A stretch of DNA of 64,000 nucleotides from NCBI RefSeq assembly GCF_004014855.1, contig NZ_CP034930.1, positions 1,674,001 to 1,738,000 on the forward strand, given 5' to 3'. Shown here piece by piece: positions 1-64,000 of the stretch (position 1 is the stretch's first letter; every line of letters begins with the position of its first letter). The notes beneath the pieces were generated by a model. That model saw only the letters and a list, made by a program, of their open reading frames with translations, ran no database searches and had not been told where the DNA came from. This DNA comes from Apibacter raozihei (lineage in GTDB: Bacteria; Bacteroidota; Bacteroidia; Flavobacteriales; Weeksellaceae). The position numbers were made by a program, and so were the translations under genes.

Positions 1-2
1 TA

Positions 3-257
3 CGTACGAATTGTGTGGATGGAATTACTGCTAATGAACAGCACTGTAAAGACATGGTTTTAAATAGTATCGGAATTGTAACTGCTTTAAACCCTTACAT
101 AGGATATAAAAACAGTACTAAAATAGCAAAAGAAGCTTTAGAAAAACATAAAAGTGTTTATGATCTGGTGTTAGAATACAATCTTCTGTCCAAAGACAAA
201 CTGGATGAAATTCTCAACCCGGAAAATATGCTCGGTCCTCATAAATTCAATAATTAA
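3..257 (+). CDS. aspA: Aspartate ammonia-lyase, C-terminal end (5' part outside window)
   Basis: The reading frame is open from the first bases (R-T-N-C-V-D-G-I-T-A-N) and stops at 255-257, so only about 84 C-terminal residues are present. The NSIGIVTALNPYIGY segment and the GLLSK/ELDEILNPENM-like tail are characteristic of aspartase of the fumarase/aspartase superfamily, which deaminates L-aspartate to fumarate and ammonia in the cytoplasm. The catalytic SS loop lies upstream and cannot be checked. The next gene downstream is a periplasmic asparaginase, so asparagine to aspartate to fumarate is a sensible local pathway. A GTG at position 15 lies inside the protein and is not the true start. 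Confidence 0.9.
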   Translation, partial: RTNCVDGITANEQHCKDMVLNSIGIVTALNPYIGYKNSTKIAKEALEKHKSVYDLVLEYNLLSKDKLDEILNPENMLGPHKFNN

Positions 258-274
258 AATACATTAATTTATTT

Positions 275-317
275 ATATCCATTGTAAAATAAAATACTTT
301 TTTACAATGGATATTTT
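275..317 (+). terminator. Perfect 15-bp hairpin after aspA
   Basis: Arms 275-289 and 300-314 are exact reverse complements with a 10-base loop, followed by a short T run. It lies 18 bases past the aspA stop and reads as an intrinsic terminator. The arm sequence is A/T-flanked and could stop transcription in either direction. Confidence 0.75.
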
Positions 318-360
318 CATAGTAAAAAGAATAAAATAATAGTAATAACTAAAAATTTAT

Positions 361-389
361 TTGTTTTTAATTAATAATACATAAATTTG
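361..389 (+). promoter_or_regulatory. Candidate Bacteroidetes promoter upstream of the asparaginase gene
   Basis: TTG at 361-363 and TAAATTTG at 382-389 are separated by 18 bases, matching the Bacteroidetes -33/-7 pattern (TTG, TAnnTTTG). A second -7-like element, TACTTTTG, is at 492-499 without a clear -33. The 258-720 gap (about 460 bases) otherwise holds only the aspA terminator and AT-rich sequence. A start at the first promoter would leave a leader of more than 300 bases, for which I see no recognised riboswitch. Confidence 0.4.
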
Positions 390-720
390 TGCCTTTTAAA
401 CAGAGAAAATAATCTGTTAAGTACTAACAGAAAAAACTCGCCGGGTGAATTATATAAAAAGTAAATAGTGATAGATTAAAATAAAATGATGTACTTTTGT
501 TTTTATTTAGATTATTGTTGAGCAGGTTTACTGGATTAAAAAGGATATTTTGCTGACTGATTTTAAAAATGATTGTGCTTATTATTTTAATTACGTTGAT
601 TGGATGAATTAAAATTTTTGTAATGGAGACTCAGAAAATGAACGAGAGTGATGATCACTGGTTTTTTTAACAGTTAATTATAAAAAGTAAATATTAAACA
701 ATAATTTAAACAGCAGGACT

Positions 721-1782
721 ATGAACACAAAAAAAATCAAAAGCATTTTAAGCCTCTGTATGCTCATTGTTTTTATAACAATAGGAGCACAGGTAAAACC
801 TACTATTTATGTATTAGCTACTGGTGGTACTATTGCCGGAACAGGTAAATCGTCCACAACATCTGCATATAAAGCCGGAAGTATATCTGTTGAGCAGCTT
901 TTAGATGCAGTACCGGATTTAGCAACTGTTGCAAATATTAAAAGTGAACAAATAGCTAATATAGGAAGTCAGGATATGAACTTTCAGGTTTGGTTAAAAT
1001 TAGTTAAAAGGATCAATGAATTGTCAAAAGATCCTAACATTAATGGGTTTGTAATTACTCACGGTACAGATACCCAGGACGAAACAGCCTATTTTCTTAA
1101 TCTTACAGCAAAAACCAGCAAACCTATAGTCTTGGTAGGTGCTATGCGTCCATCAACAGCTTTAAGTGCGGATGGACCAAGAAATTTGTTCAATGCCGTT
1201 GCTTGTGCAGCTTCACCTGAATCTATTGCAAAAGGTGTAATGGTTGTAATGGATGATAAAATTATAGGGGCTGATGATATCTCAAAGACGAATACGTTAA
1301 GTGTCGGAAGCTTTGATAACCCTAATTTTGGACCTTTAGGGATCATGTATAATGGAAAACCTATTTATACAAGAACCTCTAAGAAAAAAAATACTATCGA
1401 TACCGAGTTTGATGTAACTAAATTAGACAAGTTACCAAGAGTTGATATTATTCTGGGATATGTAAACACCGATAAAGTATTTGTTGATGCAGCGCTAAAT
1501 GCTGGAGCCAAAGGCTTAGTATATGCAGGAGTAGGAAATGGAAATATGTCCGGAGAAGTTTTAAATGCCTTATCACAATCTGTAAAAAAAGGAATTCCTG
1601 TTGTCAGATCTTCAAGATTACCGGCGGGTCCAACCTGTCAGTGGGATGAAATTGACGACGATGCTCATAATTTCTCTGCTTCTTGGTATCTTACGCCTCA
1701 AAGATCCAGAATTCTGCTAATGCTTGCATTAACAAAAACAACAGATTATAGAGAAATTCAAAGAATGTTTACAGAATATTAA
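721..1782 (+). CDS. ansB: Type II L-asparaginase, exported
   Basis: Hydrolyses L-asparagine to aspartate and ammonia, probably in the periplasm. The 353-residue protein opens with a signal peptide (basic MNTKKIK, hydrophobic core, likely cut after IGA near residue 23). Catalytic signatures are all visible: TGGTIAG with nucleophile Thr37, ITHGTDT with Thr116-Asp117, and Lys189 in DDISKTNT. Length and motifs match the type II family. The gene follows aspA and precedes a porin by 38 bases, suggesting uptake and catabolism of asparagine. Some type II enzymes also use glutamine; sequence alone does not decide this. Confidence 0.93.
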   Translation: MNTKKIKSILSLCMLIVFITIGAQVKPTIYVLATGGTIAGTGKSSTTSAYKAGSISVEQLLDAVPDLATVANIKSEQIANIGSQDMNFQVWLKLVKRINELSKDPNINGFVITHGTDTQDETAYFLNLTAKTSKPIVLVGAMRPSTALSADGPRNLFNAVACAASPESIAKGVMVVMDDKIIGADDISKTNTLSVGSFDNPNFGPLGIMYNGKPIYTRTSKKKNTIDTEFDVTKLDKLPRVDIILGYVNTDKVFVDAALNAGAKGLVYAGVGNGNMSGEVLNALSQSVKKGIPVVRSSRLPAGPTCQWDEIDDDAHNFSASWYLTPQRSRILLMLALTKTTDYREIQRMFTEY

Positions 1783-1820
1783 AAAAATTTAATCATTATA
1801 TTAATTATAAACAATTTACT

Positions 1821-2939
1821 ATGAAGAAAATTTTATCATTATTAATAACTGTTTCCTGTATTTCCGGTTTATTAGCTCAGCAGCCTGATTCAGTTCGTGT
1901 TGCCGATACAAACAGCGAATCCGGTTTAAAAACTGTGGTTGACTATTTATTGAAAAATAAAGAGTTATTGGAAATAAGATTGGATACCCGTTTCGATTAT
2001 CAGGCAAAATTTAATGAACATGAAACACAGGAAAGTGGTTTCAGAGGGCAAACCCTTAAAATTTGGTTCACCGGAGAAATTGCTCCCGGAGTAAGATACC
2101 GTGTAAGACACAGATTGAACAAACCGCAAAATCCGTTGGAAAGAGATAATTTATCAGGAGCAACAGATTTAGCTTACATAGAATTGGATGCAGGTAAAAA
2201 CTGGACATTTAGAATCGGTAAACAAGTGGTTCAGTTTGGTACATTCGAATTTGATTATCTACCTTCTGATGTGTATTTAACAACTACGTGTTATGATGAT
2301 TTAGATGCTTTTAAAACCGGTTTAAATGTAGCTTATAAAACGGGGAAACAAGTATTTAATTTGCAGGTTGTTAACTCTGACGCGCCTCAGTTTTCAACTG
2401 AAAAATATAAGAATAAATCTTTAGCCGGATTATTTGTATGGGAAGGAAACTTATTTAATGATTTAATTAAAACTCGTTTTGGATACGGTGCATTTCAACA
2501 CGATTCAAGTAAATACTACAGCTGGCTTACCTTGGGTACTAAAGTTACTGTAAATAAATTTATGGCTGAAATGGATTGGTACATGGGAGATAGAAATATG
2601 AATTTTAGCTCTGTAGTGCCTACTGTTGAAGGATATAGACCAGTTAGAGACCAGTCTGCTTCTTTAAACTTACGATATGATTTTGGTAAAATTAAATCCT
2701 TAGTGAAAGGAACATGGAATAAAAGAAGAGATCAACTTACTTCCAGTAACTATATGACTGGTGGAGTACAGGCGGGAGTAGAATATTATCCGTTTACAAA
2801 TCCATTATTAAAAGATTTAAGATTCCATGCAGTTTATGCTTATACCAGAACAAATTACAATGGTGATTTCAAAGCTATGGAGGGTATTAATCAAAATATG
2901 ATTATCGTGGGTACTCGATGGATGTTTAAAATAATGTAA
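1821..2939 (+). CDS. Outer-membrane porin, phosphate-selective porin O/P-like
   Basis: A 372-residue protein with a signal peptide (MKKILSLLITVSCISGLLAQ, likely cut before QQPDS) followed by alternating amphipathic beta strands: LLEIRLDTRFDYQAKF, TLKIWFTGEIAPGVRYRVRHRLN, WTFRIGKQVVQFGTFEFDY. The RIGKQ...FG motif is typical of OprO/OprP-like porins of Bacteroidetes. It sits 38 bases after the asparaginase gene and is followed by a strong terminator, so the two are probably co-transcribed. The substrate is not shown by the sequence; asparagine or aspartate passage is an inference from the neighbour. The family call is firm at the level of a porin barrel, less so for phosphate selectivity. Confidence 0.8.
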   Translation: MKKILSLLITVSCISGLLAQQPDSVRVADTNSESGLKTVVDYLLKNKELLEIRLDTRFDYQAKFNEHETQESGFRGQTLKIWFTGEIAPGVRYRVRHRLNKPQNPLERDNLSGATDLAYIELDAGKNWTFRIGKQVVQFGTFEFDYLPSDVYLTTTCYDDLDAFKTGLNVAYKTGKQVFNLQVVNSDAPQFSTEKYKNKSLAGLFVWEGNLFNDLIKTRFGYGAFQHDSSKYYSWLTLGTKVTVNKFMAEMDWYMGDRNMNFSSVVPTVEGYRPVRDQSASLNLRYDFGKIKSLVKGTWNKRRDQLTSSNYMTGGVQAGVEYYPFTNPLLKDLRFHAVYAYTRTNYNGDFKAMEGINQNMIIVGTRWMFKIM

Positions 2940-2962
2940 TAAAAATAGAAATTGATAAATTC

Positions 2963-2995
2963 AGGCTATGCAGTTTTTAGTGCATAGCCTTTTTT
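2963..2995 (+). terminator. Intrinsic terminator after porin
   Basis: Arms AGGCTATGCA (2963-2972) and TGCATAGCCT (2981-2990) form a perfect 10-bp stem with an 8-base loop, followed by five T. Confidence 0.9.
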
Positions 2996-3071
2996 ATTTC
3001 AACCAGTCAGAATAATTATAAAGTTCTGTAGATAATCAAATTTAATTTTAAAGTAATACATATTTTAATTT

Positions 3072-3079
3072 TATCTTTG
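3072..3079 (+). promoter_or_regulatory. -7 element for purD
   Basis: TATCTTTG is an exact TAnnTTTG box 40 bases before the purD start. No TTG is found at the right distance upstream, so only the -7 part is supported. Confidence 0.5.
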
Positions 3080-3118
3080 TAAAGCAGAGTAAACTAAAAA
3101 TTAAACTAAATAAAATTT

Positions 3119-4354
3119 ATGAAAGTATTGATTATTGGAAACGGAGGTAGAGAACATGCCATCGGTTGGAAAATAAGACAAGATAACCCGGAAGTTGAAC
3201 TTTATTTTAATAACGGAAATGGAGGAACTGCTCAGATTGGTACAAATTTGTCTTTGAAAACAGTTGAAGATTTAGCTGATTTTGCTGAAAAGGAACAAAT
3301 TGATTTAACTTTTGTAGGGCCTGAAGATTGGTTGATGAAAGGTGTTGTAGATACATTTCAGGAGAGGAAACTTTCTGTTTTCGGACCTAATAAAAAAGCG
3401 GCATTACTAGAAGGTAGTAAAGAGTTTGCAAAAAACTTTATGCTTAAATACGGTGTTAAAACCGCTAAATATAAAACGTTTAATAATTATACGGAAGCCA
3501 ATGAATATGCCAAAAATCAAACCTATCCGTTAGTTGTTAAAGCAGATGGTTTAGCAGCCGGAAAAGGAGTGGTTATATGTTATGATAAGTTTGAAGCAGA
3601 AAAAGCTTTAGATGAAATGCTTAACAATAAAATTTTTGGAGAAGCAGGAAATCATGTAGTCATTGAAGAATTTTTAGAAGGATTTGAAACTTCAATTTTG
3701 TCTGTTTTCAATGGTAAAGATATTTATCCATTCATATCAGCAAAAGATCATAAAAAGATAGGTGAAGGTGAGACAGGTCTAAACACGGGAGGTATGGGAG
3801 TTGTAACGCCAAATCCATATTTTACAGAAGAACTTGAAGAGGCTTTCCGTAAAGATATTTTAGAACCTACGCTTAAAGGATTGTTGGCTGAAAATCTTAC
3901 TTTCGCCGGTATTATATTTTTCGGATTAATGATAACCAATACGGGAGTTTATTTATTGGAATATAACATGCGAATGGGAGATCCTGAAACGCAAGCTACT
4001 CTTCCATTGATGCAAAACAATTTTTTAGATGTTTTACATAATGCCCTTACAGGAAATGAAATCACTTTAAACTGGAAAAAGCAGCATACGGTATGCGTAG
4101 TTTTAGCATCAGGAGGATATCCGTTGAATTACGAGACCGATTTCCCTATTAAAGGCCTTGATCAGGTAACTTGTCCCTATTTTGTAGCTGGAGCTTATTT
4201 AAAAGATGAGCAGCTATATACTTCGGGAGGAAGGGTGCTTAATATTGTCGGTATAGGTGATACCCAGGAAAAAGCCCGGGAACAGGCATATGATAATATT
4301 ACTAAAATCCACTTTGATTATAATTATTGTAGAAAAGATATTGGAGAATTATAA
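3119..4354 (+). CDS. purD: Phosphoribosylamine--glycine ligase (GARS)
   Basis: Second step of de novo purine synthesis: joins glycine to 5-phosphoribosylamine using ATP, in the cytoplasm. The 411-residue protein has the N-terminal MKVLIIGNGGREHAI motif, the ATP-grasp core (PLVVKADGLAAGKGVVI; VVIEEFLEGFETSILSV) and the EYNMRMGDPETQ metal-binding signature, then the C-terminal domain with the SSGGRVL-like TSGGRVL. Length is close to the usual 420-430. It stands alone between two terminators with its own -7 box, with no other purine gene beside it. Confidence 0.96.
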   Translation: MKVLIIGNGGREHAIGWKIRQDNPEVELYFNNGNGGTAQIGTNLSLKTVEDLADFAEKEQIDLTFVGPEDWLMKGVVDTFQERKLSVFGPNKKAALLEGSKEFAKNFMLKYGVKTAKYKTFNNYTEANEYAKNQTYPLVVKADGLAAGKGVVICYDKFEAEKALDEMLNNKIFGEAGNHVVIEEFLEGFETSILSVFNGKDIYPFISAKDHKKIGEGETGLNTGGMGVVTPNPYFTEELEEAFRKDILEPTLKGLLAENLTFAGIIFFGLMITNTGVYLLEYNMRMGDPETQATLPLMQNNFLDVLHNALTGNEITLNWKKQHTVCVVLASGGYPLNYETDFPIKGLDQVTCPYFVAGAYLKDEQLYTSGGRVLNIVGIGDTQEKAREQAYDNITKIHFDYNYCRKDIGEL

Positions 4355-4358
4355 ATAT

Positions 4359-4389
4359 AAAAAAACCGAGCTTACTGCTCGGTTTTTTT
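4359..4389 (+). terminator. Terminator between convergent purD and carbonic anhydrase genes
   Basis: A-rich arm ending CCGAGC (4359-4371) pairs with GCTCGG plus seven T (4377-4389), loop of five. A-run before and T-run after mean that it can work in both directions, as expected between converging genes. Confidence 0.9.
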
Positions 4390-4399
4390 ATTAAATATA

Positions 4400-5047
4400 T
4401 TATTCTGGGGAGTTATATATAATTTCATCGAAAAATTCAACCTCACCTGTTTTTACATTATAAAAACCACCGGTAATACCTATTTTACCCTGATCAACCA
4501 GTTCTTTTAGTATTGAGCTTTTCTCTAATATTTCATCAATACTGTGAATAACGTTTTCATGCGCAACTTTGTTAACATAGTCTTCATGTTCTTTATCATC
4601 ATCTGGATTATCAATTCCTACTTTTTCCATAGCCGGATGAATTTTATGTAACAAGCCGGTTAAGTGTCCCAATTCATAATGTTTACAGGCTCCGTTGATA
4701 GCACCGCAATGAGAATGCCCCAAAACCAGAATAAGCTTGGAACCTACAACCTTACATGCATATTCCAATGAGCCCAGAACGTCTGTATTAACAACATTTC
4801 CTGCATTTCTGATACTGAAAATATCTCCAATTCCCTGGTCAAATATGTGTTCAGTAGAAGTACGGCTATCCATACAGCTTACTATAACTGCAAACGGGTG
4901 CTGTTCCTCATTGGTTTCTTCTACCTGCTGCATTAAATTACGGTTAACTTTAAGATTGTTGACAAAACGGTAGTTGCCGTCTTTTAAATATTGTAATGCT
5001 TGATGAGGATCTATAGAGATTAAATTTTCTTTTGTATGTGCTTTCAT
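4400..5047 (-). CDS. can: Beta-class carbonic anhydrase, cytoplasmic
   Basis: Interconverts CO2 and bicarbonate. The 215-residue protein has the beta-class zinc site: Cys58 and the Asp60-Arg62 pair in SCMDSR, His111 and Cys114 in GHSHCGA. There is no signal peptide, so it should act in the cytoplasm. It lies 36 bases downstream of the SulP transporter on the same strand, a common bicarbonate uptake plus hydration arrangement. From HQALQYLKDGN onward it is nearly identical to the exported paralogue at 7359-8267, pointing to a recent duplication. Confidence 0.93.
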   Translation of the reverse strand: MKAHTKENLISIDPHQALQYLKDGNYRFVNNLKVNRNLMQQVEETNEEQHPFAVIVSCMDSRTSTEHIFDQGIGDIFSIRNAGNVVNTDVLGSLEYACKVVGSKLILVLGHSHCGAINGACKHYELGHLTGLLHKIHPAMEKVGIDNPDDDKEHEDYVNKVAHENVIHSIDEILEKSSILKELVDQGKIGITGGFYNVKTGEVEFFDEIIYNSPE

Positions 5048-5083
5048 ATATTTATTGTTTTATAAAGGTAGTTTAAATTTATA

Positions 5084-6691
5084 TTATTTGATTGTATCTA
5101 AATTGTCTATATTTTTATTTTCTAGTTTTACTGAACGGGTGTTGGCAACACTTAAGTTTACACCATCACCATTGTTAGGAATTTCGTAAACATCTTTAAA
5201 GTTAATAAGTTTTAAATTAATGTTTTTACGAGGTGCAGTTTCTGCCTTAAATTCACGTATCAATTCTAAAACGTCAAAATCTATATAAACTGTTTTTTCA
5301 GCATCAATAATTATGTTGGAATTATTTTTAATCCGGGATAAAGTTTTAATTATGGTTGATTTTTTTAAAAACGATATTTCCTCTGATAAGATAAGGTGAA
5401 TATATTTTTGGTTATCAACATGAGTTATATACATAGTATAACACGATTTCATGTTTCCTCTTAAAATAAAATAGACAGCTACCAGCATTCCTATTCCAAC
5501 ACCTTTAAGCAAATCTGTAAGTAAAATAGCCAATACAGTGATTACAAAAGGAATCCACTGGTGTTTACTTAAGCTGAAAACGTGTTTGAATAAGGCAGGA
5601 TTACATAATTTGTAACCGGTAACAACTAAAATCGCAGCCAGTGAAGCCAAAGGAATCATATTTAAAAATTTAGCTATAAATAATACTCCTAATAAAAGAA
5701 TAATTCCATGTACAATAGTGGTCGTTTTCGTTCGTCCACCGGCAACCAAACCTGCTTTTGATCTGACAATTACTGAAGTGATTGGAAGCCCCCCTATTAA
5801 TCCGCTTAATGAATTACCGATTCCCTGAGCAAAAAGCTCTCTGTTAGTAGGAGTCACCCGTCTTAATGGATCAATTTTATCTGTAGCTTCTATAGTTAAT
5901 AAAGTTTCAATGGATGCAACCATACCTATTGTCAATGCCAGTACCCAGATTTTAGGATTTGCTATTAAACCAAAATTAGGAAATAAAAATAATTGGGTAA
6001 AAGAATTAAAACTTTCTACAACCGGAAGCTGAACCAGTTCGCTTCCTTCAAAAGAAGTATTGGTTTTCTGGAATATGAAATAACTTACAAGACCTACAAT
6101 TACAGCTATTAAAGCTCCGGGAATTGTTTTTAAAATTTTAGGTTTATATTTATCCCAAAGTACCATACAGATTAAGGCCACAATTCCTGTACCTAAAGCT
6201 ATTTCGTTAACATGTTCAGAGACATCTGAAAGAATCCTCTGGTAAAACTGGAATCCTGTTTCTTCATCGGATAAAGCTTCAGGAAAACCCAGAAGAGTCG
6301 GAATGTTTTTCAATATGATGGTTATTCCGATTGCCGCAAGCATTCCTTCTATTACACTGGAAGGAAAATAATAGGCAATACCTCCTGCTTTTAATAAAGA
6401 AAGCCCAATCTGGAATAACCCGGCCAAAAATACGGCTAACAATACTCCGTTAATACCAATATCAGTAATCCCTGTAGCTACAATGGTTATTAATCCGGCA
6501 GCAGGGCCGCTGACACTTAATTGAGAACGGCTGATACAACCAATTACAATTCCTCCCAGTATACCTGAAATCATACCGGCAAATGGTGGCATTCCTGAAG
6601 AAAGAGCTATACCTAAACAAAGAGGAATGGCTACCAGTGATACAACTACTCCTGCTATTATATCATTTTTTAAATTAGGTTTAGAAGACAT
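5084..6691 (-). CDS. SulP-family anion transporter, probable bicarbonate uptake
   Basis: A 535-residue inner-membrane protein with about 10-12 hydrophobic segments, opening KNDIIAGVVVSLVAIPLCLGIALSSGMPP, the SulP start signature, and ending in a STAS domain (about residues 420-510, with KTVYIDFDVLELIREF). SulP proteins move sulfate, bicarbonate or other anions. Here two carbonic anhydrases flank it, so Na-dependent or proton-coupled bicarbonate import is the best inference; sulfate cannot be excluded, and no sulfate assimilation gene is adjacent. It likely forms an operon with the carbonic anhydrase 36 bases downstream and with the small gene upstream. Confidence 0.88.
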   Translation of the reverse strand: MSSKPNLKNDIIAGVVVSLVAIPLCLGIALSSGMPPFAGMISGILGGIVIGCISRSQLSVSGPAAGLITIVATGITDIGINGVLLAVFLAGLFQIGLSLLKAGGIAYYFPSSVIEGMLAAIGITIILKNIPTLLGFPEALSDEETGFQFYQRILSDVSEHVNEIALGTGIVALICMVLWDKYKPKILKTIPGALIAVIVGLVSYFIFQKTNTSFEGSELVQLPVVESFNSFTQLFLFPNFGLIANPKIWVLALTIGMVASIETLLTIEATDKIDPLRRVTPTNRELFAQGIGNSLSGLIGGLPITSVIVRSKAGLVAGGRTKTTTIVHGIILLLGVLFIAKFLNMIPLASLAAILVVTGYKLCNPALFKHVFSLSKHQWIPFVITVLAILLTDLLKGVGIGMLVAVYFILRGNMKSCYTMYITHVDNQKYIHLILSEEISFLKKSTIIKTLSRIKNNSNIIIDAEKTVYIDFDVLELIREFKAETAPRKNINLKLINFKDVYEIPNNGDGVNLSVANTRSVKLENKNIDNLDTIK

Positions 6692-6795
6692 TTTTTATGT
6701 ATTTCATTAATAATTATTTTTCTTAAAAACAGATCACAAGGCGATGCATCCTATTAATTATTAATAAGATAAAAAAGTGTACATAATAGATAGTT

Positions 6796-7074
6796 TTAAG
6801 AAAAATAATTAAAATTGGGAGGAGGGGATGGTATTTCCCGGTAAATTTGATATTTACTTAATTGAAGAAAAAGATTATGAGATTCAGACAAATTAAAGCT
6901 AAGACGCTCTGAACGTATCTGGCTATGGTAAGAAATTTTCTTCTGATCGTCATGCTCCTCTTCATTTAAAGGATTATTAGATGAGTTTTTCTTACTTACC
7001 GGCGAATCTTTTTTTGAAGCTTGTTTATCACTTTTTTTTTCGCAATATGATAACATATCTGTTTTAACAAACAT
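6796..7074 (-). CDS. Small exported protein of unknown function upstream of SulP
   Basis: From the only ATG (7072-7074) this is 92 residues: a charged middle rich in K, S, N, D and E, then ESHNLFLQLSKYQIY and a proline-rich end (IPSPPPNFNYFS). The frame is open upstream to a stop at 7231-7233, and the in-frame translation just before the ATG reads KFSSKHIVTLILAFVLTFNIGNSINA, an excellent signal peptide. No ATG, GTG or TTG precedes it; the best-placed codon is CTG at 7156-7158. So the gene either starts at CTG, or has lost its ATG. A TATATTTG box at 7259-7266 lies upstream. I do not recognise the family. Confidence 0.55.
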   Translation of the reverse strand: MFVKTDMLSYCEKKSDKQASKKDSPVSKKNSSNNPLNEEEHDDQKKISYHSQIRSERLSFNLSESHNLFLQLSKYQIYREIPSPPPNFNYFS

Positions 7075-7258
7075 AATTGCATTTATACTATTGCCAATAT
7101 TAAAGGTAAGTACAAAAGCCAGTATTAAAGTAACGATATGTTTACTACTAAATTTCAGTTTTAAATATTTTAGAAAACAGGAAAATATATTACGGCAAAA
7201 ATTAGACCATATCTTAAGCGTAACTATTTTTTAAGTTGTTTTCGTATTAACAGGTATA

Positions 7259-7266
7259 CAAATATA
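7259..7266 (-). promoter_or_regulatory. -7 element for the small gene/sulP/can transcript
   Basis: On the minus strand this reads TATATTTG, an exact TAnnTTTG. A TTG (minus strand) at 7291-7293 is 24 bases away, slightly far. It lies between the exported carbonic anhydrase gene and the small gene, so would drive the latter together with sulP and can. Confidence 0.5.
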
Positions 7267-7358
7267 TATATTAATAGTTATTTGAGAAACCAAATGCTAT
7301 AAAAAATATTTATTGTAACTGAAATTTAGTATCTGAAAAAAGAATTTATGTATTTTTT

Positions 7359-8267
7359 TTATTTAGGAGAATTATAAACGATTTCATCAAAAAATTCAAC
7401 TTTTCCTGTTTTTACATCATAAAAACCGCCGGTAATTCCTATTTTGCCCTGATCTACAAGATCTTTAAGTATAGGGCTTCTACGTAAAATTTCATCAATA
7501 CTATGAATTACATTTTCATGTCCTACTTTATTAACGTAGTCATCATGGTGATTATCATTGTCCAAAATGTTTTTATCTACTTTATTCATTGCCGGATGAA
7601 TTTTATGTAACAAACCGGTTAGGTGCCCCAATTCATAATGTTTACATGCTCCTTTTATAGCTCCGCAATGCGAATGCCCTAAGACTAAAATCAGTTTGGA
7701 ACCAACAACTTTACAAGCATATTCCAACGAACCTAATACATCATTATTTATCACATTTCCGGCATTTCTGATACTGAAAATATCTCCGATTCCCTGGTCG
7801 AAAATATGTTCAACGGAAGTTCTGCTATCCATGCAGCTTACGGTTACAGCAAAAGGGTTTTGACCAGCTTGTGTTTCTTCTACCTGCTGAATCAGATTTC
7901 TGTTTACTTTATAATTATTTACGAAACGAAAATTACCGTCTTTTAAATATTGCAAAGCCTGATGAGGAGTTATGTCATCTAAATTTACACGACTGATAAA
8001 ACTCTTTGGTAAATTATTAGTAGTAAATTGAGAATTATCAGACAGTATTTGTATTTCTGAATGAGTGTTATTTAAGTAATTAATTTTATAATCTACTGAG
8101 GCTGTTGTGACAGAATCTATTGGATGGATATTCTTTTTTAAAAGGCTTGTTAAATTTATAGTTCTATTTTTAGCATAAGATACAGCACTTGCAGATATCA
8201 TGATTCCAGTAAGGGTAACTAAAAGAATTGAACTTAGTTTTTTTAAATTTAATTTGTGTTTTTTCAT
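7359..8267 (-). CDS. Beta-class carbonic anhydrase with N-terminal export signal
   Basis: The 302-residue protein carries about 90 extra N-terminal residues compared with the cytoplasmic copy at 4400-5047: a basic start (MKKHKLNLKK), a hydrophobic core (LSSILLVTLTGIMISASAVSYA, plausible cleavage after YA), then a Ser/Thr/Asn-rich linker to about residue 90. The catalytic part keeps SCMDSR and GHSHCGA, the beta-class zinc ligands, and is nearly identical to its paralogue. It is therefore predicted to hydrate CO2 or dehydrate bicarbonate in the periplasm, or as an anchored enzyme if the signal is not cut. With SulP between the copies, the locus pairs outside and inside carbonic anhydrases across the inner membrane. 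Confidence 0.88.
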   Translation of the reverse strand: MKKHKLNLKKLSSILLVTLTGIMISASAVSYAKNRTINLTSLLKKNIHPIDSVTTASVDYKINYLNNTHSEIQILSDNSQFTTNNLPKSFISRVNLDDITPHQALQYLKDGNFRFVNNYKVNRNLIQQVEETQAGQNPFAVTVSCMDSRTSVEHIFDQGIGDIFSIRNAGNVINNDVLGSLEYACKVVGSKLILVLGHSHCGAIKGACKHYELGHLTGLLHKIHPAMNKVDKNILDNDNHHDDYVNKVGHENVIHSIDEILRRSPILKDLVDQGKIGITGGFYDVKTGKVEFFDEIVYNSPK

Positions 8268-8438
8268 AAGCTTGTTTTTTAAATGAACCTAGTAGTTTAA
8301 TTAAATAATTAGATAAATTATTATTAATTAACTATGTAATTGGTTATAAAGATATGAAAAAAAAAGAATAATACTAAATTTTTTACAAAAAAATAAATAT
8401 TAAATTTTATTTTTTATTCAAGTGATTGCTGAGAAAGT

Positions 8439-9452
8439 TTAGAAAATTTTATTTCGTATAATTTTTCCGGTTTTAGTTCTTTCAAATTGATTAACGTAAA
8501 TAATTTCTTTAGGCTTTTCATATTTAGAATCGAAAGTAAACTGAGATACCATTTCTTTAAGTTCCGGAATAATATCACCCTCAACAATTAAAATTACTTT
8601 TTTACCTAATACTGCATCTTCACGGGACGAGATTATAAATTCTCGATTGATTATTGATTTCAATTGTTTTTCAACCTTTTCAGGAAATATTTTTATTCCT
8701 CCTGAATTTATAATATTATCAATTCTTCCTTGCCATTCGAATTCCCGATCAGAAATAATTGAAACTAAATCATTGGTGATAATTTCTTCGGAGAGAAAAG
8801 AGGGTTGAATACATAAACAGCCTCGTCTGTCCACGCGGATTTTTGTGTTAGGGAGAAGTTGGAAAGAGGTGCAGGGGGAGTTACCCGAAACCTTTTTCAA
8901 TGCAATATGAGAAATAGTTTCAGTCATTCCAAAAGATTCATAAACATCTGTATTTAAGAACTTAAGTTTAGATAATAACGAAGAAGGAATTTGAGCTCCT
9001 CCCACGATCAATTTATCTATATTTTCAATTTTTTCTAAAGATTTCTCTACCTGCATAGGAGTCATGGCCGAAAAAGTAAACTTTTTATCAGTATTTTTCA
9101 AGGGATATGAACTCGGCTCAATACAATATAATTTTAAATTCCAGACTATAGAACGAACCAGCATCATTTTACCGGCAATATATAAGGAAGGCATGCAAAG
9201 AAGTGCAGTATCCCCTGAAGATAAATTCAAATATTTCCCGGTAAGTGATGCACTCTCTGTCATAGCCGATTTCGTCAATACTATATCTTTAGGTATTCCT
9301 GTAGAACCGGATGTTTGAGTTACCATTGTCTCTGAGTTATTGTACCAGTCTTTTAAAAAAGAAATGATGTTTTTTTGCCATTCTTTTTCCTGAGGCAATT
9401 CAAGGATATTTATTGGTTTTGAAAAATCTAATAAAAACATGTCACAATGCAA
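8439..9452 (-). CDS. menE: O-succinylbenzoate--CoA ligase (menaquinone synthesis)
   Basis: AMP-forming ligase that activates o-succinylbenzoate with CoA. At 337 residues it is shorter than proteobacterial MenE (about 450), as is usual in Bacteroidetes. Motifs in order: ATP-binding TQTSGSTGIPK (about residues 45-55), YESFGMTET adenylate motif (about 172-180), WQGRIDNIINSGGIKI hinge, and the C-terminal RTKTGKIIR with the catalytic Lys. An alternative start at Met5 (MFLLDFSK) is possible. menC lies upstream on the same strand, about 185 bases away, and menD is at 30968-32635, so the pathway is split. Confidence 0.9.
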   Translation of the reverse strand: MHCDMFLLDFSKPINILELPQEKEWQKNIISFLKDWYNNSETMVTQTSGSTGIPKDIVLTKSAMTESASLTGKYLNLSSGDTALLCMPSLYIAGKMMLVRSIVWNLKLYCIEPSSYPLKNTDKKFTFSAMTPMQVEKSLEKIENIDKLIVGGAQIPSSLLSKLKFLNTDVYESFGMTETISHIALKKVSGNSPCTSFQLLPNTKIRVDRRGCLCIQPSFLSEEIITNDLVSIISDREFEWQGRIDNIINSGGIKIFPEKVEKQLKSIINREFIISSREDAVLGKKVILIVEGDIIPELKEMVSQFTFDSKYEKPKEIIYVNQFERTKTGKIIRNKIF

Positions 9453-9637
9453 TTTTGAATTTTTTATTTCAGTTATTTAAATATGTAAATATTTATTCTA
9501 AATTTATTTTATTAATTTACAATTTAATTATTTAAAGTTAAAAGTTTTTTGTTAAAAAAATATAAATAAGAACTTTATTGTTTTTGTGATAATTTTTTTA
9601 GAATTAATAAGGGAGCGTTGATTCAAAAAAGTAAATA

Positions 9638-10648
9638 TCAGGGATTATAAAATAATTTCTCTCCTCTAACTTCAAGATTTGAAGTAAAATTATTGGTAAA
9701 TAATCCACCTGTGCCCAGCCCTTGAGGCATATTGGTATTTAAAACAGCAGTCCACTGCGCAATAGCGTTCAGACCAATGTTAGATTCTAATGCAGAGGTT
9801 ATCCACCATCCGGAATTGTTCTCCTTTGCAATGTTAATCCATTCTTGAGAACCTTGCCATCCGCCTATGAGAGACGGTTTTAATATAATATATTGAGGCT
9901 GGATTTGTTGAATAAGCTGTATTTTCTCATTGCTATAGAATTTGCCAATAAGCTCTTCATCAAGAGCTATAGGCACAGGAGTATTTTTACATAAATCAGC
10001 CATCTTTTCAATTTGTCCGGCACGTATCGGTTGTTCTATAGAGTGAATATTTAATTTAGCTAACTGTTCCAAAACTATTTTAGCTTCTTCGTGAGTAAAT
10101 CCTCCGTTTGCATCAACTCGTAATTCTAATTGACTGGATGAGAATTCATTTCGAAGACTCTTAAGTATTTCATGTTCTCCGTTCCAGTCAACCCCGATTT
10201 TAAGCTTGATACAGTGAAAATTAGTATTTAATTTTTCACGGATTTGTTTTTTCATAAATTCCAGACTACCCATCCATATTAATCCGTTAATAGGAATACC
10301 ATGAGTACCTTTAGTAAAATCAGAAGTGAAGTATAAGTTTGCTTTTTTATTCTCCAGCTGGCAAAAAACCTGTTCAATACCAAATTGTATAGATGGGAAT
10401 TCAAGACATGATTCAATCAAGAAATCTTTACCAAGCTCTATGTTTTCACATACCCAGCGAAGTTTGTTTTCATATTCGTATTCATTGTCTGCACTTAAGC
10501 CTTTGAAAAAGCCACACTCACCTATATACTCAAAGTCAGGACTTTTAATTTTTAAAAAATAAGTAAGTTTGGTTTTTAAAGTACCTCTGGATGTGCCAGC
10601 AGGATTTTTAAATACTAATTCATAACAGTTGAAACTTGCTTTCATCAT
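9638..10648 (-). CDS. menC: o-Succinylbenzoate synthase (menaquinone synthesis)
   Basis: Enolase-superfamily enzyme that dehydrates SHCHC to o-succinylbenzoate. The 336-residue protein shows the Lys of CIKLKIG, metal ligands in LRVDANGGF, SIEQPI and ALDEE, and the second Lys in YIILKPSLIGG, the normal barrel order. The start has two ATGs in a row; a TATTTTTG box ends only one base before the first, so the transcript may be nearly leaderless. Same strand as menE, whose start is about 185 bases downstream. Confidence 0.92.
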   Translation of the reverse strand: MMKASFNCYELVFKNPAGTSRGTLKTKLTYFLKIKSPDFEYIGECGFFKGLSADNEYEYENKLRWVCENIELGKDFLIESCLEFPSIQFGIEQVFCQLENKKANLYFTSDFTKGTHGIPINGLIWMGSLEFMKKQIREKLNTNFHCIKLKIGVDWNGEHEILKSLRNEFSSSQLELRVDANGGFTHEEAKIVLEQLAKLNIHSIEQPIRAGQIEKMADLCKNTPVPIALDEELIGKFYSNEKIQLIQQIQPQYIILKPSLIGGWQGSQEWINIAKENNSGWWITSALESNIGLNAIAQWTAVLNTNMPQGLGTGGLFTNNFTSNLEVRGEKLFYNP

Positions 10649-10649
10649 A

Positions 10650-10657
10650 CAAAAATA
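10650..10657 (-). promoter_or_regulatory. -7 element touching the menC start
   Basis: Minus strand reads TATTTTTG. It ends one base before the double ATG of menC, implying transcription from about the start codon. Could be chance in AT-rich DNA. Confidence 0.35.
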
Positions 10658-10702
10658 AACACTCTGGAATAAAAGTACACAGGTATTAACACTAAATTAA
10701 GA

Positions 10703-10755
10703 TATCTTTGTCTAAATTTGATAAAAGCAAAGGTTGATAGATTTGCTTAGTTTTG
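10703..10755 (+). promoter_or_regulatory. Three -7-like boxes upstream of tilS
   Basis: TATCTTTG (10703-10710), TAAATTTG (10713-10720) and TAGTTTTG (10748-10755) all fit TAnnTTTG and face tilS. None has a TTG at an ideal -33 distance. At least one probably serves tilS, which has no upstream gene on its strand. Confidence 0.45.
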
Positions 10756-10834
10756 TATTTAGGATTAAATATTAAATATAATTTTCAATACTATTATTTT
10801 CCTAATTATAACTCAAGAATAAATAAAATAAAGA

Positions 10835-12139
10835 TTGGAAACGATTCACAAAGCATTAGATTCACTGAATAAAAACAAAAAATATTTGCTTGCTGTAAGT
10901 GGGGGAGCAGATAGTATGGTTTTGTTAGATTTATTTGTCAGTTCTGATTTGAATTATAGCGTGGTTCATTGTAATTTCCAGCTTAGAGGTGAAGATTCCC
11001 TTGAAGATGAAAATCTTGTGAGAAATTATTGCGATCAAAAAGGAATAGAATTATTTGTTCGTCGCTTTGATACTTTGTCCGAAAAGAAAAACAGGGAATC
11101 AGTCGAGATGACAGCTAGAAAACTTCGATACGATTACTTTTTTGAATTATGTAAGAATCAATCCTTTGATTATATAGTAACAGCTCATCATTTAAATGAT
11201 CAGGCAGAAACATTTTTCATAAATTTATTAAGAGGCTCTGGTTTGAAAGGGTTAAGCGGTATGAATTATTTGGCGGGGAGAGTTCTCAGACCCTTACTAA
11301 ACTGTACGCAGAAAGAAATAATATCGTATGCCTTGAATAAAAAAATTTTGTGGAGAGAGGATCATACAAATCAAGAATTAGATTATTTACGAAATAAAAT
11401 CAGACACATTATTATTCCTGAATTACAAAATATGAATCAGGCATTTTTGCCGCAAATTAAAAAAAGTATGCAGATTATTGATTCTTCCCATCAATTTATT
11501 ATAAAAAAATCCAGGGAATTGGCAGAAGAAGCTTTAATTAATAATAATCATGGAATCAAACTATTTGACAGGGAACAATTTAAAAAGTCAGACTTTATTT
11601 TAGTTTATCTTATTTTTTCAGAATTTGGATTTACAGATGAAAATGATGTGAATAATATTTTAAAAGCTTCTACAGGAAGTACTTTTCAATCAAAGACTCA
11701 TAAAATATGGATTGACAGGAAACATTTAATCATAGAGCCTATTATTATTGATCAGCCTAAAGTTTTCGAAGTTATTGATAAAATTCCATTACAAGATTCA
11801 TTTCCTTTACCTTTAAAGTTGTCATTAGAAGTATCACCAGATAATGGTATGTATAATGAAATGATAGATTGGGAGAAAGTTAAATTACCTATATATATCC
11901 GTAATTGGCAAGAAGGTGATTACTTTTACCCTATAAATGGAAATGGAAAAAAAAAAATAAGCAAATATCTTAAAGATCTGAAAATTTCAGTTTTTAATAA
12001 AACTAAAGTATTGGTTTTATGTAATGCTGATGGTAAAATTATATGGCTTATTAATTACAGGCTCGATAATAGGTTTAAAGTTACTACGACAACAACAAAA
12101 TATTTGGGCATGAGCTTTGTTTCAAATGAAGGTGTCTAA
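10835..12139 (+). CDS. tilS: tRNA(Ile)-lysidine synthase
   Basis: Converts C34 of the CAU-anticodon tRNA-Ile to lysidine, so that it reads AUA; essential in most bacteria. The 434-residue protein has the PP-loop motif SGGADS (about residues 21-26), the N-type ATP pyrophosphatase core with HHLNDQAETF, RGSGLKGLSGM and RPLL, and C-terminal TilS domains. The start is TTG: a TAA lies three bases in front of it in frame, no ATG exists before the PP-loop, and starting later would remove that loop. Confidence 0.93.
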   Translation: METIHKALDSLNKNKKYLLAVSGGADSMVLLDLFVSSDLNYSVVHCNFQLRGEDSLEDENLVRNYCDQKGIELFVRRFDTLSEKKNRESVEMTARKLRYDYFFELCKNQSFDYIVTAHHLNDQAETFFINLLRGSGLKGLSGMNYLAGRVLRPLLNCTQKEIISYALNKKILWREDHTNQELDYLRNKIRHIIIPELQNMNQAFLPQIKKSMQIIDSSHQFIIKKSRELAEEALINNNHGIKLFDREQFKKSDFILVYLIFSEFGFTDENDVNNILKASTGSTFQSKTHKIWIDRKHLIIEPIIIDQPKVFEVIDKIPLQDSFPLPLKLSLEVSPDNGMYNEMIDWEKVKLPIYIRNWQEGDYFYPINGNGKKKISKYLKDLKISVFNKTKVLVLCNADGKIIWLINYRLDNRFKVTTTTTKYLGMSFVSNEGV

Positions 12140-12182
12140 AATTGAGTTGGAAAAACGTATTTAATTAATTTAATTTTTAAAC

Positions 12183-12656
12183 ATGAAAATATTCCGATAT
12201 ATTCTGTTACTGACTACTTTCTTTTTTATTGCATTTAGTTATGCCCAGACAAAAATATATAAAGGTGATTCTTCTTCAGATAAAGATTTACTTTTTACAA
12301 TTATGAATGGAAAAATCTTTGCCGGAAGTTTAAAAGGTATAATTATATGCAATATAAAAGAGGATAAAATATATTATAAAAATTATGGCACCGACAGAGA
12401 TATTTTATTTACTATCAGGAATGATTACAGAGTGTACAAAAAGAAATCCATTTATAGAAAAGACTTGGTTATACTAATAGAAAGAAACAGAATATACGAT
12501 ACGGATAACAGCCTTTTGGCATCTAAAGAGGGGAATAAAATATATGACGGAAATTCAAGATTAGCAAGCCATATATTATTTACTGTTGAAGGTAGTTTAA
12601 ATTCGAATGAGCTGGCAGCAGTTATTCTTATCAGTTTATCAGCTGTTAAAAAGTAG
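12183..12656 (+). CDS. Exported repeat protein (possible 5-fold beta-flower family)
   Basis: A 157-residue protein with a clear signal peptide (MKIFRYILLLTTFFFIAFSYA, cut before Q). The mature part is built from about five imperfect beta repeats of the form KIYxGxSxxxxDLLFTI: KIYKGDSSSDKDLLFTI, KIYYKNYGTDRDILFTI, SIYRKDLVILI, RIYDTDNSLLA, KIYDGNSRLASHILFTV. Flavobacterial proteins with this pattern are named in databases as 5-fold beta-flower proteins; I recall this from memory and have not searched. The function is unknown. It lies about 45 bases after tilS on the same strand. Confidence 0.65.
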   Translation: MKIFRYILLLTTFFFIAFSYAQTKIYKGDSSSDKDLLFTIMNGKIFAGSLKGIIICNIKEDKIYYKNYGTDRDILFTIRNDYRVYKKKSIYRKDLVILIERNRIYDTDNSLLASKEGNKIYDGNSRLASHILFTVEGSLNSNELAAVILISLSAVKK

Positions 12657-12717
12657 ACTTTTATTTTTTTAAACAGAGACTTTAATTGACAACAATAAAT
12701 AATTCAAAAACAAATAG

Positions 12718-12725
12718 TAAATTTG
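12718..12725 (+). promoter_or_regulatory. -7 element for the YihY/BrkB-like gene
   Basis: TAAATTTG, an exact TAnnTTTG, 26 bases before the start codon. No -33 TTG at proper spacing. Confidence 0.45.
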
Positions 12726-12751
12726 TTTTATTATAACTAAAAAATAAATAA

Positions 12752-14068
12752 ATGCTTGCTAGAATAAGGGCAAAAATACGCAAACTACTCAATTTTCTTA
12801 CCTATGATATCTGGCGGATTACAGAGAATGATAGTACTGTAAGGAAAATAGGTCTGTTTAATGTAATTAAAGCATTTTTGTTAACATTTAGAAATATAAA
12901 CGGCTCACAGCTCAATACAAGAGCAGGAGCGCTTACATATAGCTCTTTATTATCCATTATTCCCTTATTAGCTGTACTATTCGCTATTGCTAGAGGATTT
13001 GGATTTCAGAATATTGTTAAAAGTCAGCTATTTCAATATTTTGCAGGTCAGGAAGAAGTATTGGCTAAAGCTATGCAATTTATTGATAAATCAATTGAAT
13101 ATGCTCAGGGTGGAATATTTTTAGGTATTGGTGTAGTTGTTCTTCTTTATACCGTTATTATGCTTCTATCCAGCATTGAAGATAATTTTAATACCATATG
13201 GAGAATAAAAAAAGGACGTACTATTTTTAGACAATTCACTGATTATCTGGCATTAATTATAATATTTCCTGTTTTCCTTATATGTAATGCAGGTTTATCT
13301 ATTTTATTATCATCAACTATAGATATAAACATTATAGGCTCAGTAGTTAGTACAATTATTAAAATTGCACCTTACGTAATTACCATTATTTTATTTACAT
13401 TGCTTTACCTGTACATGCCTAATACGAAAGTCAGGTTTAGTGCAGCTTTGCTTGCCGGTACTTTCAGCGGAACCTGTTTTCAGGTATTTCAGATGCTATA
13501 TATTTCCGGTCAGATTTGGATATCAAAATATAATGCCATTTATGGTAGTTTTGCAGCACTACCTTTACTATTATTGTGGCTTCAGCTTAGTTGGTTTATC
13601 TGTCTATTTGGTGTTCAGTTATCCTTTGCATATCAAAATGTTAACAAGTTTAGTTTTGAAAAAGAAATAACAAATATAAGTCGTCGTTATAAAGATTTTG
13701 TGCTATTACTTATTGCTACTCTTATTGTTAAACGTTTTGAAAAAGGCGAAAAACCTTATACAGCTGATGAATTGTCGGAAAAGTATAAAATTCCGACACA
13801 ATTAACCAGTGATTCCTTGTTTTATTTATTACAAGTTGGTATTATTATAGAAACTCCGACAGATGATTCACTAGTTTTAGCTTACATCCCTTCCATAGAC
13901 ATCAATAAAATTACGATTGGTTATTTTTTTACAAAGATAGATAGGTATGGCTCGGAAAATTTTAAGCTGGACATTCACGGAGAATTGAGGAGTTTGTGGG
14001 ATAAAACTGTGGAAGTCAAAAAAATGATTAAGGAAAAAGAAGGTAATATATTATTAAAAGATATTTAA
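12752..14068 (+). CDS. YihY/BrkB-family inner-membrane protein
   Basis: A 438-residue protein with the YihY/virulence factor BrkB domain: LNTRAGALTYSSLLSIIPLLAVLFAIARGFGF near residues 55-85, then further hydrophobic helices up to about residue 295 with the family motif (YGSFAALPLLLLWLQLSWFICLFGVQLSFA). The last 140 residues are soluble and contain a winged-helix-like stretch (YTADELSEKYKIPTQLTSDSLFYLLQVGII), as seen in many longer BrkB proteins. Six transmembrane helices are expected. The biochemical role of the family is unsettled; it was once misnamed ribonuclease BN. Confidence 0.88.
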   Translation: MLARIRAKIRKLLNFLTYDIWRITENDSTVRKIGLFNVIKAFLLTFRNINGSQLNTRAGALTYSSLLSIIPLLAVLFAIARGFGFQNIVKSQLFQYFAGQEEVLAKAMQFIDKSIEYAQGGIFLGIGVVVLLYTVIMLLSSIEDNFNTIWRIKKGRTIFRQFTDYLALIIIFPVFLICNAGLSILLSSTIDINIIGSVVSTIIKIAPYVITIILFTLLYLYMPNTKVRFSAALLAGTFSGTCFQVFQMLYISGQIWISKYNAIYGSFAALPLLLLWLQLSWFICLFGVQLSFAYQNVNKFSFEKEITNISRRYKDFVLLLIATLIVKRFEKGEKPYTADELSEKYKIPTQLTSDSLFYLLQVGIIIETPTDDSLVLAYIPSIDINKITIGYFFTKIDRYGSENFKLDIHGELRSLWDKTVEVKKMIKEKEGNILLKDI

Positions 14069-14097
14069 TGTAATTTTAATTTAATAATTAATAAGCT

Positions 14098-15102
14098 TTA
14101 AAGGGGGAGTTTTTTTACCGTATATGGAATTTCAAAAAAATCTATGTCCATCATCCAGCTTACCAATTCCTTTTCAGACTTCATATTTAATTTTTTCCTG
14201 ATTCGGAATTTTCTGCCTTCTACTGCACGAACAGATAAAGAGGCATACTGGGCAATTTCCTTAGTCGAAAAATTTAATTTAATATACGCACAAAGTTCAA
14301 GTTCAGATAATGTCAGATTAGGAGCACTGTCTAAAAGTATATGGCAAAATGAAGGATAAACCTTTGTAAATATTGAAAAAAATGAAGGATCCTTAGTAAC
14401 TGCCAGCTGCGTTAACTCTTGATCTCTAAATGTATTATTTTTTTCATCACTTCGTAGAAAGGCTATTTGTTGTTTTTGTTTTTGAAGAATAAATTCATTT
14501 TCAATAGAAATGCTGTATAATTTATAAATAGCAATATTTTTTTTAATTATAAATATTAGATCAATAATTGCTATCATAAAACTTATAGAAAGCGAAACAA
14601 GAAAAGTATTTCGTTTTACTTCAAGTGTTAGTGAATGATTGGTAAATAGCGAATAATTAGTTACAATATTAATAGGTATATATATCATTATTACAATAAT
14701 AATTCCGAATATCAATATCTTGTCTTTTTCAAAATCAAATATAAAGGGGATAGCCAGTAATAGTGAAAAATAATAAAAAGTAATTCCAGATTCCGTACCT
14801 GAATATGATTCGTAAAAAAAAATAATGGTTGCCAAAATGATAAATACTATACCTACTAAAAACTTTATACGACGCAGTTGGGGATAAAAAAAAGTTAATA
14901 AAAGAAACAATGAAAGAGTTAATAATATATCGCCTGAATGTATATCTTTTATGTAAAAAAAATTATGTAAAGAATGAAAGAAAAATACAAAGAACACTAT
15001 AATAGTAAACTGATTGAGTAATTTAACGGACCATTTACTCAAAGGATCTGTTTCTAAATCAACACCAATATTGGAAACGAATTTCCATAAATCTTTTATC
15101 AT
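14098..15102 (-). CDS. Membrane-anchored LuxR-type transcriptional regulator
   Basis: The 334-residue protein has about six transmembrane segments in the first 190 residues (for example FTIIVFFVFFF, LVGIVFIILATIIFF, IFGIIIVIMIYIPI), a short linker likely to be a coiled coil, and a C-terminal helix-turn-helix of the LuxR/GerE type: LSELELCAYIKLNFSTKEIAQYASLSVRAVEGRKFRIRKKL. It resembles flavobacterial regulators in which a membrane sensor part is joined directly to a DNA-binding domain, without a kinase. The ligand and targets are unknown. It is divergent from dsbD, which could be a target. Confidence 0.75.
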   Translation of the reverse strand: MIKDLWKFVSNIGVDLETDPLSKWSVKLLNQFTIIVFFVFFFHSLHNFFYIKDIHSGDILLTLSLFLLLTFFYPQLRRIKFLVGIVFIILATIIFFYESYSGTESGITFYYFSLLLAIPFIFDFEKDKILIFGIIIVIMIYIPINIVTNYSLFTNHSLTLEVKRNTFLVSLSISFMIAIIDLIFIIKKNIAIYKLYSISIENEFILQKQKQQIAFLRSDEKNNTFRDQELTQLAVTKDPSFFSIFTKVYPSFCHILLDSAPNLTLSELELCAYIKLNFSTKEIAQYASLSVRAVEGRKFRIRKKLNMKSEKELVSWMMDIDFFEIPYTVKKLPL

Positions 15103-15126
15103 TTAAGATATTTTATTAATATTTTA

Positions 15127-15134
15127 CAAATATA
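15127..15134 (-). promoter_or_regulatory. -7 element for the LuxR-type regulator
   Basis: Minus strand reads TATATTTG, 25 bases before the start codon. Confidence 0.5.
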
Positions 15135-15308
15135 ATACTTAATAAAATAACAGTATTTTAATTGATTAGCTGTCTTTTTACAATCAAAAATTAATTTTGA
15201 GATATCTGATAATTTTTATATACGGATTTAAAGATTATGTTTAAATTTTTATTTGTATATGTATAATTTATGATTATGAAGTTATAAGAATATTTCTAAA
15301 AAGCTGAG

Positions 15309-15337
15309 TTGGTAATAACTAAAAAATAGTAATTTTG
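15309..15337 (+). promoter_or_regulatory. Promoter of dsbD
   Basis: TTG (15309-15311) and TAATTTTG (15330-15337) with 18 bases between them, a full Bacteroidetes-type promoter about 30 bases before dsbD. Confidence 0.55.
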
Positions 15338-15368
15338 AATCGAATATTTGTAATGAACAGAACCTGAT

Positions 15369-17435
15369 ATGAAGAAACTATTTTGGCTATTGGTGCTTAT
15401 TACAGCATTTGCACACTCGCAAATAAAAACTCCTGTAAAATGGAAGGCAGAAATAATACCTGTAAAGGATAATCTATACGAAGCTATATTTACAGCAACT
15501 CTTGAACCGGGCTGGCATGTTTATTCAAAAGAAACCAAGGTTGAAAATGCTATTCCGACTGCACTAACCTACCCAAAAAGTAATAATATAAAGCTGATAG
15601 GTTCAACTAAAGAAGTAGGAAAAAAAATTGAAGAATATTCAGAGGTTTTTGAGGGTACCTTAGTATACTATTCTAATAAAGTAGAATATCATCAGAAATT
15701 CGAGGTTCTCGGAGATAAGCCGGTTCATTTTGAAGCAGATGTAGAATTTCAGATATGTAATGATAAAGTTTGTTTAGCACCCGATGGAGAGTCCTTCTCA
15801 TTAGAAGTTTCTCCTCAGAAAAGAAATACCGAAGAGCAAAAAGAAGAAAATAATGAGAACCCTGCTTTGGAATTATCTGAGAAAAAGTTAACAAAAGATT
15901 CCTTACTTACCTCAAATAACGGTTCAAAGTTAGAAAAAGAAAATACTATTATATCTAAAAATCAAATACTAATACCCAGTTTAGATAGAAAAAATCCAAT
16001 AAATAAAGAATGTGGAGAAAAAATAATTCAGGATGAAAGCAATGGATGGATATTTATTTTTGGATTTATCGGAGGACTTATTGCTCTATTGACTCCTTGT
16101 GTATATCCAATGATTCCACTTACCATTTCTTATTTTACCAAACAAGCGAAAAGTAAAAATCAGGGAAGAAAAGATGCTTTGCTTTATGCTTTCTTTATTC
16201 TTTTAATCTTCTTGCTTTTCACACTTCCGTTTCACTTAATAAGTGGTATAAATCCGGACATTTTTAACCAGATATCTACCAATGTATGGCTAAATTTGAT
16301 ATTCTTTATCATATTTATAATCTTTGCCTTTAGTTTTTTTGGGTACTACGATATTACACTCCCTAGCTGGATGGCTAATAAATCTGATAAAGCATCAGAG
16401 TCTGGAGGATTTATCGGTTTGTTTTTCATGGCTTTAACGCTAGTTATAGTTTCCTTTTCCTGTACAGGACCGGTATTAGGAAGTATTTTGGCAAATGCTA
16501 TACAAAATCCGACTCAGTTAACGTTGGCTTTTGGAGGTTGTGGATTGGCATGGGCAATGGTTTTTGGAGGATTTGCTTTATTTCCTCAGTTTTTGCATAA
16601 CATGCCAAAATCCGGAGGATGGATGAACACTATCAAAGTTGTCTTAGGATTTATGGAGCTGGCATTGGCATTAAAATTTCTTTCTAAAGCGGATTTAGTA
16701 GCTAAAACGTTTCTTCTTAAAAGAGAAATTTTTATAGCCCTTTGGATCATTATAGCAATTGCAATTGTATTATATTTGTTAGGAGTGATACGTTTTCCTC
16801 ACGACAGTAAAAAAATAAAAATAGGAACAGGGCGTAAAATTTTTGCTCTTATTTTTGCTGTTGTAGCCCTATACATGATACCCGGTGTTTTTCCTTCAGA
16901 AAAGCCTAATTTAAAATTATTAAGCGGTATTACACCTCCTTTGAACGTTAGTATTTATAAAAACAAACAAGATAAAGGAGTCTTAGGTTTACGAATTATT
17001 CATGATTATTACGAAGCAATTGAAATTGCCAAAAAAGAAAATAAGCCCGTATTAATAGACTTTACAGGTTATGGCTGTGAAAATTGTCGTAAAATGGAAG
17101 AATTCGTTTGGAGCGAGCCGGATGTATGGCAACTATTGAATGATAAAGTAGTTATCGCTTCCTTATATGTTGATGATTCCGAATATTTACCTGAAAATGA
17201 ACAACAAACAATACAGCTTAAAGAGGGTAGGAAAAGAAAAATACGAACCATAGGGAATAAATGGTCTACATTTCAGCGAGAAAATTTCAGCTCTAATTCT
17301 CAGCCTTTTTATGTGTTGGTAACACCGGATAGCAAAATACTGAATGAGCCGGTAGCAGGTTATATGGATAAAGAAGACTTTAAACAATTCCTCAATTGTG
17401 GTATAAATACTTATAAAGAGTTAAAAAAGCCATAA
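15369..17435 (+). CDS. dsbD: Thiol:disulfide interchange protein DsbD
   Basis: Carries electrons from cytoplasmic thioredoxin across the inner membrane to periplasmic partners. All three parts of the relay are present in 688 residues: a signal peptide and N-terminal immunoglobulin-like domain with Cys130 and Cys135 (QICNDKVC); a transmembrane domain of about eight helices with Cys244 (LTPCVYP) and Cys365 (SFSCTGP); and a C-terminal thioredoxin-like domain with Cys570-E-N-Cys573. Length and order match full-length DsbD. The linker at about 150-215 is low-complexity and charged. Its own promoter is visible; the divergent neighbour is a membrane regulator. Confidence 0.95.
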   Translation: MKKLFWLLVLITAFAHSQIKTPVKWKAEIIPVKDNLYEAIFTATLEPGWHVYSKETKVENAIPTALTYPKSNNIKLIGSTKEVGKKIEEYSEVFEGTLVYYSNKVEYHQKFEVLGDKPVHFEADVEFQICNDKVCLAPDGESFSLEVSPQKRNTEEQKEENNENPALELSEKKLTKDSLLTSNNGSKLEKENTIISKNQILIPSLDRKNPINKECGEKIIQDESNGWIFIFGFIGGLIALLTPCVYPMIPLTISYFTKQAKSKNQGRKDALLYAFFILLIFLLFTLPFHLISGINPDIFNQISTNVWLNLIFFIIFIIFAFSFFGYYDITLPSWMANKSDKASESGGFIGLFFMALTLVIVSFSCTGPVLGSILANAIQNPTQLTLAFGGCGLAWAMVFGGFALFPQFLHNMPKSGGWMNTIKVVLGFMELALALKFLSKADLVAKTFLLKREIFIALWIIIAIAIVLYLLGVIRFPHDSKKIKIGTGRKIFALIFAVVALYMIPGVFPSEKPNLKLLSGITPPLNVSIYKNKQDKGVLGLRIIHDYYEAIEIAKKENKPVLIDFTGYGCENCRKMEEFVWSEPDVWQLLNDKVVIASLYVDDSEYLPENEQQTIQLKEGRKRKIRTIGNKWSTFQRENFSSNSQPFYVLVTPDSKILNEPVAGYMDKEDFKQFLNCGINTYKELKKP

Positions 17436-17506
17436 ACCGACAAGAATCATATAGCTTAAATTTTTTGGTCAGTTTAGATTTTGTAATTTTAAATTAAAAA
17501 ACAAAT

Positions 17507-18187
17507 ATGAAAAAGAAACTGGTTGTTTTAACCGGAGCGGGTATTAGTGCGGAAAGTGGTTTAAGTACATTTAGAGATTCCGGAGGTCTATGGGAAAAAT
17601 ATGATATATCAGAAGTAGCCTCTATAAAAGGATGGTTTAAAAATCCTAAACTCGTATTAGATTTCTATAATATGAGAAGATCCGAACTTAAAGATCATCA
17701 ACCCAATCAGGCACATTATCTGTTAAAAGAACTGGAATCTGAATATAATGTTTATATCATTACTCAAAATGTAGACAATTTTCATGAACGAGCTGGTTCC
17801 ACTAACATACTTCATCTTCACGGCGAACTTAATAAGGTAAGAAGTGAAACCAATGAATCGCTGGTATATGAAACGCTCGAAGAAATTCAATTAGGCCAGT
17901 TGGCAGAAGATGGCGGACAGCTTCGTCCGGATATAGTTTGGTTTGGCGAAGCCGTACCTAAAATGGAAGAAGCAATACAAATTGCTCAAACGGCAGATAT
18001 TTTTATGGTTATAGGCACGTCACTTCAGGTATATCCTGCTGCATCCTTATTAGATTACGTTCCTGCTTCAGCCCCCATATATGTAATTGATCCGAACTCG
18101 TTCGACTCACCTTTAGGTAGAGAAGTTACATTTATTCAGGAGCCTGCCACCAAAGGATTGCAGTCGGTGAAAAGTCTCATGGTTTAA
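17507..18187 (+). CDS. cobB: Sir2-family NAD-dependent protein deacylase, zinc-less, likely desuccinylase type
   Basis: Removes acyl groups from lysines using NAD. The 226-residue protein has GAGISAESGLSTFRDSGGLW (NAD site), TQNVDNFHERAG, catalytic His105 in LHLHGEL, and the WFGEAVP and GTSLQVYPAA motifs. Tyr54 and Arg57 in FYNMRR match the Y-x-x-R pair that in E. coli CobB and SIRT5 binds succinyl or malonyl groups. The four cysteines that normally hold structural zinc are missing; the protein contains no cysteine at all, and the zinc module is replaced by VRSETNESLVYETLEEIQLG. The fold elements on both sides are intact, so it should be active. Confidence 0.9.
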   Translation: MKKKLVVLTGAGISAESGLSTFRDSGGLWEKYDISEVASIKGWFKNPKLVLDFYNMRRSELKDHQPNQAHYLLKELESEYNVYIITQNVDNFHERAGSTNILHLHGELNKVRSETNESLVYETLEEIQLGQLAEDGGQLRPDIVWFGEAVPKMEEAIQIAQTADIFMVIGTSLQVYPAASLLDYVPASAPIYVIDPNSFDSPLGREVTFIQEPATKGLQSVKSLMV

Positions 18188-18335
18188 AAAAATTAAACGG
18201 TTTTAAATACAAAAACTATAGAATAATATAAATTTTTTATCTTACATGTGTTTAAGAACAAGTAAATAAGCAATTGTATTACAAATTAAAATCAATTTTA
18301 TCGTTAAAGATTCTTTTTTGATTAATTATTATCGT

Positions 18336-18343
18336 TACATTTG
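18336..18343 (+). promoter_or_regulatory. -7 element for the PepSY-like gene
   Basis: TACATTTG fits TAnnTTTG. Transcription would start near 18350, which supports the second ATG (18373) rather than 18355 as the translation start. Confidence 0.45.
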
Positions 18344-18372
18344 TTTATAAACCTATGAATTGCAATACATAT

Positions 18373-18858
18373 ATGAAAAAGTTCATTTATTCTATAGTCG
18401 CTTTAGTTTTATCTACAGTTACATTTGCTGAAAATGTAAAAGATCAGGCTTTAAAAGCAGTAGAAAACCCTGAAATATCTGTTAAATCAGCTAAAATTCC
18501 TATGTATGTGCAAATTCTTGTAGGAGAGCATTTAGGTGGAGTGGTTAATTTGAAACGTATATCAAAAGGAGCTTCTATTTTAAAATTGTCAACATTTAAT
18601 GGTCTTAATGTAGAAATAGCACATAAAAACAACACTATAAAAAAAATTAAATCATCCAAAGAATCAGTACCTGTTCAATTACTAACCTATTTTCCCGGAG
18701 AAGTCAGTAATTTAATAACTTCACAATTCACCGGTTGGGAACTAACTGAAATTGCATCAAGTCAGAACGGATACGAAGTAGAATTAAAGAAATTAAAACA
18801 AAAAATTCATCTGAAGTTCGATTCCTCAGGTTTCTGTCATTATACGCAGTACAGATAA
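18373..18858 (+). CDS. Exported PepSY-like (DUF2874-like) protein
   Basis: From the ATG at 18373 this is 161 residues with a normal signal peptide (MKKFIYSIVALVLSTVTFAENV). An ATG six codons earlier (18355) would add MNCNTY in front and is less likely given the promoter position. The second half (VPVQLLTYFPGEVSNLITSQFTGWELTEI...YEVELKKLKQKIHLKFDSSGF) matches the pattern of PepSY-like DUF2874 domains, in which strands lead to a F-D-x-x-G end. Such proteins are periplasmic and of unknown role. The family call is from the pattern only. Confidence 0.6.
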   Translation: MKKFIYSIVALVLSTVTFAENVKDQALKAVENPEISVKSAKIPMYVQILVGEHLGGVVNLKRISKGASILKLSTFNGLNVEIAHKNNTIKKIKSSKESVPVQLLTYFPGEVSNLITSQFTGWELTEIASSQNGYEVELKKLKQKIHLKFDSSGFCHYTQYR

Positions 18859-18940
18859 TATATAAGCAGAGATATTGTTATATCAGAAATCTAAGTCACA
18901 TTATTTTTTAGTAGTTAATTTCTAATATTCTCATAAATAA

Positions 18941-21700
18941 TTGGTTAAATCAGATGTTATAAAAAAGTTTACTTTTCTGTTGTTTTTATTTTTACTAACA
19001 GAGCAGTTTGTCTTTGCAAAAAATTTACAGGAAATTCAGGTACCGGTTTCTAAAACCGGTTCAGATTCCTTAATTATAATCAACGGGCAACTTTTAGATA
19101 AAGAAACTGTGCTTCCGGTACGTAAAACAGCGAATATCCGTGTATATAATTATTCAGGAGATTTTATTAAAGAAACCAATACGGATAGTACAGGATTATT
19201 TAGTTTTAATTTAAAAAAAGGAGATTATTTAATTAAAGTTAAGTTAGACAATTACAAAGAATTTAATGGGAAATTGAAAGTAATTAAATTTAATGCAAAT
19301 AACTTATTTATAGCTTATCTCACCTCAAACAAAAGTCAAAAAGAAGAAAACTATGACTCAGAAAACGATTCGTCAGTTCTCATAGGAAACATTATAATAA
19401 CAGCAAAAAAATCTAAGATTATAATGAAAGGAGATACCATTCAGTATGACGCATCTCAATATAAAGTAAGGAAAGGCTCTCTTCTTCAGGAACTTTTAAG
19501 AAAAGTGCCGGGGCTCACCATAGATAAAAACGGTAATATTAAAGCTAACGGCAAACCGGTACATAAGATATTAATTGATGGAAGACAGTTTTTTGATAAT
19601 GACATCCATTTAGCGTTGACCAATTTACCTTCTGATATGGTGAAAAGTATAGAGCTTTATAAAGAATCTTCAGACTTATCTAAAATAACAGGAATAAAAG
19701 AAGGTGACGGAAATCAGGTTCTTAATCTTAATGTGAAAGAAGAGTATAAGAACAATCTTTTTGGAAATGTTTCAGCAGGATATGGAAGTGATAAGCATTA
19801 TAATTATAAAACCCTGCTTAACTATTTAGGAAAAACCACACAAATTTCTTTGTTAGGCGATGCAAATAATACTAATGGAAGTTTAGATGATATTGAGTCT
19901 TACTCTGATAATGGAGAAGGAATTATTTCCGAACGGACTATAGGATTAAATGGGACTTATGAAAATAAAAATAAATTAAAAGTTGAAAGCAATCTTCTTT
20001 ATAATGAAGAAATAAACCGGTTGACCAGTACCGAAAATACCCGGTATTTCTTATCAGACGAAGAAAGAACTTCGCATAACTTCTCCCTGGATAAACAAGA
20101 GCAAAAAAATACTTCTTTTGGAATTAATCTTAGTTCGGAATCAAAATCAAATTTAACATTGTTTATGCGCTTATCCGGAAATCATCAGGAAAAAGAAGCA
20201 AAGACTTTGTTTGAAAGTCAGACTTTCTCTAATTTAAATAACACTACCCGAGAAAATTCGGAATCTAAAATATCAGGAATAGCCAATGAACTTAGAGGTT
20301 CTCTTACACTTGGATGGAAGCTTAACGAAAAAGGCAGGACTTTAAGTCTTTCATTAGACGGTGATTATAATCACGAAAAAGAAGATGGAAATCAAAAATC
20401 ACAAACTTTTTATGATGCTGATAGCTCAGAAGTAGAAATGGATCAACAGCTTGTTTCCAAAAATCAGACATCAGGATATAATGCAACAATCTCTTATACA
20501 GAACCTATCGGAAAAAAAAGTATCTTTATGGCTTCCTATGCTTTTCAAAGAATGGATGTAGAAAGAAATTATAAGGCATTAAACAAAAATGATGAAGGAA
20601 TATATGCCAGACTTGATTCTGTTTATACAAGAGAATCAGAATCCTATTTCAACAAACAAAACATTCAGCTTAATTTTCAGACAGTATATGATAAATTTGA
20701 ATATGCTCTTGGAGTTAATGCAGAACCTACAGAATCTGGAAAAAAAATACACATAGGTAGCTATACGATTCAGAAAATGAATCAGAAAATAATTAACTAT
20801 TCCACCTTTGGAAGATTCCAATATAATCCTAAAAAAAACAAAGTTTTTAAATTCAACTATTTCGGCAATGTTACCCAGCCCGGATTTGAACAGATAACTA
20901 AAGATACCACAACTATTAGTCCAACAAACAAAAATTATGGAAATCCCGATCTCAAAGCTACATCATCCAATAATTTTGATTTTGTATATCAAAAAACAAA
21001 TCTAAATTCCGGAAGATTTTTCTCTATTATCGGGAATCTGAACTATATTTCCAATCAGATAGTAAGTTATACTTTTATAGACAAATTAGGTAATACGGCG
21101 AGTACATACAAAAATGTGAATGGTAATTGGGGAGGAAACCTGAATGGCAGCTATAATTTCCCTGTAAAACAAACGGACCTTACACTTGAATTCAGCTTGG
21201 GAAGTTCCTATCAGAGACAATTGGCATTTATGAATGACCAAAAAAACATTACAGATGACTATAGTGTTAATTCATCTATATCCATAGATTATAATCCCGG
21301 AGACTTATTATTAAATCTTACCGGTTTTTATCAAAATAAAAGAACAGAAAATAATCTGTCGTCAGTTTCAAACCTTAAAATTACTTCCTGGGGAATTACC
21401 AATCTCGTACAATGGGATCTTCCATTTGACATACAGTTTCAAAACTATATTAGCTATCTTTACGACCATGGATATTCATCCAATGTTCAAAAAGAAAAAA
21501 TACTTTGGAATATGGCTATTTCAAAATCATTTTTAAAAGGAGGAAAAGGTGAATTAAGACTACAGCTTTACGATATTCTTAATAAAAGAAACAATATTAT
21601 GCGCGTAATTAACGGAAATCAGGTTTCAGATATACAGAGTCAGGTTTTAAAACGCTATTTTTTACTAAGTTTTATTTACAGGCTCGGTATCTCAGGCTAA
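18941..21700 (+). CDS. Outer-membrane beta-barrel protein, TonB-receptor-like with carboxypeptidase-regulatory domain
   Basis: A 919-residue outer-membrane protein: signal peptide (hydrophobic FTFLLFLFLLTEQFVFA), a carboxypeptidase-regulatory-like beta sandwich at about 45-125 (INGQLLDKETVLPVRKTANIRVYNYSGDFIKETNTDSTGLFSFNLKKGDY), a plug-like region at about 150-270 (LLQELLRKVPGLTIDKNGNIKANGKPVHKILIDGRQFF), then a long run of barrel strands. This is the TonB-dependent-receptor-like group with an OMP_b-brl_3-type barrel, common in Bacteroidetes; no TonB box is obvious. The start is TTG, directly after an in-frame TAA; an ATG nearby is out of frame. The substrate is unknown. Confidence 0.82.
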   Translation: MVKSDVIKKFTFLLFLFLLTEQFVFAKNLQEIQVPVSKTGSDSLIIINGQLLDKETVLPVRKTANIRVYNYSGDFIKETNTDSTGLFSFNLKKGDYLIKVKLDNYKEFNGKLKVIKFNANNLFIAYLTSNKSQKEENYDSENDSSVLIGNIIITAKKSKIIMKGDTIQYDASQYKVRKGSLLQELLRKVPGLTIDKNGNIKANGKPVHKILIDGRQFFDNDIHLALTNLPSDMVKSIELYKESSDLSKITGIKEGDGNQVLNLNVKEEYKNNLFGNVSAGYGSDKHYNYKTLLNYLGKTTQISLLGDANNTNGSLDDIESYSDNGEGIISERTIGLNGTYENKNKLKVESNLLYNEEINRLTSTENTRYFLSDEERTSHNFSLDKQEQKNTSFGINLSSESKSNLTLFMRLSGNHQEKEAKTLFESQTFSNLNNTTRENSESKISGIANELRGSLTLGWKLNEKGRTLSLSLDGDYNHEKEDGNQKSQTFYDADSSEVEMDQQLVSKNQTSGYNATISYTEPIGKKSIFMASYAFQRMDVERNYKALNKNDEGIYARLDSVYTRESESYFNKQNIQLNFQTVYDKFEYALGVNAEPTESGKKIHIGSYTIQKMNQKIINYSTFGRFQYNPKKNKVFKFNYFGNVTQPGFEQITKDTTTISPTNKNYGNPDLKATSSNNFDFVYQKTNLNSGRFFSIIGNLNYISNQIVSYTFIDKLGNTASTYKNVNGNWGGNLNGSYNFPVKQTDLTLEFSLGSSYQRQLAFMNDQKNITDDYSVNSSISIDYNPGDLLLNLTGFYQNKRTENNLSSVSNLKITSWGITNLVQWDLPFDIQFQNYISYLYDHGYSSNVQKEKILWNMAISKSFLKGGKGELRLQLYDILNKRNNIMRVINGNQVSDIQSQVLKRYFLLSFIYRLGISG

Positions 21701-21735
21701 TAATCCCATATATTTAATAGCAATCATACAACTGG

Positions 21736-22134
21736 CTATATTTTTTTGTCTTTGCTTTTAGATCCTATAAATTGTAAAGAATTGATGACTATTTCTGCAG
21801 TCGCTTTATTAGTAGCTAAAGGAACATTATGTAAATCACATAACCGAAGCAGCATATTGACATCAGGTTCATGAGGATGTTTACCCAGCGGATCTCTGAA
21901 AAAGATCACTAAATCGGTTAGACCGTCCACTACACGGGCGGCAATTTGTGCATCTCCCCCTAAAGGTCCGGACTTAAACTTTTTAACTTCTAGTCCCGCT
22001 TCTTCAACAAAAGAACCCGTGGTACCTGTTGCAATTAAATTAACATTATGCTGTTTTAAAACCTTTAAGTGAGACATTAAAAAAGCCACCATATCAGCTT
22101 TTCGTCCATCGTGGGCTATTATCGCTATTTCCAT
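21736..22134 (-). CDS. mgsA: Methylglyoxal synthase
   Basis: Converts dihydroxyacetone phosphate to methylglyoxal, a bypass of lower glycolysis used under phosphate limitation or sugar stress. The 132-residue protein has the family motifs [33 protein letters not shown] with a catalytic Asp, and [37 protein letters not shown]. Length matches the family. It converges with the barrel gene and has a TATCTTTG box on its own strand at 22159-22166. Confidence 0.94.
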
Positions 22135-22158
22135 TAACGTTTGATATTATTATCTATT

Positions 22159-22166
22159 CAAAGATA
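22159..22166 (-). promoter_or_regulatory. -7 element for mgsA
   Basis: Minus strand reads TATCTTTG, 25 bases before the mgsA start; a minus-strand TTG at 22191-22193 is 24 bases away. Confidence 0.5.
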
Positions 22167-22250
22167 ACTAAAAACCTTGTATCCATCTATCAAAATGAGT
22201 AATTAATCACTTTTATAGATAAATACTAATGCGTTTCGTAACTTATTTTT

Positions 22251-22258
22251 TATCTTTG
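22251..22258 (+). promoter_or_regulatory. -7 element for the GlmU-like gene
   Basis: TATCTTTG, 26 bases before the start codon at 22284. No TTG at -33. Confidence 0.5.
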
Positions 22259-22283
22259 AACAAGTAATAGAAATATTAGTATA

Positions 22284-23447
22284 ATGAATATTATCCTGTT
22301 TGATGGAAATGAATATTCTGATTTACTACCTCTGACCTTTACCCGTCCGGTGGCAGAACTCAGAATGGGAATCTTAACCTTTACAGAACGATGGAAAAAA
22401 ATACTTCAGACTGAAAAAGTTTCCTTTTTGACCCGAAAATATCTATCCGCAAAATATCCGGTTTGTATAGAAGATAACAATTGGTTTATAAATCCGGCTT
22501 ACTTTCCAAATTTGGAGCTTATACTTTCAATAAAAAATCTGCAAAAAGGAGAATCACTTTTCTCTGAAGGTGAATTGATTGCATCAAATCTTTCCTATGA
22601 AGACTTTATATCCGGAAATTTTGGCAGGAAAGTTGAGATAAGCCCCGGGAGTTTTCATATACAGTATCCCTGGGATTTGTTTAGTTATAACAGGCAGGCA
22701 ATATCCTATGATTTTTCACTGATTACTCAGGGAAGAAATTCCCTTCAGTTATCCGATACTGTTAAAATTATTGGAGATCCTACACGGATTTTTGTTGAAG
22801 AAGGAGTGCTCGCAGAGCATGTAATTTTAAACACCCGAGAAGGCGAGATTTACTTAGGTAAAAATGCTGAAATTATGGAAGGTTCCATGATTAGAGGTTC
22901 TCTGGTTATGTGTGAAGGAGCTAAAATTCATATGGGCTCTAAAGTGTATGGTGGGACAACTATAGGACCTTATTCCAAAATTGGAGGAGAGGTAAACAAT
23001 GTTGTTATTACCGGGTACTCCAACAAAGGGCATGAAGGTTTTTTGGGTAATTCCGTATTGGGTGAATGGTGCAATCTTGGGGCAGATACCAATTCTTCCA
23101 ATATGAAAAATAATTATGCGGAAGTAAAATGCTGGAATTACACGAAACAGGGATTTATTAAAACTGGATTGCAGTTTGCTGGGCTAATTATGGGAGATCA
23201 TTCCAAAGCGGCTATAAGCACACAGTTTAATACCGGTACCGTAGTAGGTGTTTCTGCCAATATATTTGTTGCAGGTTTTCCTCCGCATCTTATTAAATCT
23301 TTTTCATGGGGTGGAAAATCGGAAAGTCCCTTGTTTCAGATAAACAAAGCTTTCGAAGTTGCTGAGCGAGCTATGATGAGGAGAGGAGCGGAGTTAACAG
23401 AAACAGATAAGCAGATTTTAACCTATATATATGAGGAACTTATTTAA
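22284..23447 (+). CDS. GlmU-like sugar nucleotidyltransferase/left-handed beta-helix protein
   Basis: A 387-residue protein of the Bacteroidetes GlmU-like family. The N-terminus (MNIILFDGNEYSDLLPLTFTRPVAELRMGILTFTERW) is a reduced nucleotidyltransferase-type domain with the TRP.AELR signature, and the C-terminal half (about 170-350) is a left-handed beta-helix with hexapeptide-like repeats (VKIIGDPTRIFVEEGVLAEHVIL; AEIMEGSMIRGSLVMCEGAKIHMGSKVYGGTTIGPYSKIGG). It is distinct from true GlmU. A role in sugar-nucleotide metabolism is plausible, but the substrate is not known. Confidence 0.78.
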   Translation: MNIILFDGNEYSDLLPLTFTRPVAELRMGILTFTERWKKILQTEKVSFLTRKYLSAKYPVCIEDNNWFINPAYFPNLELILSIKNLQKGESLFSEGELIASNLSYEDFISGNFGRKVEISPGSFHIQYPWDLFSYNRQAISYDFSLITQGRNSLQLSDTVKIIGDPTRIFVEEGVLAEHVILNTREGEIYLGKNAEIMEGSMIRGSLVMCEGAKIHMGSKVYGGTTIGPYSKIGGEVNNVVITGYSNKGHEGFLGNSVLGEWCNLGADTNSSNMKNNYAEVKCWNYTKQGFIKTGLQFAGLIMGDHSKAAISTQFNTGTVVGVSANIFVAGFPPHLIKSFSWGGKSESPLFQINKAFEVAERAMMRRGAELTETDKQILTYIYEELI

Positions 23448-23527
23448 TTTTATACTAAATGTTTAAAATTATTTCGAAAAAATTTAAGAACAGGGCATTT
23501 ATGTCAAATTTCATACAGTTAAATTTT

Positions 23528-23554
23528 TTGTAACAAAAAAAAATCATAAATTTG
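23528..23554 (+). promoter_or_regulatory. Promoter of the probable capnine synthesis pair
   Basis: TTG (23528-23530) and TAAATTTG (23547-23554) with 16 bases between, 45 bases before the first start. Confidence 0.5.
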
Positions 23555-23598
23555 CCCCTTAAAATTAATTATAAAAATTAATAAAAGAATTGAATAGA

Positions 23599-24627
23599 AT
23601 GGCTGGAACTTACAATAATGTTCTTGAGTTAATTAACAATACGCCGTTAGTTCGCTTGAATAAAGTAACAGAAGGGATGAAGGGTGAGTTTTTTGCAAAA
23701 CTCGAATGCTATAATCCCGGACATTCAACTAAAGACAGAATTGCACTTCATATTATTGAGAATGCTGAAAAACAAGGACTGTTACAACCCGGAGCCACAA
23801 TTGTGGAAACCACTTCCGGTAATACAGGCTTTTCAATTGCCATGGTTAGCATTGTCAAAGGATATAAATGTATTTTAGCCGTTAGTGATAAGACCAAACC
23901 TGAAAAGATTTCTTTTTTAAAAGCAATGGGTGCCAAAGTGTATCTTTGCCCTGCGAATGTACCTGCCGATGATCCCAGATCATATTATGAGGTTGCCAAA
24001 CGCATTGCAGCAGAAACACCGAATTCCATTTATATTAATCAGTACTTTAATAAAGAAAATACAGAATCACATTATTTAACTACCGGACCCGAAATTTGGG
24101 ATCAGACTCAGGGAAGAATTACTCACCTGATAGGATGTACCGGAACAGGAGGAACGCTTAGCGGTGCCGCTCAGTTTTTAAAAGAAAAAAATCCTGATAT
24201 TAAGATTATCGGCGTAGATGCCGTAGGCTCAGTGCTGAAAAAATATTTTGAAACAGGAGAGCTGGATCCTAATGAAATTCGACCGTATCAGATAGAAGGT
24301 TTAGGTAAAAACCTGATTCCCGAAGCATTAGATTTTTCCGTTATCGATGAATATGTGAAAGTTTCTGACGAGCCTAGTGCTTACGCTACCCGTGAGCTTG
24401 CTCTTAAAGAAGCTATGATGGTCGGTTATACCAGTGGAGCCAGCTTAACAGCAGCCCGTCAGATTGCCGATAGTTTCGATGAAAACTCCGTAGTAGTATT
24501 AATATTTCCTGACCATGGATCCCGTTATATGACTAAAGTTTTTAGTGATGACTGGATGAAGGCCCAGGGATTCGTAACTAGCCGTTTAAACGGTCTGGAA
24601 TCTCACGCTACGGTAGAAAAAGTATAA
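23599..24627 (+). CDS. Probable cysteate synthase (PLP enzyme, cysteine-synthase fold)
   Basis: A 342-residue fold-type II PLP enzyme with the schiff-base Lys in [13 protein letters not shown], the phosphate loop TSGNTGFS and the [18 protein letters not shown] glycine loop. By family alone this is cysteine synthase. The gene lies 17 bases before a serine-palmitoyltransferase-like gene, and that pairing is the arrangement reported for capnine (sulfonolipid) synthesis in Bacteroidetes, where the first enzyme makes L-cysteate from O-phosphoserine and sulfite (named CapA there, to my memory). Ordinary cysteine synthase remains possible. I chose ATG 23599 rather than TTG 23590, since [20 protein letters not shown] is a normal family start. 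Confidence 0.72.
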
Positions 24628-24644
24628 CAAATACATTTTAATCA

Positions 24645-25892
24645 ATGGATATTTTTGATAGAATAAAAAACCATCCGGGACCGCTGGAAAAATATGCGGA
24701 ATATGCGGAAGGAGAATATATTTTCCCAGTTTTAGAAGGCGAAATTAGCCCGAGAATGAAATTCAAAGGGAAAGAAATGATCGTTTGGAGCATCAATGAC
24801 TATCTAGGATTGGCTAACCATCCTGAAGTTAGAAAAACAGATGCCGAAGGAGCTAAAGATTACGGTATGGCTTATCCTATGGGAGCACGGGCTATGTCGG
24901 GACAAACTCCTCAGCATGCCGAACTAGAAAGACAATTAGCTGAGTTTGTTAATAAAGAAGCCGCTTATTTGTTGAATTTCGGATATCAGGGAATGCTTTC
25001 CATTATTGATACCATGGTTTCTAAAAATGATGTGATTGTGTATGATGTTGATAGCCATGCCTGTATAGTAGACGGAGTACGTCTTCATTTCGGTAAAAGA
25101 TTTACCTATCAGCATAACGATATTGCAAGCCTTGAAAAAAACCTTCAAAGAGCAGAAAAAAATGCTTCCGAAAGTGGAGGAGGTGTTTTGGTTATTACCG
25201 AAGGAGTCTTTGGTATGCGTGGAGAACAAGGGAAATTAAAAGAAATCATTGAACTTAAAAAGAAATATAATTTCCGTTTATTAGTTGATGATGCTCATGG
25301 ATTCGGAACCTTAGGTAAAACAGGTGCCGGTGCAGGAGAAGAGCAAGGTTGTCAGGACGGTATTGATATATACTTTTCTACCTTTGCGAAGTCTATGGCC
25401 GGAATCGGAGCTTTTGTAGCAGGTGATAAAGAAATCATTAAATATCTTAAATATAACCTTCGTTCACAAATTTTTGCTAAATCATTACCTATGCCTATGG
25501 TACTAGGAGCTTTAAAAAGACTGGAATTATTAAAAAATAAACCAGAGCTTAAAGCAAAACTATGGCACAATGTAAATAAACTGCAATCCGGATTAAAAGA
25601 AAGAGGATTCAATATAGGAAATACGAATACTTGTGTAACTCCGGTATATTTACAGGGAGATCCTATGGAGGCCACCTTCCTTATTAAAGATTTACGAGAA
25701 TTTTATGGGATTTTTACCAGTGTAGTAGTATACCCTGTAATTCCTAAAGGAATGATTTTATTACGTTTAATTCCTACAGCTTCTCATTCAGATCAGGATA
25801 TTGACGAAACTTTAGCTGCTTTTGAAGCGGTTAGAGATAAATTAGTTGACGGAACATATAAAAAACTATCTGAACATATACAGATAGATTAA
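24645..25892 (+). CDS. Probable cysteate-fatty acyltransferase (alpha-oxoamine synthase family)
   Basis: A 415-residue PLP enzyme of the serine palmitoyltransferase/2-amino-3-ketobutyrate CoA ligase family: NDYLGLANHPEV, DVDSHACIVDGVRL (cofactor-stacking His), TEGVFGMRGEQGKL, VDDAHGFGTLGKTG, and the PLP Lys in TFAKSMAGIGAF. These enzymes condense an amino acid with an acyl thioester, losing CO2. Being 17 bases after a probable cysteate synthase, it is best read as the enzyme that makes 3-ketocapnine from cysteate; homologues are needed for sulfonolipids and gliding in Flavobacterium johnsoniae. Serine palmitoyltransferase for sphingolipids is the alternative. Confidence 0.78.
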   Translation: MDIFDRIKNHPGPLEKYAEYAEGEYIFPVLEGEISPRMKFKGKEMIVWSINDYLGLANHPEVRKTDAEGAKDYGMAYPMGARAMSGQTPQHAELERQLAEFVNKEAAYLLNFGYQGMLSIIDTMVSKNDVIVYDVDSHACIVDGVRLHFGKRFTYQHNDIASLEKNLQRAEKNASESGGGVLVITEGVFGMRGEQGKLKEIIELKKKYNFRLLVDDAHGFGTLGKTGAGAGEEQGCQDGIDIYFSTFAKSMAGIGAFVAGDKEIIKYLKYNLRSQIFAKSLPMPMVLGALKRLELLKNKPELKAKLWHNVNKLQSGLKERGFNIGNTNTCVTPVYLQGDPMEATFLIKDLREFYGIFTSVVVYPVIPKGMILLRLIPTASHSDQDIDETLAAFEAVRDKLVDGTYKKLSEHIQID

Positions 25893-25907
25893 TTATAGAA
25901 AAATATA

Positions 25908-25950
25908 TATAAAGAAAAAGCTCCTGAATATCAGGAGCTTTTTCTTTATA
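25908..25950. terminator. Bidirectional terminator, perfect 20-bp stem
   Basis: Arms 25908-25927 and 25931-25950 are exact reverse complements with a 3-base loop (core CTCCTGA/TCAGGAG, A/T-rich flanks). It sits between the convergent acyltransferase and dtd genes. Confidence 0.92.
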
Positions 25951-26019
25951 CATTTTAGAGAATTAAAATCAGACAGTTACCCTATTTAATAAGAGCACTG
26001 AATAAAAATTAACGAAAAC

Positions 26020-26472
26020 TTATTCCCGTTGATGTGAATCTATGAAAAGGGTCACCGGACCGTCATTTAGTAAATGTACTTTCATATCTGCTCCAAAAAC
26101 GCCACATTCTACGGACTGGTTTAGGATTTCTTCTAATTTTGCTTTAAATTGTTCATACATAGAATTAGCAAAATCAGGACCTGAAGCACGTATGTAACTG
26201 GGACGGTTGCCTTTTTTAGTGGAAGCAAACAGGGTGAATTGACTGATAAGCAAGAGTTGTCCCTTTACGTCCTGAACAGACAGATTCATAACTCCATACT
26301 CATCATTAAAAATTCTCAGATTACTGATTTTCTGCGTCAACCAGATTATATCTTCCTGCGTATCAGAATCTTCAATGCCTAACAGGATTAGTAAACCTTG
26401 CTCGATACAGCCTTTTATTTCATTATCAACTTTTACTGATGCTTCGCTTACGCGTTGTATTATAACTCTCAT
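26020..26472 (-). CDS. dtd: D-aminoacyl-tRNA deacylase
   Basis: Frees tRNA from wrongly attached D-amino acids and glycine. The 150-residue protein has the start MRVIIQRVSEASVKVD, the SQFTLFASTKKGNRPSYIRA active-site stretch, and the cross-dimer GPVTLFIDS motif, which carries the conserved Gly-cisPro. Size matches the family. It is last in a four-gene minus-strand run after gcvT (77-base gap). Confidence 0.95.
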   Translation of the reverse strand: MRVIIQRVSEASVKVDNEIKGCIEQGLLILLGIEDSDTQEDIIWLTQKISNLRIFNDEYGVMNLSVQDVKGQLLLISQFTLFASTKKGNRPSYIRASGPDFANSMYEQFKAKLEEILNQSVECGVFGADMKVHLLNDGPVTLFIDSHQRE

Positions 26473-26549
26473 AGTTTGAAAATCTTCTCCGGAAAACAGA
26501 AAATAATAGAATGTATTCGTGTTCCGGAGAAAACATATGTATTTTAAAA

Positions 26550-27629
26550 TTAAACAAAAGGCATTTTAACCGTTTGTGCTTTTAATTTTTTATCTCTGAT
26601 TCCAATAAAAATTTCCGAACCTGCACGGGCATATTCCGGTTTTACGTACGCAATACCGATACCGGATTTTTTTATAGGTGACATCGTTCCGGAAGTAACC
26701 TCGCCTATACAAGAACCTTCACTGTTAAATACCTGATACCCATGTCTGGGAATACCTCGATCCAACAACTCAAAACCAACTAGCTTTCTGGAAACTCCGT
26801 TATTCTTCTGATTAAGAATTTTTTCTTTTCCTAAAAAATCTCCTTTTCCGGTTTTGGTAATCCATCCCAGGCCTGCTTCAATCGGGGTGGTGTCATCGGA
26901 AAGTTCATTGCCGTATAGGCAAAATCCTTTTTCAAGTCTGAGAGTGTCACGGGAGGCCAGTCCACAAGGAATTAAACCTTCATCTTTACCAGCTTCCAAA
27001 AGTTTTTCCCATAAGTGTACCGCTTGGGAATTGGGAACATAAAGCTCAAATCCTCCGGCTCCGGTATATCCGGTATTGGATATGCATACCTCATCAATGC
27101 CGGCCACCGTTCCGCGGGTAAAATGATAATAGCTGATATCTGCCAGGCGTACACGGGTTAGTTTCTGTAAAATTTGCTGAGCTTTAGGACCTTGTAAAGC
27201 CAATAAGCTTATATCATCGCTTAGATTCTGCATTACGGCCCCATCTGTATTATTTTGTGAAATCCAATTCCAGTCTTTCTCAATATTAGAGGCATTCACC
27301 ACTAAAAAATAGTCATGATCTTTTATTTTATAGACAAGAAGATCATCAACCACTCCTCCATTTTCATTTAAAAGTGTTGAATATTGAATACCACCGTCAA
27401 TAAGCTGTGAAACATCATTGGACGTGATTTTTTGCAACAAGGGTAAAGCATTTTCTCCTTTGATAGAGAATTCTCCCATGTGAGATACATCAAATAGTCC
27501 TGCTTTCTCCCGGACAGCAAAATGCTCAAGAGTAATTCCCGAGTACTGAACCGGCATTTCAAATCCGGCAAAATCAACCATTTTTGCGCCTAAATTAACA
27601 TGGTTTTGGTTTAATACGGTTTTTTTCAT
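26550..27629 (-). CDS. gcvT: Aminomethyltransferase, T protein of the glycine cleavage system
   Basis: Moves the methylene group of the aminomethyl H protein onto tetrahydrofolate, releasing ammonia. The 359-residue protein has FAGFEMPVQYSG, LFDVSHMGE, the RDTLRLEKGFCLYG and PIEAGLGW motifs, and the C-terminal GEVTSGTMSPIKKSGIGIAYV. It lies 11 bases after an OmpA-type lipoprotein gene; gcvP and gcvH are not here. Confidence 0.95.
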   Translation of the reverse strand: MKKTVLNQNHVNLGAKMVDFAGFEMPVQYSGITLEHFAVREKAGLFDVSHMGEFSIKGENALPLLQKITSNDVSQLIDGGIQYSTLLNENGGVVDDLLVYKIKDHDYFLVVNASNIEKDWNWISQNNTDGAVMQNLSDDISLLALQGPKAQQILQKLTRVRLADISYYHFTRGTVAGIDEVCISNTGYTGAGGFELYVPNSQAVHLWEKLLEAGKDEGLIPCGLASRDTLRLEKGFCLYGNELSDDTTPIEAGLGWITKTGKGDFLGKEKILNQKNNGVSRKLVGFELLDRGIPRHGYQVFNSEGSCIGEVTSGTMSPIKKSGIGIAYVKPEYARAGSEIFIGIRDKKLKAQTVKMPFV

Positions 27630-27640
27630 TATAGGTGGGT

Positions 27641-28552
27641 TTATAGTTCGTTCAATAATTGGGTAATTTCTCTCAGGTTCGGGGCAATAATAATATCCAC
27701 TCTTCGGTTCATGGCTTTACCTGTAGAGGTTGAATTGTCTGCAATAGGAAGATATTCACCTCTTCCTGAGGCGGTCATTTGGGTGGGAGGAACCCCTTCG
27801 GACTGTAGTATTTTAGTTATAGAAGTAGCCCTCATAACGGAAAGATCCCAGTTATCTTTTATATTTCCATTACCGGCATAGCGATCTGAATCCGTATGCC
27901 CCTGAATAATAATATTCAAATCCGGATCTGAGGAAAGTACGGAGGATATTTCCTGTAAAGCACGTACACCTTCAGATTCAACGTTCCAGCTGGCGGAAGG
28001 AAATAAAAGTTTATTATCCATAGAAACATAAATATAACCTTCTTTTTCTTCCACGGTTATTCCTTTTCCTTCGTATCTTTTTAATGCATTCTGGAGTTTG
28101 TTTTTTAAAGTAGATACTCCTTCTTTTTGTTGAGAGATTAAGCCTTCGAGTTCATTGATCCTTCGTATTTTTTCCTGAAGCTGCCCCTGGGTTTGTTCCA
28201 GTTCTCCTTGTATTTTTTTTCTCTCTTGTAAAGCTTCCTGGGAGAGCTTCTCATTTTTTAATTTTAGGTTTTCCAGATCTTTGATTTTCGAGTCATATTC
28301 TCCTTGAAGCTGATTATATTCTGCATCCAGCTCCGCCTTTTTGCGAGTCAACGCATTTTGCTGTTCCTGAAGAGATTTAAATTGATCTCCCAGGTTTTTT
28401 AATGCAATTTCTTTTTCCTCAATCGTAAGCTGGTTTTTTGTTTCGCCCTGTAGGGCGGCATAATATTTTTGTTCCAGTTCTTTATATTTGGATTGAGGTA
28501 CGCAAGAGGCGGATATAAGAGCTAAGGTAAGTAGTATTCCTGTTCTTTTCAT
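27641..28552 (-). CDS. OmpA-family lipoprotein with coiled coil
   Basis: A 303-residue envelope protein: lipoprotein signal peptide with lipobox SASC (Cys17), a long coiled coil at about 20-155 rich in K, E, Q and L heptads, then an OmpA-like peptidoglycan-binding domain (LFPSASWNVESEG...IIIQGHTDSDRY...NWDLSVMRATSITKIL...ASGRGEYLPIADNSTSTGKAMNRRVDIII), with the diaminopimelate-binding Asp and Arg present in NWDLS and NRRVD. It should tie the outer membrane to peptidoglycan. It is 7 bases after xth and 11 before gcvT. Confidence 0.88.
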   Translation of the reverse strand: MKRTGILLTLALISASCVPQSKYKELEQKYYAALQGETKNQLTIEEKEIALKNLGDQFKSLQEQQNALTRKKAELDAEYNQLQGEYDSKIKDLENLKLKNEKLSQEALQERKKIQGELEQTQGQLQEKIRRINELEGLISQQKEGVSTLKNKLQNALKRYEGKGITVEEKEGYIYVSMDNKLLFPSASWNVESEGVRALQEISSVLSSDPDLNIIIQGHTDSDRYAGNGNIKDNWDLSVMRATSITKILQSEGVPPTQMTASGRGEYLPIADNSTSTGKAMNRRVDIIIAPNLREITQLLNEL

Positions 28553-28559
28553 ATATGTA

Positions 28560-29339
28560 TTAGTCTATTTTTTGTAAATCAAAGTCAATCCCGACCGGAG
28601 CATGATCCGAATGTACGGCCTGGGTAAGTATGTAAGCTCGTTTTAAGGATGATTTTAATGGCTCGGTAACCAGATTATAATCTATTCTCCAGCCTTTGTT
28701 ATTTTGTCTGGCTGTTTTAACCCGGTAGGTCCACCAGGAATACTGGAAGGGTTCCTGATTAAAAAACCGTAAGCAATCGGTAAGTTTACATGTACTGAAA
28801 AAACGGTCGAGCCATTCGCGTTCCTCAGGTAGAAATCCGGATACTTTAGCATTACGTACCGGATCATTTATATCAATAGCGTAATGACAGATATTAAAAT
28901 CACCATTTATAATGAGATTAGAAAATTCTTTTTCAACTTTTTGTATATACGTAAGAAAATACTCACAAAAGTCCATTTTAAATCCTAAGCGCCCCATGTT
29001 GGTGGCCGAGGGAACGTAAACGCTAAGTACGGAAAATTCTTTAAAATTAGCTTGAATAACTCTGCCTTCGGAATCAAATTCCTGCTGGTCACATCCATAT
29101 TTTACTGACAGGGGTTTTTCTTTAGATAAAATAGCAACCCCGCTGTATCCTTTTTTTTCGGCAGGAAACCAATAGCTATAATATCCTAAATCTTTAAAAA
29201 CTGTAGTGTCAAACTGTTCCGGGGTTGCTTTTACTTCCTGCAGGCAAAGAATATCTGGATTAGCAGATTTCAGCCATCCTAAAAAATCTTTATTTATGGC
29301 TGCACGCAAGCCGTTTACATTATAACTCAATAATTTCAT
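28560..29339 (-). CDS. xth: Exodeoxyribonuclease III / AP endonuclease
   Basis: Repairs abasic sites and acts as a 3'-5' exonuclease. The 259-residue protein has MKLLSYNVNGLRAAINK, the metal Glu in ILCLQEVKA, NGDFNICH, and the final HSDHAPVGIDF with catalytic Asp-His. It begins the four-gene run xth, ompA-like, gcvT, dtd. A TATTTTTG box (minus strand, 29344-29351) ends just five bases before the ATG, so the transcript may have almost no leader. Confidence 0.95.
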   Translation of the reverse strand: MKLLSYNVNGLRAAINKDFLGWLKSANPDILCLQEVKATPEQFDTTVFKDLGYYSYWFPAEKKGYSGVAILSKEKPLSVKYGCDQQEFDSEGRVIQANFKEFSVLSVYVPSATNMGRLGFKMDFCEYFLTYIQKVEKEFSNLIINGDFNICHYAIDINDPVRNAKVSGFLPEEREWLDRFFSTCKLTDCLRFFNQEPFQYSWWTYRVKTARQNNKGWRIDYNLVTEPLKSSLKRAYILTQAVHSDHAPVGIDFDLQKID

Positions 29340-29343
29340 ATAG

Positions 29344-29351
29344 CAAAAATA
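29344..29351 (-). promoter_or_regulatory. -7 element very close to xth start
   Basis: Minus strand reads TATTTTTG, four bases before the xth ATG. Could be chance in AT-rich sequence. Confidence 0.3.
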
Positions 29352-29554
29352 GTTTTTTTTATTCTTGTATCAGATAAAGTGATATGAATAATAAATAGTT
29401 TTTGTAGGTATAAAAACTAATTTTTTAATTATCAATGCATAACACAAATAACGCTCCATGAAAATTAAAGAATTTGCTGGAACTTAAAATTATATCCGTT
29501 TTTGGGTAAAAAATTTTTAATACTATTGCAAATAATAGTTAAAACTTAAAATAA

Positions 29555-30406
29555 ATGTTACAGGATAAATTAACTCAATTATGGGTAAGATGCACAGGTA
29601 AAAAAATAGATCCGGATAAACACAGTTGGATAATAGGACCTTTGGGAGAGGAGAATGTTATTAGTGATCAGTATTTGAAAAGAATGGCAGAACAGGATCA
29701 ACTTAAAGTTATAGTTAATGAAAAGAATTCAGGATTGCTTGATGATTGGGATCGTTTTGATTTATCTTTAGATGAAAAGAAAAAATTAAATCTGAAGGTA
29801 AAGAAATTCTATGAAAATACATCAGAGTATGATTTTGAAGTCTGGAGTGAATGGAAAGGTGTTTTCAAGCCGTTGGGATATTTGTTAACCGTTATATTCA
29901 GTAAAAGGTTACAACAGCTTAATATTCCTGTAAGTTCTTTAGTAATGTCTAAAGGTTTGAAAAGTAAAATTATAAAACTTAAAAAAGGCGAACATACTGT
30001 TTGGACTATTTGGTATAGAAAAATAAAAAGTACGGGAGATGTTATATATTCGGGTATTTATACGACCACATGGATGCCTCACTTTCAAAGAAATTTGCTT
30101 AAGGTTGTTTTTCCGTTACCTAATGGAAATGCTTCGGTTATTATGACGAAGAAAATTCTTGAAGACGGTTCACTACTTTTAAGTAGTGATGGTAAAAAAT
30201 TTGGAGAAAACGGTTTTTATTTCTACGTTACTGATAATAAAGGTAATCATTGGGCTAAGTTTGTTAAAGCCCTCCATGAATGGATTAGAGTCTATGTTGA
30301 TGAAGAAGATATTCTCCGCACGGATCATAATTTTAAATTTTTTGGCATAAATTTTTTAAATCTTCATTATAAAATATATAAAAAAAATACCCATAAAACA
30401 GTCTGA
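29555..30406 (+). CDS. Conserved hypothetical protein
   Basis: A 283-residue protein without signal peptide or membrane helix. It is basic and rich in aromatic residues; a middle stretch reads DFEVWSEWKGVFKPLGYLLTVIFSKRLQQLNIP, and a second YSGIYTTTWMPHFQRNLLKVVFPLPNGNASVIM looks like beta strands of a lipid-binding or START-like fold, but this is only an impression. It is alone on the plus strand, converging end-to-end with the nucleosidase-like gene (zero gap). I do not recognise a family. Confidence 0.7.
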   Translation: MLQDKLTQLWVRCTGKKIDPDKHSWIIGPLGEENVISDQYLKRMAEQDQLKVIVNEKNSGLLDDWDRFDLSLDEKKKLNLKVKKFYENTSEYDFEVWSEWKGVFKPLGYLLTVIFSKRLQQLNIPVSSLVMSKGLKSKIIKLKKGEHTVWTIWYRKIKSTGDVIYSGIYTTTWMPHFQRNLLKVVFPLPNGNASVIMTKKILEDGSLLLSSDGKKFGENGFYFYVTDNKGNHWAKFVKALHEWIRVYVDEEDILRTDHNFKFFGINFLNLHYKIYKKNTHKTV

Positions 30407-30964
30407 TTATCGCAGTTCTTCCAGTAGTTGAATGATAGGCGTAAAGGAGATATCCTTTATTAATTCAAAAAAATCAATAGGCGATTCATGAGGTAAAAAA
30501 TCTGAAATAACCCGTATAATAAAATCCTGAGGTCTTTTCAGGTACATAAAAGTATAATCTTCCATGTTAATTAATGTTCCTACCGGAATATCCGTAGTTG
30601 TTATAAACCTGTCGGAAGTAAGAGAAGAAAGGCAGGGTAGATGGGTTTTTGAGGTGGTAAGCCTCAGTTTACCGTTTTCAAAAAGTTCTCCCTGAAAACC
30701 ATATAAAGAAGAAGCGGTAACTTCAACCGGCATTCCCTTTTTTAGTTCTTCGGGCATGGTATTTTCATTTCCTGTTACAGCGGTAAAACCTACGAGTATG
30801 TCCAGGTCAGAATCCGGTTTGCTCATCATCGCTTTTGCTATTTTTTCTCTTCCAATACCGGTTTTCGTACAATGATAAGTATGAAACAATGTAGGGAATT
30901 CTCGAAATGCTTCCTCTATTTTATTTTGTTCTTCCAACATTGGAGTAAACAGGTTTATTTTCAT
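30407..30964 (-). CDS. Divergent nucleoside phosphorylase/nucleosidase-like protein
   Basis: The 185-residue protein resembles a shortened MTA/SAH nucleosidase or purine nucleoside phosphorylase fold: CTKTGIGREKIAKAMM near the N-terminus, DLDILVGFTAVTG where the family has a glycine-rich strand, INMEDYTFMYL in place of the DMEGAA motif (Met-Glu kept), and RVISDFLP like the RAISD motif with its catalytic Asp. It is shorter than the usual 230 residues. It lies 3 bases after menD and is surely co-transcribed with it; a link to menaquinone synthesis or to futalosine-like chemistry is speculative. Confidence 0.65.
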   Translation of the reverse strand: MKINLFTPMLEEQNKIEEAFREFPTLFHTYHCTKTGIGREKIAKAMMSKPDSDLDILVGFTAVTGNENTMPEELKKGMPVEVTASSLYGFQGELFENGKLRLTTSKTHLPCLSSLTSDRFITTTDIPVGTLINMEDYTFMYLKRPQDFIIRVISDFLPHESPIDFFELIKDISFTPIIQLLEELR

Positions 30965-30967
30965 AGC

Positions 30968-32635
30968 TTATGAGGGGTTTAAAAAGTTAAAGTAATTTCT
31001 TAATAGGGTAGAATTATCACAGTGTTTGGTATTTATTTCAAGTAATTTCGGACTTGAGGATTTTTCAAAAAAGGTAGCAAGGTAGCTGCTAAGTTCATCT
31101 GAGCTGCTAACTTCTTTGTATTCCAGTTGATATTCTTCGGCCAGAAGTTTAGCCTTACGATGGTGTCGGGTAACAAAATATTCATCTAAAGCATCCGTAG
31201 AATCCGGTCCCGGAATTATTTTAAATATATCACCTCCTCCGTTATTTAAAAGAATGATCCTGAAGTCTGAAGGTAAATATTTGTTCCATAAAGCATTAGA
31301 ATCGTAAAAGAAACCAACATCTCCGGTAATCAGTACGGTAGGATTACTATCAGCAACAGCAAAGCCTACAGCAGTAGAAGTGGAACCATCAATACCGCTG
31401 GCTCCCCGGTTACAAAAAATTTTATTTTGTTTATTAAAATTAAATAGTTGTGTATAACGAATCATTGAGCTGTTAGACACCTGTAGATTATAGTAATCGG
31501 GCAAATATTTATTAATCGTGTGTACAGCCTGTAAATCTGAATAAGTAAGATTTTCTATAAACCGTTGGTGTTTTCTTTCTTTTATTCTTTTTATCTCTTT
31601 CCATTTGCTGGAATAATCGGAAGTCTTTTGCGGAACTTGGATAAGTTCCGTTAAAAAGGAAATGGGCTGATCTTCAATTTTTTCTGTTAAAGAAAAGTAG
31701 GTGTCCGGATGCCAGAAAGAATCCAGATGCCAGTGTGCTTTAAGCTTGGAATTTCGTAAGAAAACTTTTATTTTTTTAGAAACAACATTTTGTCCTATGG
31801 TGAGAAGTAAATCGGGTTTATACTCATCCATTTTTTCTTCTCCAAAGGGGAAAACGTATCTGTCTATATTAGGGTAAAATTCCGGAGAATTCAGATTAGA
31901 AGTTATTTCCGTGAGTATAATCGTATCCTGGCGCTTTGCAAGTTCTTCCAAAAGTTTACTGAAGTAAGGATCCGGTGGCTGCATACCAACCAATACCATT
32001 TTTTTATCGTATTGATTCCATTGGGACAAAAGGGGCTGCCAGGTTTCTGAATTAAATTTTTTTTCAGGCTGCGCCAACTGTTCAATGGTGATACCTAAAC
32101 TATCGGTCTGTTCGTATAAAGGTTCTGAGAATGGAAAATTGATATGGACTGGTCCTGATTGTAAAATAGCTGTCTGAACCGCTTTTTTTATAGTTAAGAA
32201 ATTGTCAGTTACATCCTGATCTTCTTCGGATTCAGAAATTTGAAAAGAACCATAAATATGATTTTTATAAATATCTTTTTGTCGTATGGTCTGTCCGTCA
32301 AAAATATCCACAAAATTTTCGGGTCTGTCTGCAGTAATAACCAACAAAGGTACATTTTGATAAAATGCTTCGATAATAGCCGGATAATAATTGGCAGAGG
32401 CTGTGCCGCTGGTACAGCAAATAGCCACAGGTTTTCTTTTCGACTGGGCCATACCCAAAGCAAAAAAAGCCGCCGAACGCTCATCTGTTATACTGTAGCA
32501 TTTATATTCGGAATGCTGCGAAAAATGAATGGTTAAAGGTGCATTTCGTGAACCCGGAGAAATTACCATATCAGTAATTCCATATCGATAAAGCATTTCT
32601 CCTAAAATCTGAACGGCTAATTTTTTGCTATACAT
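30968..32635 (-). CDS. menD: SEPHCHC synthase (menaquinone synthesis)
   Basis: Thiamin-diphosphate enzyme that joins 2-oxoglutarate to isochorismate. The 555-residue protein has the N-terminal MVISPGSRNAPLTI and TDERSAAFFALGMAQ (catalytic Glu region), CCTSGTASANYYPA, and the C-terminal ThDP motif GDVGFFYDSNALWNKYLPSDFRIILLNNGGGDIF. Length matches the family. menE and menC are 20 kb away in this window, so the pathway is scattered. Confidence 0.95.
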   Translation of the reverse strand: MYSKKLAVQILGEMLYRYGITDMVISPGSRNAPLTIHFSQHSEYKCYSITDERSAAFFALGMAQSKRKPVAICCTSGTASANYYPAIIEAFYQNVPLLVITADRPENFVDIFDGQTIRQKDIYKNHIYGSFQISESEEDQDVTDNFLTIKKAVQTAILQSGPVHINFPFSEPLYEQTDSLGITIEQLAQPEKKFNSETWQPLLSQWNQYDKKMVLVGMQPPDPYFSKLLEELAKRQDTIILTEITSNLNSPEFYPNIDRYVFPFGEEKMDEYKPDLLLTIGQNVVSKKIKVFLRNSKLKAHWHLDSFWHPDTYFSLTEKIEDQPISFLTELIQVPQKTSDYSSKWKEIKRIKERKHQRFIENLTYSDLQAVHTINKYLPDYYNLQVSNSSMIRYTQLFNFNKQNKIFCNRGASGIDGSTSTAVGFAVADSNPTVLITGDVGFFYDSNALWNKYLPSDFRIILLNNGGGDIFKIIPGPDSTDALDEYFVTRHHRKAKLLAEEYQLEYKEVSSSDELSSYLATFFEKSSSPKLLEINTKHCDNSTLLRNYFNFLNPS

Positions 32636-32648
32636 GCTTTCAAATAAG

Positions 32649-32678
32649 AAAGAGATTAAACTGTTTGTTAATCTCTTT
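32649..32678 (-). terminator. Weak hairpin between fabG and menD
   Basis: Arms 32649-32659 and 32668-32678 (AAAGAGATTAA/TTAATCTCTTT) form an 11-bp stem with an 8-base loop. On the minus strand it follows fabG by about 30 bases; the T run is poor, so it may only attenuate. Confidence 0.5.
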
Positions 32679-32705
32679 GTATTTTATATTTTGTTAGGTA
32701 ATTTT

Positions 32706-33452
32706 TTAATAGGTAAGCATTCCTCCATTGACATTGAGAACGTGTCCGGTAACATATCCGGATAAATCACTGGCTAGATAAAGACAAGCATTGGCAATGT
32801 CTTCGGGCGTACCTCCTCTTTTAAGGGGAATGTTATTTCTCCATTCCTGAACTGTCTTTTCATCAAGCACCTCTGTCATTTCTGTTTCAATAAATCCGGG
32901 AGCAACCACATTGCAACGTATATTTCTGGAACCTAATTCTAAAGCAATAGATTTTGAGAAACCAATAATTCCTGCTTTACTTGCTGCATAGTTGGACTGG
33001 CCTGCATTCCCTTTAACACCTACTACTGAACTCATATTAATGATTGAACCTGATTTTTGTTTCATCATGGGTTTAGTTGCAGCCTTAGTCAGGTTAAATA
33101 CAGAATTAAGATTTACCCGAATAACTTCTTCCCAGTCTTCTTTTGTCATTCGAAGTATAAGATTATCTTTAGTTATTCCGGCATTATTTACAACAATATC
33201 TAAAGTTCCAAAGTCAGTCAAAACCTGCTCTACCAAATTTTGTGCTGCATCATAATCAGATGCATCGGATTGATATCCTTTAATTTTTACCAGTGAAGAA
33301 AGCTCTTTTTCCAGTTCCTCTGCTTTAGAGGCTGATGATGCATATGTAAAAGCTATATTGGCCCCTTGTTGAGCAAATATTTGTGCAATACCTTTACCTA
33401 TACCTCGGGTAGCGCCTGTTATAATCGCTGTTTTTCCTTCAAGTAATTTCAT
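32706..33452 (-). CDS. fabG: 3-Oxoacyl-ACP reductase
   Basis: Reduces 3-oxoacyl-ACP in fatty acid synthesis. A 248-residue short-chain dehydrogenase with the TGATRGIGKGIA cofactor loop, NNAG(ITKDN), catalytic Ser in INMSSVVG, and YAASKAG (Tyr and Lys), ending in GYVTGHVLNVNGGMLTY. Length, start (MKLLEGKTAIITG) and the ITKDNLILRM motif are those of FabG rather than of a generic reductase. Confidence 0.9.
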   Translation of the reverse strand: MKLLEGKTAIITGATRGIGKGIAQIFAQQGANIAFTYASSASKAEELEKELSSLVKIKGYQSDASDYDAAQNLVEQVLTDFGTLDIVVNNAGITKDNLILRMTKEDWEEVIRVNLNSVFNLTKAATKPMMKQKSGSIINMSSVVGVKGNAGQSNYAASKAGIIGFSKSIALELGSRNIRCNVVAPGFIETEMTEVLDEKTVQEWRNNIPLKRGGTPEDIANACLYLASDLSGYVTGHVLNVNGGMLTY

Positions 33453-33474
33453 GTTACTAATATTTATTTCGTGT

Positions 33475-33507
33475 CAAATATACAGTTTTTGTAAAAAACG
33501 GACACAA
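33475..33507 (-). promoter_or_regulatory. Promoter of fabG
   Basis: On the minus strand TTG (33505-33507) and TATATTTG (33475-33482) are 22 bases apart, 22 bases before the fabG start. Confidence 0.55.
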
Positions 33508-33688
33508 GGATTATTCAATTTTAAGCTTTATTTATTAGCTAAATTAGTTGTAATGTATTAATTTGAAATACTTTTTAATATTTTTTTTATAATTAAAATA
33601 TTAATATACTTAAATTTTATTAAGTTAATTTTTTTGTGTCAAAAGTTGAGTTTTAAATTTTTAAAACGGAGAAGTGTAACAGAGATTC

Positions 33689-34315
33689 TTATATTTGATT
33701 GTTATGTAGTTTTCTACGTATAAATTCTGAAATAAATTGAGCAGTGTCATTTATTCCCAATACTGAAGAATTGATACAGAGATGATAAGAACCGGCTCTT
33801 CCCCAGCCACGATTACTGTAAAAATTATAAAATTCTTTTCTTTTTTTATCCACCTTGTTGTTTAAAAGTTCTGCTTCTTTTTCGTCAATATTTTTCCTTA
33901 AAGCAGTTCTTTTTATTCGATCTTCTTTATCCGCTGTGATAAAAATATCAATTCGTTGTTTATTTTCTCTTAATATATAGTCTGAACAACGCCCGACGAA
34001 AACACAAGATCTTTTTTCAGATAAGCGTTTAATAATATCACTTTGTATTTCAAACAATGTTTCGCCGCATAGATAATTTTTTGAGTATTGTAAGTTGAAA
34101 AAGTTATCAAAAAAGCTTAAACTTGCTTTTTCATCAGCTTTTTCAAAAAATTCTCTGCTTAACCCGCTTTCTTTGGAAGCAAGATATATAAGCTCTTTAT
34201 CATAATAGGATATGCTTAATTCTTCGGCAATTTTTTTTCCTATTTCTCGTCCTCCGCTTCCTAACTGACGACCAATGGTTATAATATATTTTTCGTTCAT
34301 GTTATCTGTTTTCAT
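33689..34315 (-). CDS. Cytidylate kinase-like protein
   Basis: The 208-residue protein belongs to the cytidylate-kinase-like family seen in many anaerobes and Bacteroidetes: ITIGRQLGSGGREIGKKIAEELSISYYDKELI (P-loop-like GSGGREIG), then CVFVGRCSDYILRE and IFITADKEDRIKRTALR. True Cmk has a different NMP-binding region, so the substrate is unknown. Its ATG overlaps the stop of the MATE gene (ATGA), meaning coupled translation. A second ATG five codons in gives MNEKYIITIGRQ. Confidence 0.78.
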   Translation of the reverse strand: MKTDNMNEKYIITIGRQLGSGGREIGKKIAEELSISYYDKELIYLASKESGLSREFFEKADEKASLSFFDNFFNLQYSKNYLCGETLFEIQSDIIKRLSEKRSCVFVGRCSDYILRENKQRIDIFITADKEDRIKRTALRKNIDEKEAELLNNKVDKKRKEFYNFYSNRGWGRAGSYHLCINSSVLGINDTAQFISEFIRRKLHNNQI

Positions 34316-35670
34316 GAGGGGAGTTTTTTGAATTGTTTAAATTGTAAATAAAGTAATACAGCAGCCATCAGGGTTGCAACAAAATCGGCAATAGGTAAAC
34401 TGTACCATATTCCGGATATTCCCATAAAACGGGGAAGTATTAACAGGCAAGGGATTAAAAATATGACTTGTCGGGTTAAAGATAAGAAAATGGCTTTGTT
34501 AGCCATCCCAATACTTTGGAAAAAAGTAGATACTACAACCTGGAATCCTACCAAAGGATAACAAAGAAAAACAATACGCAATCCTACGGACGCAATATCT
34601 ATAAGTTCCTGATCTGTCGTAAATATTGAAGCTACCCAGTGTGGAGCCAACTGTACAAAAATGAATCCCAGAGTCATAATAAGCGTTGCCCAAAGAATGG
34701 TTTTTTTGAGTACTGCAGTAACTCTTGAATAGGATCGAGCACCATAATTATAACCCGCAATAGGCTGCATTCCCTGATTTAGTCCCAAAACTACCATTAC
34801 AAATAAAAAGGCTATTCGATTAACTATCCCATAAGCACCTACAGCTAAGTCACCGCCATATTTTAAAAGACCCTGATTAATAATTATTACAATAATACAG
34901 GAGGCTGCATTCATCAAAAACGGAGACATTCCGATTGCTAATGAATCTTTAACGATTCTCGATTTTAATTTAAAAATTCCTTTCTGCAGATGTATAAAAT
35001 TGCTTTTATCACTAAATAAATAAATTTGCCAGATTAATACTATTATTTGTGATGTGATAGTCGCAATAGCACTTCCACGGATACCCCATTGGAAGCCAAA
35101 TATAAAAAGCGGGTTAAGTACAAGGTTAATTAGAACTGTAAATATGGTAGCATACATGGAATGCTTAGGTTTTCCCGATGAACGAAGCATGGAGTTAAGT
35201 CCTAAATACATGTGTGTTATAACATTTCCCATTAAAATGATTACCATGAAATCGTGTGCATAAGGAAGTGTTTTATCACTGGCTCCGAAAAAAAAGAGTA
35301 TTGAATCCAGAAAAGGGAGTGTTAATAAGGAAAATGAAATCCCAATAATCAAATTCATAATAAATACGTTACCCAGAATGGTATTTGCAGTTGTATAATC
35401 CTTTTGTCCCAATCTGACGGATAAAAGCGTTGAAGCTCCTACGCCCACAAGTGAACCGAATGCTGCTGCAAGATTCATTAAAGGAAAAGTAATTGCAAGT
35501 CCGGATATAGCAAGTGCACCCACTCCATGACCAATAAATATGCTATCAGTAATATTGTATAAAGAAGAGGCTATCATGGCAATAATTGCCGGAATTGCAT
35601 ATTTTTTAAGAAGTTTACCTATATCTTCTGTACCAAGTTCGAGGGGTGTTCCCTTAGAATTACTATCCAT
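34312..35670 (-). CDS. MATE-family multidrug/cation antiporter
   Basis: A 452-residue inner-membrane protein with about 12 helices in two pseudo-repeats. The start (LGTEDIGKLLKKYAIPAIIAMIASSLYNITDSIFIGHGVGALAISGL) and the mid repeat (GLNQGMQPIAGYNYGAR) are typical MATE motifs, close to the MepA branch. It would export cationic drugs in exchange for sodium or protons. It overlaps the kinase-like gene downstream by four bases; a TAACTTTG box lies 20 bases upstream. Confidence 0.92.
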   Translation of the reverse strand: MDSNSKGTPLELGTEDIGKLLKKYAIPAIIAMIASSLYNITDSIFIGHGVGALAISGLAITFPLMNLAAAFGSLVGVGASTLLSVRLGQKDYTTANTILGNVFIMNLIIGISFSLLTLPFLDSILFFFGASDKTLPYAHDFMVIILMGNVITHMYLGLNSMLRSSGKPKHSMYATIFTVLINLVLNPLFIFGFQWGIRGSAIATITSQIIVLIWQIYLFSDKSNFIHLQKGIFKLKSRIVKDSLAIGMSPFLMNAASCIIVIIINQGLLKYGGDLAVGAYGIVNRIAFLFVMVVLGLNQGMQPIAGYNYGARSYSRVTAVLKKTILWATLIMTLGFIFVQLAPHWVASIFTTDQELIDIASVGLRIVFLCYPLVGFQVVVSTFFQSIGMANKAIFLSLTRQVIFLIPCLLILPRFMGISGIWYSLPIADFVATLMAAVLLYLQFKQFKKLPS

Positions 35671-35690
35671 TGTCCGGGTATTTCTTTAAA

Positions 35691-35698
35691 CAAAGTTA
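35691..35698 (-). promoter_or_regulatory. -7 element for the MATE gene
   Basis: Minus strand reads TAACTTTG, fitting TAnnTTTG, 20 bases before the start codon. Confidence 0.45.
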
Positions 35699-35727
35699 AT
35701 AAAATCAGTATACTCTTTTAAATAAAT

Positions 35728-35761
35728 AAAAAAAACAGCTATTTATTTTCTAAATAGCTGT
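35728..35761 (-). terminator. Terminator after the YtxH-like gene
   Basis: Arms 35735-35745 and 35751-35761 form an 11-bp stem (ACAGCTATTTA/TAAATAGCTGT) with a 5-base loop; on the minus strand it is followed by a run of T. Confidence 0.85.
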
Positions 35762-35801
35762 AAATATTAATATCTAAAATGATAAATTCTAAACTTATCT
35801 A

Positions 35802-36038
35802 TTATGATCTGTCTTTTAAACGCTGGTTAATTTCATCTGCTGTATCGGAAACTCTATCTTTGACATAATCAGCTTCATTTTTTCCGGAATCAAGAATATT
35901 TTTGAAGTTTTTTTTCGCTTTTGAAGCATATTTGTCAAAATCATTGTTCAAATCATCCCAACATCCTTCTTCCTGAACTTTTCTTATTAAATAACCTATT
36001 CCAACTCCTAATGCGGCACCTAAGATTAATTTTTTCAT
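35802..36038 (-). CDS. YtxH-like small stress protein
   Basis: A 78-residue protein with one N-terminal hydrophobic glycine-rich segment (KKLILGAALGVGIGYLIRKV), followed by an amphipathic, charged helical tail (DKYASKAKKNFKNILDSGKNEADYVKDRVSDTADEINQRL). This is the YtxH/apolipophorin-like layout of general stress proteins. It lies 43 bases after the GlsB-like gene on the same strand, and both probably answer to envelope or osmotic stress. Confidence 0.72.
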   Translation of the reverse strand: MKKLILGAALGVGIGYLIRKVQEEGCWDDLNNDFDKYASKAKKNFKNILDSGKNEADYVKDRVSDTADEINQRLKDRS

Positions 36039-36081
36039 AACTTTTTATTTTTAAATTTAGTATACTTTGATTTTATTACAA

Positions 36082-36333
36082 TTATTTACGCCTTAGCATA
36101 GATACTATCCATAAAAGAACTACAGCTCCTAAAACAGACATTACTAAAATGCCGAATTTTCCATCAGATTGTATTCCTAATAAACTGTATATCCATCCTC
36201 CCAGCATACTACCAACTAAACCTACCAGTAAGTTTACTAAGAATCCAAAGCCGCGTCCTTTCATGATCCAGCCGGCTAAAGCCCCGGCTATAACTCCAAT
36301 AATTACAGACCATATAAATCCAAGTCCTTCCAT
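36082..36333 (-). CDS. GlsB/YeaQ/YmgE-family stress response membrane protein
   Basis: An 83-residue, very hydrophobic protein with three membrane segments and family motifs: IIGVIAGALAGWIMKGRGFGFLVNLLVGLVGSMLGGWI and GKFGILVMSVLGAVVLLWIVSML. This is the transglycosylase-associated protein family. It pairs with the YtxH-like gene just downstream. Confidence 0.88.
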   Translation of the reverse strand: MEGLGFIWSVIIGVIAGALAGWIMKGRGFGFLVNLLVGLVGSMLGGWIYSLLGIQSDGKFGILVMSVLGAVVLLWIVSMLRRK

Positions 36334-36811
36334 AAATTTTTAAGTTTTTTAATAATTAATTATAGTAAAATGCTTTTACCTATCTTTAATTATTGCAATA
36401 AATATGCCATGACTTAAAAATAAGATAAAACTGATGAGTGCGAGATAAATATCAACCCAAAGTTTTCAATGTTAATAAACCTTATGTATCATTAATTTTT
36501 TTGATCCTGCAACTGAAGATGGTTTATAAAATTATTTTTACACTTAATTTCTCAAAAACAAGAAATAATAAAATGATTAAAAATACTATATTGAGATTAG
36601 TTTTTTTTATGTACTATTTATACGATTAGCTTATAGTTTTTGATGTATCATTATAAAAAAAATATACTATTTGGCAATTATATTTCAACAGAAAATTTAG
36701 GTTGTAAGAGGGGGACCATTAATGCTCAATAATGATATACAAAAGTTGCTATACTTAATATTATTTATCTAGTATAAGTTTTGAATATTATTTAAAACAA
36801 CAAATGCTCGT
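36334..36811. other. Intergenic stretch with no supported gene
   Basis: About 480 bases between the GlsB-like and antiporter genes, very AT-rich. A 63-codon open frame at 36438-36629 has no recognisable protein features. I see no strong hairpin and no clear TAnnTTTG box for the GlsB-like gene. Confidence 0.6.
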
Positions 36812-38074
36812 TTAACTAATTTTTTTAGCCAGTTTGCCCACAGTCATTCCTTGTACCAGAATTGAGAACACAACCACAACATAGGTAGCAGCAATAATAA
36901 TTTCTTTATAATCACTATCGGGAACAGAAAGAGCTAATGCAATGGAAACACCTCCTCTAAGGCCTCCCCATACCAACATAGCTATTGTGCCTTTGGTAAA
37001 TTTTTCTTTAAAAGGAATAATTATAGTTGGAATTTTAATAGAAACATAACGAGCTATCAAGACCACTAAAATACATATGATACCTAATACCCAGTAATTT
37101 TTTAAATCTTCAATTAATAAAATTTCAAATCCCATAAACAGGAATAAAACAGCATTCATAATTTCATCCAACAATTCCCAGAAGGTACCCACATTGCTTT
37201 TTTTGGTTGAACCTAATTTTCTTTTAGACTCACCTATAATAAGACCTGCAGCAACCATGGCTAAAGGAGCGGAGGTATGCAATGACTGAGCAACCAGGTA
37301 GCCGCCCATAACAACAGCTAGTGTAATTAATACAGAAACTTTATAATCATGCGCAGTTTTTATAGCATAAGCAGCTATAAAGCCCAGAGCAATTCCTAAT
37401 ACAAATCCACCAATAGCTTCCCTCATAAATAATTCGAAAATATGCGAGAAAGAAAGATCCATGTGTCCAGTTGCAACTACAACAGGATTTTCGGCCAATC
37501 GAGCTAATATAGTGAATAATACTACTGCAACACCATCATTAAGAAGAGATTCTCCAGCAATTTTAGTTTCCAGTGTTTTAGGTGTATTGGCCTGTTTTAA
37601 AATACTTAGAACAGCAATAGGATCAGTAGGAGATATTAAAGCTCCGAATAATAAGCAATAAATTAAAGGAATTTCAAAATGTATATTGATAACAGGTAAT
37701 AAATAATTTACGATGTAGTAAAGACCGAAACCGACAACAATGGTTGAAATGATGACACCTAGGGTAGCATATATCATTACAGGTACCCTTTGTTCTTTAA
37801 GATCGGCCATATTTATATGAATAGCCCCTGCAAATAAAAGAAAATTTAGCATGGCTCCCATAAGTATTTCTGTAAAATCAAATTCTTTAATTAATGAAGC
37901 AAAGTCGTTAAGTGGTTTAGAGGTTAAATGTCCTAAAAGAACCAGTACTATAGACATTACTAGTGCAATAACCATGATACCGATCGTTGAAGGGAATTTT
38001 AAAAACCGAACATTGATATAAGAAAAGATTGATGCTAAAACAATAAGGATTGAAAATGAATAATATAATTCCAT
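36812..38074 (-). CDS. NhaP-type sodium/proton antiporter
   Basis: A 420-residue CPA1-family inner-membrane protein with about 12 helices. Motifs include FLLFAGAIHINMADLK, LLFGALISPTDPIAVLSIL (ion-binding Asp region), AGESLLNDGVAVVLFTI (ND motif) and LVWGGLRGGVSIALALS (conserved Arg). It ends shortly after the last helix with no large cytoplasmic tail. A TATTTTTG box (minus strand, 38106-38113) precedes it. Confidence 0.92.
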   Translation of the reverse strand: MELYYSFSILIVLASIFSYINVRFLKFPSTIGIMVIALVMSIVLVLLGHLTSKPLNDFASLIKEFDFTEILMGAMLNFLLFAGAIHINMADLKEQRVPVMIYATLGVIISTIVVGFGLYYIVNYLLPVINIHFEIPLIYCLLFGALISPTDPIAVLSILKQANTPKTLETKIAGESLLNDGVAVVLFTILARLAENPVVVATGHMDLSFSHIFELFMREAIGGFVLGIALGFIAAYAIKTAHDYKVSVLITLAVVMGGYLVAQSLHTSAPLAMVAAGLIIGESKRKLGSTKKSNVGTFWELLDEIMNAVLFLFMGFEILLIEDLKNYWVLGIICILVVLIARYVSIKIPTIIIPFKEKFTKGTIAMLVWGGLRGGVSIALALSVPDSDYKEIIIAATYVVVVFSILVQGMTVGKLAKKIS

Positions 38075-38105
38075 ATGATCTAGGTGAGATTTTTGTTGTT
38101 TTTTG

Positions 38106-38113
38106 CAAAAATA
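38106..38113 (-). promoter_or_regulatory. -7 element for the NhaP-type antiporter
   Basis: Minus strand reads TATTTTTG, 32 bases before the start codon. Confidence 0.4.
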
Positions 38114-38199
38114 GTAAAATAAAATGTTTTTTCTGATACCAGAACATCTTTATAAACGAATTTTTCTGTTTAATCTAAAATAAAGAACACTTTTTACTA

Positions 38200-38233
38200 A
38201 AAAAGATAAGCATTTATAAAAAAATGCTTATCT
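38200..38233 (-). terminator. Terminator after the aldo/keto reductase gene
   Basis: Arms 38204-38215 and 38222-38233 (AGATAAGCATTT/AAATGCTTATCT) form a 12-bp stem with a 6-base loop; on the minus strand a short T run follows. Confidence 0.8.
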
Positions 38234-38252
38234 GCTATGATGGAAATATATA

Positions 38253-39209
38253 TTAATACTCACTTGCTTTATTTAAATAGGACAAATCATCGGTTGAGAG
38301 ATTCAGTTCAACAGATTTTAATATATCTAATTGACCTAATTGAGAAGCACTTGCTATAGGAGCTGTGATAGTTGGATGCTGTATAAGCCAGGCTAAAGCA
38401 ACCTGTGCAGAGGTAGCAGTATTTTTTGCCGCAACTTCTTCTAAAGCTTTAACTATTTTTAAGCCTCTGTCATTTATATATTTTTTTATAAAATCAGAGC
38501 CTCTTTTACTTTTTTCAGCATCTGCCTCTGATTTGTACTTTCCGGTTAAAAAACCGCTGGCAAGAGAAAAATATGACATAACTCCTAAACCATATTTCTC
38601 AACTATAGGTTCATAATTTTTTTCATAATTTTTTCTGTCGTATAAATTAAATTCAGGTTGAAGCACTGTATAAGAAGGTAAATTATTTTGTTTGCTAATT
38701 TGCATAGATGCTTCAATCCTTTCCGGAGACATATTGGAAGTTCCAATAAAACGTACTTTTCCCTGTTCAATGAGTTTTTGATAAGTTTCTAGTACTTCTT
38801 CTATCTCAACACTGGTATCGTCAAAATGAGTGAAATAAAGATCAATGTAATCCGTTTGAAGCCTTTTTAAAGATTCTTCCACTTCAGCCAGAATATATTC
38901 TTTTTTTAAACCTTTATGAGTAGCATTAATTTCTGCTCCTACTTTGGTAGATATAATCAGTTGATCTCTATTCTTTTTTTGATGTATCCATTTTCCCAAA
39001 ATGGTTTCAGATTCCCCTCCTTTGTTTCCTGGAGCCCAGGCTGAATATACATCTGCCGTATCAATAAAATTGAAACCTAGTTCTGTATACTGTTCAAGTA
39101 ATTCGAATGAAGTATTTTCGTCAGCTGTCCATCCAAAAACATTTCCTCCAAATGCAAACGGATAAACTTCAAGATCAGAGCCTCCTAATTTTCTTTTTTT
39201 TAAATTCAT
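38253..39209 (-). CDS. Aldo/keto reductase
   Basis: NADPH-dependent oxidoreductase with a TIM barrel, 318 residues from the chosen ATG (39209), which gives MNLKKRKLGGSDLEVYPFAFGG, a standard family start; an ATG 15 codons earlier would add a charged tail. The catalytic tetrad is visible: Asp and Tyr in FIDTADVYSAW, Lys in IISTKVG, His in YFTHFDD. The ALAWLIQHPTITAPIASAS motif closes the cofactor site. It resembles the YajO/YhdN-like group; the substrate is unknown. Confidence 0.88.
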   Translation of the reverse strand: MNLKKRKLGGSDLEVYPFAFGGNVFGWTADENTSFELLEQYTELGFNFIDTADVYSAWAPGNKGGESETILGKWIHQKKNRDQLIISTKVGAEINATHKGLKKEYILAEVEESLKRLQTDYIDLYFTHFDDTSVEIEEVLETYQKLIEQGKVRFIGTSNMSPERIEASMQISKQNNLPSYTVLQPEFNLYDRKNYEKNYEPIVEKYGLGVMSYFSLASGFLTGKYKSEADAEKSKRGSDFIKKYINDRGLKIVKALEEVAAKNTATSAQVALAWLIQHPTITAPIASASQLGQLDILKSVELNLSTDDLSYLNKASEY

Positions 39210-39299
39210 AGGTATAATAAATTTGATTTTAACCTTTTTATAATCATGCTCCAAAATTGTACCATTGTTTTGTTTTTAAAAAAGAATTATTAGAATATT

Positions 39300-40547
39300 T
39301 TATTGAGCAATAATTTTAAAATAAAGCATTTCAAAAGCTTTTGCTGTTATTCTTTTTATCATTTCGTGTCGTGTCAGGTTCGGATATGAATATCGGTTAA
39401 CCATAATTTCGCCCTGAAAATATAATCCAATATAGGCTAAGCCTATGGGGTTGTTGTATTTGTCCGTATCAGGTCCGGCAACACCAGTAGTAGAAATTGC
39501 TACATCGCTTTTGAATATTTGTGATGTTTGTAATGCCATTTCTTTAGCCACTTCTTCACTTACAACGGTATGTTGTTCAATTATCTTTGTAGGTATATTT
39601 AATAAATTCTCCTTTGTTTCTGTCTGATAACTGATGATTCCTCCTTTAAAATACTTAGAACTTCCGGGAACTGAAGTAATTGTTTCAGATATCATACCAC
39701 CTGTTATACTCTCAGATACTGATAGGTTTAGATTATTTTTAATCAGATAAGAGATAATTACCTGTTGAATGTCTTCTTTTTGGGAAAGTAAAAGTTTATT
39801 TCCCAGAATAGCTGGTAGTTTGTTTATTTCATTCGTTAGTTGTTTCTCAATAATTTCTCGATTTTTTCCCTGTGATGTTAAACGCAGTTCTATCCGAGAT
39901 TCTCCGGGTAAGTATGAAAGAGACATTAAATCAGGTAAGTTGTCTTCCCATTTTGATAAAGTAATAGCAAGCTCACTTTCAGGAAAATTGATCACATTTA
40001 CAGCCCGATGAAGTATATAGTCCAGTTTATATTCATTTTTTATTTTAGGAATAATAAACTCTTTTACCATGGCACGAGTTTCATAAGGAACTCCGGGTAA
40101 GTTAACTAAAACTTTATTATTTTTTGTTGTCCAAAGTACGGGAGCTGTACCATACCTGTTTACAATTACTTGCGACTGAGAAGGTACAAGTGCTTGGTTT
40201 TTTGTTAAATCATTCATAATTCGTCCGTTGCGACAATAAATTTCTTTTATGAAATCTAAAGAAGGCTGGTGCATCACTAAAGTGTCGTTGAAAAAATCTG
40301 AAATGGCTTGTTTTGTTTTATCATCTTTGGTAGGTCCAAGTCCTCCGGTAGTAAAAATGAAATCTGCATCAGTTTCGAAAGCTTTAGTTAACTCTTCAGT
40401 TATTACTTCATTGTTATCAGATATAATATTAATTTTAAGTACTGATATACCTATTAGATCAAGTTCGTACGTTAAAAATTGAGAATTAGTGTCGAGCGTG
40501 CGACCGGATAAAAGTTCATCTCCGATGGCTATAATATATGCTTTCAT
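39300..40547 (-). CDS. cinA: CinA-family protein (nicotinamide-nucleotide amidohydrolase domain)
   Basis: A 415-residue two-domain protein. The N-terminal MoaB/MogA-like domain (IAIGDELLSGRTLDTNSQFL, FTTGGLGPTKDDKT, NLPGVPYE) is the COG1058 part, linked to ADP-ribose pyrophosphatase activity. The C-terminal domain (LSVSESITGGMISETITSVPGSSKYFKGGIISYQ...STTGVAGPD) is the PncC nicotinamide-mononucleotide deamidase. Together they salvage pyridine nucleotides; the link to competence comes from Gram-positives. Confidence 0.92.
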   Translation of the reverse strand: MKAYIIAIGDELLSGRTLDTNSQFLTYELDLIGISVLKINIISDNNEVITEELTKAFETDADFIFTTGGLGPTKDDKTKQAISDFFNDTLVMHQPSLDFIKEIYCRNGRIMNDLTKNQALVPSQSQVIVNRYGTAPVLWTTKNNKVLVNLPGVPYETRAMVKEFIIPKIKNEYKLDYILHRAVNVINFPESELAITLSKWEDNLPDLMSLSYLPGESRIELRLTSQGKNREIIEKQLTNEINKLPAILGNKLLLSQKEDIQQVIISYLIKNNLNLSVSESITGGMISETITSVPGSSKYFKGGIISYQTETKENLLNIPTKIIEQHTVVSEEVAKEMALQTSQIFKSDVAISTTGVAGPDTDKYNNPIGLAYIGLYFQGEIMVNRYSYPNLTRHEMIKRITAKAFEMLYFKIIAQ

Positions 40548-40566
40548 TTGTATTATGTTAATTCTT

Positions 40567-40574
40567 CAAAGTTA
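40567..40574 (-). promoter_or_regulatory. -7 element for cinA
   Basis: Minus strand reads TAACTTTG, 19 bases before the start; a minus-strand TTG at 40599-40601 is 24 bases away. Confidence 0.45.
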
Positions 40575-40718
40575 TATAATTATTATGATTGTAAATTACA
40601 ATAATTTGGAATCGTGAGTTAAAAATGTTATCTTGCAAGAACTGTTAATTCTATTGATTTTTATATAGATAGAAAGCCGGAATCAAATTAAATAAATAAC
40701 TGAATTTTAAGATACTTA

Positions 40719-43001
40719 ATGGAGCATCATTTACCTAAACTTATTATCGATTTAGCGCTTATTCTAGGAGCGGGAGCCATAACCACACTAATTTTTAAAA
40801 GAATCAAACAGCCTTTGGTATTAGGTTATATCATTGCTGGGTTTCTTGTCGGACCACATTTTTCCTTTGTACCTAATGTAGCGGATAAAGAAAGTGTAAA
40901 GATTTGGGCAGACATAGGAGTTATATTTTTATTATTCAGCCTTGGTTTGGAATTTAGTTTTAAAAAATTGATTAATGTAGGGGGAGCTGCATCCATTACT
41001 GCAATTGTGGAAATAGTAGCCATAATGGTATTAGGGTATTTTGTTGGTCAATGGATGGGATGGGATATGATGAATAGTATCTTTTTAGGTGGATTATTAG
41101 CAAGTTCTTCAACCACTATTATTCTCAGAGCTTTTGATGAATTGGGGGTAAAAAGGAAAAATTATGCTCGTGTCGTATTTGGAATTCTTATTGTTGAAGA
41201 TATTGTAGTCATTCTTTTAATGGTACTGCTTTCCACTATGGCTGTAAGTCGTCAGTTTGATGGAATTGAAATGTTGATGCAGTTTTTAAAACTTATTTTC
41301 TTTCTTGCATTGTGGTTTATTTTTGGTATATTCTTAATACCTACTTTATTACGTAGAGTAAAGAAGATTTTAGATGAAGAAACACTTTTGATTTTATCAA
41401 TAGGACTTTGCTTGGGGATGGTAGTTCTAGCTACGGAAATTGGTTTTTCTGCAGAATTAGGTGCTTTTGTTATGGGTTCGATTCTGGCTGAAACTACTTC
41501 TGCTGAAAAAATCGAACACTCGCTCAAACCAGTTAAAGATTTGTTTGGGGCTGTCTTTTTTGTATCTATCGGAATGATGATTGAGCCAGCTTCAATGTAT
41601 GAATATCGTTGGGAAATATTTATTGTAACACTATTGACTATTTTCGGTAAACTGATATTTACTTCTTTAGGTGCTATTTTATCTGGACAACCATTAAAAC
41701 AATCTGTTCAGGTAGGAATGAGTATGGCTCAGATTGGTGAGTTTGCTTTTATAGTGGCTTCTTTGGGTATGAGTCTCAAAGTTACCGGGGATTTTCTGTT
41801 TCCTATAGCTGTAGGTGTTTCTGCTATCACGACGTTCACTACCCCTTATATGATTAAATATTCTGATTATTTTTATCAGCTCATTGATAGATTTATGCCG
41901 CAGAAAATGTTGAAAGTAATAGATAGGTATTCTACAGGTTCTCAGGATATTCAAAAAGAGAACAAATGGAAAACTTTAACTAAAGCATATTTATCGTTGA
42001 TACTTACTAATGGAATTGTAAGTATAGGCATTTTGTTCTTTATTGTTTACTTAAGAGTTTACTTTATATTGCCCTTTGCTCAAAGTAGAGGATGGAACTC
42101 TGATTTGATTGATATAGGTTCTTTTATTTTAACAATTGTAGTGAGTGGACCTTTTCTTTGGGCTATTTTAGTTAAGAAGCCTGCAAATGAGATATTTAGT
42201 TCAATATGGACCGAAAATCGTTTTGCCAGAGGACCATTGTTGGTGTTAGAGTTGTCTAGATTTGTTGTCGTGGTTCTTTTAGTTGGTTTTATCCTTAATT
42301 TTTTCTTTTCAGGATTAATAACATCTATAATAGTCACTTTGTCAGTTATTATAGGTTTATATTTGTTATCCACTAAGTTTAATCTTTTTTATTCGCTTAT
42401 CATAAAAAGATTTATGTTTAATTTAAATGAAAGAGATATCAGAGAACAGGAAAAAAAACAAAAGAAAAGCATTATACAAAGAAATGAATTCTCCCTATGG
42501 GATACTCACCTGACTGATTTCGAAGTAATGCCTAATGCTGCCTATGCAGGTTTAAAATTATCAGAATTAGCATGGCGGGAAAAATATGGAATTAATCTGG
42601 CTTATATTAAGAGAGGAGATGTAATGATTTCAATTCCTAAGGAAGAAGATAAGGTTTTTCCTTTTGATAAATTGGGTATTATTGGTACTGATGAACAATT
42701 GAAGAACTTTGAGCAACAAATATTACAAGAAACCATACCAGTGCAAGATAACTCCTTTAAACAAGAAGAAGTGACTCTTACCAAATTTACAGTGTCGGAA
42801 GAATCTTTTCTTCAAGATAAAACGGTAAAGTATTTACGAAGTTTAACAAATGGTTTAGTAGTAGGAATAGAAAGGGATGATAGCAAGATTGTTAATCCTA
42901 CATCAATGAGCACATTTCAGGCTGATGATGTTGTATGGATTGTTGGAAATAAAAAAGCTATTACTCAATTAATTGAAAGTCTTGAAACAAAAAGTATATG
43001 A
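40719..43001 (+). CDS. CPA2-family cation/proton antiporter with two RCK-C (TrkA-C) domains
   Basis: A 760-residue inner-membrane protein. The first about 400 residues form the Kef/CPA2 exchanger (KQPLVLGYIIAGFLVGPHF, LFSLGLEFSFKKL, LGGLLASSSTTIILRAF, AELGAFVMGSILAET, ISIGMMIEP); four more helices follow to about 570. The tail carries two RCK-C-like units (FEVMPNAAYAGLKLSELAWREKYGINLAYIKRG and VSEESFLQDKTVKYLRSLTNGLVVGIER...DDVVWIVG). No Rossmann RCK-N (nucleotide-binding) domain is present, unlike KefB/KefC. Potassium or sodium efflux is likely. Its stop overlaps the next start (ATGA). Confidence 0.9.
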   Translation: MEHHLPKLIIDLALILGAGAITTLIFKRIKQPLVLGYIIAGFLVGPHFSFVPNVADKESVKIWADIGVIFLLFSLGLEFSFKKLINVGGAASITAIVEIVAIMVLGYFVGQWMGWDMMNSIFLGGLLASSSTTIILRAFDELGVKRKNYARVVFGILIVEDIVVILLMVLLSTMAVSRQFDGIEMLMQFLKLIFFLALWFIFGIFLIPTLLRRVKKILDEETLLILSIGLCLGMVVLATEIGFSAELGAFVMGSILAETTSAEKIEHSLKPVKDLFGAVFFVSIGMMIEPASMYEYRWEIFIVTLLTIFGKLIFTSLGAILSGQPLKQSVQVGMSMAQIGEFAFIVASLGMSLKVTGDFLFPIAVGVSAITTFTTPYMIKYSDYFYQLIDRFMPQKMLKVIDRYSTGSQDIQKENKWKTLTKAYLSLILTNGIVSIGILFFIVYLRVYFILPFAQSRGWNSDLIDIGSFILTIVVSGPFLWAILVKKPANEIFSSIWTENRFARGPLLVLELSRFVVVVLLVGFILNFFFSGLITSIIVTLSVIIGLYLLSTKFNLFYSLIIKRFMFNLNERDIREQEKKQKKSIIQRNEFSLWDTHLTDFEVMPNAAYAGLKLSELAWREKYGINLAYIKRGDVMISIPKEEDKVFPFDKLGIIGTDEQLKNFEQQILQETIPVQDNSFKQEEVTLTKFTVSEESFLQDKTVKYLRSLTNGLVVGIERDDSKIVNPTSMSTFQADDVVWIVGNKKAITQLIESLETKSI

Positions 43002-43663
43002 TAAATACAGTTATTTTTGACATGGATGGTGTTATAGTTGATACCGAGCCTCTTCATGAAATGGCTTTTTTTAAGCATTTTGAAGAATTAGGAATTCCAA
43101 TGACAAAAACAGAATATGATACATACAGAGGATTATCAACCCGTAATGTATATGAAAAATTAAAAGAAAATCATTCATTACAAAAAAGCCCTCAGGAACT
43201 TACTTCCCGAAAAAGAGAGATTTTTACCTCATTGTTCTCAGAAAATAATGAATTAGATCTATTACCAGGGGTGAGAAATTTAATTGAAAGTTTACATACA
43301 TCGGGTTTTCAGCTAATTTTAGCAACCTCTTCTGCACGGATTACTCAAACAATGATTTTCGAAAGATTTAATCTGTTTCCTTATTTCAGTCATATTGTAA
43401 ATGGGGAAGATTTTCCACAATCAAAACCTAACCCGGCAATATTTTTAAAAGCTGTAGAGCTTTCCGGGCAGCCTAAAGAAAATTGTATTATTATTGAAGA
43501 TTCAATTAATGGTGTAAAAGCGGCTCATGCCGCAAATATTTTTTGTATTGGTTATAAAGCTGGAGAATTCACCAATCAGGATTTGTCGTTAGCAGATACT
43601 ATAATTAATGACTTTTCTCAATTATCGCCGAAAGTTATCAAACAATTAGTCGAAAGAAAATAA
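42998..43663 (+). CDS. HAD-superfamily sugar-phosphatase/beta-phosphoglucomutase-like hydrolase
   Basis: A 221-residue HAD protein with the nucleophile loop FDMDGVIVDTEP (Asp8, Asp10), a helical cap at about 16-80, LATSSA motif, and SKPNPAIFLKA plus IIEDSINGVKAAHAA in the C-terminal half. This is the beta-phosphoglucomutase/sugar phosphatase subgroup. It overlaps the antiporter gene by four bases, so translation is coupled; why these two are joined is not clear. Confidence 0.9.
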   Translation: MINTVIFDMDGVIVDTEPLHEMAFFKHFEELGIPMTKTEYDTYRGLSTRNVYEKLKENHSLQKSPQELTSRKREIFTSLFSENNELDLLPGVRNLIESLHTSGFQLILATSSARITQTMIFERFNLFPYFSHIVNGEDFPQSKPNPAIFLKAVELSGQPKENCIIIEDSINGVKAAHAANIFCIGYKAGEFTNQDLSLADTIINDFSQLSPKVIKQLVERK

Positions 43664-43693
43664 ACTTTTGTAATTTTGATTAAATTTTTAAAT

Positions 43694-44149
43694 GTGAAAA
43701 CGTCGTTTGAAATTCTGAAAATTTACCGAGAAGCAACAGTTGATGTGATAGATAATTTAAGCATGGAGCAGTTGCAAAATATACCGCATGGTTTCCATAA
43801 TAGTATTTTTTGGAATGTAGCGCATACTCTGGTAGTACAGCAGACACTACATTATAAATTATCAGGTTTAGAACCACTGATATCCAATGATTGGCTTGAA
43901 AATTACAAAAAAGGTACTCAGCCAAAATTTGTGGTAACAGAAGATCAGGTTGAATACGTCAAAAGAAAACTTATATCCACTGTAGAACAATTAGAATCAG
44001 ATTACAGAGAAAATCAGTTTGAACATTTTGCAGAATATGAAACGGCTATGGGAATGACATTGTTCACTATTGAAGACGCATTGGATTATAATAATGCCCA
44101 CGAGGCTTTGCATTTAGGAATAATTAAATCAATGAAAATTATTGCATAA
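43694..44149 (+). CDS. DinB-family protein
   Basis: A four-helix-bundle DinB/YfiT-like protein of 151 residues. Metal-ligand histidines appear in FWNVAHTLVVQQTLHY and NNAHEALHLGIIKSM; family-typical LSGLEPLISNDWLENYKKGTQPK lies between. The start is a choice: GTG at 43694 gives MKTSFEILKIYRE, as in homologues I know, while TTG at 43676 would add six residues. It lies about 30 bases after the HAD gene. DinB members are often thiol-dependent S-transferases; the function here is unknown. Confidence 0.83.
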   Translation: MKTSFEILKIYREATVDVIDNLSMEQLQNIPHGFHNSIFWNVAHTLVVQQTLHYKLSGLEPLISNDWLENYKKGTQPKFVVTEDQVEYVKRKLISTVEQLESDYRENQFEHFAEYETAMGMTLFTIEDALDYNNAHEALHLGIIKSMKIIA

Positions 44150-44167
44150 TCATACTTTCAGAGATAT

Positions 44168-44199
44168 AAAAGAGCTTTACGTTTAAAGCTCTTTTTTTT
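44168..44199 (+). terminator. Intrinsic terminator after the DinB-like gene
   Basis: Arms AAAAGAGCTTTA (44168-44179) and TAAAGCTCTTTT (44184-44195), loop of four, T run to 44199. The rest of the gap to 44577 is AT-rich and gene-free. Confidence 0.92.
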
Positions 44200-44513
44200 G
44201 TTGCAGCTGACTAAATTTATTATGGTAAATTAATGTTTTTATACCAGATGTAGGGGTATTTATCATAAAATCAATAATATATGAAAGTGTTTATTGTTGA
44301 AAAAATATGCTATAAAACCCTTTTGTTTCAAGTAAATTGATATTAAAATATTATATTGTTTATAAAACTCATAGATATGAAGTGTAATATATGAAATCTA
44401 TCTAAATAAAATCTTTTTTATTAAAAAGAATCGTAATGTTCTTTATTTTATGATATTTCATTCAAAAATAACCTTTAAAGTTTGCGTTTTTTTTATAAAA
44501 AGAATGCCCCTTA

Positions 44514-44543
44514 TTGGTTAAGTAAAAAAAAAACGTAAATTAG
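44514..44543 (+). promoter_or_regulatory. Candidate promoter of the T6SS operon
   Basis: TTG (44514-44516) and TAAATTAG (44536-44543; one mismatch from TAnnTTTG) are 19 bases apart, the ideal spacing, 34 bases before the first T6SS gene. Confidence 0.45.
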
Positions 44544-44577
44544 CAAAAAAAATAAAACTTTCTTATTAATATATACT

Positions 44578-45666
44578 ATGAATTATAACAGAAAGAGATC
44601 TTTGAGCAAATTTTTTTCCAAGCTTGATATTCGGGTTCTTTTAGTCTTTATAATATTGATACTCATGGCTTTCTTTTTCTTTTTCTTTCAATACTATAGA
44701 CATATCGATTGCAGACAAGTTTACTTCACAATAGAGGCTGAAAGAAAGCAGGTAGGTGAAATTATTGGATTTAAAGATCAAACTCCTAATGCAAGAAGCT
44801 GGAAATGGGATTTTGGTGATAAAACTGAGAAAAGATTTGAAAAAGATCCATTGCATAAATATGAAAAGCCAGGTGTATATACGATAACTCTAGAGGTTAA
44901 CGGGAGTTGTGTTTTTCAAAGAATTTTAGAAATCAGAGATTTAGGTAGGTTGGTAGATTCTACAAAGATACCTAAAATTATAGCTCCTACAGTAGTTGAA
45001 GTTGGTCAGAACATTGAGTTTTATTACAAATACAGAGGGGAAGCTTTTTCTTGGGAATGGAGTTTTGGAGAAACAGGCCAATTGGATAATACATCAGAAT
45101 TTCCGGTATATAGTTATAGCACTCCTGGAATAAAAAGAGTTACTTTTGTTATCAATGGAGATGTAACTCATATATCAAGTAAAGATATATTTGTAAAACC
45201 AAGAAAACTCATAAATACTAAAATTAAAGACACTGCTTATACAGTAGAAAAAGCAGCAGAACTTTTTACACTACCTAAGGGGACACCGCAAAAAGATCCT
45301 ATGGAAGAATTCATGAGATATATACCAGGGGTACCACTGGAAACGCCTGTACAGAAGAAAATTAGAGAGATTGAAGAAAATAAAGCTCCCGATATATCTG
45401 AAAATCAGTTTCAATTACTTTTACTTGATGTGGCTAAACAAAGTAAAACCAAAGAGGATTTTTCTAAATATACCTGTGGTAATTATGAATTTCCGGTAAT
45501 TAAAAACAATAAAACCATAATGCGTTTTTCTGAATTCTGTGAGAACATTCAAAATAAGAAAATCAAAATAGAATCGTTAAGACTTACCAGAAATAATAAA
45601 AACTGTATTGAAGGGTTTACAATTAAATACAAAGTAAAAAAAGGATTTATCTGGATTTATGACTAA
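44578..45666 (+). CDS. T6SS-iii-linked membrane protein with two PKD domains (TssP candidate)
   Basis: The 362-residue protein begins with a cytoplasmic basic segment, one transmembrane helix (IRVLLVFIILILMAFFFFFF, about 18-38), then periplasmic parts: PKD domain 1 (GFKDQTPNARSWKWDFGDKTEKRF...YTITLEVNG, about 60-120), PKD domain 2 (AFSWEWSFGETG...GIKRVTFVING, about 140-210), and a C-terminal region with a small domain (about 275-362). It is the first gene of the operon, 36 bases before clpV. T6SS-iii lacks TssJLM and uses TssN, O, P, Q and R as envelope parts; a TssP role is an inference from layout, not from a match. Confidence 0.75.
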   Translation: MNYNRKRSLSKFFSKLDIRVLLVFIILILMAFFFFFFQYYRHIDCRQVYFTIEAERKQVGEIIGFKDQTPNARSWKWDFGDKTEKRFEKDPLHKYEKPGVYTITLEVNGSCVFQRILEIRDLGRLVDSTKIPKIIAPTVVEVGQNIEFYYKYRGEAFSWEWSFGETGQLDNTSEFPVYSYSTPGIKRVTFVINGDVTHISSKDIFVKPRKLINTKIKDTAYTVEKAAELFTLPKGTPQKDPMEEFMRYIPGVPLETPVQKKIREIEENKAPDISENQFQLLLLDVAKQSKTKEDFSKYTCGNYEFPVIKNNKTIMRFSEFCENIQNKKIKIESLRLTRNNKNCIEGFTIKYKVKKGFIWIYD

Positions 45667-45701
45667 TTAAAATAATAACTAATTATCTATATTAATATAT
45701 T

Positions 45702-48149
45702 ATGCAGAAAGAAGCTGTATTTCATGAGGAGTTGTACCTGGCTTTGGAAATAGCAAAAAAATATGCCATCGAAAATAAAAATGTTGAATATGGAGCGGCA
45801 CATTTGTTAAAAGCAATTCTACATAGAGATTTATCTTTATTGAAAGAATTGGAAGCTATGAAAAAAGATGTTTTTTTCATTGAAGAATGGGCAGAAGTCA
45901 GAATTGACGATGCTCCAAAGGCTGGAAGAGCTACTCAACCCGAACCAGATGAAAGTATTGATAAAGTTACTGCCGAAGCAGATGAAATAAGAGATATTTT
46001 AGGCAGGGAAGAAGTTGATTTATACTGTGTAATTGTTGCATTGGCAACCCCGGGAGTAGGATTTAGCTTCGATCAAATGAAAAGTTTTCCTGTGGTTAGA
46101 GATGAGCTGTTAACAGAAGTTGAAACAGCTTTACCTTCTGAAAATGATTCAGATAAAGATGGTAAACCTCCCGTATCTGTTAAATATTTATACAAATATT
46201 GTAAAGATAAATTAGTACAGGCTCGTAAAAATCCTAAAAATATAGTAGCCAGAGAACAGGAAATTAAAGAAATTGTTGAAATCATTTGTCGGTTTTCCAA
46301 ACCTAATGTGCTCTTACAGGGGTACCCGGGAGTAGGAAAATCAGTATTAATAGACGGATTTGTAAATTTAATAGTCAAAAAACAAGTGCCAGACAAAATT
46401 CAGAAAACGAGAGTTTATGAATTAGATTTAGGAACTTTGATTGCCGGGGCTTCCTACAAAGGAGAAATTGAAGATAGGTTAAAAAAGATACTTCAGGAAT
46501 TAAAAACATATCCCCAGGCTATTCTGGTGATTGACGGCATACATGTTCTCCTTGATAAAAATAGTGACAATGCAGGAATATCAAGTATTCTAAAAAGTGA
46601 ACTTTCCGGAAACGGAGGATTAACGCTTATAGTAACTACTACAGTTGACGAATATACCAAAAAAATTGAAAAAGACGAAGGTCTTTCAGGCATGTTTGAA
46701 GTGCTGAAAGTTGAAGAGCCAGATGAAGAACAAGCATTTAGAATAATAAAATCAGCGTTGGTATCCTATCTTGCCCATCACGAAATTAAAGTAACAGATG
46801 ACTCAATTACAGAATCTATACGTCTGGCTAAAAGATATCTAAAAGAAAAAAGTTTGCCTGAATCAGCATTAAATTTATTAGACAGAACTATGTCTGTAAT
46901 TAAAACTGCTGGAGTATCATTTCTTAAAGAAAAAGAAGGTTTAGAATCAAAATTGGACCACATAAAAGAAAAAGAAGGAGATCATAAACAAGATTTAAAA
47001 TGGTATTACGAAGACTTAAAAAGGAAATCTCAATACTTATTAATTCAGGAAAAAGAGAGTCAGGTAGAAATTGAAAATCTTTCACAAGAAGATTTATTCA
47101 TGTACCTTAAAAGTACTTTAGAAAAATTGAACGAAGCAGCTCTTTCAAAAAAAGAACATATAGAACCTATTGATCTAGCAGCAGTTGTTGCTCAAAAAAC
47201 AGGAATACCTTTAGGTAAGTTACATTCAGAAGAGAAAGATAAGCTTCAGAATATGGAAGAGATACTGAAGAAAAGAGTGGTTGGTCAGGATTATGCAATC
47301 CAGGTAATTACCGAGGCAGTATTAGAATCCAGATCGGGTTTAAGTAAAGCCGGTCAACCTATAGGATCATTCTTCTTTTTAGGTCCAACAGGAACTGGGA
47401 AAACAGAATTAGCCAAATCACTGGCAGACTTCCTTTTTCAGGATGAACATGCAATCATCAGATTTGATATGTCTGAATTTAAAGAAGAACATTCCGCAGC
47501 ATTATTATATGGAGCTCCTCCGGGCTATGTAGGATATGAAGAAGGAGGATTGCTTGTAAATAAAATCAGGCAGAAACCCTATTCTATAGTTTTATTCGAT
47601 GAGATAGAGAAAGCCCATTCTTCTGTTTTTGATGTTTTTCTTCAAATTATGGATGAGGGTAAATTGCACGATAGATTAGGAAAAGAAGGAGATTTCTCCA
47701 ATGCTTTAGTATTATTTACGTCAAATATAGGGTCTCAGTTTATTGTTAAATCAGTAAATGAGGGGAATGGTTTACCCACTTCCAACCAATTACTTGAAAT
47801 TATGTCCAATAACTTCAGACCAGAATTTTTAGGACGTTTAACAGAGATAGTTCCTTTTGGACCTATAAGTAAAGATAATGCAATGGGAATTTTTGAAATT
47901 CATTTGAAAAAAGAACTATTAGATTTAGTTAAAGGGATAAATATAAATTTAACCATATCCGAATCTGCAAAATCATTCTTAGTAGATAATGGTTTTAATG
48001 CAACATACGGAGCCAGACCTTTAAAGGGAATAATACGTTCCGAATTAAGGAGGCCTATGGCTAAAAAAATTATATCCAATGAAATAAAAGAAGGAGATAC
48101 GGTACAAGTAGATTTAGATGATAATAATTTAAAATGGATCATCAATTAA
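45702..48149 (+). CDS. clpV: T6SS ATPase ClpV/TssH with degenerate first AAA+ domain
   Basis: The Clp/Hsp100 unfoldase that recycles contracted sheath. The 815-residue protein has a Clp N-domain (about 1-150), NBD1 (about 185-350), a middle coiled coil (about 410-480) and NBD2 (about 530-815). NBD2 is intact: Walker A GPTGTGKT with Lys567, Walker B VLFDE with Glu634. NBD1 keeps Walker A (GYPGVGKS, Lys213), but Walker B reads VIDGIH, so the catalytic Glu is Gly279, and the usual RRF arginine fingers read G330-M331-F. ATP binding without hydrolysis in NBD1 is expected. Confidence 0.92.
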   Translation: MQKEAVFHEELYLALEIAKKYAIENKNVEYGAAHLLKAILHRDLSLLKELEAMKKDVFFIEEWAEVRIDDAPKAGRATQPEPDESIDKVTAEADEIRDILGREEVDLYCVIVALATPGVGFSFDQMKSFPVVRDELLTEVETALPSENDSDKDGKPPVSVKYLYKYCKDKLVQARKNPKNIVAREQEIKEIVEIICRFSKPNVLLQGYPGVGKSVLIDGFVNLIVKKQVPDKIQKTRVYELDLGTLIAGASYKGEIEDRLKKILQELKTYPQAILVIDGIHVLLDKNSDNAGISSILKSELSGNGGLTLIVTTTVDEYTKKIEKDEGLSGMFEVLKVEEPDEEQAFRIIKSALVSYLAHHEIKVTDDSITESIRLAKRYLKEKSLPESALNLLDRTMSVIKTAGVSFLKEKEGLESKLDHIKEKEGDHKQDLKWYYEDLKRKSQYLLIQEKESQVEIENLSQEDLFMYLKSTLEKLNEAALSKKEHIEPIDLAAVVAQKTGIPLGKLHSEEKDKLQNMEEILKKRVVGQDYAIQVITEAVLESRSGLSKAGQPIGSFFFLGPTGTGKTELAKSLADFLFQDEHAIIRFDMSEFKEEHSAALLYGAPPGYVGYEEGGLLVNKIRQKPYSIVLFDEIEKAHSSVFDVFLQIMDEGKLHDRLGKEGDFSNALVLFTSNIGSQFIVKSVNEGNGLPTSNQLLEIMSNNFRPEFLGRLTEIVPFGPISKDNAMGIFEIHLKKELLDLVKGININLTISESAKSFLVDNGFNATYGARPLKGIIRSELRRPMAKKIISNEIKEGDTVQVDLDDNNLKWIIN

Positions 48150-48179
48150 AAAATATATTAATTTAAAATAGAAAATTCT

Positions 48180-48626
48180 ATGTTATCAAATTTTGGAATT
48201 GGAGGAAATGAAGTGCCTCTAGACGCAAATGAGGCAATCTTGGAGATTGCACAGAACCGAACTTTAATAGCCCAGAAGTTGACAGGTCAGACTCCGGTAA
48301 GACCTGAAATTGTAGAAGGGTTATCTACCATTGAACAAGTGTTTGAACATTTTAAACCTGAAGTTAAAGTTAATTTTGAAGATGCTGATGGGGCTACCAA
48401 ATTTGAAGAGTTAAAATTTAAAAACTTAGGAGATTTTGGAATAAAAGGTATCACTGCTCAAAGTAAATTTTTAACAGATTTACAAGTTGAAAAAGAACAG
48501 TATCAGAAAATAATCAAACAGTTAAAAACTAATAAAATTTTAAAAGCAGCACTTGAAGATCCTGATGCTAAAGGCGCTTTAATGGAAACAATTGAAGGAT
48601 TAATTAACGAATTAAATCAAAAATAA
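48180..48626 (+). CDS. tssB: T6SS sheath small subunit TssB
   Basis: With TssC it forms the contractile sheath. The 148-residue protein has the TssB/VipA domain: EAILEIAQNRTLIAQKLTGQTPVRPEIVEGLSTIEQVFEHFKPEVKVNFEDADG, a long C-terminal helix, and LKFKNLGDFGIKG matching the family's F-x-S-L-D-D-F region. It lies 31 bases after clpV and 3 before tssC. Confidence 0.93.
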   Translation: MLSNFGIGGNEVPLDANEAILEIAQNRTLIAQKLTGQTPVRPEIVEGLSTIEQVFEHFKPEVKVNFEDADGATKFEELKFKNLGDFGIKGITAQSKFLTDLQVEKEQYQKIIKQLKTNKILKAALEDPDAKGALMETIEGLINELNQK

Positions 48627-48628
48627 TT

Positions 48629-49999
48629 ATGGCTAAAGAAGAAGTAAAAGCACAAATCCAGACCAGAGATGTTGCAGTAGCTGAACCCAATAAAAAAGTT
48701 AGTATTCAGAAAGGTCTTGATAAACTAGCAAAATTTGGTGGTTTTGATTTATTAGAAGCATCTATTGAAAACGTTCAGAATATGAATCCTGATCGTAAAG
48801 CAAGACGTCAGATTTTTTTAGGCGACGCTAACAAACAATCTGAAAGAGATGCTCTTAAAAAAACGTTAGAATTATGGTTAAATGTGTTGAAAAACAACAA
48901 TAACCTTACGGATATGGTTGCCCAAAGTGAAGATAAAAGTAAAGTTGCAGAAAAAACTTTATTGAAAAATCTTGCTACGGCAGTAAAAGAAACTGAAGAA
49001 TTAGAAAAAGCTTACAGAACTATAGCTTTATTCTATAAAAATACAGAACAAGACAAAGTCAAAAACATTTCAATCGTAAATGCTGAGCTAGATCAATTGA
49101 CTGATTTGGATAATACTAGGTTTATTGATTCAATTCATGGAGAATTAGTAGATAACTACGATAGATTAGATTTAAAAAATAACTACGGACTTTTAGTAAT
49201 TCCGGGATATTTAGGTACCAATAAAGTAGTTGAAAAATGGGCGAAGATAGCTCATGAGAACAAAGTAATGTTAGTTACAGACTTTGCACACTTAGATGAG
49301 CCGGACGATGTTATGGAGATGTTTGATGAAGCATACCTTACTGGAGGTGAAATTTATCGCTCCAATGTACTAATGACATGTAACTGGTTAGTAGGTAGAG
49401 GTAAATTTGATATCATTGAAGAAACAGATGATTTATATGTACCACCATCCGCAGCATTAGCAGGTAAAATATATAAAACATTAATGTCTCAGGTTACTGC
49501 GGGTAAAAAATTTGGGGGTATTAATGAAGTAGACGGAGTTAAATTTGACTTATTAAAAAGTGAAATAGCAAGTTTGGAGAACTTAGGTTTAATTCCTATG
49601 GTTAATGAATATGGCAAAGTTATGGCTTTCTCTGGAAAAACACTTTTCAACGGAGATAATTTAGGACTTCAAACTTATTCAGTAGTTCGTGTATTCGATT
49701 ATGTAACTAAAGTATTGATGGACTTCTTAAACAGAAGAGCTTTCGAAAACTTTACAGCTAAAACACGTCAGGAAATCATGAAACAAATTGTAAGTTTTCT
49801 TGATGGAATTACAGGTCCGGATAAATTAATTGAAAATTTTGAAGTTAGAAGATTCGAACAAGATCCGGTTCAAAAAGATAGAATATATTTAGATATTCAT
49901 ATGAAACCATACTTCCCGGCTAAAAACTTCCTTATTAAAATGGATGGGCATAAAGGAGATGATGGAAATGAATGGGAGACTGAATACGAACAAAAGTAA
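48629..49999 (+). CDS. tssC: T6SS sheath large subunit TssC
   Basis: The 456-residue TssC/VipB protein; NNYGLLVIPGYLGTNKVVEKWAKIAHENKVMLVTDFAHLDEPDDV and the C-terminal FLNRRAFENFTAKTRQEIMKQIVSFLDG...IYLDIHMKPYFPAKNFLIKMDGH are typical of the Bacteroidetes form. It follows tssB by 2 bases. A stable hairpin (50014-50041) without T run follows its stop, possibly protecting the tssBC message. Confidence 0.93.
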   Translation: MAKEEVKAQIQTRDVAVAEPNKKVSIQKGLDKLAKFGGFDLLEASIENVQNMNPDRKARRQIFLGDANKQSERDALKKTLELWLNVLKNNNNLTDMVAQSEDKSKVAEKTLLKNLATAVKETEELEKAYRTIALFYKNTEQDKVKNISIVNAELDQLTDLDNTRFIDSIHGELVDNYDRLDLKNNYGLLVIPGYLGTNKVVEKWAKIAHENKVMLVTDFAHLDEPDDVMEMFDEAYLTGGEIYRSNVLMTCNWLVGRGKFDIIEETDDLYVPPSAALAGKIYKTLMSQVTAGKKFGGINEVDGVKFDLLKSEIASLENLGLIPMVNEYGKVMAFSGKTLFNGDNLGLQTYSVVRVFDYVTKVLMDFLNRRAFENFTAKTRQEIMKQIVSFLDGITGPDKLIENFEVRRFEQDPVQKDRIYLDIHMKPYFPAKNFLIKMDGHKGDDGNEWETEYEQK

Positions 50000-50013
50000 T
50001 TAAAAATTTAATA

Positions 50014-50041
50014 AAGGAAAGGAGGGTTTTCTCCTTTCCTT
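50014..50041 (+). terminator. Hairpin after tssC without a T run
   Basis: Arms AAGGAAAGGAG (50014-50024) and CTCCTTTCCTT (50031-50041), loop of six. The following bases are ATCAAAAA, so it is unlikely to be a full terminator; more likely an RNA-stabilising or attenuating structure, since the operon continues. Confidence 0.6.
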
Positions 50042-50056
50042 ATCAAAAATTGAGTT

Positions 50057-50647
50057 ATGAGGCATAAAAACATACTCTTTATATTATTTATATTTCTAAG
50101 TTTTAGCTATGTCTTTGGTCAGTCTGTTTCCAAAAAAGAGAATGAATCAAATGTGAAAAAAATTTCTCAGGATACTTTAATAACTAAAGTAGTAGATTGT
50201 AACGCTTTATTTACTCTAAATAACAGAAAAGTAGATTTTTTAAGAAAAAAGCCTTACGTTTATACAGAACCATATTATAAAATGGATTACAAAAGCAAGA
50301 AAAACTTTGCAGTTTTTCAGGTGGGGAAAAGAAAAGGTACAACACCATTTTTGTATATAAAAATTTTCACATTTAATACCTGTATAAAAAAAGACGAAGT
50401 GGTTGAGCTAATTATGGATAATGGATTTAGATATAGATTGAAAAATGATTTTTCACCCAATTGTGATGGTTTTATTATAAGTACACTTAAAAATAAAATC
50501 ATAAAAAAATTAGAACAAGGAAATATAACAAGTATCAAAATTTTCACATTTGAAAAAGACTATGAGTTTCATATGAATGATGAAGACTCAGAACGCTTTA
50601 GAGATGAATTACAATGTTTAAAATATAACAAATTTAAGTTCAATTAA
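50057..50647 (+). CDS. Exported protein of unknown function in T6SS operon
   Basis: A 196-residue protein with a clear signal peptide (KNILFILFIFLSFSYVFG, cut before QSVSK) and a basic mature part. Three or four cysteines (VVDCNALF, NTCIKKD, PNCDGF, LQCLKY) could form disulfides in the periplasm. Strand-like repeats FLYIKIFTFNTC and ITSIKIFTFEKDYEF resemble each other. It lies between tssC and the 237-residue unknown (one base before it). No family is recognised; an envelope accessory part of T6SS-iii is the simplest idea. Confidence 0.75.
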   Translation: MRHKNILFILFIFLSFSYVFGQSVSKKENESNVKKISQDTLITKVVDCNALFTLNNRKVDFLRKKPYVYTEPYYKMDYKSKKNFAVFQVGKRKGTTPFLYIKIFTFNTCIKKDEVVELIMDNGFRYRLKNDFSPNCDGFIISTLKNKIIKKLEQGNITSIKIFTFEKDYEFHMNDEDSERFRDELQCLKYNKFKFN

Positions 50648-50648
50648 G

Positions 50649-51362
50649 ATGCCCTTGCCTCAATTAGGTTTATCCTTATCAATTACAGACAGTGCCGGTT
50701 CTCCCATGTATGCAGGAAATGGTGAACGCGAAAAAATGTCTGAATTTGATTCAGCATTGACAAATCATACAATTACTATAACTATAACCGATGATAAAGT
50801 CAATGAAGTCGAATTGGATATACATAATGATCAATTTGACAAAATTAAACTGCCTACGTATAAAATGATGGTAACTGATGACAAAACAGAAGAAAGAACA
50901 TTTTATGAGGTAACAAGAGACTCCTTTTTAATGAAAGAATTGAAAAGTAAAGAAGTAGGAGGATTTACATTTTTTGGAATAAATATGTTTAAAAAAACAG
51001 TTTATAGCCTTCCTGTTGTTACTTTTGAGCCTTTAAAATCAACAATGGAGATTTTTGAAGTTTCCAAATACAGGACTAAAAGAGAAAACTATTTATTATA
51101 TACATTAAGAAGAAATTTAGATGCAGCAGTTTTGGTATCAGGAAATCTGCCTAAAGAAACTATTGAAAATATCAATACTGAACATTTTTTTTATGTAGTA
51201 GATCACAATGAAGGACAAAAATTTATAGGAGATATTTCTTATAGAGAAAAATTTATAAAAACTATACCAAAAGTAGAAATACACTTGATTAAAAGATCAG
51301 AAAAAATAAAAGAGTACGAGTTGGATAAAAAAGGTAAAGTCAATAAAATCATATACTTATAA
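50649..51362 (+). CDS. Unknown T6SS-iii operon protein between sheath and baseplate genes
   Basis: A 237-residue soluble protein without signal peptide or membrane helix. The N-terminus (PLPQLGLSLSITDSAGSP) and following alternating strands (SALTNHTITITITDDKVNEVELDIHNDQFDKIKLP) look like beta-rich phage-tail material; the second part has YLLYTLRRNLDAAVLVSG and a very basic end. Its place between tssC and tssE, one base after the exported protein, suggests a cytoplasmic baseplate or tube-assembly role. It is not TssA, VgrG or PAAR by any motif I can see. Confidence 0.75.
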   Translation: MPLPQLGLSLSITDSAGSPMYAGNGEREKMSEFDSALTNHTITITITDDKVNEVELDIHNDQFDKIKLPTYKMMVTDDKTEERTFYEVTRDSFLMKELKSKEVGGFTFFGINMFKKTVYSLPVVTFEPLKSTMEIFEVSKYRTKRENYLLYTLRRNLDAAVLVSGNLPKETIENINTEHFFYVVDHNEGQKFIGDISYREKFIKTIPKVEIHLIKRSEKIKEYELDKKGKVNKIIYL

Positions 51363-51379
51363 TAACCAAAAATAGAAGT

Positions 51380-51814
51380 ATGTACGGGATATATTATAAT
51401 ACGCCAATTAATTTTAAAGACATTATTGAAAAAAAAGATATAGAAAAAACTAATCTTGAAAGTTCAATAGCAAGATACATTAACCTGCTGGTCACCTCTT
51501 CTTTCGGAGAATGTAAATTTGATGAAACGTATGGCTGTAAAATATGGGAAATGGATTTTGATTTATTATCTGATTCAAATACATTACGAGATAGAATTAA
51601 AAAAGATATAAAAGAAACTATTAAAATGCATGAAAGCAGATTGGAGTTATCCGAAGTTGAAATTTCAGTAGGAATAGACCAATCTTTAAATCATAATAAT
51701 GCATTACGAATGAAAAAGAAGATATCAATGAAAATATTGGGAGCTGTAAAAAAAACCAATCGTCCGTTTAGATTTCATGGACATTTTTTTGTAGGACCAT
51801 TATCTTATATTTAA
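51380..51814 (+). CDS. tssE: T6SS baseplate protein TssE (gp25-like)
   Basis: The 144-residue gp25-like protein: ESSIARYINLLVTSSFGECKFDETYGCKIWEMDFDLLSD has the family's E-F-G-C-type turn and W, and helix-strand order fits T4 gp25. It would join the sheath end to the baseplate wedge of TssF, TssG and TssK. It is 17 bases after the 237-residue unknown and 4 before tssF. Confidence 0.88.
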   Translation: MYGIYYNTPINFKDIIEKKDIEKTNLESSIARYINLLVTSSFGECKFDETYGCKIWEMDFDLLSDSNTLRDRIKKDIKETIKMHESRLELSEVEISVGIDQSLNHNNALRMKKKISMKILGAVKKTNRPFRFHGHFFVGPLSYI

Positions 51815-51818
51815 TACT

Positions 51819-53669
51819 ATGGATACACAAGAAAGAATAAAAGATAGAATACTCAGAAGAGCTGCCCAGACATGGGGGTATACAGACAGTGAACTGGAAA
51901 CTTCTTTCGATCCTATTGTAGCTTTATTACTTGAAGCTTGTTCTTCAGAACTTGAAAAGATTTCATCAGAGCTGAACAACTCAAGATCAAGAATAATTGA
52001 AAGGCTTTTGGAAATAATGTCTCCCGAAAATAATTCAGGAATTATTCCCGCACGATCAATTATGCATCTCAAACCCGTAGAAAATAACTTTACCATATCA
52101 CTGGAACATCAGTTTGTTTGCAAAAAAACAATACAAAATATATACGATCCACTTAGGCCAACCATTAAAGATATATTTTTTGGAACAACTTTACCCTTTA
52201 CACTAACCGAGGTTTCTTTGGAATACATGGCTTTTGGAAATACTTTTTACTCATTAAAAAGAGTAATTCACAAAGACCAGTTATCAAAAAGCAATCAGTT
52301 TTTAAAACCAGGTACATTATGGTTAGGACTTAAGTGCCCTCAGGAAATTGAGAGTATAAATAAACTAATGTTTTTTACAGATATCAGAAACGTATCACAG
52401 AGAGACATATTTTATAATTATTTAAAACAAGCTAAATTTTTTATAAAAGACAAAGAAATATCATTTAAAGAAGGATATAATGTTGAAAATTATTCAATTG
52501 ATATAGATGCTATAGTTAATAAAAACTATAACAAAATCAATCAGTTGTATACAGATGTTAATAACTTTTATGCTGATAAGTTTTTTCATTTTACAGAAGA
52601 TATTCTTATTGATGAGAATAGTTTTAGCATACCGGAAGAATTACTTGAAGCATTTGGTTCAGATAATTCTAAAATAAATGAATTAACTGATGTGTTGTGG
52701 ATTAAAGTACAATTTCCTGAAGTTGTTATCAATGATATACTGGAAAATGTCATGTTTTATATAAACTCTATTCCTGTTATAAACAAGCAGATTTTAAGTC
52801 AGACTCAGTCGATAGATTCTTTTATCAATTATATTCCTTTAACCACAGACGATATATTTCTTGATTTAGGTAGTATATCTGATTCCAGAGGATACCATTA
52901 TCACATAAAAGAATTCTCAGAAGGAAACCTTGATATCGGAGATGCTACCCTGAGACACACAGGGGTTGTTAGATTTGATGAAAGAAATGCTTCAGAGCTA
53001 ATACAATATCTCATTGAACTGCTTAAAGACGAAAGTGCGTCATTTACGGTAATTGGGGGAGATTTTATTAAAGGGACTATAAGGGAAATTAATCAACTAA
53101 TTGCAACATTAGAACAGCATATAAAAGAGAGGAAATTTACAAAATCCAGTTTCCCTTACGTTATAATAAGACCCAAAGCAGCTGCTACAAAAAGTGATAA
53201 TGATATGTTCACAGTATCTTATTGGGTAACCAGTGGAGAAGATGCAAATGATTTAAAAGTAGGAACGCGATTAGATGGAGTTAATACCAGTGATTTTTCT
53301 CAAAATTCAATTATGCTAATAAATACTTCCGTAGGAGGAAAGTCTAGATTAAATACAAGAGAAAAAATTACTTCATATAGAGAAGCTTTACTAACAAGAG
53401 GAAGAGTAGTTACATTTGCTGATATTAAGACTTTTTGTCTCAATCATTTTAAATTTACAATTTCTGGAATTGAAATTAGAAAAGGAACCAAAATAGACTC
53501 TTCAACTAACAAAGGATTTGTTAGAACAATAGACATTATTTTAGAAAAAAATGTAAATGCCGAATATCAGGTTTCAGATTTTGAATGGCAGTATTTATGC
53601 GATAATTTATTGCATAAGTTGGATCATGTTTCATCGAATGTTTATCCTTATAGATTAATTGTAAAATGA
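51819..53669 (+). CDS. tssF: T6SS baseplate protein TssF
   Basis: The 616-residue VasA/TssF protein. Family signatures: AQTWGYTDSELETSFDPIVALLLEACSSELEKI near the start and LNTREKITSYREALLTRGRVVTFADIKTFCLNHF near the C-terminus. Forms the wedge with TssG. Its stop overlaps the start of the following lipoprotein gene by four bases (ATGA), so the lipoprotein is coupled to baseplate expression. Confidence 0.9.
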   Translation: MDTQERIKDRILRRAAQTWGYTDSELETSFDPIVALLLEACSSELEKISSELNNSRSRIIERLLEIMSPENNSGIIPARSIMHLKPVENNFTISLEHQFVCKKTIQNIYDPLRPTIKDIFFGTTLPFTLTEVSLEYMAFGNTFYSLKRVIHKDQLSKSNQFLKPGTLWLGLKCPQEIESINKLMFFTDIRNVSQRDIFYNYLKQAKFFIKDKEISFKEGYNVENYSIDIDAIVNKNYNKINQLYTDVNNFYADKFFHFTEDILIDENSFSIPEELLEAFGSDNSKINELTDVLWIKVQFPEVVINDILENVMFYINSIPVINKQILSQTQSIDSFINYIPLTTDDIFLDLGSISDSRGYHYHIKEFSEGNLDIGDATLRHTGVVRFDERNASELIQYLIELLKDESASFTVIGGDFIKGTIREINQLIATLEQHIKERKFTKSSFPYVIIRPKAAATKSDNDMFTVSYWVTSGEDANDLKVGTRLDGVNTSDFSQNSIMLINTSVGGKSRLNTREKITSYREALLTRGRVVTFADIKTFCLNHFKFTISGIEIRKGTKIDSSTNKGFVRTIDIILEKNVNAEYQVSDFEWQYLCDNLLHKLDHVSSNVYPYRLIVK

Positions 53670-54319
53670 AAAAAAATATCGTAGCAGCACTCATAATAAT
53701 GCTTTTTCTAGTATTAGCGTGTAAAAGTAAATATTATAGGGAAGTTCCTTACAAATTAGTCTATAGTCAACAAGAAATTGATAATAAATTTCATATTAAA
53801 ACCCGTACATTACCCATCTTGGATACTTTGGATGTAGATGAAGACACGTTGACAGACAGAGAAATATATCTTAAAGAAAAATATGCCATTGTATTAGGAA
53901 TAAAGCCAAAAGAATTGAAAAACTATAAATTTTATGATTTTATAGATCAATGGATAGGCACTCCATATGCAAAAGTAGGGTTTACCGCAGACAGTTTGAA
54001 TATAGCAGCATTTATAAGTGCTTTATATCAATATACATATAAAAGAAAATTGCCTACAACACCCTTAGGTATTTTCAAATCTAATGAAATCAGCCTTTTC
54101 ACAGGTAGAAAATTTTTAAAAGAAGGAGATTTGCTCTTTTTCAGATATGCTAAAGATATGCCGGTGGGTGATATTGGTATCTATCTACGAAATAACAGGA
54201 TATTATATAGTACTAAAAAAAATGGGCTGATGATAGGTGATTTTAATGAGAATTACTATCAATTAAGATATGTAAGTGCAGGTAGGCTTATTATAGATCA
54301 AGAGACCGAACCTAAGTAA
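53666..54319 (+). CDS. NlpC/P60-like lipoprotein lacking catalytic residues (TssQ candidate)
   Basis: A 217-residue lipoprotein (lipobox VLAC, Cys19). Residues about 90-210 follow the NlpC/P60 plan: FIDQWIGTPYAKVGFTADSLNIAAFISALYQ...KLPTTPLGIF...EGDLLFFRYAKDMPVGDIGIYLRNNRILYS...YVSAGRLI. The catalytic Cys of the DCSGF motif is Ile113, the His of HVGIY is Asp169 and the later His is Tyr181, so no peptidase activity is expected; a peptidoglycan-binding or scaffold role is likely. It is coupled to tssF and lies 9 bases before tssG. The T6SS-iii set includes a lipoprotein, TssQ; equivalence is inferred. Confidence 0.8.
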   Translation: MKKNIVAALIIMLFLVLACKSKYYREVPYKLVYSQQEIDNKFHIKTRTLPILDTLDVDEDTLTDREIYLKEKYAIVLGIKPKELKNYKFYDFIDQWIGTPYAKVGFTADSLNIAAFISALYQYTYKRKLPTTPLGIFKSNEISLFTGRKFLKEGDLLFFRYAKDMPVGDIGIYLRNNRILYSTKKNGLMIGDFNENYYQLRYVSAGRLIIDQETEPK

Positions 54320-54328
54320 TTATAGAAT

Positions 54329-55276
54329 ATGGAAATTACTGAAATAAATACAAAGTTAGAGCAGATTAAGAATCGAATTAACTCTTTAAATTATGATTTA
54401 AAGGCCGAGGTAATTATTTCAGAAATAATGAACAAAATTGACCATGAAGATCAAACCTTTTTAGTTGATCACAAAGGACAGTTTAAAAGGCCATTTAGAA
54501 AAGATGTGCTAGATGCAGAATTAGTAGATTTTAATTACGATTCAACACAATTTGTCAAAATAAACTTATCAAGAGACGGAATTTACGATACACTTCCGGA
54601 AGGATTTTTTCATGCTCCAAGAGAAGACCGGTTGAAAAAAACGGTCGACGAAATGACCAAGGAGTATAAAGTTCATAAAAAAGAAGAAGAATATGCACGA
54701 AAATTTTTTCTTCCTTTCGAAAATGAATTTTTCCTTAAAACTATAGAAAGAGAAAACCTGGAAAAAGATATCCTTTTAGAATTAAATGGATCTCGCCCGC
54801 TAGATTTTTTCTATGAATTTTGGGGAATTGATAAAGATTTACCGGAGATTTTAGTTTCCAAACTAATACGTATTTTGCCCTATACACATCAGATAGTTGG
54901 AAATTTAGAATTAACAGTGCACTGTTTAAGTTATCTGTTGGAAGAACAGGTTCATATAGCAGAACAAACCTATAAAGAGCAATCAAGTTCTGAGCAGGAA
55001 ATAAGTCTGGGAGATTGTAGATTAGGATTAAATATGATTTCAGGAAGTGCGTATATGGATTATTCATTATATCTCGAATTCAAGATAGGCCCACTGAAAA
55101 AATCATCTTTTCTTGAATATATACATCAGGGAAAATTAAAAAAATTTGTTGAACTATTTTATGAATACTTCCTGCCTATGGAAGTAGATGTAAAGACAAC
55201 TATACTACTGGATGCAGAAGCTGAAGCATTTAGTTTAAAAGAAATATCAATTTTAGGTATAACAACAAGAATATGA
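54329..55276 (+). CDS. tssG: T6SS baseplate protein TssG
   Basis: The 315-residue TssG (VasB-like) partner of TssF. The family shows low conservation; supporting stretches are RPLDFFYEFWGIDKDLPEILVSKLIRILPYTHQIVGN and the C-terminal LKKFVELFYEYFLPMEVDVKTTILLD, with the gene between tssF and tssK-region genes. Its stop overlaps tssN by four bases. Confidence 0.8.
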   Translation: MEITEINTKLEQIKNRINSLNYDLKAEVIISEIMNKIDHEDQTFLVDHKGQFKRPFRKDVLDAELVDFNYDSTQFVKINLSRDGIYDTLPEGFFHAPREDRLKKTVDEMTKEYKVHKKEEEYARKFFLPFENEFFLKTIERENLEKDILLELNGSRPLDFFYEFWGIDKDLPEILVSKLIRILPYTHQIVGNLELTVHCLSYLLEEQVHIAEQTYKEQSSSEQEISLGDCRLGLNMISGSAYMDYSLYLEFKIGPLKKSSFLEYIHQGKLKKFVELFYEYFLPMEVDVKTTILLDAEAEAFSLKEISILGITTRI

Positions 55277-56250
55277 GATTCAAGACCTTTTTTAAAGATT
55301 TAATAGATCCATCAATTATTGTCGGAATAGTAATTATTTTTGCAGTTACAATTATTCTCACTGTTTTTTTTAGCTCTAAAGTAGAAGGATTTAAGCAAAA
55401 ATATAAAGGAAAATTTATTACATACATAATAATTGTATTACTTGTAACAGCACTAACCATTTTTATTGGTTCTTCAGAAGTTTTCAATAATCAGATATTC
55501 AGTATATTCATTTTTTACCAGATAGTCTTTTTTATATTAGGTATTATACATAGCTATGTATATAGAAACTACTTTGAAAAATTTGAAAAAGAATCTCCAT
55601 GGATTGAAATGTTTTTCAGTTTTATTGTAACCATTTATATTTTGATTCCTTTTCTCTTAGTATATACTATTGTTAAAGGCAATACCTATGTTTACAGCAT
55701 GATGTTTTCTTCCTTGGTATTTATGATACCTACAGTGATTTATTTAACTTTTGAGGCATCCATAGCAATTCCTCCCAAAATTTACAAAACTTGGCTGTTT
55801 CCCGAAGAACACGCATATCCTGATCCACCGGATAGTGAATATAGAGATATGCTGGTAGTTACCTTTGTGTTTCATAAAGAACCCGATTCGGAAGTAAGAA
55901 CAGAATTTAGGGCTAAAGCTCCTATTCGTATGGATTTCGGTAGATTATTTTATCACTTTGTAAATGATTACAATTTACGTAATCCGGATGCCCCTATTAA
56001 TTTAATGGATAAAAATGGAGAAAAGCAACATTGGGTATTTTATTTGAAAAACAAAAGTTTCGGATTTGCTAAATTTATCAGACCAGATTATCCGCTGTAC
56101 ATGAACTCTATAGAAGAAAACAGTGTTATAATCTGTCGTAGGACACCCCCGTTACTAAATTCTGAAGATGAACTGGATTATGATATGAAAGATAGTAAGA
56201 TTGAAGAAAATCCTAATATAGATGAAAAACAAAAAAAAGATAATTTTTAA
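55273..56250 (+). CDS. tssN: T6SS-iii transmembrane protein TssN
   Basis: A 325-residue protein with about five transmembrane helices in the first 170 residues (SIIVGIVIIFAVTIILTVFF, FITYIIIVLLVTALTIFIG, FSIFIFYQIVFFILGII, FFSFIVTIYILIPFLLVY, SSLVFMIPTVIYLTF), then a soluble cytoplasmic domain (about 175-325: MLVVTFVFHKEPDSEVRTEFRAKAPIRMDFGRLFYHFVNDYN) and an acidic tail. TssN is specific to the Bacteroidetes T6SS, which lacks TssJLM. It would help form the membrane complex to which TssK docks. Confidence 0.85.
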   Translation: MRFKTFFKDLIDPSIIVGIVIIFAVTIILTVFFSSKVEGFKQKYKGKFITYIIIVLLVTALTIFIGSSEVFNNQIFSIFIFYQIVFFILGIIHSYVYRNYFEKFEKESPWIEMFFSFIVTIYILIPFLLVYTIVKGNTYVYSMMFSSLVFMIPTVIYLTFEASIAIPPKIYKTWLFPEEHAYPDPPDSEYRDMLVVTFVFHKEPDSEVRTEFRAKAPIRMDFGRLFYHFVNDYNLRNPDAPINLMDKNGEKQHWVFYLKNKSFGFAKFIRPDYPLYMNSIEENSVIICRRTPPLLNSEDELDYDMKDSKIEENPNIDEKQKKDNF

Positions 56251-56272
56251 TTTAAGATAATAAGACTTTACC

Positions 56273-57433
56273 ATGTTAGAAAAATTAAATTATTTTCCGG
56301 TGAATTGGATAGATGGGATGAAAATTAATAAATCTCATTTTATTGCAATGCAGGATAACTTTGTAGATATGGCCAGAGATGCCATTGGTAGCCACGTAAC
56401 TCCAATAAGTTATGGCTTGTTACCTGTACAGAATACAATGGAGTCTATAAAAATATCCTTGGTAATAGACAATCACAAATTACTAAGAGTTAAAATAGAA
56501 GAATGTCATGCGGTTACTCCTAACGGAGCTAGAATAGAAATAACCCCGATGAATAATTCCATAGATATGCAGATGCCATATCCTGAAGCTGTATATAATC
56601 TGGATGAAGCGCAAAATGTTGTTTTGCTTGCTAATATTGTTGTAAATCCTTTTGAGAAAGTTCCCTTTGGAGAATTGGATCCGGAAGAAAATCCTCCAAG
56701 ATATCCATATTTGGTACCAACATATAAGTTACATTTAGTACAGGAAGGGCAGCTTTCACAACAATCTTCATATGCAGGCTACCAGCTCACTGTCGGTAAA
56801 ATAATAATAAATAAAGAAGAAACCAGTTTACAGCCGGGTTATATTCCTCCCTGCACTACGACCAATAGTCATAAAGAACTTATTGATATGCACACGGGAA
56901 TTGATAAGTTTATGGGACAGCTTGAACTGTATGCAGTACAAATTGCGCAGAAAATTAACCGTAAGCATCAAACTAACGAATTAGCGGTTATGGTACTTAA
57001 ATTATCCGATTTAATAATTACCTATCTAGGAAACGAAATTAATTCATTACGATGGTTTGGTTTATACACCAGTCCAGCCTTTATGTTTGACAAAATTGTT
57101 CGTTTAGGAAGGATTATGAAAAATTTTGTAGATGCCAAATCCGGAGCAGGTAAAGAAGAATTATTAAATTATTTGGCAGAATGGTGCGGTTTATCACAAG
57201 GAGACTTTGAAGTATTGTTTACAGATTTAGTAAACGTTGGGTATAATCATTCGCAAATTGATAAAACGATGAGTCAGGTGAGTATTTTCATGAGAACAAT
57301 TGACCAACTGTTCTCTGCATTAAATAAACTTGACTTTATCGGAAGAAGAAATGATACCGGAATATTTGTAAAAGAGAGAATGGAAAATGATCCGATAGAA
57401 AAAACTAAAAGAAGCAGATTTTTTGATGATTAA
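56273..57433 (+). CDS. tssK: T6SS baseplate protein TssK
   Basis: The 386-residue TssK-like protein, with FPVNWIDGMKINKSHFIAMQDNFVDMARDAIG at the start (family W-x-x-G-M-x-L-x-x-x-H-F pattern) and a receptor-binding-like C-terminal half (GRIMKNFVDAKSGAGKEELLNYLAEWCGLSQGDFE). TssK joins the baseplate to the membrane complex. Shorter than proteobacterial TssK (about 445), as is usual for subtype iii. Confidence 0.9.
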   Translation: MLEKLNYFPVNWIDGMKINKSHFIAMQDNFVDMARDAIGSHVTPISYGLLPVQNTMESIKISLVIDNHKLLRVKIEECHAVTPNGARIEITPMNNSIDMQMPYPEAVYNLDEAQNVVLLANIVVNPFEKVPFGELDPEENPPRYPYLVPTYKLHLVQEGQLSQQSSYAGYQLTVGKIIINKEETSLQPGYIPPCTTTNSHKELIDMHTGIDKFMGQLELYAVQIAQKINRKHQTNELAVMVLKLSDLIITYLGNEINSLRWFGLYTSPAFMFDKIVRLGRIMKNFVDAKSGAGKEELLNYLAEWCGLSQGDFEVLFTDLVNVGYNHSQIDKTMSQVSIFMRTIDQLFSALNKLDFIGRRNDTGIFVKERMENDPIEKTKRSRFFDD

Positions 57434-57444
57434 AAAATAACATT

Positions 57445-57960
57445 ATGGAAGTATTAAATAAAAAAGAAAGATTAATTTCATTTCTACTCTTTATTTCACT
57501 GTTTTTAATAACTGTAGTTATCATTGTAGTATCAGTATTTTTTAATTTTCATTTGCCTTGGAGGGAAAACGAAGAACTAAAAAAAGAAAATGCCTCTATG
57601 ATTAACGAATTTAGATTTCAGTCCAAATTTGAAGAGCAGATGGAATTACTAAAAAAATATATTGATTCCATTGATATGCCTAATCAGGATACATATTACT
57701 ATCAGCAGAAATCAGTCGATATGGTGATCAAAATGGAACAAAATATACCCAGTCAGGATAGCGTGAGAAGAGGGCTCTTGTATAAGAATTTTTTGCTTAC
57801 CAGCCGCTCCCTTATTGATTCTAAAAAGACTATTAAAACCTATGGCAAAAGTAAAGCGGAAATTGATACTCTACTTGCTAAAGTTGAGGCATATAGAAAG
57901 CAAATTGAAATTATGAAAAGGGATTTGGATATATGCAGAATGCTAAATAGAAAAGATTAA
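57445..57960 (+). CDS. tssO: T6SS-iii transmembrane protein TssO
   Basis: A 171-residue protein with one N-terminal transmembrane helix (LISFLLFISLFLITVVIIVVSVFF), then a long periplasmic coiled coil (ENEELKKENASMINEFRFQSKFEEQMELLKKYIDS... and KSKAEIDTLLAKVEAYRKQIEIMKRDL). This layout and its place after tssK match TssO. It lies 11 bases after tssK and ends 124 bases before hcp1, whose own promoter follows. Confidence 0.82.
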   Translation: MEVLNKKERLISFLLFISLFLITVVIIVVSVFFNFHLPWRENEELKKENASMINEFRFQSKFEEQMELLKKYIDSIDMPNQDTYYYQQKSVDMVIKMEQNIPSQDSVRRGLLYKNFLLTSRSLIDSKKTIKTYGKSKAEIDTLLAKVEAYRKQIEIMKRDLDICRMLNRKD

Positions 57961-58010
57961 ATTTAACTTTTTTTTAACATTTTAAATGAGATAAGATAAA
58001 AGAAAAGGGT

Positions 58011-58018
58011 TATATTTG
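58011..58018 (+). promoter_or_regulatory. -7 element for hcp1
   Basis: TATATTTG is an exact TAnnTTTG, about 67 bases before hcp1, giving the tube gene its own promoter inside the T6SS region. No -33 TTG is seen. Confidence 0.55.
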
Positions 58019-58084
58019 TATTATAAGTTTTAGTTAATTAGTTAAATTTTAAATTATAATATTAATCATTAAAATCATTTTATT

Positions 58085-58471
58085 ATGTCATTTAAAGCTA
58101 AATTAGAAGTAGCAGGAAAAAAGTACAATGTACTAAATGTTAATTATTCCTTAGCTCAGGAAACAGATCCAACCGGGCGTCCATCTTCTCAGACTAGAGG
58201 AGGTAGAATTGAAGTAACAGTAGAATCAACCGGTGAGACTGATATTTTTGAATGGATGACCAACAGTTTCGAAAGAAAAGACGGAAAAGTAATCTTTGTA
58301 AAAAGAGATTCCGATGCAACTCTTAAAGAACTTAACTTTTCAGATGGTTATGTAGTAAAATACAGAGAAAATTTCGATGCCATTGGTTCTAACCCCCTAA
58401 CAGAAACTTTCACCATTTCAGCTAAAGCTATCAAAATGGGAACAGGAGAACACGTTAACGAGTGGGTATAA
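58085..58471 (+). CDS. hcp: T6SS tube protein Hcp/TssD, copy 1
   Basis: The 128-residue Bacteroidetes Hcp: MSFKAKLEVAGKKYNVLNVNYSLAQETDPTGRPSSQTRGGRIEVTVEST, where the Y-x-L-x-Q-x-x-D-x-x-G-R-P motif is typical of this group, and the NPLTETFTISAKAI strand near the end. It forms the hexameric inner tube. The next gene is a second, more divergent Hcp. Its own promoter and a terminator 48 bases downstream suggest expression apart from the main operon. Confidence 0.93.
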   Translation: MSFKAKLEVAGKKYNVLNVNYSLAQETDPTGRPSSQTRGGRIEVTVESTGETDIFEWMTNSFERKDGKVIFVKRDSDATLKELNFSDGYVVKYRENFDAIGSNPLTETFTISAKAIKMGTGEHVNEWV

Positions 58472-58518
58472 TAACCAAAATTCGTGGTTTTCAATTAAAA
58501 GAAAAAGCTCTATAGAGC

Positions 58519-58550
58519 AAAAAAGGGAGTTTTATATTACTCCCTTTTTT
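58519..58550 (+). terminator. Terminator after hcp1
   Basis: Arms AAAAAAGGGAGT (58519-58530) and ACTCCCTTTTTT (58539-58550), loop of eight. Just before it, 58507-58518 is a separate 12-base palindrome (GCTCTATAGAGC). Confidence 0.9.
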
Positions 58551-58598
58551 ATTACAGATTATATGAAAATTCTTATTATTAATTAAAAAAAAACAAAC

Positions 58599-58991
58599 AT
58601 GTCATCTTTTTTAGCCAAATTAGAGATGGACGGAGAAGTCCACAATGTTTTACACTGCAAATATAGTTTTAATCAAGGTGTAGATAGTACAGGGAAGCCT
58701 CAGGCTACAATTCGTGGTGGACAGGTTCATTTGAAAATTGAAAGTTCAGGAAAGTCAACTTTTATAGATTGGATGTTATCTTCCGAAAAAACAAAGGATG
58801 CAACAATTATCTTTTATAGAAGAGATGCAATGAGTCGTTTACAGGAAGTTAAATTTGAAAAAGGATACTGTATAGAGTTTACTGAAGAATTTGATTCCAT
58901 AAACGATGAGCCTATGTCTATAAGTATGTTAATCGTTGCTAAAAATTTAACAGTAACCAATGTTTCCTATGAAAATACATGGAAAATCTAA
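58599..58991 (+). CDS. T6SS tube protein Hcp/TssD, copy 2
   Basis: A 130-residue Hcp paralogue: SFLAKLEMDGEVHNVLHCKYSFNQGVDSTGKPQATIRGGQVHLKIESSGKSTFIDWMLSS keeps the family frame but differs from copy 1 at more than half of positions and carries Cys residues that copy 1 lacks. Bacteroidetes often carry several Hcps; such second copies may be alternative tube subunits or carry effectors. No C-terminal extension is present, so it is not an Hcp-effector fusion. It follows the hcp1 terminator, so depends on read-through or an unseen promoter. Confidence 0.9.
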   Translation: MSSFLAKLEMDGEVHNVLHCKYSFNQGVDSTGKPQATIRGGQVHLKIESSGKSTFIDWMLSSEKTKDATIIFYRRDAMSRLQEVKFEKGYCIEFTEEFDSINDEPMSISMLIVAKNLTVTNVSYENTWKI

Positions 58992-59019
58992 ATTTTCTAT
59001 CGTAGGTTATTTTCTTACT

Positions 59020-59075
59020 AAAATATTCTAATAAAAAAGTTCGGAAATTTCCGAACTTTTTTATTAGAATATTTT
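59020..59075. terminator. Perfect 56-base palindrome between hcp2 and ppaC
   Basis: 28-base arms 59020-59047 and 59048-59075 are exact reverse complements with no spacer (core AAGTTCGGAAATTTCCGAACTT, flanked by AT-rich arms). It ends a plus and a minus gene, so works as a bidirectional terminator. Confidence 0.9.
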
Positions 59076-59092
59076 GATATAAAAGTTTAAGA

Positions 59093-60037
59093 TTATTGAG
59101 ATACAGTTTCTTCAGACAAAGCCACAGTTAATTGAGGAATAATTTGTTTTTTTCGGGAAACTACTCCTTTTAAAAAACCTTCATTTTCAGTTAAATGTAT
59201 ATTAAAAGCACGTTCAGCACTTAAATAAGAATCCCCTAATGCAATAATCCTAGAATCACTATCAAGCACATTTGTCGCTACAAATAAAAACAAATTATAA
59301 TGATTTGAGGATATCTCTTCGTTTATAGCATTTATTATTTCTTCCTTTCTAGAGAAAATATCATTGAAATCTACAGTATTGACTTGAGCTACACGAATTT
59401 TTTTATCATTTACTTCAAAAGATTTTGCATCAAGTGAAATTAATTCAACAGCACTTTTACCAGATAAATTAGTTCCGGCTTTAAGAAGTTCCATACCGTA
59501 ATCGTTTAAGTCGACACCAGCAATAGTAGCTAGTTCCTGAGCAGCTTTAATATCTTCATCTGTACAGGTAGGAGATTTGAAAAGCAAAGTGTCTGAAATA
59601 ATACCTGAAAGCATCAATCCAGCTATATGTGGAGGAATTTCAATACCATGCTCTTTATATAGCTTTAAAATAATTGTTTGAGTACAGCCTACAGGTTCTG
59701 CTCTATAATAAAGAGGGTTTATAGTCTGGAAATTAGCAATTCTATGATGGTCAATTACAGCAAGAACTGTCAATTCCGAAATATCGGAAACAGCTTGTTG
59801 AAATTCATTATGATCTACAAGCATTACTTCTTTAGTCTCGTCCGAGGCACGACTTATAACTCTGGGAGCTTCAGTTTTAAAATAATTTAAGGCATATTGG
59901 GTTTCTTCATTAGGTTTACCCAAAGCCACAGCTTCGGTATTTTTTCCAAGTTTATTTTGTAAATATGATAAGGATATAGCCGAAGTAATTGAGTCTGTAT
60001 CAGGATTTAAATGTCCTATAATTAGTATTTTACTCAT
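59093..60037 (-). CDS. ppaC: Manganese-dependent inorganic pyrophosphatase
   Basis: Family II pyrophosphatase (DHH phosphoesterase) that hydrolyses pyrophosphate. From the chosen ATG (60037) it is 314 residues and opens MSKILIIGHLNPDTDSITSA, where the His and two Asp bind manganese; an ATG ten codons upstream would add an unlikely hydrophobic stretch. VDHNE, the VIDHHRIANF (DHH) motif, and the C-terminal DHHA2-type SRKKQIIPQL complete the site. A full promoter precedes it. Confidence 0.93.
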   Translation of the reverse strand: MSKILIIGHLNPDTDSITSAISLSYLQNKLGKNTEAVALGKPNEETQYALNYFKTEAPRVISRASDETKEVMLVDHNEFQQAVSDISELTVLAVIDHHRIANFQTINPLYYRAEPVGCTQTIILKLYKEHGIEIPPHIAGLMLSGIISDTLLFKSPTCTDEDIKAAQELATIAGVDLNDYGMELLKAGTNLSGKSAVELISLDAKSFEVNDKKIRVAQVNTVDFNDIFSRKEEIINAINEEISSNHYNLFLFVATNVLDSDSRIIALGDSYLSAERAFNIHLTENEGFLKGVVSRKKQIIPQLTVALSEETVSQ

Positions 60038-60102
60038 GAGGGTTATTATTAAAAATTTATTTAACATAAGATAAAACAGATAACTATTTTATAATGAGGT
60101 TG

Positions 60103-60133
60103 CAAATATACGCTATTTACGATTTTTTTACAA
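60103..60133 (-). promoter_or_regulatory. Promoter of ppaC
   Basis: On the minus strand TTG (60131-60133) and TATATTTG (60103-60110) are 20 bases apart; one of the best promoters in the window. Confidence 0.65.
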
Positions 60134-60188
60134 AAGAAAAGAAAGTGCATTACTGAAACACTTATTTTTTAATTAATTAAAACTTTTC

Positions 60189-60196
60189 TATTTTTG
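60189..60196 (+). promoter_or_regulatory. -7 element for ffh
   Basis: TATTTTTG, 22 bases before the ffh start. No TTG at -33. Confidence 0.45.
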
Positions 60197-60218
60197 CAAT
60201 ACATTATAAAGAACGAAT

Positions 60219-61568
60219 ATGTTTCAAAATTTACAGGATAAATTAGATAAGGCTTTACATAATATTAGCGGTAGAGGAAAAATAACTGAAATTAACGTTG
60301 CCGAAACGGTAAAAGAAATTCGGAGAGCTTTGGTTGATGCCGATGTTAGCTATAAAGTGGCAAAAGATCTTACCAAAAGAATCCAGGATAAGGCTATGGG
60401 AGAGAATGTGCTTACTTCTTTAACTCCAGGTCAGTTAATGGTGAAGATTGTACATGACGAGCTAGCTGAATTGATGGGAGGAGAAAACGTAGGAATAAAT
60501 CTGTCGGCAAATCCTTCAATAGTTCTGATAGCAGGTTTACAAGGATCTGGTAAAACTACATTCTCGGGGAAACTAGCTAACTATCTCAAGACAAAGAAAC
60601 AGAAGAAAGTTCTTTTAGTAGCTTGTGATGTGTATCGTCCGGCTGCAATAGACCAGTTAAAAGTTTTAGGAAATCAAGTCGGAGTAGAAGTATTTTCTGA
60701 AATTGAAAACAAAAATCCTGTCGATATATCTTTACATGCAATAGATTATGCAAAGCAAAATAAGTTTTCTGTAATTATTATTGACACCGCTGGACGTTTA
60801 GCCATAGATGAAACTATGATGAATGAAATTAGAAACGTTCATCAGGCAGTTCAGCCTCAGGAGACACTTTTTGTAGTAGACTCTATGACAGGTCAGGATG
60901 CTGTTAATACAGCCAAGGCTTTTAATGAGGTTTTAGATTATGATGGAGTAGTATTGACCAAACTGGATGGAGATACCCGCGGTGGGGCTGCCTTAACTAT
61001 TCGTACAGTTGTCGATAAGCCTATTAAATTTATATCTACCGGAGAAAAGATGGAAGCTTTAGATCTTTTCTATCCTGAACGTATGGCAGACCGTATATTA
61101 GGAATGGGAGACGTTGTTTCCCTGGTAGAGAGAGCTCAGGAGCAGTTTGATGAAGAAGAAGCCAGAAAATTGCAGAAAAAGATTGCAAAAAATCAGTTCG
61201 GGTTTGATGATTTCTTAAGCCAAATCAAGCAGATTAAGAAAATGGGAAATATGAAAGATTTAATGGGAATGATTCCAGGGGTGGGTAAAGCAATGAAGGA
61301 TGTAAATATAGACGATGACGCTTTTAAACATATTGAAGCACTTATATATTCAATGACTCCGGATGAAAGAAGAAATCCGGCAATTATTACAACATCAAGA
61401 AAAAATCGTATAGCTAAAGGTAGCGGACGTACCGTTCAAGATATAAATCAACTACTTAAACAGTTCGAACAGATGAGCAAAATGATGAAAATGATGCAGT
61501 CGCCCCAAGGTAGAATGATGATGCAGGCAATGGCTAAACAAATGGGTAACGGAGGTAAACCATTTTAA
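60219..61568 (+). CDS. ffh: Signal recognition particle protein Ffh
   Basis: The SRP GTPase that delivers nascent membrane proteins to FtsY and SecYEG. The 449-residue protein has the N domain (about 1-95), the G domain with GLQGSGKTT, DTAGR, TKLDGDTRGGAAL, and the methionine-rich M domain at the end (MSKMMKMMQSPQGRMMMQAMAKQMG). The SRP RNA gene is not visible nearby. Confidence 0.97.
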   Translation: MFQNLQDKLDKALHNISGRGKITEINVAETVKEIRRALVDADVSYKVAKDLTKRIQDKAMGENVLTSLTPGQLMVKIVHDELAELMGGENVGINLSANPSIVLIAGLQGSGKTTFSGKLANYLKTKKQKKVLLVACDVYRPAAIDQLKVLGNQVGVEVFSEIENKNPVDISLHAIDYAKQNKFSVIIIDTAGRLAIDETMMNEIRNVHQAVQPQETLFVVDSMTGQDAVNTAKAFNEVLDYDGVVLTKLDGDTRGGAALTIRTVVDKPIKFISTGEKMEALDLFYPERMADRILGMGDVVSLVERAQEQFDEEEARKLQKKIAKNQFGFDDFLSQIKQIKKMGNMKDLMGMIPGVGKAMKDVNIDDDAFKHIEALIYSMTPDERRNPAIITTSRKNRIAKGSGRTVQDINQLLKQFEQMSKMMKMMQSPQGRMMMQAMAKQMGNGGKPF

Positions 61569-61596
61569 TTTAAAATATCAGAAAGCATTACTACAT

Positions 61597-61625
61597 AAAA
61601 AAACACGGAAACCTCCGTGTTTTTT
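61597..61625. terminator. Bidirectional terminator between ffh and the thiamin pyrophosphokinase gene
   Basis: Arm AAAAAACACGGA ending at 61609 pairs with TCCGTGTTTTTT (61614-61625), loop of four. The right arm overlaps the stop codon of the convergent gene. Confidence 0.9.
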
Positions 61626-62235
61626 ATTTACCTATATACAATAGCAATTCACCATCAGTGTAGGTGATAGTTACTGAATTTTTGTTAGCTTTATTTCTTG
61701 TACCAATTCTTTCAGAAAATGTTAATGATTCATTAGACAAAGGATATTCTAAGCCTTCAGTACAAATATTTGTTGCCGTGAAAAAAGGAATGAGAGATAT
61801 TGTTTTTCCTTTAACACCACAAAGATTTACTCTTTTTTCAGAAAAGAAAAAATATGAAAAATCATCATAAAAAGTAATTTTCAATTTCTTTTTAAAGAAT
61901 AGAGCAGTTGCCAAATTGCCAATAAAATGGTCACTTTCTCTACCAGTTGCACCGTAAACATCAACTTCTTTAATTCCACGCTTAATAAGAAGTTCTAAAG
62001 CCTTGTGGAAATCAGTTTTATTTTGATCAGGAGTTGGTATCACAGTTATAAGAGAAGGTACTTTCTTACGTTTAATACTATCTAAATCTCCCGAAATGAA
62101 ATCAACTGTTAAATTGAATTTTTTCACATAACGGGTATAAGCACCATCGGTGCAACATATTAAAGAATAAGAGGATAAATCTTCGGGTATAGATTTAGGC
62201 TTTTTTCCGTTGATAAAAAGTAATGCTTTATTCAT
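61624..62235 (-). CDS. Thiamin pyrophosphokinase
   Basis: Converts thiamin to the active diphosphate (needed for example by MenD). The 203-residue protein has ICCTDGAYTRYVKKF, DFISGDLDSI (ATP/Mg site), DQNKTDFHKALELL and YGATGRESDHFIGNLATALF, which are the family motifs. The eight-base overlap with the cobalamin adenosyltransferase gene upstream shows that they share a transcript. Confidence 0.92.
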   Translation of the reverse strand: MNKALLFINGKKPKSIPEDLSSYSLICCTDGAYTRYVKKFNLTVDFISGDLDSIKRKKVPSLITVIPTPDQNKTDFHKALELLIKRGIKEVDVYGATGRESDHFIGNLATALFFKKKLKITFYDDFSYFFFSEKRVNLCGVKGKTISLIPFFTATNICTEGLEYPLSNESLTFSERIGTRNKANKNSVTITYTDGELLLYIGK

Positions 62236-62794
62236 TGGGAGTCCATGGAGTTTCTTTATGTCCCGCCAGATGACCGAAATAACGAGCTAGGACAAATAAA
62301 TAATCAGATAATCTGTTTAAATAAATATAGCACAAAGGGCGGAGCTCTTCCTGTTCATTCAGAGAAATAACAGCTCGTTCAGACCTTCTGCAAATGGTTC
62401 GTGCAATATGCGATACTGAAGTAGCCGGACATCCGGTTGGAAGTATAAATTGCGTTAATGCAGGAAGTTCAGATTCCATCGCATCAATCCATTCCTCAAG
62501 AAAACTAATTTGCTTTTCACTAATTAAGCAGGCTAATCTGGGCTTTCCATTAGCCAAAATCATTTTTTCATTGGGAGTAGCCAATTCTGCCCCTAAATCA
62601 AATAAAGAATTTTGTATTACTTGCAACTGATCATCAAGTTCTTTTTGTTTAGTATAGCTTCTAATTAAACCTAAATAAGAGTTAAGCTCATCTACATCTC
62701 CATAGGCCTGAATCCGTATAGCATTTTTCGGAACACGAGTACCACCATAAAGAGAAGTAATTCCCTTATCTCCGGTTTTTGTATATATTTTCAT
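62228..62794 (-). CDS. Cob(I)alamin adenosyltransferase, PduO type
   Basis: Adds the adenosyl group to cobalamin. The 188-residue protein has KIYTKTGDKGITSLYGGTRVPKNAIRIQAYGDVDELNSYLGLIRS, the PduO ATP-binding signature, and the RTICRRSERAVISLNE helix with the conserved Arg and Glu; it ends in LNRLSDYLFVLARY. It is 188 residues, normal for the family, and overlaps the next gene. Confidence 0.93.
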   Translation of the reverse strand: MKIYTKTGDKGITSLYGGTRVPKNAIRIQAYGDVDELNSYLGLIRSYTKQKELDDQLQVIQNSLFDLGAELATPNEKMILANGKPRLACLISEKQISFLEEWIDAMESELPALTQFILPTGCPATSVSHIARTICRRSERAVISLNEQEELRPLCYIYLNRLSDYLFVLARYFGHLAGHKETPWTPNE

Positions 62795-62830
62795 ATAGTA
62801 CTTAAATTATTTAAGCAAGTAAATTACAAA

Positions 62831-62860
62831 AAAAAAGTGACTGGATACAGTCACTTTTTT
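62831..62860 (-). terminator. Terminator after the lipocalin-like lipoprotein gene
   Basis: Arms AAAAAAGTGACTG (62831-62843) and CAGTCACTTTTTT (62848-62860), perfect 13-bp stem, loop GATA. On the minus strand the T run is at its end. Confidence 0.9.
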
Positions 62861-62879
62861 CATTTCTTTAAAATTGAAA

Positions 62880-63368
62880 TTATATTTTTTCGTAAGTAAT
62901 AATAAGATCTGTCTTAGTAATACCAGCAGATGGATATAAATTTTGATAATATTCTAAAGTGTTGTAATTAGTTTCTGTTATAATTAATCTATTATTTTGA
63001 ATTTCGAAAGTATATGTTTCATTCTCGTTATCATTTTCATTATCATCTTTAAGATTAATTATGTTACCTGTTATAGTATAAGTAAAAGAATCTATGGTAT
63101 TATCTTCAAAATGTTTAATCCAACCAGTTCCATCAGAATTAAAAGTTATATGAATTACTCCATTGGAAGCAGGAGCAGGATCCATACTATAAATAATTAA
63201 TTGTTTTTGTTCCTCGGTTAAGTTAGTCCCTTCAACATTAGCTTTTATTTCAATATATTTCCAGGTTCCTACTATGGGGTGGTTGTTTGATGGAATGTCA
63301 TCATCGTCACTTGAACAATTAATAAATAATAAAGGCAATAACATTAATAATAATAGTTTTTTCATCAT
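62880..63368 (-). CDS. Lipocalin-like lipoprotein, likely surface-exposed
   Basis: A 162-residue lipoprotein: MMKKLLLLMLLPLLFINC ends in the lipobox, and the mature protein begins CSSDDDD, which fits the Bacteroidetes lipoprotein export signal (a serine followed by acidic residues) that sends lipoproteins to the cell surface. The mature part (HPIVGTWKYIEIK...VIHITFNSDGTGWIKHF...FTYTITGNIINL...YTFEIQNNRLIITE) is an eight-strand lipocalin/DUF-like fold, common in flavobacteria. The ligand is unknown. Confidence 0.82.
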   Translation of the reverse strand: MMKKLLLLMLLPLLFINCSSDDDDIPSNNHPIVGTWKYIEIKANVEGTNLTEEQKQLIIYSMDPAPASNGVIHITFNSDGTGWIKHFEDNTIDSFTYTITGNIINLKDDNENDNENETYTFEIQNNRLIITETNYNTLEYYQNLYPSAGITKTDLIITYEKI

Positions 63369-63390
63369 TTTAAATTTAAATTTATTTAAG

Positions 63391-63398
63391 CAAATATA
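63391..63398 (-). promoter_or_regulatory. -7 element for the lipocalin-like lipoprotein gene
   Basis: Minus strand reads TATATTTG, 22 bases before the start codon. Confidence 0.5.
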
Positions 63399-63486
63399 AT
63401 AAAAAATGTTTAAAATTTAATATAAATAAATTTAAGGAAGATTTTTGTTAATAATAAATGATAAAAAGAGCTATTTGGGTATTACT

Positions 63487-64000
63487 TTAAAGTATACTGT
63501 CTATAAATTCTTTGGCCCTGATTTCAGCCCACGAGAACTTAGAGTTATGCAATGGAAATCCCACATGTCCTCCATATTTAGGTTTTTCAAAGTAAATATT
63601 TGGATTTGAAATTTCATATCTATCCAAGTAATTCTCTTCGGTTAAAAAAGGGTCATTTTCTGCATTAACAATTAAAGTAGGGGTTTTAATGTTGTTTAAT
63701 ACGAATAAAGGAGAAACTTTTAAATAATATTCTTCTTTATTTGCAAACCCATATATCGGAGCTGTAAAAAGAGAATCTAAATCGTCAAATGATTTAATAG
63801 ATTTAGCCTGTTTAATATTGAAAATATCAGGAAACTGACTATGTTTAAAAATTAATTTCTTTTTAAAATCAACCATAAAATTATGAAAATAAAAAAAATT
63901 GGAAGTTTTTTTAAATGCTTTTACATTTTGTAAAACGTTGAGAGGAGTAGAAAATGTAATACAAGATTTTACTTCTTCAGGAACATTAATTTTACCAGCA
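63487..64000 (-). CDS. YheT-family alpha/beta hydrolase, C-terminal part (5' end outside window)
   Basis: The frame stays open from the stop at 63487 to the window end, so this is the last about 170 residues. The C-terminal catalytic parts are there: IKTPTLIVNAENDPFLTEENY (Asp) and KYGGHVGFPLH (His), the typical YheT/ABHD1-3 motifs. The nucleophile Ser lies upstream, outside the window. An internal ATG at 63876 is not a credible start, because the upstream in-frame sequence (CITFSTPLNVLQNVKAF) is also typical of the family. Confidence 0.85.
   Translation of the reverse strand, partial: AGKINVPEEVKSCITFSTPLNVLQNVKAFKKTSNFFYFHNFMVDFKKKLIFKHSQFPDIFNIKQAKSIKSFDDLDSLFTAPIYGFANKEEYYLKVSPLFVLNNIKTPTLIVNAENDPFLTEENYLDRYEISNPNIYFEKPKYGGHVGFPLHNSKFSWAEIRAKEFIDSIL

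What the first reader, a model, noticed from the sequence alone, without database searches (positions are those of the whole stretch)
53666..54319. NlpC/P60-like lipoprotein coupled to tssF is a pseudoenzyme
The protein keeps the NlpC/P60 layout (WIGTPY, GDLLFF, IGIYLRNN, final YVSAGR), but catalytic Cys, His and third polar residue are Ile113, Asp169 and Tyr181. It is a lipoprotein placed inside a baseplate operon with a four-base overlap to tssF. A dead peptidoglycan hydrolase could hold or guide the envelope complex of a T6SS that has no TssJLM.
Basis: partly seen in the sequence, partly recalled or inferred. Interest (0 to 1): 0.75.

Follow-up and report, generated by a model that had tools for sequence, protein, structure and literature searches.

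The report
Dead wall-enzyme lipoprotein in secretion machine
In one of two large branches of the Bacteroidota "type VI" secretion gun, the usual envelope lipoprotein is missing and a lipoprotein descended from a cell-wall-cutting enzyme is found instead; in this bee-gut relative the enzyme has lost its catalytic residues but is still kept, probably as a structural part.

Summary

Interpretation partly right. Decay was stepwise: His to Asp once, Cys lost 3-4 times.

The protein marks one of two T6SSiii branches and excludes TssR, the known membrane-complex lipoprotein: TssR in 0 of 19 genomes where only this type was seen, 31 of 36 without it. The two are not detectably homologous. Purifying selection persists after catalytic loss. 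Most likely a T6SS-dedicated wall endopeptidase became the lipid-anchored structural component of a TssR-less complex. Location, partners and role are inferred; murein grip is doubtful here, since the contact Asp112 is lost. No paper found links NlpC/P60 to T6SSiii.

The parts
53666..54319 (+). LIP: lipoprotein with degenerate NlpC/P60 domain (217 aa)
   Evidence: ORF; Pfam NLPC_P60; AF2 model and MepS match
53720..53722 (+). lipobox Cys19, the only Cys of the protein
   Evidence: sequence; Cys at this column in 0.97 of the D169 group and 0.91 of the H169 group
53924..54292 (+). NlpC/P60 domain, residues about 87-209
54002..54004 (+). Ile113 in place of catalytic Cys
54170..54172 (+). Asp169 in place of catalytic His; the defining residue of its 62-row group
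54206..54208 (+). Tyr181 in place of third catalytic residue
54329..55276 (+). tssG; next recognised T6SS gene downstream, same strand, in 79 of 85 distinct homologues (77 within 218 bases)
   Evidence: Pfam
51819..53669 (+). tssF, overlaps LIP by 4 bases
51380..51814 (+). tssE (gp25-like)
55273..56250 (+). tssN
   Evidence: Pfam 245 bits
56273..57433 (+). tssK (name from position and size; no Pfam match; homologues sit beside tssN)
57445..57960 (+). tssO
   Evidence: Pfam
44578..45666 (+). tssP (PKD domains), the usual other neighbour of LIP outside Apibacter
   Evidence: tssP is the upstream neighbour in 64 of 85 homologues
50057..50647 (+). X50057: protein with N-terminal signal, four invariant Cys, found only with the D169 form of LIP
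50649..51362 (+). X50649: unknown protein, found only with the D169 form of LIP

Best explanation
LIP is the lipid-anchored envelope component of one of the two main branches of T6SSiii, occurring where the other branch has TssR. It descends from a MepS-like NlpC/P60 endopeptidase that joined the T6SS locus while its Cys and His were intact, presumably to open the murein for the membrane complex. In the line leading to Flavobacterium, Chryseobacterium, Capnocytophaga and Apibacter the first His became Asp once; the Cys was then lost 3-4 times. What is left is kept under purifying selection as a non-catalytic part, most likely a periplasmic anchor or scaffold between the lipid anchor and TssP/TssO/TssN; wall opening must then be done by another enzyme. 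Shown: fold, residues, stepwise decay, linkage, exclusion with TssR, constraint. Inferred: location, partners, the scaffold role and the original wall-opening role.
Against: No biochemical or genetic data. The exclusion with TssR is one deep split on the TssN tree (LIP changes 2), not repeated replacement, and five LIP-less genomes have no TssR match either. TssN was searched genome-wide in only 9 of the 19 'only LIP-type' genomes. On LIP's own tree a single Cys loss is not rejected (p-AU 0.10), and the branch for the His change has support 93, unstarred, on the TssG+TssN tree. LIP (about 215 aa, one domain) is far smaller than TssR (about 790 aa, four Pfam domains) and shows no homology, so it can hardly replace all of it. 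Lipidation is not universal: a strict lipobox pattern matched 61 of 85; most of the rest have a Cys there, but L121 and L126 do not. 42 of 85 keep Cys after losing His, which a purely structural reading does not explain. 20 of 22 Cys+His rows lack the third His, so activity even there is inferred.
Confidence: 0.6

Rival explanations
1. LIP is a peptidoglycan-binding pseudoenzyme like RipD: it grips muropeptides with the dead cleft and tethers the T6SS to the wall.
Against: In the window and its 7 nearest kin that Asp is lost and so is the following Ser (8 of 8 each), and the first Gly of YxxGG is kept in 2 of 8 only.
Confidence: 0.2
2. LIP acts as a regulator: it sequesters or recruits a housekeeping wall hydrolase (for example one of the three intact NlpC/P60 proteins of the genome) at the T6SS site.
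For: Intact NlpC/P60 proteins exist in the genome. The nearest solved homologue MepS has structures in complex with the lipoprotein NlpI (entry titles 8xup, 8xud).
Against: No sign of a partner enzyme coupled to LIP; the intact genes lie far from the T6SS locus.
Confidence: 0.1
3. LIP is a T6SS effector or immunity protein of the NlpC/P60 amidase kind.
For: Several amidase effectors share the fold (recalled).
Against: Lipoprotein signal, core position next to tssG or tssP in 82 of 85, 60-71% identity in 4 of 8 same-genus genomes, catalytic residues absent.
Confidence: 0.03
4. LIP is a decaying passenger, not needed for the T6SS.
For: Catalytic residues were lost repeatedly; F. davisii L155 has a broken copy (and a broken tssG).
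Against: dN/dS 0.03-0.19 in Cys-less and Cys-bearing pairs alike; many positions invariant in the D169 group.
Confidence: 0.07

Closest known systems
MepS/Spr (E. coli lipoprotein, NlpC/P60 endopeptidase)
   Different: MepS has Cys-His-His and is housekeeping; LIP lacks all three and is T6SS-linked
RipD (Mycobacterium), non-catalytic peptidoglycan-binding NlpC/P60 protein
   Different: Not part of a secretion system (recalled); binding-site residues differ
TssR of T6SSiii (B. fragilis TssNQOPR complex)
   Same: Lipoprotein of the same secretion-system type; LIP occurs where TssR is absent
   Different: No detectable homology (hhalign probability 1%); barrel, second, VWA and C-terminal domains; about 790 aa
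TagX (Acinetobacter) and MltE in T6SSi
   Same: A wall hydrolase tied to T6SS assembly: the role proposed for the Cys-His forms of LIP
   Different: Other enzymes, other phylum, active; TagX known here from abstract only (PMC5061870), MltE from PMC10781749 section 13

Membership tests
NlpC/P60 fold family (PF00877) | Profile score over curated cut-off | tested here: met
   36 bits vs 23
NlpC/P60 fold family (PF00877) | NlpC/P60 fold | tested here: met
NlpC/P60 cysteine peptidases (enzymes) | Catalytic Cys, His and third polar residue | tested here: not met
   Ile113/Asp169/Tyr181; no Cys or His in domain
TssR | TssR Pfam domains or profile homology | tested here: not met
   Window protein hits only NLPC_P60; hhalign vs TssR probability 1%
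T6SSiii membrane-complex component | Encoded in T6SSiii loci and tied to them | tested here: met
   82 of 85 next to tssG/tssP; 19 of 19 matches over 200 bits in T6SS loci
T6SSiii membrane-complex component | Envelope signal | tested here: met
   Lipobox LVLAC19 in the window protein; two Flavobacterium homologues lack the Cys
T6SSiii membrane-complex component | Physical presence in the complex and need for secretion | not testable with these tools
   Needs pull-down and deletion
RipD-type peptidoglycan-binding pseudoenzyme | NlpC/P60 fold with lost triad | tested here: met
RipD-type peptidoglycan-binding pseudoenzyme | Binds peptidoglycan | not testable with these tools
   Contact Asp lost in 8 of 8 Apibacter-type rows speaks against it here

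The most novel reading that the evidence does not exclude
T6SSiii comes in two membrane-complex architectures: a TssR type and a type built on an NlpC/P60 lipoprotein. The second type began with its own wall-opening enzyme, and the machine later turned that enzyme into a structural part while gaining a new Cys-rich periplasmic partner (X50057): a traceable enzyme-to-scaffold conversion inside a contractile secretion system.
Probability: 0.42. Interest if true: 0.82.

Novelty: new variant of a known kind. Interest (0 to 1): 0.68.

Why it matters
[quoted passage not shown] This gene family is a concrete candidate for both gaps. Its living members range from Cys-His-His to fully dead, so one can test directly what the wall enzyme did and how the machine came to do without it.

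Tried and rejected
LIP as a TssR fragment or TssR domain 1: rejected, hhalign probability 1%. 'Catalytic positions always lost': rejected. LIP as a general Bacteroidota protein that is merely near T6SS genes: rejected for matches over 200 bits (19 of 19 in T6SS loci); of 15 fetched places with 105-144 bits, 14 show no T6SS gene in the stretch read (5-20 kb) and one (L182) does. A lipoprotein in the five LIP-less genomes without TssR: 10 proteins from three loci scanned, one lead, an SLT-domain lipoprotein in L074; one of the five, G396, has only a 37-bit TssN match and no other T6SS gene in the stretch, so it may have no T6SS. Multiple Cys losses on the LIP tree alone: not significant (p-AU 0.10 and 0.19); only the TssG+TssN tree rejects a single loss, and it assumes that LIP is inherited with them. 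A weak 15-bit TssR match in G002 (E 0.04, stops inside) was below the cut-off and not counted. The Foldseek 'pdb' search never ran; only the VIA second look was obtained.

Full report

Where it comes from. Orthologues 60-71% identical are in 4 of 8 same-genus genomes.

Family and context. A profile search gave 80 named loci, the best of 332 confirmed. Of 85 distinct LIP sequences, 79 have tssG as the next recognised T6SS gene downstream on the same strand (77 within 218 bases), 64 have tssP as upstream neighbour, and 82 have at least one of these; the three without are L033, L149 and L166. Unassigned ORFs between recognised genes were not counted. In an order-wide scan of 395 genomes, the 19 matches over 200 bits all lie in T6SS loci. 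Of 15 fetched places with 105-144 bits (L033), 14 show no T6SS gene nearby, and all keep Cys and His. Adjacency to tssF was seen only in the Apibacter loci.

Catalytic states. In 86 T6SS-linked rows (L179 duplicates L095): 22 keep Cys113 and His169, with G, N, S or A at 181 in 20 and His in two (L163, L182); 44 have Cys with Asp169 and Ala181; 12 Chryseobacterium/Capnocytophaga-type rows have Ala, Thr or Met for Cys; 8 (window, four Apibacter, L041, and two MAGs labelled Bernardetia and Saprospiraceae) have Ile or Met. Rooted on intact housekeeping proteins, the LIP trees show one His-to-Asp change on a long branch (100/100 in both) and 3 or 4 Cys changes. The LIP tree alone does not reject a single Cys loss (p-AU 0.10); a TssG+TssN tree of 56 of the loci does (p-AU 1.45e-6; 6e-4 for the Chryseobacterium/Capnocytophaga set alone), with Cys changes 4 and His changes 1, the latter on a branch with support 93. 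Once acquired the Asp shows no further change in the sample (62 rows), so it may have a use of its own.

Selection. dN/dS for LIP is 0.03-0.19 in 14 of 16 pairs (two gave no value), near TssG (0.02-0.14) and TssN (0.04-0.12) of the same loci where these could be computed; eight of the LIP pairs have dS under 1, including Cys-less pairs at 0.056 and 0.074; the others are near saturation. Loss of catalysis was not followed by visible relaxation.

TssR. Bongiovanni et al. 2024 (PMC10781749; sections 6, 11, 13 and 16 read, other passages seen) define TssNQOPR, with TssR the only lipoprotein, report tssR absent or unidentifiable in 31% of systems, and say that wall crossing is unexplained; 'nlpc' does not occur in the text. 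A bee-gut study counted the Apibacter T6SS as complete despite no tssQ or tssR (PMC8125069, passage). Here TssR (PF17643) was found in 0 of 19 genomes where only LIP-type systems were seen, 4 of 4 with both types, and 31 of 36 LIP-less genomes with TssN (Fisher p 1.5e-10 between first and third set, not corrected for kinship). TssN was searched genome-wide in 9 of the 19; T6SS regions were read for 35 of the 36 (not G064). On a tree of 123 TssN proteins, 34 rows on one side all lack LIP and all come from genomes with TssR, and 83 of 89 on the other side have LIP. So this is one deep split, not many replacements. TssR and LIP show no homology.

Coupled genes. X50057 (window 50057-50647; N-terminal signal, four invariant Cys in 26 rows) is present in 24 of 24 Asp169-type loci that cover tssO, tssE and tssF, and in 0 of 13 such His169-type loci; X50649 in 21 of 24 and 0 of 13. 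A search without filters at E up to 10 gave no score above 8 bits in the His169 group (its 'noLIP' label also covers duplicate LIP loci). Again this is one event on the tree, so causation is open.

Mechanism and limits. Best reading: a wall endopeptidase joined a TssR-less T6SSiii as its lipid-anchored part, presumably to open murein, and in this lineage became a structural anchor. Catalytic activity of the Cys-His forms is inferred from residues; 20 of 22 lack the usual third His. Location, partners and need for secretion are untested. For the window copy, loss of the Asp that contacts gamma-D-Glu in RipA (PMC6628586, passage; lost in 8 of 8) argues for protein-protein scaffolding rather than murein grip.

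Literature. Searches whose listings showed no NlpC/P60 or C40 protein tied to T6SSiii: in an open-access library only; most listed papers were not opened. 'NlpC' is absent from PMC10781749, PMC8125069, PMC4714493 and PMC5395568 (passages seen for the last three). PMC4793230 (passages) was not searched for it. Russell et al. 2014 was not read.

Noticed in passing
window 50057-50647 (+): X50057: small protein with an N-terminal signal, no Pfam family, four invariant Cys; present in 24 of 24 Asp169-type T6SS loci and 0 of 13 His169-type loci. Looks like a new periplasmic T6SSiii part.
   Followed up: partly
window 50649-51362 (+): X50649: 237 aa, no Pfam or NCBIfam family, tracks the same branch (21 of 24 vs 0 of 13), usually just before tssE.
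   Followed up: partly
L074:4359-5465 (-) and 18657-19169 (-): A T6SSiii locus with neither TssR nor LIP carries a lipoprotein with an SLT transglycosylase domain and a YkuD L,D-transpeptidase beside tss genes.
   Followed up: no
L155:10076-11416: In Flavobacterium davisii both the LIP and the tssG reading frames are split, beside other tss genes.
   Followed up: no
L121, L126 (N-terminus of LIP): Two Flavobacterium homologues lack the lipobox Cys and may be soluble periplasmic proteins.
   Followed up: no
L182:9589-10692 (-): A 367-aa T6SS-linked Cys-His-His member next to tssG on a long branch outside the main LIP clade: perhaps a second, independent recruitment.
   Followed up: no
   Followed up: no
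L178:10422-13930 (+): tssP and tssH ORFs are each in two pieces beside an intact LIP in genome G721; real decay or sequencing error, not checked.
   Followed up: no
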